A DNA stretch of 30,794 nt, taken from IMG/VR virus record IMGVR_UViG_3300048509_000003, positions 1-30,794 of that record; one strand, given 5' to 3'. The first letter of the stretch is position 1. Each line of letters starts with the position of its first letter. The translations under genes and the position numbers were made by a program. Source of the DNA: a virus. Positions 1 through 30,794 of the stretch are shown here, one piece after another. The notes beneath the pieces were generated by a model. That model saw only the letters and a list, made by a program, of their open reading frames with translations, was not told the origin of the DNA and searched no databases.

Positions 1-1142
1 TAGGTAATACTAACAATAAATTCAAAGACCTCTACCTTTCAAATAATATTAAAGCTCATGGTGATTCATCACCTACTCTTGATTTAAAAGACACTACTAA
101 TAATTGTAATCTTCTGGCTTATGCTCAGAACTCCACAGCAAATATTGGAACTTATAGTAATCATCCTTTAATTTTTGATACTAATAGTTCTGAACGCATG
201 AGAATAGACTCATCAGGAAACGTTGGCATCGGCACAACTTCGCCAAGTTACAAACTTCATGTTCGTAGTGCAGATGCAAGTGATGATGTCGCATATATAC
301 ATCACGATAATGCATCGCAAAGTAGTGGAACATTATTAAAAGTTCGCACAGATGCAGGAGACAGTAATGGATATACTTTATTAGATGTTCAAACTAATTC
401 AGGTAGTGCTTTATTTGTAAGAGGTGATAGAAATGTTGGAATTGGTACAGCTGCACCCGAAACACCTTTACACGTTTCAACAGCTAAGTCATCTGTAACA
501 GATAGCGTATTAACTTTACAAGATACTACAGAAACTTTTGGTAAAATGATAGAGTTTGTAGGTCAAGGTTCTACAGATTGTAGAGGTATTATAGGTTTCC
601 AAGAGCCTCAGGGTAATGCACCAGAGCTTTACATAGCTAATGGAGGAACTGAGTCTGCTGGAAGTGGAGTTGGTTTAGCTTTTTGGCAATATATAACTGT
701 AAATAGAATAATACCGTGTGATAATTTAGGAGCTTTACGAGACAATGTAATAGATTTAGGTTCATCAAGTGCTAGATTCGATGACATCTATGCAACCAAT
801 GGAACTATACAAACTTCAGACAGGAACGACAAACAAGACATTGAAGAAATTACAGATGCAGAGACTAGAGTTGCTGTAGCTTGTAAAGGCTTGATAAGAA
901 AATTTAGATGGAAAAGTGCTGTAGCAGAAAAAGATGATAACTCTGATTCTGATGAAACAGCTAGAATTCACTTCGGTATAATAGCTCAAGACTTGCAAGA
1001 TGCTTTTACTGCTGAAGGATTAGACGCAGGTGACTACGCTATGTTCACATCACAAACTTGGGAAGACTCTGATGGAGTCGAACAAACTAGGTTAGGAGTT
1101 CGCTACAGTGAACTACTAGCATTTATAATTGCAGCAATATAA
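1..1142 (+). CDS. Tail fibre protein, C-terminal part, with peptidase S74 intramolecular chaperone (5' truncated)
   Basis: The reading frame is open from base 3 to the stop at 1140-1142, so the gene enters from outside the window; 379 residues are visible. The ATG at 198 is internal, since the codons before it already read as fibre sequence (a KDLYLS-type strand repeat). Fibre repeats of the form SSGNVGIGTTSP and NVGIGTAAPETPLHV recur. The C-terminal ~110 residues match the S74 chaperone of endosialidase and T5 fibre type, which helps the fibre trimerise and then cleaves itself off. The expected cleavage site is the Ser-Asp of TSDRNDKQDI, with Ser encoded at 816-818. The domain ends unusually early, at LLAFIIAAI, with no long C-terminal helix. 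As a fibre tip it should be the receptor-binding protein. Confidence 0.88.
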   Translation, partial: GNTNNKFKDLYLSNNIKAHGDSSPTLDLKDTTNNCNLLAYAQNSTANIGTYSNHPLIFDTNSSERMRIDSSGNVGIGTTSPSYKLHVRSADASDDVAYIHHDNASQSSGTLLKVRTDAGDSNGYTLLDVQTNSGSALFVRGDRNVGIGTAAPETPLHVSTAKSSVTDSVLTLQDTTETFGKMIEFVGQGSTDCRGIIGFQEPQGNAPELYIANGGTESAGSGVGLAFWQYITVNRIIPCDNLGALRDNVIDLGSSSARFDDIYATNGTIQTSDRNDKQDIEEITDAETRVAVACKGLIRKFRWKSAVAEKDDNSDSDETARIHFGIIAQDLQDAFTAEGLDAGDYAMFTSQTWEDSDGVEQTRLGVRYSELLAFIIAAI

Positions 1143-1160
1143 TAACAAAGGAGAAATACT

Positions 1161-1523
1161 ATGGCAATTGGATATACTTGGGACGTTTCAACAGTTGATA
1201 CTTACCCATCAAAAACGGATGATAACGCAGTTACTGCAACTGATGTTATTTATAATGTTCATTGGAGGCTTAACGCTGAAGATGATGGAAATCAAGATGC
1301 AGACGGTAACAACCTAACAGCATCTACATATGGTACTTGTAGTTTAGATACTACAGACTTAGGAACTTTTACAGCTTTTGCAGATTTAGAAGTTGCTGAT
1401 GTTCAAGCATGGGTAGAAGCAGGATTAGGTGAAGAAGAAGTAACAAGCTTAAAAACAGCATTAGATGGAAAAATAGCTGAGACTATTACACCAACAAGCG
1501 TTACTAAAACAATCGGAGCTTAA
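1161..1523 (+). CDS. Hypothetical protein downstream of tail fibre
   Basis: A 120-residue acidic protein with a good ribosome binding site (AAAGGAG, 8 nt before the ATG). No signal peptide or membrane segment is visible. The middle holds a Thr- and Asp-rich stretch, and the last third looks helical. I do not recognise a named domain, although small proteins of this kind often follow fibre genes in marine podoviruses. The position right after the fibre suggests a fibre-associated or virion protein, but nothing in the sequence proves it. Confidence 0.7.
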   Translation: MAIGYTWDVSTVDTYPSKTDDNAVTATDVIYNVHWRLNAEDDGNQDADGNNLTASTYGTCSLDTTDLGTFTAFADLEVADVQAWVEAGLGEEEVTSLKTALDGKIAETITPTSVTKTIGA

Positions 1524-1528
1524 GTACA

Positions 1529-1771
1529 ATGGAATTAACACCATATTTATTTTGGAATATATTTATAACTTTGGTGTTAGCTCCAGTGCTTTACGGCATA
1601 CGACAAAACACAGAAGAGTCTAAAAGACTTGACATACTCTTAAACAAGACTCGTGAAGAGATAGCAAGAGAGTACGTAACAAAGAACGAATTAAAAGATG
1701 ACATGGGTAGACTCATGGATAGGATAGATAAAATTGGAGAAAAGCTTGACAAACTCTTTGAAGTTAAGTAA
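1529..1771 (+). CDS. Small membrane-anchored coiled-coil protein
   Basis: An 80-residue protein starting 5 nt after the previous stop. Residues 7-23 (FWNIFITLVLAPVLYGI) form one membrane segment; the rest is charged and heptad-like, ending MDRIDKIGEKLDKLFEVK, so a coiled coil is likely. This shape is shared by i-spanins, small holin-like proteins and some tail accessory proteins. Lying among virion genes far from the lysozyme, it cannot be assigned to any of them with confidence. Confidence 0.65.
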   Translation: MELTPYLFWNIFITLVLAPVLYGIRQNTEESKRLDILLNKTREEIAREYVTKNELKDDMGRLMDRIDKIGEKLDKLFEVK

Positions 1772-1774
1772 AAT
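1746..1774 (+). promoter_or_regulatory. Possible sigma70-type promoter before the 821-aa virion gene
   Basis: TTGACA (1746-1751), a 17-bp spacer and TAAAAT (1769-1774, five of six consensus bases). The -35 lies in the end of the preceding gene and the -10 in the intergenic gap. Transcription would start about 6 nt before the ATG at 1787, giving an almost leaderless message, so this may be chance. Confidence 0.3.
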
Positions 1775-1786
1775 AGATATATAACT

Positions 1787-4252
1787 ATGAAAAAACAAAA
1801 GCAAAAGAAAAAGAATAAAAAGTATACTAAAAAGTATTATACTGGTGGTAGAGTAGATTATCGTAAAGGCGGTAGAGTATCTCTAGCAAAAGGTGGTAAT
1901 CCTCAATACGGAGACACTAGGATAACAGAAGGTGGTGTTAAAGAAGAGTTTAGTCCTGTAGGATGGAATGCTACTAAAGACCAACCTGCTTCTAAAGGAA
2001 CTCCGTCTACTCCTGTAAATGGAGATACTAAAATAACAGGAGTTAATAAACCTAACAGACCTATAGCTGAACCTATAAATAAACCTGTAGATAAACCTGT
2101 AATGCCTCCGGTAGGTAACGGTCAAATGTCTATTGGTGGTGTTGGTGGTAATGACGCTGTTGAACCAGAGCCTATTGAAACTCCAGTACCTACTCCTAAA
2201 CCTCCAGTAGAAGAAGACAATACTCCTCCTTCTATAGGTGGCGTTGGCGGTGGTAATGTACAGCCTACTCCTACTATAACAAACGGTGATGAACCTGTAG
2301 TAATAGGAGACATACCGGGTGGTGGTAATTATGTATATACTCCTCCTGTTGAACAAGACACAACTAGTACAGGTAAGCAAACTACTTTAGATACTATTGC
2401 TGCTCCAGAAAAACTAGAACGTCTAGGAAGAACACAACAACAAATAGAAGAAGCAGCTCAAGGTATAGTTCCTGAAGAGGCTAAAATACCTACAGCAGAA
2501 CAAGTTGGTTACCAAAGAGATGCAGAAGGAAAATTAGTTTTAGATGAAGTTGGTAATCCTATACCTTTAAAAGAACAAGAAGCTATAGAAATGAAACCGA
2601 CCACTAAAGTTAAAGGAATAGATGCAGACATTTCAGGAATCCAAGAAGACATAAAAACTGGAAAAGTTAAAGAAGCTGAAATGCCTACAGACTTAACAGC
2701 TGCTACTTATGACGCTGCACAAGTAGGTGAAGAAGCTAAAGTTAAAGCTGCTGAAGGAGAACTAAAAGATACAAGTTTAGCAGAAGCAGCTAAAGTAGAT
2801 AGAGTTGCTCCTATAGAAGGAGCTAAAGTAGAAATACCTACAGGTGCTTTAACAGAAAGAGTAGTAGGAACTTTAAGTGAAGATGCTAAATCAGAAGCAG
2901 CTCAAAATGCAGGAACAAGTTTAAGAAGAATTACAAGAGCTAAAAAACAATTAAGTAAAGCAGGGTTATCTGATGTAGAAATAACAGAAATAGGTAATGA
3001 CCCTGAAGCTTTAGAAGATAAACTAGCTGATTTTACTGAAGAACAAAGAGGAATTATTGAGGGTTTACCTGAAGAAGCATTAGTATCTACACAAATAGAT
3101 GGACTCTTAGCAGGAATAGAAGACGGTGAAATACCTGTCTGGGCTAGACCTGCAGTAGCTAGTGTTGAATCTATGTTAGCTAAAAGAGGTTTATCAGCTT
3201 CTTCTGTAGGTAGAGATGCGTTGGTAAATACTATTATTCAAGCAGCTATGCCTATTGCTCAGAGCAACGCACAAGCTATTCAAAGTAGTGTAGCTCAGCA
3301 AAAAGATATAGAGTTTAAAGAAAGCGAAGCTAATACTCAAAGAAAACAACAAACAGCTTTAGACAACGCTAATAAAGTATTTCAAATGGACATGGCTCAA
3401 TTTAGTTCTGACCAACAAATAGCTTTATCTAATAGTAAGTTTTTACAGACTGTAGGTTTAACAGAAGCTAGTAATCAGCAACAAGCAGTTATTCAAGATG
3501 CATTGTTAATGTCACAGGCTAACTTAGCCGAAGCTGATTTCTATCAAAAAACTCAAATACAAAATGCTCAAGCTTTTTTAACAATGGACATGGCTAATTT
3601 AAATAATCAACAACAAGCTAATGTACTAGAGTCTCAGCAAAAACAACAAAGAATGTTAAGTAATCAAAGTGCTGATAATGTTGCTAAACAATTTAATGCA
3701 GTTAGTGAGAACGACACTCAAAGATTTATGACTGGCTTAGCTGCTGACATAAATAAGTTTAATAGTGTTCAGTCAAATGCTATGGAGCAATTTAATACTA
3801 ACCAAGAAAATTTATCAGAAGCTAGAAAGGCTCAACGAGAAACAGATGTAGCTAAGTATAATGCAGAACAAGCTAACATTGCAGAAAGAATTAATGCTCA
3901 ATCTGATTTTAACAGGGAGCAATTTAATACACAACAAGCTAATGTTATAGAAGCTGCTAATATAAACTATAGAAGACAAAGAAATACAGTAAACACTGCA
4001 GCACAGAATCAAATTAATTTACAAAATGCAATGAATGCTTTTGGTTTTAGTTCTCAAGCAATAGCCTTTTTAGGGCAAGAACTAAGAGACCAAGCTGCTT
4101 TTGATGTAAGTATTTTTGAAAATGACGAAAATAGAAAAGCTAATATAATAGCTACAGCTATAGCAAACGAAGGTAAACCCGGTGAAAAGTATGGTAACTA
4201 TCTTGAAAGTTTGCTAAGCAGTTTAAACACTTCATATAAACAAGGATTATAA
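1787..4252 (+). CDS. Large virion-type protein with basic GGRV N-terminus and Gln/Asn-rich coiled coil
   Basis: 821 residues in three parts. Residues 1-40 are very Lys-rich and carry two GGRV motifs (YYTGGRVDYRKGGRV). Residues 40-190 are a Pro/Gly-rich linker with repeated SIGGVGG motifs and many Pro-Thr-Pro runs. The rest is acidic then helical; residues ~490-750 are a long Gln/Asn/Ala-rich coiled coil with a repeat close to FNxxQxNxxEA. No enzyme motif is visible. The basic-then-disordered-then-coiled layout, and its place between the fibre and the 1510-aa protein, suit an internal or ejected virion protein or a tail scaffold. This is inference; mass spectrometry of virions would settle it. 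Confidence 0.72.
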   Translation: MKKQKQKKKNKKYTKKYYTGGRVDYRKGGRVSLAKGGNPQYGDTRITEGGVKEEFSPVGWNATKDQPASKGTPSTPVNGDTKITGVNKPNRPIAEPINKPVDKPVMPPVGNGQMSIGGVGGNDAVEPEPIETPVPTPKPPVEEDNTPPSIGGVGGGNVQPTPTITNGDEPVVIGDIPGGGNYVYTPPVEQDTTSTGKQTTLDTIAAPEKLERLGRTQQQIEEAAQGIVPEEAKIPTAEQVGYQRDAEGKLVLDEVGNPIPLKEQEAIEMKPTTKVKGIDADISGIQEDIKTGKVKEAEMPTDLTAATYDAAQVGEEAKVKAAEGELKDTSLAEAAKVDRVAPIEGAKVEIPTGALTERVVGTLSEDAKSEAAQNAGTSLRRITRAKKQLSKAGLSDVEITEIGNDPEALEDKLADFTEEQRGIIEGLPEEALVSTQIDGLLAGIEDGEIPVWARPAVASVESMLAKRGLSASSVGRDALVNTIIQAAMPIAQSNAQAIQSSVAQQKDIEFKESEANTQRKQQTALDNANKVFQMDMAQFSSDQQIALSNSKFLQTVGLTEASNQQQAVIQDALLMSQANLAEADFYQKTQIQNAQAFLTMDMANLNNQQQANVLESQQKQQRMLSNQSADNVAKQFNAVSENDTQRFMTGLAADINKFNSVQSNAMEQFNTNQENLSEARKAQRETDVAKYNAEQANIAERINAQSDFNREQFNTQQANVIEAANINYRRQRNTVNTAAQNQINLQNAMNAFGFSSQAIAFLGQELRDQAAFDVSIFENDENRKANIIATAIANEGKPGEKYGNYLESLLSSLNTSYKQGL

Positions 4253-4253
4253 A

Positions 4254-4859
4254 ATGGGATTTTTAAGAAAGGTAGGTAGAAAAATAAAAAAAGGTGTAAA
4301 AAAACTTATGGGTGGTAAGTTTGGTAAAATTTTAGGAGGCATAGGATTAGCGATGACTTTTATGGGAGGTGCTAATGCTTTGTTCGGAGGTAATCCCTTG
4401 TTTGAAGGTATAAAAGAAACCTTAGGTAGTATGAATCCTTTTAAGTCTAACAGTGTAACAGAGGCATCTTCTAAAGCAATTGAAGCAACTTCTGAGATTG
4501 CTAGTAGTGAAGGTTTAAGAGAAGGTGCTACTAACTATAGCTCTAAGTTTTTAACAGATGCTAAATATAGTGATTTAGCTACTGTTGGTCAAAAAGTTAA
4601 AAAGACTTTTATAAAAGGCAAAGAGTTTTTACTACCCGAAGACTCTACATTTGTAGGAGACATAACTACAAGCGTAGGAAGTACTTTACTTTTACAAGGA
4701 GTACAAGGAGAAGAAGAACAACAAATAAGAACAGGACAGCCCTTACAAGCTGCATCTTATCAAAGCCCTCAAACAACGCAACCTTTGTCTCCAATGTTAG
4801 CTTCTACTCAGCCTTTACCTCAACAGTTTCAAACTACTTTAACATACGGAACAGTATAG
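4254..4859 (+). CDS. Small virion-type protein with basic, hydrophobic N-terminal region
   Basis: 201 residues, starting 1 nt after the previous stop. The first 20 residues are strongly basic (RKVGRKIKKGVKKLMGGKF), followed by a hydrophobic Gly-rich stretch at about 24-46. The rest is Ser/Thr/Ala-rich, ending in a Pro/Gln-rich tail. The N-terminus would make an amphipathic, membrane-active segment like those in small ejected virion proteins such as T7 gp14, but I see no clear homology. It is co-transcribed with the neighbouring virion genes. Confidence 0.62.
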   Translation: MGFLRKVGRKIKKGVKKLMGGKFGKILGGIGLAMTFMGGANALFGGNPLFEGIKETLGSMNPFKSNSVTEASSKAIEATSEIASSEGLREGATNYSSKFLTDAKYSDLATVGQKVKKTFIKGKEFLLPEDSTFVGDITTSVGSTLLLQGVQGEEEQQIRTGQPLQAASYQSPQTTQPLSPMLASTQPLPQQFQTTLTYGTV

Positions 4860-4870
4860 GATAATTTATT

Positions 4871-5467
4871 ATGGCAATGACAGAAAAATCAAGTAACTTT
4901 TTAAATCATATAATACAAAGAGGTAGGCCTATTCCGGGGCAAAGTCTTACGAATGCTCCTGAACAACCCATGCAACATGAGAGACCTCCTGAGTTTACTA
5001 ATCCTAGAGAGGCTATGCTGTCTATATTTGAAGCTTTAACAGTTCCCGAAGCTACTACAAATACTTTGTTATCTCTTAGTAGTGGAGTCGGTGTTGTAGA
5101 TATTGCTTCTATTGTTTTATATTCAGGATATCTTGAAGGTAAATGGAATGAAGATTTAATGATACTGTTAATGGAACCCACTATGTTTATGGTCATGGCT
5201 CTTGCAGATAAAGCAGAAATAGAATATGAGTTAGAAGCAGGAGACAGTGAAACTCCTTTAGAAATGTCTCCACAAAGTCAAACAGAAACTCTTCAAGGAG
5301 GAGTTAATCAACTAGAGCAAATGAGAAAGATAGCTGCAACTAGAGTAAGCCCTCAATCAGTACCTCAAGATGTAAGAAAAATAATAGAAGAAACAGAAAT
5401 ACCTTCTAGTTTATTAGAGAAAGTAGAGCAAGAACAAACAACAAGTTTATTAGGTAGAGAGGAATAA
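4871..5467 (+). CDS. Hypothetical virion-module protein
   Basis: 198 residues with a polar, Pro-rich N-terminus, a hydrophobic helical middle (residues ~60-118, including the Met-rich stretch LMILLMEPTMFMVMALADK) and an acidic, Gln-rich C-terminus ending in TTSLLGREE. The next protein begins with the related YTSLLGKSS, encoded by a 16-bp direct repeat. I do not recognise a family. Tight spacing on both sides (11 nt before, 1 nt after) places it in the virion operon. Confidence 0.62.
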   Translation: MAMTEKSSNFLNHIIQRGRPIPGQSLTNAPEQPMQHERPPEFTNPREAMLSIFEALTVPEATTNTLLSLSSGVGVVDIASIVLYSGYLEGKWNEDLMILLMEPTMFMVMALADKAEIEYELEAGDSETPLEMSPQSQTETLQGGVNQLEQMRKIAATRVSPQSVPQDVRKIIEETEIPSSLLEKVEQEQTTSLLGREE

Positions 5468-5502
5468 AATGGCAGATAAAGATTACACAAGTTTATTAGG
5501 TA
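5441..5502 (+). repeat. 16-bp direct repeat across a gene junction
   Basis: The sequence acaagtttattaggta occurs at 5441-5456, at the end of the 198-aa gene, and again at 5487-5502, near the start of the 435-aa gene. It is in frame in both and gives the peptide TSLLG in each. It may be a shared short docking motif or a duplication at the junction. Confidence 0.5.
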
Positions 5503-6776
5503 AAAGTTCCGGTACAAGCTGGGGAGAGTTAGCTGGTGCTTACCTAACTAAAGGTAAAAAGAAAGATAAAAAAGCTAGAAATATTTTAATAGCTAGTTTA
5601 ATATTTAATGCTAAAGAAGCTCAAATGCAAAGTAATGCTTTAAAAAATTTAAAAGAAAATGACGAGCAAAAAACTTTTCAAAACGCAGGGATTACTAATA
5701 AATGGAATGCTTACAATAAACTAATGGAAGAAGATGAAAGTTACAAAGCAAATCCTAATTTTTTTAGATTACAAGCTGAACAACAATTTGCTAGAGATAA
5801 TGCTAATTTTCCCACAGGAAATAAATTACTACAAAGTGAAATAGATTTTAAAAATAAAGAAGTATCCGACTTAGAAAAAGCTTTAAAAAATATTCATATT
5901 GAAAAAATTAAAACAGGAAACATTACTAAAAGATTATCTAAAGAAGAATTTTATAAACCTTTTGAAGATTATTATAAAGGTAGACAAGAAGAAATTACAT
6001 CTTCAGATAATGTTAGTTTAGTTCATAAAGCTTGGGATAAAATTACTAACAGAGAAGATAAAAAGATTTTAACAGATATGCAAAAAGAACAAAGACTTAA
6101 TGAAGCTACTAGAGGTTCATTTGGTTATCTTTTAAACCCTGATGAAATAACAGGTGATGCAGCTATAGCACAATATAAACCTACAGAAATGTTAGTAAGT
6201 AAAGGCGAAGCTGCAAGTCAAATACTTTCAACTATTCAAAATGAAAGCATGGCTAAAAATCTTATTACTAATTTAAAACAGGACACTTATTCTAGAAGAG
6301 ACTTGCAAGATTTTATAACATTAACTCTAGTAGATTTTAATCCTTATGTTGAAAAATATAATAGAGCCTTTGAAGCTTATGATGCTCGTAACTATCCTGA
6401 AGGAAATAAACCTAAAAAAGGAGAAGAAAACTACCCAGATTATATAGAAAGAAGAAATAATTTTGCAGACATAGCAACTGGCTTAGGCAATGAAACTACA
6501 AATAAAATTAAATCTGATATGTATATGTTAAAAGATTTAAGACAAAACCCAGAAAAAAATAAAGATATTATTAAAGCTTTAGAAAATCGTATTGAATCTT
6601 ATACAAGAAGTGATAAAGAGAAATTATTATTTAGTCTAGTTGCTTCATCTATTAGTGATGCAGAAAATAGAGTTACAGTAGATAAAGAAATAGAAAACGG
6701 TAAATTTAAAGATTTAAATGACTATGCTCTTTCACTAACAAAAGATTTAAGAAGCGTTTACAATATTACAGATTAG
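5469..6776 (+). CDS. Hypothetical virion-module protein, helical and Lys/Glu-rich
   Basis: 435 residues, almost all charged and helical, with no membrane segment, Cys cluster or enzyme motif that I can see. It begins with the SLLGKSS motif shared with the end of its upstream neighbour, then a Lys cluster (KGKKKDKKARN) at about residues 29-39. It sits 1 nt from both neighbours, before the 1510-aa protein. By position and composition it resembles an internal virion or ejection protein (T7 gp15-type position), but sequence similarity is not evident. Confidence 0.65.
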   Translation: MADKDYTSLLGKSSGTSWGELAGAYLTKGKKKDKKARNILIASLIFNAKEAQMQSNALKNLKENDEQKTFQNAGITNKWNAYNKLMEEDESYKANPNFFRLQAEQQFARDNANFPTGNKLLQSEIDFKNKEVSDLEKALKNIHIEKIKTGNITKRLSKEEFYKPFEDYYKGRQEEITSSDNVSLVHKAWDKITNREDKKILTDMQKEQRLNEATRGSFGYLLNPDEITGDAAIAQYKPTEMLVSKGEAASQILSTIQNESMAKNLITNLKQDTYSRRDLQDFITLTLVDFNPYVEKYNRAFEAYDARNYPEGNKPKKGEENYPDYIERRNNFADIATGLGNETTNKIKSDMYMLKDLRQNPEKNKDIIKALENRIESYTRSDKEKLLFSLVASSISDAENRVTVDKEIENGKFKDLNDYALSLTKDLRSVYNITD

Positions 6777-6777
6777 T

Positions 6778-9700
6778 ATGACTGAAAAAGAAAAGACAAC
6801 TCAAGAATTTATAAAAGAAACTTTATTACCTACTCAGTATAAAGTAGCTGATAATATTATTCAAAAAATGTTTCCTGAAAAGTATCGAGAGTATAGAAAA
6901 TTTGATGCTAAACTTGGAACAGAAACAATAGAAGGTGCTTTTGACATAGGAGCTACTATTGTTGATGCTGTAGTTCCTGAAAAACTTGACCCTAGTAGAC
7001 AAGAAAGAAGACAATCCCAACAAGACATTCTTAAAGATTTTTATAGTCATCTTTATGGAAAAGATATAATAACTTCAGAAAAAAAGTATGGTATAGATAC
7101 TGCTGTTGCAGAGCCTCTAGAAAGTTTTGGCTTAGATTTAGCAGGAGACATGGCTCAGTTAATTGTAGGAGGAGGCTTAGTTAAAAAGGGTTTTAAAAAA
7201 GCATTACCTAAAAGAAAACCAAAGCCTTTTGTTGAAACTTTAGTAGCTGCAGAAGTTGGTTCTCAAATAGCTTTTGACCCGTTAGAAGAATCTTTACTTG
7301 AAATGATAGCTGGAGCAGTACTTCCCGGAAATGACAAAGCTATTGATGATATAGAAAGCTATATTAAAGGAGATGAAGAAGACTCCCGTTTAAAAAATAG
7401 AATGCTTTTGTTTGGAGACGGGTTAGCAGGAGCAGGAGTGTTTCATTATGCTGGTAAAGGACTTAAAAACATTAAGTTAAAAGATAGATTTATTTCTTTG
7501 TTAAATAAAATAAGAAGTTCTGATGCAGATACTCAAAATAAGTTTATAGATATACTACAAAATAGTTCAAGTGAAAATGCTATTACAGGTAGGGTAGCTT
7601 TAAAGAATCGAAGAAAAGAAATAGAAGACGGTACAGTAAAAGACCTAGGAGATTTTGAAGCATTACAGCCTAGTAAAATGACTAGGTCTGAATTAGATTT
7701 ACAGTTTAATAAAAATCCTTTTATAAGAAAGTTAGAAACAATAAGAAAAAAATTGTTTACTAACAGAGGGAATAAAACTTTAAGAATGCAAGAAAAGTTT
7801 TTAAAAGGTGAAAACGTAAAAGAAATGTATCAAGATAAAATAGCCAACATTGGTTATAATCTTGAAAATATTTATCAAGAAATAACAGAGCAAGTTAAAA
7901 ATTCTAAAGGTTTAAAAACCCAAATTGATGAAGTATTATTTAAAGATGATAGACTACCTACAGTTATTACTAGTAAAAGATATAGTGCAGGTAGAAGTCA
8001 AAAACAAGCGTTTGAACAAAAATTAAAAAAACTTCCTAAAGAACTTCAAGGTCCTGTTAGAGAAGCAAGAGAACTACAAGATAGTTTAAGTTTAATGATG
8101 TTAGATACTGGCTATTTAACTAAAGCACAAAAGAAAATATATTTAGATAGCTTAGGTTTTTATGTTAGACGTTCTTATAAAATGTTTGAAGACCCTAACT
8201 ATGTACCGAACAAAACAGTTTTAAAAGATGCTGAAGATTACTTAGCTGAACAAGTAAAAAAAGAAGGGATTACAGACCCTGATGTAATTAAAGAAAGAGT
8301 AGAAGCACAGATAAAAGACTTTTCAGATATAAATGGAAGGAATAGTTTTGGTGCTAATCTTGAAAAATTTGATAAAATTAAAAAACAAATATTAATTGGA
8401 CGTAAAGAAATACCAAAAGAAATAAGAGCTTTCTTGGGTGAAATAGATGACCCTATTGAAAAGTTTGTACACTCTGCTACTAAACTAAGTAAGCTTGTTC
8501 AAGATGCGAAATTTTATGATGAAACTTTTGAAGATGGAATAGGTATATATTTTAGAAGAAACAAAGAAGGTATATTTAGAAATACTATTCCTGAAGGCTA
8601 CGGTAAATTGTCAGGTATGCACACTTCTAAAGAGCTACTACAGTACTTTAGTGTTCATAAAGATTTAAGTCAAAAAGCTTTAGAAGCAGAAAACTTAGGA
8701 GGTCAAATATATAGAAACTTGTTGCTACTAAAGGGAACATCACAAGCTGCTAAAACTGTTTGGTCTCATACAACTCATGTAAAGAACGTAGCTGGTGGTA
8801 TGCATATGTCATTAGCTAATGGTGTTAATGTTTTTGATGCTAAACAAACTTATGACATTATAAAAACTTTAAGAGCTAGAACAAGTGGAGATAAAGCATT
8901 ACAAGAATTCCATGAAGAACTTTCTGAGTTTGGTTTGTTAAACAAAGGAATTATTGCTAGAGATTTAAAAGGTTTAACAGATGATATAAGTAAAGTTAAA
9001 ACAGGTAATATTACCAAAGGTATTACAGGAGCTGCTGACTGGACATTTGAAAAAACAGGAATTAAAAAATTAGCTGAAAAAGCACAGAATGCTTACATAG
9101 CAGAAGATGACTTCTTTAAAATTAATATGTATATTAGAGAAGAAAAAAATCTAACTAAAATTAATAACATGTTACCTGATAACATGAAAAAGTCAGCTAG
9201 AGAAATTAAAGAAGACTCAGCTAGAATAGTTAGAGACGTATTACCTAACTACGATTTAGTTCCAGAGTATTTTAAAAGCGTAAGAAGATTTCCATTAGCA
9301 GGAAGATTCTTTTCTTTTATGTCAGAGTCAGTTAGAATATCTGCAGGAACATTAAGGAATGTCAGAGAAGACTTTTTTAAAGGTCAAGATTTAATTGAAC
9401 AAGGAGCTAAAGAAGCAGGTGAAGCTTATCAAAAGAAAGCTACACAACGCTTAGCTTCATTTAGTTTATTTGCAATAGGCGGAGGTAAAGTAGCCTCAGA
9501 AACTAGTCAAGCATTAAGTGGCTTAGGTCAAGATACTGTAGATGCAATTAAAGAATTTTTACCGGATTATATGCAAAACTCTAATATTATAGTTTCAGTA
9601 GGTGATGATGGTACTCCTATGGTTAGTAACTTAAGTTCTTGGGATGCTTATGATTATCCTAAAAAACCTTTTCAAATAATGATACCTAAAATATTTGATA

Positions 9701-11310
9701 AAAATATTAGTAATGAAGATTTTATGTCTGAATTATTATCTTCTTTAGTAACAGAAACAGTCAGTCCTTTTTTAGGAGAATCTATTATAGCAGAGCCTAT
9801 ATATGATTATGTTTTTGCAGGAGGAAGAGATAAAAATAATAGACTCATGAAATACAATTTTATGGGAACTACTTATCAATACAATGATACAGGCTCAGCC
9901 ACTGATAAAATAGAAAACTTACCAATATTGATGGGTAAATTAATGGAGTCTATAACTCCCGGAAGTATTGATAGACTCTTTGATTATACTAAAACTTTTG
10001 GTAAAGACCAAACAAAATATGGTCAAGATATTTATGAACTAGACCAGTTTATGAAATTTGCTACAGGCTGGGGAACATCTCCTTTAAATACAGAGTATCT
10101 TGAAAATGTTTTTAAATTTAAAAGCTCTGACTTTAGTAAAGAAAAAGATAACAGGTCTCGTAGACTATATAATGGACTAGGAGAAAAACTAGACTATGAT
10201 AAGTTTGTAAATAATTATATAAAAGAAAATAATGAATACTATAAAAATGTTTCTAAGTTTCATAAGTTAAATAAAGCTGCGGAAAAATTTAATATTAATA
10301 CATTACCCTTAATGAAAGAAGCAGGATTAAGTAAAATGGATAGAGTTAGTATTTATGCAGACCGCTTTGAACCTTTAGGACTAGGAGCAAACTTAAAAAA
10401 ACAAATTAGTAACGCAGATACAGAAGGTAAATATATAGATGTTATTCAATCTATAAATGACATAGATAATATGTATGGTAATTTTCCTTTAATGACAAGT
10501 CCTGAAAATTATAAAAAAGAAAAAGAAGAGTTGAGTGAGCTACGTTCTCTGTTAAGAGAAAACTACAAGACAGGTGGGATAGTTCCTAATGTACAAGAAG
10601 ACCCTGCAGATAGAGTAGACCCCTTTACAGGATTACCTTATTCAGAACAAATGGATAGATTAGGGTTTAGTAAAGGTGGAAATGTTCCTGAAGGAGCAGT
10701 TGAAATTTATGATGATGAAGGTTTAAAACCTGTGTTTCCTGTAGTAGAAGCTTTAGGAGGATTAGGAGTTCGAGGTCTTAAAGGTGCAATAGAAATTGCT
10801 GAACAGATAGTACAAAAATCTTCTATGCCTAAAGAAGTTATACATGGTAGTTCTGTAAAGGGTTTAAAAGAAATTAAGTCTGCTAATGCTATGGTACGTA
10901 AACCTAATGAAGGATTACAAAGTGGTATTTATACTTCTAAACGTGGAGGTATATCTGCTGATTATGGTTTTCAAGGAAAAGAATATCCTATAGATACTTC
11001 AGATATTTCATCTTTTAAAAACTTAGTAAGTATTGGTAAAGATAAAGTTATAAATTCTAAAAGACCTCCAAAAAAATTTAGAATATCTTTAGATAATGCT
11101 ATAAAAAATACTAGTTCTAAAAAAGAAGTTAATGAATTGACTCGTTTTAAAAATAGTTTAGGTAAAAAAAAATATATAAGTGATGTAGGTCCTACAGTTA
11201 GAAAATTTTTAGATGATAATAGTATAAAAGTTATTAAAACAAAAAATAGATTAGATGATAAACCAACTTATATTTTAATAGAAGATATGGTAAAAGTAAA
11301 AGGAAAATAA
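6778..11310 (+). CDS. Giant (1510 aa) putative ejected virion protein with C-terminal ADP-ribosyltransferase-like domain
   Basis: The largest gene in the window and last of the virion block. Residues 1-1260 are mostly helical and charged, with a few hydrophobic patches (for example 120-180 and ~895-910), as in internal virion proteins that enter the host. A linker at ~1264-1301 contains DPADRVDPFTGLPYSEQMDR followed by LGFSKGG. After it comes a separate domain whose layout matches polyvalent-protein ADP-ribosyltransferases: His1356 in VIHGSS, Tyr1385 in SGIYTSKRGG, then DYGF and a KEYPID strand. A candidate third catalytic acid is in the C-terminal strand ILIED. No lytic transglycosylase motif was seen. 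The virion role comes from context; the ART call rests on motif pattern only. Confidence 0.75.
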   Translation: MTEKEKTTQEFIKETLLPTQYKVADNIIQKMFPEKYREYRKFDAKLGTETIEGAFDIGATIVDAVVPEKLDPSRQERRQSQQDILKDFYSHLYGKDIITSEKKYGIDTAVAEPLESFGLDLAGDMAQLIVGGGLVKKGFKKALPKRKPKPFVETLVAAEVGSQIAFDPLEESLLEMIAGAVLPGNDKAIDDIESYIKGDEEDSRLKNRMLLFGDGLAGAGVFHYAGKGLKNIKLKDRFISLLNKIRSSDADTQNKFIDILQNSSSENAITGRVALKNRRKEIEDGTVKDLGDFEALQPSKMTRSELDLQFNKNPFIRKLETIRKKLFTNRGNKTLRMQEKFLKGENVKEMYQDKIANIGYNLENIYQEITEQVKNSKGLKTQIDEVLFKDDRLPTVITSKRYSAGRSQKQAFEQKLKKLPKELQGPVREARELQDSLSLMMLDTGYLTKAQKKIYLDSLGFYVRRSYKMFEDPNYVPNKTVLKDAEDYLAEQVKKEGITDPDVIKERVEAQIKDFSDINGRNSFGANLEKFDKIKKQILIGRKEIPKEIRAFLGEIDDPIEKFVHSATKLSKLVQDAKFYDETFEDGIGIYFRRNKEGIFRNTIPEGYGKLSGMHTSKELLQYFSVHKDLSQKALEAENLGGQIYRNLLLLKGTSQAAKTVWSHTTHVKNVAGGMHMSLANGVNVFDAKQTYDIIKTLRARTSGDKALQEFHEELSEFGLLNKGIIARDLKGLTDDISKVKTGNITKGITGAADWTFEKTGIKKLAEKAQNAYIAEDDFFKINMYIREEKNLTKINNMLPDNMKKSAREIKEDSARIVRDVLPNYDLVPEYFKSVRRFPLAGRFFSFMSESVRISAGTLRNVREDFFKGQDLIEQGAKEAGEAYQKKATQRLASFSLFAIGGGKVASETSQALSGLGQDTVDAIKEFLPDYMQNSNIIVSVGDDGTPMVSNLSSWDAYDYPKKPFQIMIPKIFDKNISNEDFMSELLSSLVTETVSPFLGESIIAEPIYDYVFAGGRDKNNRLMKYNFMGTTYQYNDTGSATDKIENLPILMGKLMESITPGSIDRLFDYTKTFGKDQTKYGQDIYELDQFMKFATGWGTSPLNTEYLENVFKFKSSDFSKEKDNRSRRLYNGLGEKLDYDKFVNNYIKENNEYYKNVSKFHKLNKAAEKFNINTLPLMKEAGLSKMDRVSIYADRFEPLGLGANLKKQISNADTEGKYIDVIQSINDIDNMYGNFPLMTSPENYKKEKEELSELRSLLRENYKTGGIVPNVQEDPADRVDPFTGLPYSEQMDRLGFSKGGNVPEGAVEIYDDEGLKPVFPVVEALGGLGVRGLKGAIEIAEQIVQKSSMPKEVIHGSSVKGLKEIKSANAMVRKPNEGLQSGIYTSKRGGISADYGFQGKEYPIDTSDISSFKNLVSIGKDKVINSKRPPKKFRISLDNAIKNTSSKKEVNELTRFKNSLGKKKYISDVGPTVRKFLDDNSIKVIKTKNRLDDKPTYILIEDMVKVKGK

Positions 11311-11311
11311 T

Positions 11312-11761
11312 ATGAACGTAGAACTATGCAAACAAGATATTAAAAGACACGAAGGCGAAGTCCTTGAAATCTATGAGGATAGCTTAGGCTATAAAACTCT
11401 AGGGATTGGACACCTCTGCCAACCAGAAGACCCAGAATATAAGTGGGAAGTAGGTACTAAAGTGTCTCAAGAAGTAGTAGATATGTACTACGAAAATGAT
11501 TTTGATAAACATTACAAAGAAGCTATACATGTCTTTGGTAGTGAGGAAGACTTTGAAAAGCTTCCCGAAGTAATACAAAGAGTATTGGTAAACATGTGTT
11601 TTAACCTCGGAGGCTCTAGGCTTTCTAAGTTTCGTAACATGTTAAAGGCTTGTAGAAACCATGACTGGAAAGAAATGTCTGTACAAATGGAAGATAGTCG
11701 TTGGTTTAATCAAGTAGGTGGACGTAGTAGAGAATTACAAATGATGGTATTAGGAGCTTGA
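11312..11761 (+). CDS. Endolysin, T4-type lysozyme (glycoside hydrolase 24)
   Basis: 149 residues, close to T4 lysozyme size. The catalytic triad is intact with T4 spacing: Glu14 in RHEG, Asp23 in IYEDSLGY and Thr29 in TLGIGHL, matching T4 Glu11, Asp20 and Thr26. It would cut the glycan strands of peptidoglycan. There is no signal peptide or anchor, so release through a holin is expected, and a 3TM holin gene follows directly. It also sits directly before the curli-like cassette. Confidence 0.93.
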   Translation: MNVELCKQDIKRHEGEVLEIYEDSLGYKTLGIGHLCQPEDPEYKWEVGTKVSQEVVDMYYENDFDKHYKEAIHVFGSEEDFEKLPEVIQRVLVNMCFNLGGSRLSKFRNMLKACRNHDWKEMSVQMEDSRWFNQVGGRSRELQMMVLGA

Positions 11762-11762
11762 A

Positions 11763-12236
11763 ATGAAAGGACTGTTAAAGAATATAGTTGGAGCTGTTGC
11801 ACCTACATTAGGAACTGCATTAGGCGGACCAATGGGAGGAATGGCAGCTAACATGATAGCCGATGTATTGGGCGTACCTAATACACCTAAAGCTATAGAA
11901 AAAGGAATAGCTGAAGCTACACCTGAACAAATGCTAGAGCTTAAAAAAGCTGAACAAGCTTTTGAAGTACAGATGAAAGAGCTTGATGTAGATGTATTTA
12001 AGCTAGAGGTAGCTGACGGACAAGACGCTAGAAATAAGTTCAGTAAAGACTGGACAGCCCGTATCATGGGTATAGCTGTTGTCGGTGGTTTCATGGGATA
12101 CATATTTCTTGTTACTCTACAACCACCTGAGCAGAACTCTGAAGCTCTTATAAACCTTGTACTAGGTTATCTTGGTGGTTTAGCAAGTGCTGTTATATCG
12201 TTTTACTTTGGAGCTTCTAACACACAGAAAGACTAA
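11763..12236 (+). CDS. Holin, GTA-type 3TM family
   Basis: 157 residues. The N-terminus is hydrophobic and Gly/Ala-rich (GAVAPTLGTALGGPMGG); an amphipathic acidic helix follows, then the family-typical DARNKFSKDWTARIMGI leading into two membrane segments (about 102-118 and 128-150). This matches the 'holin of 3TMs, for gene-transfer release' family. It would form the inner-membrane lesion that releases the lysozyme encoded just upstream. Its stop codon overlaps the next start (TAATG). Confidence 0.85.
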   Translation: MKGLLKNIVGAVAPTLGTALGGPMGGMAANMIADVLGVPNTPKAIEKGIAEATPEQMLELKKAEQAFEVQMKELDVDVFKLEVADGQDARNKFSKDWTARIMGIAVVGGFMGYIFLVTLQPPEQNSEALINLVLGYLGGLASAVISFYFGASNTQKD

Positions 12237-12586
12237 TGGATTCAGCAGTATCATTAATAACTGAACTGGGCTTTCCTATTGCAGCAGCACTTGGATTAGG
12301 TGCTTTTGTATGGAAGCTAATCAATAGAATTATTGATGGTATGGAAACTAAACTAGATACCTTAGACGATAAAGTACAAACAGCTTTAGATACTATGGAA
12401 GAACGAGTGTCTACTAAACTTGACAGTCAGTATGGTATTATAGTTAGTTTAATTGACAGAGTAAGGGCGTTAGATAATCAAAGCATTAGACAAGACGTAC
12501 TCTTAAAAACTTTACTAGGCGTACCAAACTTAGTAGACATAGATAAAATTGCAAAAGCAGATAGAGATGACCAAAGAAAAGACTAA
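12236..12586 (+). CDS. Single-pass membrane protein with coiled coil, possible holin-associated or i-spanin-like protein
   Basis: 116 residues. One membrane segment near the N-terminus (residues 10-27, ELGFPIAAALGLGAFVW) is followed by a long heptad-type helix (METKLDTLDDKVQTALDTME). Its ATG overlaps the holin stop, so translation is probably coupled. An N-terminal anchor plus a coiled coil next to the endolysin and holin fits an Rz-like i-spanin, or an antiholin or secondary holin. No Rz1-type small lipoprotein is seen. The only outer-membrane lipoprotein nearby is CsgG. Confidence 0.65.
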   Translation: MDSAVSLITELGFPIAAALGLGAFVWKLINRIIDGMETKLDTLDDKVQTALDTMEERVSTKLDSQYGIIVSLIDRVRALDNQSIRQDVLLKTLLGVPNLVDIDKIAKADRDDQRKD

Positions 12587-13136
12587 TAAAAAAATATTAC
12601 AAGTAGTTAATCTTTCTCCGAGCGAATCTTGGATAGAAAAAATTGTAGATGTACATCCTATGAAGCAGATTACAATTGCTTCTATAGTTCAAGTAGTTGT
12701 GTTTGGTTTAATGTTGTTAGCTTTTTGGGGTAACTCTAAAGTCTTTGCAGATGAAATGGTACACAAGTTTAAAAGTCCTAGCTTTAGTGGTATTAATTCA
12801 TCTTCACATTATCTTACAATCCAGAACCAAGAGTTCAATCGTAAAGCAGCTTTAAAAGCAGAGATAAAAGCACTTCAAGATGAAATAGAAAGAGACAAAG
12901 AGAACACAACACTTGCAAGGTTTATAAGGAACTTAGAGTCTAGAATATATGCACAGCTTTCTAGACAGCTTGTAGATAATTTGTTTGGTGAAACTCCTAG
13001 CGATAGTGGAGTACTAGAATTAGAAGGCAACAGAATAGAATATAGTGTTGTCGATGGAATAATAACTTTAAACATAACGGATAGTAATGGTAATACAACG
13101 ACTATATCTTTGCCTGTTGGCGATTTTTATTTCTAG
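12567..13136 (+). CDS. csgF: CsgF-like curli assembly protein
   Basis: In Gram-negative bacteria CsgF plugs the outer-membrane CsgG pore from outside and couples export to curli nucleation. The mature part here follows CsgF along its length: HKFKSPSFSGINSSS matches the FQFRNPNFGG-type N-terminus that binds CsgG; then comes the LARFIRNLESRIYAQLSRQL helix and the C-terminal strands YSVVDGIITLNITDSNGN. A hydrophobic signal segment ends at SKVFA before DEMVHKF. The start is uncertain: ATG 12567 overlaps the upstream gene and gives a 31-residue extra N-terminus, while ATG 12660 gives a classic signal peptide and a length nearer E. coli CsgF (138 aa). Its 3' end overlaps csgG by 50 nt. The match is clear to my reading, but no alignment was run. 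Confidence 0.85.
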   Translation: MTKEKTNKKILQVVNLSPSESWIEKIVDVHPMKQITIASIVQVVVFGLMLLAFWGNSKVFADEMVHKFKSPSFSGINSSSHYLTIQNQEFNRKAALKAEIKALQDEIERDKENTTLARFIRNLESRIYAQLSRQLVDNLFGETPSDSGVLELEGNRIEYSVVDGIITLNITDSNGNTTTISLPVGDFYF

Positions 13137-13941
13137 TTGTGCAGTTATAAGTCATAACGAAGATTTAGTATTATCAAAGAAGATACAATCTCCGGACATA
13201 TTAGAACTACAATCAGAAGAATTAAAGAATTTACCGGCAGCTTCAGTGATGCCAACCATAGCTATATACCCTAATAGCTTTAAAGATTTAACAGGGCAGA
13301 GAAGAAGTAACAGTACGTTTGCTTTATTTAGTACAGCTATTACACAAGCTCCGGAAGCTTTTCTTATAAGAGCCTTAAAGCATACTTCAGGTGGAAAGTT
13401 TTTTAGAGTTGTAGAAAGAGTAGGCTTGGATGACCTAACAAAAGAAAGACAACTTATTAGAAGTACTCGTAAAGAGTTTAAAGAAGATAACAAAATGAAA
13501 CCTTTGCTTTTTGCAGGGTTACTAGTTCAAGGTGGAGTGGTTAGTTACGAAGCTAACCTAAAGTCTGGAGGTGCTGGTGCTAGATACTTAGGAATAGGTA
13601 ATAGCAAACAGTACAGAGAAGATACAGTTACAATATCGTTAAGATTAATATCTGTATCAACTGGAGAAGTGTTAATGGAAACATTAGTTTCTAAAAGCAT
13701 TATATCCACAAGTATTTCTCAGGATATATTTCGTTTTATCGAACAGCAAACAGAGCTTGTAGAGATAGAGGGTGGTGTAGCTGAGAATGAGAGTGTTTCT
13801 ATAGCTTTGCAAAAGGCAATAGAAACGGGAGTATTAAATATTATTAACATAGGCATTGAGAGGGGCTATTGGAAATATGAACAAACTAAAATTAATGAGC
13901 CTAGTTGTGATGATGAATGCATCGCTGCTATACGGGGCTGA
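13087..13941 (+). CDS. csgG: CsgG-like curli secretion channel lipoprotein
   Basis: 284 residues, nearly the E. coli CsgG length (277). CsgG forms a nonameric 36-strand outer-membrane pore for curli subunits. The lipobox ISSC puts the lipidated Cys at residue 18. Family landmarks follow in order: FSTAITQAPEAFLIRALK, RVVERVGLDDLTKERQLIR, GGVVSYEANLKSGGAGARYL, GIG, LISVSTGEVL, FRFIEQQTELVEIEGG and AIETGVLNIINIGIERGYW. The pore constriction of E. coli (mature Tyr51, Asn55, Phe56) aligns by eye with Ser76, Leu80 and Phe81 here, so only the Phe is kept. The signal peptide is encoded in the 50-nt overlap with csgF. It ends with a Cys pair (SCDDEC) not typical of the family, and overlaps the curlin gene by 65 nt. 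Confidence 0.92.
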   Translation: MVIQRLYLCLLAIFISSCAVISHNEDLVLSKKIQSPDILELQSEELKNLPAASVMPTIAIYPNSFKDLTGQRRSNSTFALFSTAITQAPEAFLIRALKHTSGGKFFRVVERVGLDDLTKERQLIRSTRKEFKEDNKMKPLLFAGLLVQGGVVSYEANLKSGGAGARYLGIGNSKQYREDTVTISLRLISVSTGEVLMETLVSKSIISTSISQDIFRFIEQQTELVEIEGGVAENESVSIALQKAIETGVLNIINIGIERGYWKYEQTKINEPSCDDECIAAIRG

Positions 13942-14593
13942 TAACGAAATATACATTGACCAAACTGGTGATACAGCTAATATAAATTTAGAACAGTTAG
14001 GTTCTGCAAATATTATAGGTGGTTTAAATTCTGTTGCTGGAACTTTAACACCTTTAGATTTGGATGGTGGTACAATGACATTGGACATCAATCAAATTGG
14101 AGACACTAATAAATTCTTAGGAGATATTCTAGCTGATAACTTCACAGGGTTTTTTAACTTTGACGGAACTGGTAATAACTTTACTATCCAAGTAGACCCT
14201 ACTAACACATATGGAGCAGATGGTTCTGATGTTAATGTAGCTGTTACTGGAAGTAGTAATAACTTTACACTTGATTTAGCTACACTAGCTATGTCTAGTA
14301 ATACAGACTTAGACTGGATTATAAACGGTGATAGTAACACATTTGACTTTGATATTAACTACGATGGTGCTACTAACTACGTTGATGTAGATGGAGATAG
14401 CAACACAGTAAACTTTACAGGGAGTGGATATGCAGATGGGTACTTCTATCTTGACCAAACAGGAAACAGTAGAACATTCAACATCATACAGTCATCAACT
14501 TTGGCTTCTGATTGGTTGCAGATTAATTCTACTGGTAACAATGGTACTATCTGTGTCGTCCAAAACGATGGAGGAAGTACAGTCGGTTGCTAG
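13877..14593 (+). CDS. Secreted curlin-repeat (CsgA/CsgB-like) protein
   Basis: 238 residues from the ATG at 13877; a TTG 21 nt upstream is in frame but less likely. A signal peptide ends near LLYGA. The mature protein is a chain of beta-strand repeats with a G-D/N/S-x-N core, as in curlin: YIDQTGDTANINLEQLGSAN (26-45), then LDINQIGDTN, FDGTGNNFTI, VTGSSNNFTL, INGDSNTFDF, VDGDSNTVNF, LDQTGNSRTF and NSTGNNGTI. Only the first and seventh units keep the classic Gln-x-Gly; the middle ones are degenerate. It is very acidic (Asp-rich) and has two Cys (226 and 238) near the end, which could pair. It is the likely substrate of the CsgG pore encoded just before it. It could build a fibre, nucleate host curli or coat the cell. 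Confidence 0.8.
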   Translation: MNKLKLMSLVVMMNASLLYGADNEIYIDQTGDTANINLEQLGSANIIGGLNSVAGTLTPLDLDGGTMTLDINQIGDTNKFLGDILADNFTGFFNFDGTGNNFTIQVDPTNTYGADGSDVNVAVTGSSNNFTLDLATLAMSSNTDLDWIINGDSNTFDFDINYDGATNYVDVDGDSNTVNFTGSGYADGYFYLDQTGNSRTFNIIQSSTLASDWLQINSTGNNGTICVVQNDGGSTVGC

Positions 14594-15617
14594 TATTGGC
14601 AACATAACTGAACTAAACGGAACAGGTAGAGTCGTAAGAGATACTACCTACCAAGCCTCTCTATCTTTAGATATAAACAGCTACGACAATGTCCAAACTT
14701 CTAACGGGAGATTGGGCATTACTTTTTTAGACGATAGTCAAGTTAGACTTACTGAGCATTCAGAGTTAATAATAGACGAGTTTATCTATGACCCAGACCC
14801 GTCTAAGTCTAAGATGGCTTTACAGTTTGCTAGTGGTACTGCAAGGTTTATCACTGGTAAGTTAGCTACTATAGATAAAGAAAATATATCTATACAAACT
14901 CCTAGTGCTACGATAGGTATTCGTGGTACAGACTTTACAGTTACTGTAGATGAATTAGGTAGGAGTCTAGTCATATTATTACCAGACGATGATGGTCTTC
15001 CAAGTGGAGAGATTGTTGTCGCTACAGCTATGGGACAGGTAACACTTAACAAACCTTACCAAGCTACTACAGTTTCAATGTACGAGACTGAACCAACCAA
15101 ACCCGTTATCCTTGACTTAACCCTTGAGTTAATTGATAACATGTTAATAGTAAATCAACCAAAGGAAATAGAACAAGAAGATGAAGGACAAGATGGAAGT
15201 AGCGTTTCTAATATTCTTGATGTTGACTTCCTTGATTTCTCTGATTTAGAAATAGATTATCTTGCAGATGATGAACTAGAGTTTACAGAGTTAGATATAA
15301 ATTATCTTGATGTAAACTTTCTAGAAGATTTACTAAACATTATAGAAGACGTAAATGAGCTAGACAATACTGAATCACTTTTAAGAACTGATGTAGATTT
15401 AAAAGGAACTCAAGTAGGCTTTGATGCTAACACACAAATCAATACGTTCTTAGCTGATAACCTTATAACGTTTTACAAATCTTTAGAAGACACCGTAAGA
15501 CTAGACTTAGATAGGTCGAACGCTTATACAGTTATCATGATTCAAAATGGTAAGAGTACACAAGTCATTGTCAACGGTGGTGGAGACTCTACCATAAAAA
15601 TAACGCAAGGAGATTAA
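14430..15617 (+). CDS. FecR-domain protein paired with CHASE2 cyclase
   Basis: The FecR domain is clear: SIGNITELNGTGRVVRD, then SNGRLGITFLDDSQVRLTEH, FASGTARFITGKLA and the signature ATIGIRGTDF. FecR domains are periplasmic sensor or scaffold modules, and in bacteria FecR proteins are often encoded next to CHASE2 cyclases, as here (next gene 1 nt away). The C-terminal half is a highly acidic stretch with repeated D-x-D-F-L-D type units, then a short folded tail. The start is unsettled. ATG 14430 has a good ribosome binding site (AGGGAG) and adds a hydrophobic segment (LILLVTMVLSV), but overlaps the curlin gene by 164 nt. ATG 14541 and ATG 14568 shorten the overlap but remove any signal sequence. 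A ribosomal frameshift from the curlin gene is also possible. Confidence 0.85.
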   Translation: MQMGTSILTKQETVEHSTSYSHQLWLLIGCRLILLVTMVLSVSSKTMEEVQSVASIGNITELNGTGRVVRDTTYQASLSLDINSYDNVQTSNGRLGITFLDDSQVRLTEHSELIIDEFIYDPDPSKSKMALQFASGTARFITGKLATIDKENISIQTPSATIGIRGTDFTVTVDELGRSLVILLPDDDGLPSGEIVVATAMGQVTLNKPYQATTVSMYETEPTKPVILDLTLELIDNMLIVNQPKEIEQEDEGQDGSSVSNILDVDFLDFSDLEIDYLADDELEFTELDINYLDVNFLEDLLNIIEDVNELDNTESLLRTDVDLKGTQVGFDANTQINTFLADNLITFYKSLEDTVRLDLDRSNAYTVIMIQNGKSTQVIVNGGGDSTIKITQGD

Positions 15618-15618
15618 C

Positions 15619-17349
15619 ATGAAGTGGTCAACAATACTATTAGCTTTACTAACTTTACCTTTGCTTTTTAACGCAGTCCCATTAGAAGTCTTGAGATTAA
15701 AAACTTTTGATGCTCTTGTGCCTGAACAAAACGCTACAGGACACTTTACAATCCTTAACATTACCGAAGAAGACCTAGACAATATGGGAGGATATCCTCT
15801 ACCTCGTCAAGACTTAGCTAAGATACACAAAGACATTATGGATGCAGGAGCTTACGGAGTTGGATGGGTAATGCTGTTCCCACATGCGGATAGAATGGGT
15901 GGTGATGGTGAGTTTGCTTTAGAGCTTTCTAAGTCTGCAAGTGTTATAGCTATGCCAGAAGTAAACAACAATAACTATCCAAAGACAGTTGGTACAGTTA
16001 TCAAAGGACCAATAGTTTCTTTACCAAAAGCTCAAGGATTTTTAGAAAACATAGAACCTTTAAAACAGTCAGCTAGTCAAGGTGCTATTTCTGCACCAGT
16101 AGATGTAGATAATTTAGTAAGGCGTATACCTTTACTACAGCAAACAAACAATGGGTGGGTCGCTTCGTTTGGAACGGAAGTTTTAAAAATACTAGGAGGT
16201 GGTCGAACTTATCAGATTGTCACAAATCTGAACGGAATAGAACAGGTTAGAGTGAGAGGCATTCCACCCATTGCCACAGATAGTCTAGGTCGTAAATGGA
16301 TTAGTTGGGTTGATACACCACAGACTACACTAGCTGAGATGGATGTTGAATCTACATTTGTTTTTGTAGGATTTACAGCTAAAGGAATATCACCACAACT
16401 AGCAACACCTGTCGGGCTACTAGAGCCTCATAAGATTCAAGCAGCTTTATCAGAAAGTATGTTAATGGATACACCACAGATACCCGACTATAGATTGTTT
16501 GTAGAACTTTTAATATTATTATCCTGTGGTTTTCTCACAGCTCTTCTAATAGCACGTTTAGGTATTACATGGGGCATAGCGTCAGTTGGTGTTTTAATGT
16601 CAGGAGTAGGCTACTTTGGATATAGTGTCATACAAAATAATATATTGATTGATGTTACATGGAGTATGACAAGTATGACACTTATAGCTACTTTACAATT
16701 CTATCTAAACTTTAGAACACAGTTCAAGCTTAGACAACAAATTAAGAAACAGTTTGAACATTACCTTGACCCAAGACAAGTCAAACAACTCCAAGATAAT
16801 CCTGAGCTTTTGAAGTTAGGTGGAGATAGAAGACGTTGTACGTTTTTATTTACAGACGTTAGAGGCTTTACAAGTTTATCAGAGACTTTAGAACCCGAAC
16901 AAGTTACAGAGATAATGAACAAAGCATTAACCATACAAGCTAATGCAGTAAAAGAATATGGTGGGATGGTAGATAAATATATTGGAGATGCAATGATGGC
17001 TATCTTTAATGCACCTATAGACCTTGAAGACCATGAGAATAAAGCAATCCAAACAGCGTTACGAATACACCGAGATATGGAAGAAGCCAACCTAGGAATA
17101 GAGATAGGCATCGGCATAAATACAGGAGAGGCAGTGATAGGTAATATGGGAAGTGATACAAGATTTGATTACTCTGCGATTGGTGATGCTGTTAATCTAG
17201 CGGCTAGGCTAGAGAGTTCTACTAAAGAGGTTGGTAAAGATATTGTTATAGGATATGAAACAATTAAGAGCTACAAAGGTAAGTCTGTAACTCTTAAATC
17301 TATTTATGTTAAAGGTAAAGAAAAGCCTATAAAAATATACACTATTTAA
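15619..17349 (+). CDS. CHASE2-domain class III adenylate cyclase, membrane bound
   Basis: 576 residues. An N-terminal membrane segment (4-20) is followed by a periplasmic CHASE2 sensor domain (~21-290), three more membrane segments (~292-311, 316-337, 343-363), a linker helix with HYLDPRQVKQLQ and a class III cyclase domain (405-576). Catalytic residues all appear present: metal Asp413 (FTDVRGF) and Asp457 (YIGDAMMA), adenine-selecting Lys453 and Asp517 (FDYSAIGD), and transition-state Asn526 and Arg530 (NLAARLE). The Lys/Asp pair points to ATP rather than GTP, so the product should be cAMP. The 5' neighbour encodes a FecR protein, the usual partner. Its 3' end overlaps the opposite-strand gene by 8 bp. 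Full-length sensor cyclases are not standard phage genes. Confidence 0.93.
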   Translation: MKWSTILLALLTLPLLFNAVPLEVLRLKTFDALVPEQNATGHFTILNITEEDLDNMGGYPLPRQDLAKIHKDIMDAGAYGVGWVMLFPHADRMGGDGEFALELSKSASVIAMPEVNNNNYPKTVGTVIKGPIVSLPKAQGFLENIEPLKQSASQGAISAPVDVDNLVRRIPLLQQTNNGWVASFGTEVLKILGGGRTYQIVTNLNGIEQVRVRGIPPIATDSLGRKWISWVDTPQTTLAEMDVESTFVFVGFTAKGISPQLATPVGLLEPHKIQAALSESMLMDTPQIPDYRLFVELLILLSCGFLTALLIARLGITWGIASVGVLMSGVGYFGYSVIQNNILIDVTWSMTSMTLIATLQFYLNFRTQFKLRQQIKKQFEHYLDPRQVKQLQDNPELLKLGGDRRRCTFLFTDVRGFTSLSETLEPEQVTEIMNKALTIQANAVKEYGGMVDKYIGDAMMAIFNAPIDLEDHENKAIQTALRIHRDMEEANLGIEIGIGINTGEAVIGNMGSDTRFDYSAIGDAVNLAARLESSTKEVGKDIVIGYETIKSYKGKSVTLKSIYVKGKEKPIKIYTI

Positions 17350-17575
17350 AATCTTTCATTATCCTTGCATTTAAATGAGTTTCTATATAACTATGTATGC
17401 TATCTAACTTAGTGGTCGCTTCTCTTAGAATAGTTTTTAAATTAATAAATTCTTCTGTAGTTAAAAACTTTTCCAAGCTAGAGATGTCTGTTGTTGTTCT
17501 TTCTGTTACAAGCTTACCGTACCTATCATACAGAAGTTTATAGCTTATTAATGTAGCTTCTTTTCTTTTACTCAT
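17342..17575 (-). CDS. Small hypothetical protein at end of leftward operon
   Basis: 77 residues, starting in an ATGA overlap with the nrdB stop, so probably translated with it. Charged and helical, with no Cys pair, so it is not a glutaredoxin or thioredoxin although it follows ribonucleotide reductase. Its stop lies inside the convergent cyclase gene. No family recognised. Confidence 0.6.
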   Translation of the reverse strand: MSKRKEATLISYKLLYDRYGKLVTERTTTDISSLEKFLTTEEFINLKTILREATTKLDSIHSYIETHLNARIMKDFK

Positions 17576-18546
17576 TTCTCTATTCCTGTAAAGGTAATTG
17601 AATCTTGTTTTCCACGTAGACCTGCTTTCATGTATGTAGTAGCTCTACCTTCAAAGAAGTTCTGATGCTCTACACCCATGACTTCATCAATCCAACCCAA
17701 TGGGTTTTCTTTTTGGTCATAGTTAGTCTTAAGTCCAAGTTGAAGTAATCGTCTATCAGCTATGTATCTGTTGTAAGCATACATGTCTTTCTTAGTTAGT
17801 CCTTGTAAGTCACCCATCTCAAACACTAAGTCTAAGAACTTGTCTTCTAGTTCTACCATGTCTCTACAGATTTGATAAAGCTCTGCTTTAAAATCATCTG
17901 TCCATATTTCTATGTTCTCTTGGATAAATTCTCTGAATAGTTTTGTCATTGCTTCAACGTGCATAGACTCATCACGAATAGAATAGGTAACAATCTGTCC
18001 CATACCTTTCATCTTACCGAACCTTGGGAAGTTTAAGAGGATTGCAAAACTAGAGAATAACTGCAACCCTTCTGTGAAGGCTGAATAAACTGCTAGTGTT
18101 TTAGCTATAGTTCTCTTATCAGATTTTAAAGGCTTAAACTCCCCAACGTAATCGTGCTTGTCAGACATTTCTTCGTACTCAGCAAAAGCTTTGTACTCTA
18201 TTTCAGGCATACCCACAGTGTCTAACAATAAACTGTAAGCATCTTGGTGTATAGATTCCATGTTAGCAAAGGATGACATCATCATTCTTGCTTCAGGTTT
18301 CTTAAAGATAGGCATATACTTGTCAACATATCCTGCACCTACATCCACATCAGACTGTGTAAACAATCTAAATATCTGTGTAAGTAAATGTTTTTCTTCA
18401 GGTGTAACATCCTGCCAATCTTTTACATCGGTGTGCAATGGAACTGATTCAGGCATCCAATGCATTTGGTTTTGAAGTTTGTAGTATTCATACATCCATG
18501 GATACTCAAACGGTTTATAATAATCTCTAGTTTTTAATAAGCTCAT
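17572..18546 (-). CDS. nrdB: Ribonucleotide reductase class I, beta (radical) subunit
   Basis: 324 residues. It houses the di-metal centre and tyrosyl radical that drive reduction of ribonucleotides to deoxyribonucleotides for phage DNA synthesis. Metal ligands are visible: Asp66 or Asp68 in FTQSDVDVG, Glu97 and His100 in ANMESIHQDAYS, Glu159 in AFTEGLQLF, Glu193 and His196 in RDESMHVEA. The radical Tyr is kept (Tyr104, four residues after His100, equivalent to E. coli Tyr122), so this is a Tyr-radical type rather than a Tyr-less one. It follows nrdA by 9 nt on the same strand. No thioredoxin or glutaredoxin gene is nearby, so the host's reductant must serve. Confidence 0.95.
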   Translation of the reverse strand: MSLLKTRDYYKPFEYPWMYEYYKLQNQMHWMPESVPLHTDVKDWQDVTPEEKHLLTQIFRLFTQSDVDVGAGYVDKYMPIFKKPEARMMMSSFANMESIHQDAYSLLLDTVGMPEIEYKAFAEYEEMSDKHDYVGEFKPLKSDKRTIAKTLAVYSAFTEGLQLFSSFAILLNFPRFGKMKGMGQIVTYSIRDESMHVEAMTKLFREFIQENIEIWTDDFKAELYQICRDMVELEDKFLDLVFEMGDLQGLTKKDMYAYNRYIADRRLLQLGLKTNYDQKENPLGWIDEVMGVEHQNFFEGRATTYMKAGLRGKQDSITFTGIEK

Positions 18547-18555
18547 AACTTTTCC

Positions 18556-20451
18556 TTACCCTTCACAGGCGATACATTCCGAATCGTCTAAACGAATTCT
18601 TGGAATTTTTGTGTTTACATTTTCTACGTTTCTTGCTGCATTAGTTCTAAAGTAATACAACGATTTTAATTTATTCATACCATACCAGTGTACATCATTC
18701 ACATACTGCATGTATTCATCATGCACTTCTTGTGGCTCTGTACTCTTAGGCAGTGTAAAGAATAAGTTGACAGACTGTGCTTGACACACAAACTCCTGTC
18801 TTTGATGTGCATGTTCGACAATCCATATTTGGTTTATCTCATTTGCAGTTTTAAATATCTCTTTCTCATCATCAGTAAGTATATCTAAATGTTGGACTGA
18901 GCCTTCATTAGCTGAGATATCTTTCCATACTTCATCTAACTCCTTAGCTTTAATGCCTTTAGTTTTGAAAAGCTTTTCGAGATACTTGTTCTTAACTTGA
19001 TAGCTCCCTGATAAAGTCTTATGAGTATAGCAGTTAGCCCTGAAAGGCTCAATAGAAGGGGAAGTACCACTACATATAATCCCACTACTAGCGTTAGGAG
19101 CAATAGCCATGAGGTTAGCGTTTCGCTTACCTGTCCCATGGATGTCAGGAGCTTCTCCTCTTTGAACAGCAAGTTCTTTAGTTGCTTCAGTTGCTCTAGT
19201 GTTGATGTAAAGAAATGCTTTGTAGTTGAAGCCACTTGCATAAATACCCTCGAAAGGAATGTCCCTGCTTTGTAGATATGCATGAAAGCCCATTGCACCA
19301 AGCCCGATGCTTCTCTCTCTATATGCCGAATACGCAGACTTAGTATATCCTTCTTGACCTGCTCTAATATATTTCTGAAACCTTTTAAAATTTGCACTGT
19401 ACTCTCCTAGTTGTTCTGTGTCTACTGCGTTGTCAATGTAGTGCTGTAAAACATTGTCAAGCATTGTTATTAAATCTTGTATAAAGTTATCATCCTTCGA
19501 CCAGTCATCAAAGTGTTCTAAGTTTACGGATGATAAACAACATACAGCTGTTCGTTCTTCGTCTGTCGGCAAAGTAATTTCTGAACACAGGTTACTTTGT
19601 CTTATCTTCAAACCTAAATCTTTCTGTGCTTTAGGTAAGTATTTATTACAGGTGTCGATGTTGACCATGTAAGGTTCGCCTGTCTCTGCTCTAGCATGAA
19701 TGATTTGCCACCATAAATCTCTAGCGTTTACTATCTTAATAGCTTCATTACTTTTAGGGTCTATCAATCTCCAATCATCATCCTTTTCTACTGCTTCAAG
19801 GAAAGCATCTGTAATGTTTACACCATTATGAATGTTGAGATTCTTTCTGTTGATGTCTCCACCTGACTCTTTTCTCATGTTTATAAACTCTTCAATCTCC
19901 GGATGGCTTATATCCATGTAAGCCGCATAGCTACCACGTCTTGTTGTGCCTTGATTAAAGGCTAACATCTGTGAGTCAACTACATGCATGAAAGGAATTG
20001 AGCCAGTAGAACGAGAGCCATGAGTAGTAGAAACACCGTTACTCCTAATATCGCCCCAATATCCACCAATGCCTCCACCTGAACTTGCCAACCATATATT
20101 CTCGTCATAGTGAGCAGATAAACCACCCCGACTGTCAGGAACATAATTAAGGAAACAACTGATAGGAAGCCCACGACTTGTTCCCCCGTTGCTAAGTATA
20201 GGAGTGCTAAACATGAACCACCTAGAGGAACTGTAGTTATAAAGTCTTTGAGCCAGTTCAAAATCTGTCTCCCCTTTGTAAGTTGCTCCGTAGACTGATG
20301 CTCTTGCGAGGGCTTCTTGTGCATGTGTTTCTCCTTCCCAAAAATATCTATCCTTGAGTGTATCTAAACTAAATTTGTCAAATGTTTTTTCTTTGTCGTA
20401 ATCTATTTCAATTCCTAAGTAAGGCTTAGTTCCTGTTTTATCTTCAATCAT
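18556..20451 (-). CDS. nrdA: Ribonucleotide reductase class I, alpha (catalytic) subunit, no ATP cone
   Basis: 631 residues against ~760 in E. coli NrdA. It lacks the N-terminal ATP-cone, so the dATP off-switch is probably missing, which suits a phage needing large dNTP pools. Active-site residues are visible: Cys99 (LPISCF), Asn287, Cys289 and Glu291 (SNLCSEITLP), Cys304/305 (AVCCLSS), the radical-relay Tyr599-Tyr600 (KSLYYFRT), and a C-terminal CIAC pair (626 and 629) that receives electrons. The glycine-rich STGSIPFMHVVDS region is also typical. It is translated together with nrdB, and its start overlaps the upstream gene's end by 8 nt. Confidence 0.95.
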   Translation of the reverse strand: MIEDKTGTKPYLGIEIDYDKEKTFDKFSLDTLKDRYFWEGETHAQEALARASVYGATYKGETDFELAQRLYNYSSSRWFMFSTPILSNGGTSRGLPISCFLNYVPDSRGGLSAHYDENIWLASSGGGIGGYWGDIRSNGVSTTHGSRSTGSIPFMHVVDSQMLAFNQGTTRRGSYAAYMDISHPEIEEFINMRKESGGDINRKNLNIHNGVNITDAFLEAVEKDDDWRLIDPKSNEAIKIVNARDLWWQIIHARAETGEPYMVNIDTCNKYLPKAQKDLGLKIRQSNLCSEITLPTDEERTAVCCLSSVNLEHFDDWSKDDNFIQDLITMLDNVLQHYIDNAVDTEQLGEYSANFKRFQKYIRAGQEGYTKSAYSAYRERSIGLGAMGFHAYLQSRDIPFEGIYASGFNYKAFLYINTRATEATKELAVQRGEAPDIHGTGKRNANLMAIAPNASSGIICSGTSPSIEPFRANCYTHKTLSGSYQVKNKYLEKLFKTKGIKAKELDEVWKDISANEGSVQHLDILTDDEKEIFKTANEINQIWIVEHAHQRQEFVCQAQSVNLFFTLPKSTEPQEVHDEYMQYVNDVHWYGMNKLKSLYYFRTNAARNVENVNTKIPRIRLDDSECIACEG

Positions 20452-20710
20452 CTTCGTTGTCCTGTAAATATATGGCTATTATAGCATAGTGTACTATTTT
20501 TAGCAAGTCCATCTTGTTCTTACCACCCTTCTGTCCGTATCGCATAGCATACTTCATGATGTTTCCCATGGCAAAACCCTCTCCATGTCCTGCATCTATT
20601 ATCATATCGGTTGCCTGATACTTTCCATTAGAATAATGTAAGCCATACGTAGCATCTACATACCGTTGTAAGTCTTTTATTATTTCATCTTCATTAAATT
20701 TATAGTTCAT
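20444..20710 (-). CDS. Small DUF3310-like protein
   Basis: 88 residues from the ATG at 20710, chosen because GGAG lies 5 nt upstream; a longer frame to 20833 exists but runs through the endonuclease gene. The signature GFAMGNIMKYAMRYGQKGG, then MDLLKIVHYAIIAI, resembles the DUF3310 family of small phage proteins often listed with nucleotide-metabolism genes. The biochemical role is not known to me. Its place between endonuclease I and NrdA supports a link with nucleotide metabolism. Confidence 0.7.
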   Translation of the reverse strand: MNYKFNEDEIIKDLQRYVDATYGLHYSNGKYQATDMIIDAGHGEGFAMGNIMKYAMRYGQKGGKNKMDLLKIVHYAIIAIYLQDNEDD

Positions 20711-21140
20711 CTTTTCTCCAGTTGTCAGGTAAAGTGTTCTCACTATACCATATAAAATTATTCTTTTCAGCCCATTCAGCGTGGGTTCTTTTCGTTCCGT
20801 CTTTTCTTTTTTTAGCCTGTGGCATAGGTGCATAAGGACTCAAAAACAAAAACACTAATTCTTGATTTGGCTTCAGAGCTTTACGTACCCACACATACTT
20901 ATTGTATTCTTGATAGTCCCAAAATCTACCCTTTGCTTCTAAAAGATATTCTTTGTTTCCTATCTTCTTTACAAAGTCAGGCTCGTAATTATGCTCAACT
21001 ATGTAAGGAACTTTATTAGTGTGGTGTTCCCATTCTTGTAAGATAGTACTGTGTAAGGTATGTTCCCATTTAGAATCATAACCTTTTGGTATATCTTTTT
21101 CTTTAGGTCTAACCTTTCTAGGCTTTCTAAAACCAACCAC
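20700..21140 (-). CDS. Endonuclease I, T7 gp3-like Holliday-junction resolvase
   Basis: 146 residues, like T7 gp3 (149). The catalytic set of the PD-(D/E)XK resolvase is intact: Glu26 (SKWE), Asp55 (EPDF), Glu68 and Lys70 (LLEAKGRF). It cuts branched DNA, resolving recombination intermediates before packaging, and in T7 also helps break down host DNA. The start is a GTG at 21140 overlapping the upstream stop (TAGTG); no ATG is available nearby. Its 3' end overlaps the next gene by 11 nt. Confidence 0.9.
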   Translation of the reverse strand: MVGFRKPRKVRPKEKDIPKGYDSKWEHTLHSTILQEWEHHTNKVPYIVEHNYEPDFVKKIGNKEYLLEAKGRFWDYQEYNKYVWVRKALKPNQELVFLFLSPYAPMPQAKKRKDGTKRTHAEWAEKNNFIWYSENTLPDNWRKDEL

Positions 21141-21400
21141 TAGATAACATCCGAATAAGTAATGTCATCTATGTGTTTAGTTCTTAAAACTTTTTTGATT
21201 CTTTGGGCAAACCACCTAGGTGTGTATGCAGAAACCATAAGTTTATTGTTAGCGTAGAAGTGTCTCTCTTCAGGCAAATACTTTTCATAGTTATCTACAC
21301 TTACTTTCTTTTGTTCTTCGGAAGTTAGCATACTTTTGAGCCACTCAACCACAAACTGTTTTGAAAGTTTTCGTACCTGCTTAGTTTTTAATTGTCTCAT
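21140..21400 (-). CDS. Hypothetical basic protein in the replication operon
   Basis: 86 residues, Lys-rich, beginning with a basic helix (RQLKTKQVRKLSKQF). No motif recognised. Its start overlaps the exonuclease stop by 4 nt and its stop overlaps the endonuclease start, so it is co-translated with two nucleases; a DNA-binding or nuclease accessory role is possible but unproven. Confidence 0.62.
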   Translation of the reverse strand: MRQLKTKQVRKLSKQFVVEWLKSMLTSEEQKKVSVDNYEKYLPEERHFYANNKLMVSAYTPRWFAQRIKKVLRTKHIDDITYSDVI

Positions 21401-22266
21401 ATTATTATTTCCTCAACCTTTGGTTCTTTAACAATCTTTGTAAAATATACAGGCCCTTTAGCATACTTAAATGCTCTCAAACCTTTGCCTTCATTAGCAT
21501 CTTTATGACACTCTATTTTATGAGGACACCACCCACAGTTCTTAGCTAACTTCATGTTACCGGAAACACCTTCGGCTACATCTTCATAACAAAACTCAGG
21601 CGGTGTGTCTTTAACTATAAGACCTTTGATGTTATCTATTTTAGAAACTATATTAGGCTTCTCCATGTCATCAGGTATGTAAGTACAAAGCTCTCCTGTT
21701 TCTTTATTCATAACTAAGAAGCCACCTTTGCTTGTACCTTCTGCTTCTTCATACCCTGCAAGTTGTGATAGGTATCCGAATGCATCGTCTTCACTTAGTG
21801 TGCCTTCTTTAAACTTCTTAAAAGCATAACCCGATGCAGTCTTTACATCTACAACTTCTCCATCTATCTTACAGTCCATGTGTCCTTTGATTCCGTTCAC
21901 AGTAATTTCTTTCTGCATATCTGTTAGCTTATGTCCTGAAAGTTTAACAAAGAATAAGAGTAAAACTTCAAGTAAATGTCCGTAAAGAAATTTAATCTGT
22001 ACGTTAGGCTGTAACTTTTCTGTTGTATCTGATTGAGTATGAGCATCATACCACAAACGTCTTTCAGGTTTACCTATGTTAGACATCCTAAGCGTTTCTT
22101 TATTTGTTCTATCTTGAGGGGTAGCCCAATGTTTAAGAGCATCTGCCATTTCTTTCCCGAACTCTTCGTAGGTTTCTTCTGAAATGTTTAGCTCATTACC
22201 TTCTGTCAGAGAATCTAACAGGGCATAAATATCAGGTACTAAACTACTTAGTTTTTTTGCTTTCAT
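21397..22266 (-). CDS. Exonuclease, RecB/Cas4-like PD-(D/E)XK family
   Basis: 289 residues. The nuclease core is visible: Glu100 (GHLLE), Asp131 (GHMDCKIDG), Asp140 and Lys142 (VVDVKTASG), and the QxxxY motif (Gln168, Tyr172 in QLAGY). It probably does the job of T7 gp6 exonuclease: host DNA breakdown, primer removal and recombination. A C-terminal cluster CGWCPHKIEC (Cys244, 247, 253) has the CX2CX5C spacing of Cas4/AddB iron-sulfur nucleases. At the expected N-terminal fourth Cys position the sequence reads MSNIGKPERRLWYDA with no Cys, so an intact cluster would need another ligand such as Cys226. Confidence 0.85.
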   Translation of the reverse strand: MKAKKLSSLVPDIYALLDSLTEGNELNISEETYEEFGKEMADALKHWATPQDRTNKETLRMSNIGKPERRLWYDAHTQSDTTEKLQPNVQIKFLYGHLLEVLLLFFVKLSGHKLTDMQKEITVNGIKGHMDCKIDGEVVDVKTASGYAFKKFKEGTLSEDDAFGYLSQLAGYEEAEGTSKGGFLVMNKETGELCTYIPDDMEKPNIVSKIDNIKGLIVKDTPPEFCYEDVAEGVSGNMKLAKNCGWCPHKIECHKDANEGKGLRAFKYAKGPVYFTKIVKEPKVEEIII

Positions 22267-22672
22267 TTTCTGCTTCCTTGAATGCTTTAATTACATCCGA
22301 TGAGAATAGTTTTTGTAAATTAACCAAGAACATTCTACTTGCTTTATGGTCTCCACCACTCACAGTTTTAAACGTATCCAGTTTATCTACTATTGTTTTA
22401 AGTACATCTGTTTTAAATACCAATGTGCAGAACTCGTTGTCACCTACACATAAATTATGAAACCAATAATCAGATTCAGTAGCTCTTATTCCTGAAGGCT
22501 TACCCCATGATTCATATTCTATACAAATGTTTCCAGACTTTTGCCATAAATCTTTTTCAGATTTAACTTCTATTTTTTTATTGGTCATCATGTCTGCTAT
22601 TTTTTCTTCTCTTATTGTACCATAAGCTAAGTCAATGTCAAATTTCTTTCTGTTTTCTTTAGTGGGTTTCAT
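22244..22672 (-). CDS. Nuclease-like protein between polymerase and exonuclease
   Basis: 142 residues. Residues 18-70 have the look of a PD-(D/E)XK restriction-like fold: GTIREEKIADMM helix, IEVKSE strand with Glu35 and Lys37, then NICIEYES with Glu52, and a TESDYWFHN segment. The assignment is by pattern only. It overlaps polA by 14 nt at its start and the exonuclease by 23 nt at its end, so it is firmly in the replication operon. Confidence 0.6.
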   Translation of the reverse strand: MKPTKENRKKFDIDLAYGTIREEKIADMMTNKKIEVKSEKDLWQKSGNICIEYESWGKPSGIRATESDYWFHNLCVGDNEFCTLVFKTDVLKTIVDKLDTFKTVSGGDHKASRMFLVNLQKLFSSDVIKAFKEAENESKKTK

Positions 22673-24398
22673 ACCAGCTGTCTCCTATTTTATATTCGCC
22701 TGTTAAAGGACAACGCATATTGTAATGTTGTCCCGCTTTTTCTATTGCTTCTACACCTAACCTACCTACAAAGTCTGCTTGTTTTTCAAGCACTTGTATC
22801 TGCCACTCATCATGAATGTTAGCTACAAACTTTGCATCTAAGCCGTTAAGTCTTATATTATCTTCAAGTATAATCAATGCTTTCTTCATGGCTATTGCAC
22901 CACCACCTTGTAATAAAGTGTTTAATGCTGCATGTTTATGTCTTAAAAGAATCTTACGACCATCTAATCCTTTAAGATAACCTTTCTCTGCTGCTCGGTC
23001 AACTCGTTCTTTAAGAGTTCTAAGTGTTGGAAGACCACTAAGAAAGCGTTCTCGCAACCTCTTACCATCTGCTCTGTTTCCTTTAATGATGCTTCCAATT
23101 TTTTCATCTCCTGCTCCGTATATAAGGGCATAGATGAAAGTTTTTGCCTCATCTCTTGATTTAAGTCCAGCAAATTGTTGGTTAGCTGTGTGAATATCTC
23201 CGTTGATAATTTCATTTACATACTCCTCGTCAGCCATATAGTGTGCCAACAATCTAAGTTCTAATCCACTTGCATCTATACCTACAAGTTTGTACCCTTT
23301 AGGAACAATCCAACATGACCTACACTCTTTACCATAAGGACTGTAAACAGCAGGTACTTGAGCCATGTTGGGACTCCTGTGTGCCATACGACCAGTGATA
23401 GCACCAGTACAAATGACCGAACCATGTACTCTACCATCGTCCTCATATACTGCATCAATCCACGAATGAACTTGAGCTAAACGCTTTTGATACAGCAAGA
23501 AGTCTGCTATAAGTTGTGCTTCTTTTATGTGAGTAATCTTTTTGAGAGTAGTCTCATCGACTATGGCTTGACCTGTCGGTGTAAATTTCTGAGGTTTCCA
23601 TCCGAGTTCCTGTAGTCTTTGTCCTATTTGTTTTCTAGAACCAAGGTTAAACTCTTGGAGAGTCTTCCTCATGAAAGGTTTTCTTTCAAGCGTACCCTCT
23701 ATTATATCGGAGTACTCCTGTTCTGTCAAGCCCTGTTTGGAAAGTTTACCATCTTTTTTTAGTTTAGGTTTAACCATCTTGTCATCAACCCATATAGGCT
23801 TGAATGTTTCATGTACTTTATCTTCTGTTTCTTTGAGCTTACAACTTAACTCTGAAGCTAGGAACATTGCTTGTTCATCATTGAAAAGAAAACCATTTTG
23901 TTTTTGCTGTTCAAGTATGTGTGTAACTTTGTGTTCAAGTTTAATACACTCCTTTGAAAACCCTAAGGATTCTTTTCGTAAATGTCTGAGTAATTTTGTA
24001 TTGATTGCAACGTCTCTCTCGCAATAAGAAAGCATTTCTTTTGTAAAGCTAGACCACTCAGGAGAATCTTTCTTAGGCACTCCTAGTTTGTAACCCCACT
24101 TAGCTATGCTGTGTCCTCCTTCTCTTGTAGGATTCAACAGCCTAGATAAAACAAGTGTGTCTATAATTTTATCTGAGTTGTATAAGTCTACACCAGTAAG
24201 CTTTTTAATTACTGGTATGTCATAACCAAGTATGTTGTGACCTATAAGTGTGTCTGCTTGTTGTAAAAATTTAATGCCCTCGTTAAGGGTGTCTTCGTAG
24301 AAGTGATAAAACTTTTCGCTTATCACATCTTGTGCTACTAGACACCATATAACCGAAGGATTTAACCCGTCTGTTTCTATGTCAAATACTAACTGCAT
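22659..24398 (-). CDS. DNA polymerase, family A with 3'-5' exonuclease
   Basis: 579 residues with both domains. The proofreading site includes Asp6 and Glu8 (FDIETDG), Asn55 and Asp60 (GHNILGYD), and Tyr125 and Asp129 (YCERD). Polymerase motif A has Asp375 (GIDASGLELRLLAHY), motif B runs Arg415-Lys419-Tyr427 (RDEAKTFIYALIYG), and motif C is HDE at 529-531. The residue equivalent to E. coli Phe762 is Tyr423, as in T7. It replicates the phage genome with the upstream primase-helicase, 12 nt away. A consensus sigma70-like promoter lies inside the gene at 23701-23729. Confidence 0.96.
   Translation of the reverse strand: MQLVFDIETDGLNPSVIWCLVAQDVISEKFYHFYEDTLNEGIKFLQQADTLIGHNILGYDIPVIKKLTGVDLYNSDKIIDTLVLSRLLNPTREGGHSIAKWGYKLGVPKKDSPEWSSFTKEMLSYCERDVAINTKLLRHLRKESLGFSKECIKLEHKVTHILEQQKQNGFLFNDEQAMFLASELSCKLKETEDKVHETFKPIWVDDKMVKPKLKKDGKLSKQGLTEQEYSDIIEGTLERKPFMRKTLQEFNLGSRKQIGQRLQELGWKPQKFTPTGQAIVDETTLKKITHIKEAQLIADFLLYQKRLAQVHSWIDAVYEDDGRVHGSVICTGAITGRMAHRSPNMAQVPAVYSPYGKECRSCWIVPKGYKLVGIDASGLELRLLAHYMADEEYVNEIINGDIHTANQQFAGLKSRDEAKTFIYALIYGAGDEKIGSIIKGNRADGKRLRERFLSGLPTLRTLKERVDRAAEKGYLKGLDGRKILLRHKHAALNTLLQGGGAIAMKKALIILEDNIRLNGLDAKFVANIHDEWQIQVLEKQADFVGRLGVEAIEKAGQHYNMRCPLTGEYKIGDSWYETH
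23701..23729 (-). promoter_or_regulatory. Consensus sigma70-type promoter inside polA
   Basis: On the minus strand TTGACA (23724-23729), a 17-bp spacer and TATAAT (23701-23706): all twelve consensus bases with optimal spacing. It would start transcription near 23694 and could boost the downstream nuclease and nrd genes. It encodes ordinary polymerase residues (LTEQEYSDII), so chance remains possible. Confidence 0.5.
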
Positions 24399-24410
24399 AT
24401 ATATCTCCTA

Positions 24411-26078
24411 TTAAAATGGTATGATTTCTTCGTCTTTAGAATTAAGCATTTCTGAATCTTCGTACTCAGCTAACCTACCTGTTTCTTTATCGTACACTAG
24501 GGAACAAGCCATGCCTACATCTCCTGTATATCTTGATTTAAGTATACGAAGTTTAGTTGTTCTTGATTCTAAATCATCGTCTGACTGTTGGTTTCTTTCA
24601 AGTGCTATCACACAATCAGATAGCTGTGCAATACTATTTGAACCACGAAGATGAGATAAGCTTACACTAATACCATTCTCATGACCCTTGTTGCCCTCGA
24701 TTCTTCGTAAGTGAGAGACAAGAATAATACCTGCACCTGTTTCTTCAACCATGCTACGAAGTCTGTGCATGATACTATCGATAGCCTTACGTTCGTCTCC
24801 ATCCAACATAGAACTTACTAGCATATGTAAGTGGTCTACTACAACCCATTTACAATCACAGCCTACGATAAGGTATCTAAGCTTTGCAAAGATAGCATCA
24901 ATATCGTTAGCACCAAAGTGAGCATGGATAAACACCCTGTCATTACTGAATACTTTATCGAACATACTAGTAAGCTTAGCTTCTCCGTAATCATCACGAA
25001 CACTATCAATAAATAGTTTGTCACTAGCTTCGATAGAAAGTATACCATCTACTGTACGCTTCCAATCTTCTTCAAGTGCAATGATGCCCACGTTGTCATT
25101 CGTTTGATTGATAAGCCAATGCTCAATCTCTCTAGTAATACTAGACTTACCGAGACCAGTACCACCTGTAAGAGTTACAAGCTCACCTGCTCTGAGACCC
25201 AACAGTTTCTTGTTGAGACCATCCCAAGGATAAGGCACACTCTGTTTACGTTCTCTGTTTAAGAAATCATTTTGTTTCTCTGATACTCTGATGATACCAC
25301 TTGGTGTATAAACTTGTGCATCCCACCATGCTCTTGTAAAGTCTTGATGTTTACCCTTGTTGAGCATATCGTTAGGGTCTTTGTAGCCATTAGGAAGCGT
25401 AACTATCTTTGCTTTTCCGGGCTTGATAATACTTGCTACTTTCTGTGAAGCTTCCATACCTGCTTTGTCTTTGTCAAAACAGATGACAACATTGTCAAAG
25501 CTTTCGACATATTCAAGGCTTTCTTTGATGTCCTTGACAGCCGAAGCTGCACCACGTTTGATAGATACTACTGCCCATTTACTACCAAGTAATTCGTAGG
25601 TAGCCATAGCATCACATTCTCCCTCAACAATCGTAAGGTATTTACCACCTTCTTTGAAAAGGTTCTGACCAAACAATCCTGAGTCTTGGATAGTGCCATC
25701 AAACGAAAAGCGTTTGTCTCGTACATATCTAATCTTGGTAGCACATTGCTCATGATTGATATAGAAAGGATATAAGTGTTGAGCCAACTGACCACTTGCA
25801 TCATACACAACCTTAACACCATACTTTTCTGCAGTTTCTTTTGATATATTTCTGTCTGTAAGCTTTGCAAAGATACCACCATGTGCATTTACACTTGGCT
25901 TGGGTGTTGGTTGTTTGATATAGTTTGTCATTGGTGTTACGTTTCCCTCATAGTTTGTATAAAATTTGTCACAACTAAAACATTTTGCAGAGCCGTCAGC
26001 GTTGACAGATACTGCATCTTTGCTACCACATTCGTGACAAGGCACATGGTATTTAATAAATTTACTTTGTTCTTGCAT
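24411..26078 (-). CDS. DNA primase-helicase, T7 gp4-like
   Basis: 555 residues. A zinc ribbon (Cys14, 17, 33, 36) is followed by a TOPRIM primase core with Glu152 and Glu154 (VEGECDA) and the Asp202/Asp204 pair (CFDKDKAG), then a RecA-type DnaB-family helicase with Walker A GGTGLGKS (305-312), Walker B WVVVDHLHML (Asp415) and the SVSLSHLRGSNSI hexamer-helicase motif. It unwinds DNA and primes the lagging strand for the polymerase encoded next. The start has a GAGGG site. A strong terminator lies 20 nt upstream, so this gene depends on read-through or another start. Confidence 0.95.
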   Translation of the reverse strand: MQEQSKFIKYHVPCHECGSKDAVSVNADGSAKCFSCDKFYTNYEGNVTPMTNYIKQPTPKPSVNAHGGIFAKLTDRNISKETAEKYGVKVVYDASGQLAQHLYPFYINHEQCATKIRYVRDKRFSFDGTIQDSGLFGQNLFKEGGKYLTIVEGECDAMATYELLGSKWAVVSIKRGAASAVKDIKESLEYVESFDNVVICFDKDKAGMEASQKVASIIKPGKAKIVTLPNGYKDPNDMLNKGKHQDFTRAWWDAQVYTPSGIIRVSEKQNDFLNRERKQSVPYPWDGLNKKLLGLRAGELVTLTGGTGLGKSSITREIEHWLINQTNDNVGIIALEEDWKRTVDGILSIEASDKLFIDSVRDDYGEAKLTSMFDKVFSNDRVFIHAHFGANDIDAIFAKLRYLIVGCDCKWVVVDHLHMLVSSMLDGDERKAIDSIMHRLRSMVEETGAGIILVSHLRRIEGNKGHENGISVSLSHLRGSNSIAQLSDCVIALERNQQSDDDLESRTTKLRILKSRYTGDVGMACSLVYDKETGRLAEYEDSEMLNSKDEEIIPF

Positions 26079-26097
26079 ATTATTCCCTCGTTGTTAA

Positions 26098-26129
26098 ATA
26101 AAAAAGCCACCCTGTTTTACGAGAGTGGC
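26098..26129 (-). terminator. Rho-independent terminator after the SSB operon
   Basis: Read on the minus strand: GCCACTCT, an 8-nt loop and AGGGTGGC (8-bp stem with one G-U), then TTTTTTAT. It sits between the stop of the 84-aa acidic protein and the primase-helicase start. Confidence 0.85.
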
Positions 26130-26154
26130 TTCGGTTGGAGATATGAAAAGTTAA

Positions 26155-26409
26155 TTAGTCTTCTTCGCTAGAAGTTTCCTCATCAACTATTTCTTCTTCA
26201 GACTCTACCACTGCTTCAGGAGTATCTTTCAAGAGGGATTCAAGATTATTCCTATGTCCTGCACTTGCAAAGTTTAAAGCTTCTAAAAGAACTTCCAATG
26301 TGCCTACCTTATTGATGGTAACACGAGCATTGTTTTGTAGTTCTTCGTTTTCTATTTTGTTCACATCATAAGATGTGACACCTTCATCATTCTTAATACT
26401 AATAATCAT
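26155..26409 (-). CDS. Small acidic-tailed protein next to SSB
   Basis: 84 residues from the ATG at 26409, chosen because GGAGG sits ~10 nt upstream and it is 1 nt from the SSB stop. The N-terminal part looks folded (MIISIKNDEGVTSYDV), and the last ~20 residues are nearly all Glu and Asp. Acidic tails are common in DNA-mimic or SSB-partner proteins; the function here is unknown. It is the last gene before the terminator. Confidence 0.65.
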   Translation of the reverse strand: MIISIKNDEGVTSYDVNKIENEELQNNARVTINKVGTLEVLLEALNFASAGHRNNLESLLKDTPEAVVESEEEIVDEETSSEED

Positions 26410-26410
26410 A

Positions 26411-26863
26411 CTAAAATTCCTCCCCGTCTCCAAACGGATTTAATTCAGCACCATCTTGAGTCTTTAGTGCTACTAAGTCAATCACCTGCATAGCTTGGAA
26501 ATCCAAACCTTTGAACTGACCATATTTATTATCGGTCTCCCACTCATTGTATTGTACCTTAACACTAGAACCATTACCTACTACGTCATCCATAGTGTTC
26601 TTGTCCTTGTCGAAAAGTTTAGGTGCATTTCTTACCATGCCATTCGGGCCGTTTACTTTTCTCTTTATTGTTAAGGCTCTACCAACAGGTGTTTGCCCAC
26701 CATTCTCATCCTTGATGGATAAGTCTTTTACTTTAAAGCCACGAGCTTCAAAGCTATTTGCAACCTCATTATCTACAACTAAGTCAACTGTATACACAGG
26801 CTCAAATGTAGTGTTTGGGGTTGTTACTGAAGCCCAGTAGGCTTTTCCTTCTAATACTGCCAT
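26411..26863 (-). CDS. Single-stranded DNA-binding protein, T7 gp2.5-like
   Basis: 150 residues. A beta-rich OB-type body (KAYWASVTTPN, TVDLVVDNEVANSFEARGF, VKVQYNEWETD) ends in a short acidic tail with an aromatic last residue (NPFGDGEEF). T7 gp2.5 likewise ends in an acidic tail with Phe, used to contact polymerase and helicase. It would coat single strands during replication. It has a strong AAAGGAGG site, and a consensus promoter lies about 40 nt upstream. Confidence 0.8.
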   Translation of the reverse strand: MAVLEGKAYWASVTTPNTTFEPVYTVDLVVDNEVANSFEARGFKVKDLSIKDENGGQTPVGRALTIKRKVNGPNGMVRNAPKLFDKDKNTMDDVVGNGSSVKVQYNEWETDNKYGQFKGLDFQAMQVIDLVALKTQDGAELNPFGDGEEF

Positions 26864-26887
26864 ATAATTCCTCCTTTGGATTGGCGT

Positions 26888-27106
26888 TTAATTGGGTACA
26901 TTATACCCTATGTTGTTATGAATGTCAAGCATTATATCACTCATTGAGTAAAGGCTTTCGTCACATAGTCTTACAAGGTAGTCTTCATCAGTCCACCTTA
27001 CTTCGTAAGCTACTTTGTGTTCGTAAAGTTCTTGATTATGCTTTCGTATCCAATTTTCAAACTCTCGATATTCATCTTTGTTTAATTTTTTAAATTTTAA
27101 TTCCAT
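26888..27106 (-). CDS. Hypothetical small acidic protein
   Basis: 72 residues, starting 1 nt after the stop of a 27-aa membrane peptide. Charged, with WIRKHNQELYEHKVAYEVRW in the middle. No family recognised. The end of the gene holds the promoter for the SSB gene. Confidence 0.6.
   Translation of the reverse strand: MELKFKKLNKDEYREFENWIRKHNQELYEHKVAYEVRWTDEDYLVRLCDESLYSMSDIMLDIHNNIGYNVPN
26900..26928 (-). promoter_or_regulatory. Consensus sigma70-type promoter for the SSB gene
   Basis: On the minus strand TTGACA (26923-26928), a 17-bp spacer and TATAAT (26900-26905), a full consensus match. The -10 is embedded in an inverted repeat GGGTA-N5-TACCC (26894-26908), which could act as an operator. 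The start point would be about 30 nt before the SSB ATG at 26863. Confidence 0.75.
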
Positions 27107-27107
27107 A

Positions 27108-27191
27108 TTATTTCCAATGTTTTACAACACCAACAGTTAAAACTATTAATGTTATACTGTTTATTAAAACTAATGCTGTTCCTACGTCCAT
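27108..27191 (-). CDS. 27-aa single-pass membrane peptide
   Basis: A very short gene, supported by GGAG 8 nt before its ATG, by overlap with the preceding gene's end, and by its stop lying 1 nt from the next start. The peptide begins MDVGTALVLINSITLI and ends VVKHWK; almost all of it is one hydrophobic helix with a basic C-terminus. Function unknown; possibly a small inner-membrane modulator of the host. Confidence 0.6.
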   Translation of the reverse strand: MDVGTALVLINSITLIVLTVGVVKHWK

Positions 27192-27529
27192 GATACAAAC
27201 TCCATATAAGGTTCTTCTATGTGTCCTTCAGGTAAGAATTGTACCATATCTTGAACCATTTGTAAATCTAAATTTGTACTTGTTGTTTCTCCTTCATCAT
27301 CATGGGATAACAACAAGCCTTTACCTCCGTAGTTTCTACCATTAATACTAAAGTATCTTTGATTGTTTATCAAGAGTCCTTCATCATCAACATACATATC
27401 TTGAGTATCATATATATTTACGACATCAAAAGTTCTACAGTCTACAATGTCATAGATTTCTCTGAAGTCTCCTGTGTATACTACTTCTTTTATTGTTTCA
27501 TCATGTGGGTTAATTAATATTCCTTTCAT
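27182..27529 (-). CDS. Hypothetical early protein
   Basis: 115 residues with a strong GGAGG ribosome site, which overlaps the stop of the upstream 26-aa peptide gene. Acidic and beta-rich (MKGILINPHDETIKEVVYTG), ending MEFVSWT. Its general look matches small phage proteins that respond to nothing I can name; no motif seen. It overlaps the 27-aa membrane peptide gene by 10 nt. Confidence 0.6.
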   Translation of the reverse strand: MKGILINPHDETIKEVVYTGDFREIYDIVDCRTFDVVNIYDTQDMYVDDEGLLINNQRYFSINGRNYGGKGLLLSHDDEGETTSTNLDLQMVQDMVQFLPEGHIEEPYMEFVSWT

Positions 27530-27531
27530 AG

Positions 27532-27612
27532 TTATCCTCCTAGGCTTGTTATTAATAATGCTGATACTAGTATTGCTAGTATAGCAAAGTTTACTAAATC
27601 ATCGTGGCTCAT
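27532..27612 (-). CDS. 26-aa single-pass membrane peptide
   Basis: ATG at 27612 preceded by GGAG; the product starts MSHDDLVNFAILAILV and ends ITSLGG. One hydrophobic helix covers residues ~8-23. Its last codons (CTAGGAGGATAA) provide the ribosome site of the next gene, so the two are probably coupled. Similar in style to the 27-aa peptide at 27108-27191, but not an obvious copy. Confidence 0.6.
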   Translation of the reverse strand: MSHDDLVNFAILAILVSALLITSLGG

Positions 27613-27620
27613 ATTTCTCC

Positions 27621-27809
27621 TTATGTAAATTGTTTATAAAAGATACTCTCAGCTATGAACTCTAGTATCTGCTCTCTATCATCATCAGCATGTAGGTTGT
27701 ATAGATGGGCTATGTTATCTATTTCATCTACAAGCAAACCTTTTTCATCATCAGCTAATACATCTTCGTATATCATCTCTAATGTTTCGTTGTCATTTAT
27801 GTTACTCAT
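27621..27809 (-). CDS. Hypothetical small acidic protein
   Basis: 62 residues from the ATG at 27809, chosen over 27830 because GGAG precedes it and the start overlaps the previous stop (TAATG). Strongly acidic (MIYEDVLADDEKGLLVDEID). No family recognised. Confidence 0.58.
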   Translation of the reverse strand: MSNINDNETLEMIYEDVLADDEKGLLVDEIDNIAHLYNLHADDDREQILEFIAESIFYKQFT

Positions 27810-28015
27810 TATCTTTCTCCTACTATCCAACAGTCTCTATGATAAGTTTTTAAATACTTACCCTCATCTTGTCCAACGTTATCAAAGGATTCACTAACCC
27901 CACAATAAGTATCAACAAGTTCTTGAGCTAACTTCCTAGCATCTTCAACATTAGGTGCTGTTACCTCTACTGAAAAGCCTTCCTCATAATGTACTGCTAC
28001 GTTATATTTATTCAT
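27809..28015 (-). CDS. Hypothetical small protein
   Basis: 68 residues from the ATG at 28015, which overlaps the upstream stop (ATGA) and has a GGAGG-type site about 11 nt before it. The sequence NKYNVAVHYEEGFSVEVTA followed by VEDARKLAQELVDTY resembles a small beta-alpha fold. Function unknown. Confidence 0.58.
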   Translation of the reverse strand: MNKYNVAVHYEEGFSVEVTAPNVEDARKLAQELVDTYCGVSESFDNVGQDEGKYLKTYHRDCWIVGER

Positions 28016-28281
28016 CCGTTCAATCCCTCCACTTGATTCCAATCCTTATCAAGGATAAGAACTTCTTTAAAGTTATGTTTATAATCTATTTCTAAGCTGT
28101 CCCAATTTTCATATACCTTTTCAGTTCCATCTTTAAAATATATATGTAAGTCTGCCCTTTGCAAGTCCCAATCTTTTATATTGTCCCAATCAATACCTAG
28201 TTCATCTAAATCCCAAGTAAGATATGCACTATATCTAGCTGATATAATCTTAGGTTTAGTTCCTTCTAGCCAATCACTCAT
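28012..28281 (-). CDS. Hypothetical small acidic protein
   Basis: 89 residues from the second of two adjacent ATGs; GGAGG is 6 nt before it and only 3 nt before the first (28284). Trp- and Asp-rich (WDLDELGIDWDNIKDWDLQ). No family recognised. It overlaps the 57-aa gene before it by 8 nt. Confidence 0.6.
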   Translation of the reverse strand: MSDWLEGTKPKIISARYSAYLTWDLDELGIDWDNIKDWDLQRADLHIYFKDGTEKVYENWDSLEIDYKHNFKEVLILDKDWNQVEGLNG

Positions 28282-28447
28282 CATCTACCTCCTCAAATTC
28301 TATATTAGTTATTTCATCATCTATTAGTTCTATGTTGTGGTCTTCTTTAAAAGATTCTTTAACGCATTCTTTATATTCTTCTTCTGTTTCACATTCTCTG
28401 CCTGTATCAATTACAGTATATGTTATTGTACTAATCCATGTTTTCAT
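28274..28447 (-). CDS. Hypothetical 57-aa acidic protein
   Basis: ATG at 28447 with AGGAG 6 nt upstream, 8 nt after the GP88 stop; it fills what would otherwise be a gap. It starts MKTWISTITYTVIDTGRE and ends in a very acidic tail (ELIDDEITNIEFEEVDDE). Two Cys are present (19 and 28). Function unknown; small acidic early phage proteins are sometimes inhibitors of host enzymes, but nothing here shows that. Confidence 0.6.
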   Translation of the reverse strand: MKTWISTITYTVIDTGRECETEEEYKECVKESFKEDHNIELIDDEITNIEFEEVDDE

Positions 28448-28455
28448 ATTATCTC

Positions 28456-29166
28456 CTATGCTGTTTGTATTACAAAGCCACTCGTATCTTTCTTGGCTTT
28501 ACCCTTTGCTTTTAGACCAACAATTACATTGCTCTTATCTAAAAATCTTAAGTCTGTTTCATCACCGTTGACTACCTCTCTACCCTTGAAATGTATAGGC
28601 ATCTCACCATTGAATACAACTGCTATGTTGTAAGCAATCTTGTCGAACAGATTGGCGTACTTCATATTAGCTTCTGAGTAACTCCATGTCAAGTGATAGT
28701 TTTTATGTTGCTTTACTTTTCTTGTAGGTATTTTGGTGTAGTCATAGAACTGAACAGTCGGAAAGATATCAAAGATATTTTGTCCATCTATCTTGATTGT
28801 CTCCCATTGTATGTCACTAGTACCATTCAGTCTTATGCAAGGAAGCTTATCTTTCTTTTCACAGTATCTTACAAACTTCATGATGTCTGTAATCAGGTAA
28901 GTCATGAAGGTATTTCTATCCTCCAAATACAAATTAGTCTTACGCTTTCTAGCTTCTTGTATGACATTAGTGGTTTCACCCTTCTTTATAATGCCACCTC
29001 TACCTGCTGTATTTAGACAGGCTTCCTTGCACCCAGCAATGTCTTGATAAGGACATATCTTAGTGTTGATTGGACTCAAATGCATGATAGCAGTTAAGTA
29101 ATTACTTAGCTTATCACCCTTCATAACTTTAGGGTTTCCGCTAACTGTTAATAGTTTATAGCTCAT
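28456..29166 (-). CDS. GP88-family phage protein
   Basis: 236 residues matching the 'gene product 88' family known from mycobacteriophages and many other phages. The family marker is a Cys cluster with the motif CPYQDIAGCKEACLNTAGRG (Cys38, 46, 50). Later segments VRYCEKKDKLPCIRLNGTSD, VQFYDYTKIPTRK and NYHLTWSYSE have a barrel-like strand pattern. The Cys cluster may bind metal, but the activity is unknown. It is preceded by a structured leader of about 275 nt, which is unusual in this tightly packed region. Confidence 0.8.
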   Translation of the reverse strand: MSYKLLTVSGNPKVMKGDKLSNYLTAIMHLSPINTKICPYQDIAGCKEACLNTAGRGGIIKKGETTNVIQEARKRKTNLYLEDRNTFMTYLITDIMKFVRYCEKKDKLPCIRLNGTSDIQWETIKIDGQNIFDIFPTVQFYDYTKIPTRKVKQHKNYHLTWSYSEANMKYANLFDKIAYNIAVVFNGEMPIHFKGREVVNGDETDLRFLDKSNVIVGLKAKGKAKKDTSGFVIQTA

Positions 29167-29441
29167 ATTTTATCTCCATTAAGTTAAAATTAAAAGGTAG
29201 TTTTTCAGTCCCGAAGATTACTACCAACTCCTCCAACAGCAACTTGAACTATAGGTTTTTATAGTGCCTGTCAACACTCGCAAATTGTGGCTTTGTTGTT
29301 TATAGTCTGTACAAACCTCCACGCAAACGTGGGAAAATCAGACTTTTAGTGTGTTGGAAAACGGTTTCTAGCACTTACTCCAACTCTCAACCTATGACCA
29401 CGTTTAAGGATTTTACGATAGGCTCGTTTAACACTAAACTT
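29167..29441 (-). promoter_or_regulatory. Structured gene-free leader upstream of the GP88 gene (candidate cis RNA)
   Basis: 275 nt without a plausible gene. Several hairpins can be read: CCTAT/ATAGG (29391-29422), GTTGGA/TCCAAC (29353-29384), an AGTCTG/CAGACT stem (29304-29344) enclosing a perfect CCACG-loop-CGTGG (29319-29332), and GGTAGT/ACTACC (29196-29225) followed on the minus strand by TTTTAATTTTAA. A weak promoter-like TTGACA-N15-TATAGT also lies here. The end before the start codon (ATGGAGATAAAA) is shared with the leader at 30189-30416. It could be a riboregulator, attenuator or small RNA. Confidence 0.4.
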
Positions 29442-29846
29442 TTATGCAAACAATCTTCTGAATGACATAACTAACCTAACAAAGAAGCTGTTAGTTGTGT
29501 AATATTCATAGTCGTTTATAACCTCTAAAGTATCTTGAACATCAATGTTTGAAGCTACTTCAAGGATTTGCATACCTTTGTTGTCTTTACCAAGAGGTGT
29601 TCGCCTTACAAAATGTAAAGGTCTACTTGGCTTAGACTTTTGATTATACACTGATACTTTACCTGAATGATAACCCTCAAAAGTATCTCCTGTAGTAGTC
29701 TCATATCTTTCTTTGTTAGCTCTAACTCTAACAATATTAACTCCTAAAGAGTTTGCTTGATTCCAAAGTGTTTGAATACTTTGTGGTGCTTTATCAATTG
29801 ATACAACAGTTTTTGTATCTCTTTTTCCATATACTATTTTACTCAT
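29442..29846 (-). CDS. Hypothetical early protein
   Basis: 134 residues, basic at both ends. The middle has a DTFEGYHSGKVSVYNQKSK stretch and a PLHFVRRTPLG segment; the C-terminus (FFVRLVMSFRRLFA) would form a basic amphipathic helix. No family recognised. It starts 12 nt after the coiled-coil gene before it. Confidence 0.6.
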   Translation of the reverse strand: MSKIVYGKRDTKTVVSIDKAPQSIQTLWNQANSLGVNIVRVRANKERYETTTGDTFEGYHSGKVSVYNQKSKPSRPLHFVRRTPLGKDNKGMQILEVASNIDVQDTLEVINDYEYYTTNSFFVRLVMSFRRLFA

Positions 29847-29858
29847 TATACTATCTCC

Positions 29859-30188
29859 TTATGATAATGGTGGGTTTAATTTAACAGAGACTGTATAGCC
29901 TTCTGTCATGCTTTCAAAGTCTGCTAATACTTCATTTATATCTTCTTTTAATTCAGTCATTTCATATTTTAAATTTTCTTTTATTTCTTTAATATTAATT
30001 GGTTCTTCAACTATTTCATTTACAGTGCCTTCTAATTCACACATTGTATATTCAAAATTTTCTTGCTCATATTTCAGGTCATCATATTGAGATTCTAAAT
30101 CTCTAATGCGATTCAAAGCGTGTTCAAGTTCTGTAAAAGCACTATTGCTATCAATAATACCAAGCCATTTTTGTATAAATAATTTCAT
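29859..30188 (-). CDS. Hypothetical coiled-coil protein
   Basis: 109 residues. After a short hydrophobic N-terminus (MKLFIQKWLGI) most of the protein is an acidic helical coil (ALNRIRDLESQYDDLKYEQE), ending VSVKLNPPLS. No family recognised. It is preceded by a structured leader with the same ribosome-site region as that of the GP88 gene. Confidence 0.6.
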   Translation of the reverse strand: MKLFIQKWLGIIDSNSAFTELEHALNRIRDLESQYDDLKYEQENFEYTMCELEGTVNEIVEEPINIKEIKENLKYEMTELKEDINEVLADFESMTEGYTVSVKLNPPLS

Positions 30189-30416
30189 ACTTTTATCTCC
30201 ATATTTTAGTTAAAATTAAGGTGCTAGTTGGTTTATTTACTACTCAAACTAGCAGAAAGAGTATTTCAGGGCTGTTTCTCGGTTTATATTTGTTCTAGTT
30301 TATCCTGATTGCACAGTTTAATTTTACGATTTAACAGCAGTCCCTAGAGACTAAGCGATATTATTATATGTGCTTTAGTTGTAGCACCTCTTTAGCTTAG
30401 TGTCCTATAAGTTTTA
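30189..30416 (-). promoter_or_regulatory. Structured gene-free leader (candidate cis RNA)
   Basis: 228 nt without a gene. A 7-bp stem ACTAAGC/GCTTAGT (30350-30401) encloses the hairpin GTGCT/AGCAC (30370-30387), and a second 7-bp stem GCTAGTT/AACTAGC (30223-30253) stands just before the conserved ...TTAATTTTAACT...ATGGAGATAAAA end. The layout (upstream structure, a hairpin, the U-rich stretch, then the ribosome site) parallels the leader at 29167-29441. No match to a known riboswitch class was recognised. Confidence 0.4.
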
Positions 30417-30614
30417 TTATTTGCTGTAAATTAATTTATTAATTATTTTTTTATCTTTGCTAAAAGAACTTACAATAAATTCATTAATAATATCTTTACT
30501 TGTTTCTTTACAATAATCTTTGTAATGAAATACTATATCTCTTGTGTGAAAATTTACAATATCTTTTCTAGGCTTTACTTCTATTTTAATTACATCATGT
30601 AAGTTAATTTCCAT
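30417..30614 (-). CDS. First leftward early gene, hypothetical
   Basis: 65 residues from the ATG at 30614, chosen because AAGGAAAT precedes it and because the in-frame start at 30662 would lie at or before the predicted transcription start. Basic and beta-rich (MEINLHDVIKIEVKPRKDI), ending KKIINKLIYSK. No family recognised. First gene after the early promoter. Confidence 0.55.
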   Translation of the reverse strand: MEINLHDVIKIEVKPRKDIVNFHTRDIVFHYKDYCKETSKDIINEFIVSSFSKDKKIINKLIYSK

Positions 30615-30652
30615 ATTTATTTCCTTAGTCTTAGTAGACCTGTTAGTTAATT

Positions 30653-30718
30653 GCCCCAACACAATAACAAATCAGTCGGGGCTTGTCAAGTGAAAGCATG
30701 TATGTAAATAATTTACAT
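30653..30718 (-). promoter_or_regulatory. Early leftward promoter with two operator-like dyads
   Basis: On the minus strand TTGACA (30684-30689), a 17-bp spacer and TATTGT (30661-30666). An inverted repeat with 8-bp arms, GCCCCGAC and GTTGGGGC (30653-30682), spans the spacer, the -10 and the probable start site. A second, perfect 17-bp palindrome atgtaaataatttacat (30702-30718) lies about 12 bp upstream of the -35. The pair looks like a repressor site and an activator site. Confidence 0.65.
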
Positions 30719-30794
30719 CTGTATAATATTCCAAACAGTACCTTGTTCCATAGAAGTTTTATTCAGATAATCTTTAGACGAGGATATTTTTACC

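Follow-up and report, generated by a model that had tools for sequence, protein, structure and literature searches.

The window analysed here is a stretch of viral DNA of 30,794 nt (positions 1 to 30,794 of IMG/VR record IMGVR_UViG_3300048509_000003). Its late strand carries a curli-type module, whose genes and flanks are collected in Table 1. The initial annotation had recognized five consecutive genes at 12567-17349, encoding CsgF, CsgG, a curlin-repeat protein, a FecR-domain protein and a CHASE2 adenylate cyclase, had read them as one expressed unit, and had placed them between the lysis genes and the replication block. The positions of the Pfam matches and homology confirm the five genes, the overlap of the genes on the late strand bears out the single unit, and the annotated flanks on both sides bear out the placement. 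The start has to be moved, as the unit opens one gene earlier.

Table 1. Genes of the curli-type module and of its flanks.
Feature	Position	Strand	Evidence
Phage lysozyme, lysis gene, flank	11312..11761	+	PF00959 6e-9
3TM holin-like protein, general lysis gene, flank	11763..12236	+	phrog_1544 3.5e-25
Small one-TM coiled-coil (YvrJ-like) protein, first module gene	12236..12586	+	directly upstream of csgF
csgF	12567..13136	+	PF10614 1.7e-17
csgG, outer-membrane lipoprotein pore	13087..13941	+	PF03783 3.5e-48
Curlin-like repeat protein, candidate substrate	13877..14593	+	homology, position, GxxN repeats
FecR-domain protein	14508..15617	+	PF04773 1.3e-11
CHASE2 class III nucleotide cyclase	15619..17349	+	PF05226 4e-24, PF00211 (Guanylate_cyc) 1.2e-19
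77-aa gene opening the replication/nucleotide block, boundary	17342..17575	-	phrog_27180 1.2e-10

Downstream of the module, the convergent block consists of the 77-aa gene, nrdB, nrdA, a T7-like endonuclease gene, polA and a primase-helicase gene; in HTVC115P, nrdB has this same neighbour. The 3TM holin-like protein has homologues in 135 phage records, and in three HTVC023P-type relatives its gene is placed after the cyclase gene. A promoter scan gave 22 sites against 24.5 in shuffled sequences, which is no excess. Terminator-like sites numbered 6, against 2.5 in shuffles, and none is counted as evidence. A transcriptome paper (PMC12753301) does not mention curli.

The module had been taken to be undescribed, and this was wrong: Wittmers et al. 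2022 (PMC9599517) had already given the order CsgF-CsgG-CsgA/B-FecR-(CsgA/B)-adenylate cyclase, without CsgE, for SAR11 podo- and myophages. The statement that csgF and csgG homologues occur in some marine phages was right (Zaragoza-Solas 2020, PMC7029224; Buchholz 2022, PMC9004378). The likeness to the module of Wittmers et al., found in HTVC023P-type podoviruses and pelagimyophages, extends to CsgF, CsgG, one curlin, FecR and the cyclase in order, to the small gene or genes just ahead of csgF, and to the absence of CsgE, CsgC and CsgD. The window module differs in that it lies at a convergent late/nrdB junction, has no second curlin gene, and is preceded by a gene that encodes no histidine kinase. 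The isolated myophages HTVC008M (gp014-gp019, SAR11) and Melnitz (gp99-gp104, OM43) share its gene order, CsgF N-terminus, FecR tail and CHASE2 cyclase, with 32-47% identity in CsgG, FecR and the cyclase, but they have a second curlin gene between fecR and the cyclase gene, which in HTVC008M bears a PA14 domain.

The PolA of the window phage is 52% identical to that of HTVC115P and only 25% identical, over 219 aa, to that of HTVC027P, and 17 of its ORFs match HTVC115P as against 1 matching HTVC027P. Judged by these matches, the phage belongs to an HTVC115P-like podovirus lineage, with neither an HTVC023P-type podovirus nor a myovirus backbone, and it would thus be a further carrier, in a different podovirus lineage, of the cluster already described. 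All five genes, in the order csgF-csgG-curlin-fecR-AC, occur on 57 of 80 related IMG/VR contigs, so there are at least 57 carriers besides the window phage, and every contig with csgG and fecR also has the curlin gene. The relatives numbered 340 in one IMG/VR scan and at least 582 in another. Measured against eight relatives, dN/dS is about 0.02-0.56 (mostly 0.1-0.2) for the five genes, which are under purifying selection.

What, then, is the gene that opens the module? One or two copies of a small membrane/coiled-coil gene stand immediately before csgF in 134 of 134 testable loci. The product, of 92-116 aa, has no histidine kinase domain, and Pfam finds no kinase domain in it. With their 'histidine kinase', Wittmers et al. 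2022 probably meant this gene; on the sequence, that label is to be corrected to small membrane/coiled-coil protein. Among phage isolates, YvrJ-like genes are present only in the curli-bearing HTVC008M and Melnitz. A general lysis function was ruled out for this gene because the curli-free isolates have no homologue of it, unlike the 3TM holin-like gene.

CsgF, whose gene begins at ATG 12567 (TTG 12549 and ATG 12660 are also possible), has a signal peptide followed by a CsgG-binding-type N-terminus, FKSPSFSG, and the motif FK[SN]PSF[SN]G is conserved among relatives. CsgG matches E. coli CsgG (3x2r) and other solved structures at E 1.7e-63, and its lipobox residue Cys18 is nearly invariant. 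The homology claimed for CsgF and CsgG therefore stands by Pfam, whereas that of the curlin-like protein leans on its homologues and not on Pfam, which gave no match up to E = 0.1. This protein has a signal peptide, a C-terminal Cys pair and about 8 GxxN repeats; in the repeat statistics, 9 are counted where 3.5 are expected (P 0.002). It shares about 29% identity with HTVC008M gp016 (annotated as 'curlin minor subunit CsgB') and about 31% with Caulobacteraceae curlins, one of which scores PF07012. Its AF2 model is of low pLDDT, and a fold search with it found no match at E <= 0.001. Its putative identity as a curlin is supported by position, by these homologues and by the excess of repeats. 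No CsgE match was found among the window proteins scanned, and since the window holds a single curlin gene, there is no obvious CsgB. Gene content supports the reading that the module is a full exporter of minimal type which brings along a candidate substrate. In comparison with E. coli csgBAC-csgDEFG, the CsgG pore and CsgF are common to both, whereas the phage module lacks CsgE, CsgC and CsgD, has a divergent substrate, and adds FecR and a cyclase.

The start of fecR is uncertain within 14424-14541: in the alignment, the relatives have their ATG where the window has CTG 14508, and GTG 14424 and ATG 14541 are alternatives. The predicted protein consists of a signal peptide, a FecR beta domain, an acidic disordered linker and a curlin/CsgB-like C-terminal strand. 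A sequence search against solved structures gave nothing useful, but the fold of the FecR domain (AF2 model from an alignment without myophage rows, searched with Foldseek) matches the periplasmic domain of PupR at E 8e-4. This cell-surface-signalling domain of PupR reads an outer-membrane transporter. The tail [IV]x[IVC]xQ stands at the extreme C-terminus in 120 of 120 complete phage copies and in both bacterial ones, as against 1 of 29 unrelated FecR proteins. The same motif ends 21 of 71 bacterial curlins, the csgB-type AIRVTQR among them, versus 17 of 703 background ORFs (odds ratio 17); the motif is short, the copies are homologous rather than independent, and AF2 confidence in this part is low. 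The earlier proposal that FecR senses a periplasmic state is thereby refined: the FecR domain is present, but it is joined to a curlin-like strand, and the anti-sigma parts that mark FecR regulators are missing.

The cyclase matches CyaB (3r5g) at E 1.5e-50. It has a CHASE2 domain, its metal, substrate and transition-state residues are all present, and the main catalytic residues are kept in 9 of 10 sequences, even where the catalytic domain has been exchanged under a retained sensor. From these residues, the enzyme looks active. A search of 17 phage records for cNMP-binding domains gave no match, and in the Pelagibacteraceae, the inferred host family, 4 of 99 genomes encode such a domain; one of the four is FNR-like by its N-terminal cysteines. 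The suggestion that infection raises cAMP is thus chemically plausible, the catalytic residues being complete, but the scarcity of these domains leaves the cAMP step with no identified reader.

A close bacterial counterpart is a chromosomal operon in two Caulobacteraceae loci, csgF-csgG-curlin-curlin-fecR-CHASE2 cyclase, which has the phage order and FecR tail; in the CsgG tree, its protein branches with those of the phages (SH-aLRT 99). It differs in having two curlin genes, no YvrJ-like gene, and flanks of glycosyltransferase, S9 peptidase and TonB receptor genes. By its gene content, this operon contradicts the published statement that bacterial curli operons lack FecR and cyclase. Ordinary bacterial curli operons were rejected as the source of fecR and the cyclase gene, as 0 of 38 sampled loci carry them. 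FecR and CHASE2 genes are also neighbours without curli. In the BiofilmReg operons (PMC5192318), a periplasmic FecR protein is encoded beside a CHASE2 sensor, but with a histidine kinase as output and no curli link. In the Sinorhizobium NsrA system (PMC13001267), an outer-membrane barrel feeds CHASE2 cyclases; there is again no curli link, and the reader is the CRP-family protein Clr.

We tentatively favour the explanation that the phage encodes a curli exporter of minimal type and that the FecR-CHASE2 pair keeps watch over export. The six-gene late-strand module would equip the infected cell with a CsgG pore, a CsgF collar and a curlin-like substrate, without CsgE. The FecR-domain protein would reside in the periplasm, its beta domain close to the CHASE2 sensor of the cyclase, as a trans-envelope reporter, and its curlin-like strand would attach either to the export channel or to the CsgF/curlin assembly. 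Once the tail was engaged by export or by the growing fibre, the FecR-CHASE2 contact would shift and cyclic-nucleotide synthesis would change. The benefit to the phage may be aggregation ('sibling capture'), blocking of rival phages, or uptake via the pore. Points for this explanation are the five-gene order in the 57 contigs and the myophages, the CsgF N-terminus, the CsgG pore match, the PupR fold, the tail statistics, the FecR-CHASE2 pairs without curli, the NsrA precedent and the retained catalytic residues. Points against it are the few cNMP readers, a curlin without Pfam match and with a poor AF2 model, the short homologous tail, and the lack of clumping with Melnitz. A bolder claim is that, in phages and at least one bacterial lineage, a CHASE2 cyclase is kept informed of amyloid export by a periplasmic FecR protein with a curlin-type strand; this would be a signalling principle not described before, and we hold it to be rather unlikely.

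The FecR protein could instead be structural, a CsgB-like nucleator or anchor whose strand templates the fibre and whose beta domain holds it at the cell, the cyclase being separate and only loosely linked. This is doubtful, though worth serious attention: the tail resembles CsgB C-termini, the window with its single curlin gene has no obvious CsgB, and in E. coli CsgB joins CsgF to CsgA (PMC6957492). Yet the protein has only half a repeat and no amyloid core, inspection by eye showed neither a lipobox nor a membrane anchor, and FecR-CHASE2 pairs recur without curli (PMC5192318).

We consider it improbable that the CsgGF pore has been repurposed for lysis timing or small-molecule uptake, with a curlin-like protein that forms no fibre (Buchholz et al. 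2022; Zaragoza-Solas et al. 2020). The module does adjoin the lysozyme and holin-like genes, and in HTVC023P-type relatives it lies between lysis genes; moreover, Melnitz infections showed no visible clumping (PMC9004378). However, the substrate gene is kept in every locus under purifying selection, the CsgF N-terminus is retained, the phage already has a 3TM holin and a lysozyme, the myophage modules lie away from such lysis genes, and the annotation of Melnitz itself lists two genes with curlin repeats.

Very improbable is the suggestion of Wittmers et al. 2022 that FecR is an iron-dependent regulator, or that the cyclase drives csg transcription via cAMP in a CsgD-like manner, or both. The FecR Pfam match speaks for it, but the protein has no anti-sigma N-terminus and no transmembrane helix past the signal peptide, the scanned window proteins include neither a sigma factor nor a FecA-like protein, and cNMP-binding domains are as scarce as described above; by its architecture, the protein does not belong to the iron regulators of the FecI/FecR type. 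Finally, a misassembly that joins phage to bacterial DNA near 12560 or 17345 is rejected in spite of the bacterial ancestry of the csg-fecR-AC genes. Among the 80 related contigs, the upstream junction is spanned by 77 and the downstream junction by 33, and 33 contigs contain both; the cluster is also present in the isolated phages HTVC008M and Melnitz.

Hundreds of IMG/VR contigs of SAR11-type phages carry this cluster, whose type has been known in SAR11 phages since 2022 and which is found here in a further phage lineage; the literature on its function is unsettled. Two published statements are corrected, the 'histidine kinase' label and the absence of FecR and cyclase from bacterial curli operons. 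The curlin-end-like FecR tail, a cyclase for which the likely host offers no known reader, and the same-order bacterial operon provide testable handles. If it is true that FecR-CHASE2 monitors amyloid export, this would be a new coupling of secretion to second-messenger synthesis, a gauge for type VIII secretion.

The five-gene observation stands. Pfam confirms the csgF, csgG, fecR and CHASE2–class III cyclase genes, at the positions given for them, and their products already have viral families in PHROGs (phrog_35372, phrog_20175, phrog_37870 and phrog_35576); neighboring frames overlap or are separated by one or two bases. The curlin-like protein had no match in the Pfam search; its putative identity rests on homology, position and GxxN-type repeats, of which there are nine against an expectation of 3.5 (P 0.002). 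With a more stringent motif the figures are 6 observed versus 0.17 expected, but that motif was fitted post hoc to the same sequence. The module is not undescribed, as initially thought, since Wittmers et al. 2022 (PMC9599517) had already reported it from pelagimyophages as well as nine genomes of the HTVC023P type, and had seen it expressed in Pacific metatranscriptomes. Its proposed roles include sibling capture (Zaragoza-Solas 2020, PMC7029224) and a lysis pore, with no clumping seen (Buchholz 2022, PMC9004378).

Locations of the module and of features in the window and related contigs
Feature	Record	Positions	Observation
csgF to CHASE2 cyclase	window	12567-17349	late strand
YvrJ-like gene	window	12236-12586	precedes csgF
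1510-aa protein	window	6778-11310	upstream of lysozyme; highly variable among relatives; no significant Pfam match
Cyclase	L070	8468-10312	CHASE2 half 70% identical to window; catalytic half 47%, but 63% to HTVC008M
Cyclase	L071	4919-6682	versus L069: CHASE2 86% identical, cyclase 47%
C-5 cytosine methylase	L086	1652-2854	between fecR and cyclase (7.9e-43)
Second curlin, gp018	L082 (HTVC008M)	6639-7961	PA14 domain (2.7e-6) and curlin repeats

The window is a linear virus record of 30.8 kb. Seventeen of its ORFs match the SAR11 podovirus HTVC115P and one matches HTVC027P; PolA is 52% identical to the former and 25%, over 219 residues, to the latter. HTVC115P shares the block polA...endonuclease...nrdA-nrdB-small gene, convergent on the structural block, and csg genes were not found at that junction in HTVC115P. 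Because the ORF matches and PolA favor HTVC115P, with which the block arrangement is shared, the module lies at a late/replication junction in a lineage distinct from the HTVC023P-type phages that Wittmers et al. studied. In the HTVC023P-like relatives L069, L074 and L079, the holin-like gene is 3′ of the cyclase. By analogy with HTVC115P, the host would be SAR11.

Scanning IMG/VR with CsgG found 340 relatives, 80 of which were kept. All five genes are present in 57 of these, and the order csgF-csgG-curlin-fecR-cyclase is common to all of sufficient length. A phage–bacterial chimera, raised in the initial annotation, is ruled out by the 33 relatives that span both flanks on one contig. The dN/dS of the module genes is far below 1 in nearly every comparison. 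Mosaic identities to the window in L002 (csgG 99%, YvrJ-like gene 38%) and L019 (curlin and fecR 99%, cyclase 84%) suggest within-module recombination. In 13 of 104 loci, additional sequence or a further gene separates fecR from the cyclase.

One or two genes of a single family directly precede csgF in all 134 loci with upstream room (one in 124, two in 10), in agreement with the “histidine kinase, sometimes two” of Wittmers et al. These YvrJ-like proteins, of 92–116 aa, have one transmembrane segment, predicted by eye, and a coiled coil; no kinase domain was found in them. Among phage isolates, tblastn matches occur only in HTVC008M and Melnitz. By position and copy number, rather than from the authors’ sequences, we infer that the published kinase is this family, and the gene would be a true part of the module.

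The cyclase domain matches adenylate cyclase structures, e.g., CyaB, and retains the metal-binding D413 and D457 as well as K453, N526 and R530; Melnitz deviates at N526. In L070 and L071, the catalytic half has been swapped under a retained CHASE2 sensor.

Scanning GTDB genomes with the FecR profile, we found two Caulobacteraceae MAG contigs carrying csgF-csgG-curlin-curlin-fecR-CHASE2 cyclase, next to glycosyltransferases, an S9 peptidase and a TonB receptor. Around 38 ordinary Pseudomonadota curli loci, neither fecR nor a cyclase occurs. Thus, against the published statement that both are absent from bacterial curli operons, they do occur in one such operon, if rarely. A tree of CsgG groups the two Caulobacteraceae sequences with those of the phages (SH-aLRT 99) and separates this clade from 38 other bacterial CsgGs; its long branches do not show a direction of transfer.

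In the FecR protein, a signal peptide leads into the FecR β domain, which is followed by an acidic, disordered linker and a β tail (AF2 model, pLDDT about 70–84 within the FecR domain only); the protein lacks an anti-sigma part and a TM helix. The modeled domain resembles the PupR periplasmic signaling domain (Foldseek E 8e-4, probability 1.00). The motif [IV]x[IVC]xQ lies three residues or fewer from the C-terminus in 120/120 complete phage copies, which are homologous and not independent events, although the tail is kept between proteins of only 34–41% identity. Both Caulobacteraceae copies share this ending, against 1/29 FecR proteins outside curli clusters. It is also present in 21/71 bacterial curlins, notably CsgB-type proteins (AIRVTQR), versus 17/703 background ORFs.

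We favor a model in which FecR would touch the curlin assembly through its tail and CHASE2 through its domain. It draws together the FecR–CHASE2 neighbors that occur without curli and in the BiofilmReg operons (PMC5192318), the Sinorhizobium CHASE2 cyclases fed by an outer-membrane barrel (PMC13001267), and the E. coli assembly order CsgG-CsgF-CsgB-CsgA (PMC6957492). The main rival, FecR as a nucleator or anchor, is compatible with these two contacts. The domains of HTVC008M gp018 make a sugar-binding fiber adhesin possible.

As to readers of cAMP, a cNMP-binding domain is found in 0/17 phage records and 4/99 Pelagibacteraceae genomes; the N-terminal cysteines of the G971 match form an FNR-like set, while the matches in G003 and G998 belong to proteins of 870–1002 aa. 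A class III cyclase exceeds the cut-off in only two of the 99, both within phage csg clusters. A CsgG 39% identical to that of the window is encoded on OR851715.1, a record of 1.5 kb named as a phage (Salmonella phage S.Kent 1-2-1) that is probably host DNA. The other GTDB matches (Neomarinimicrobiota, Pelagibacter MED605, Maricaulis and Flavobacteriaceae MAGs) appear to be binned phage contigs, and phage-like csg contigs lie inside bacterial MAGs at L086, L087, L088, L089, L092, L307 and L310. Such bins would yield false calls of host curli or cyclases.
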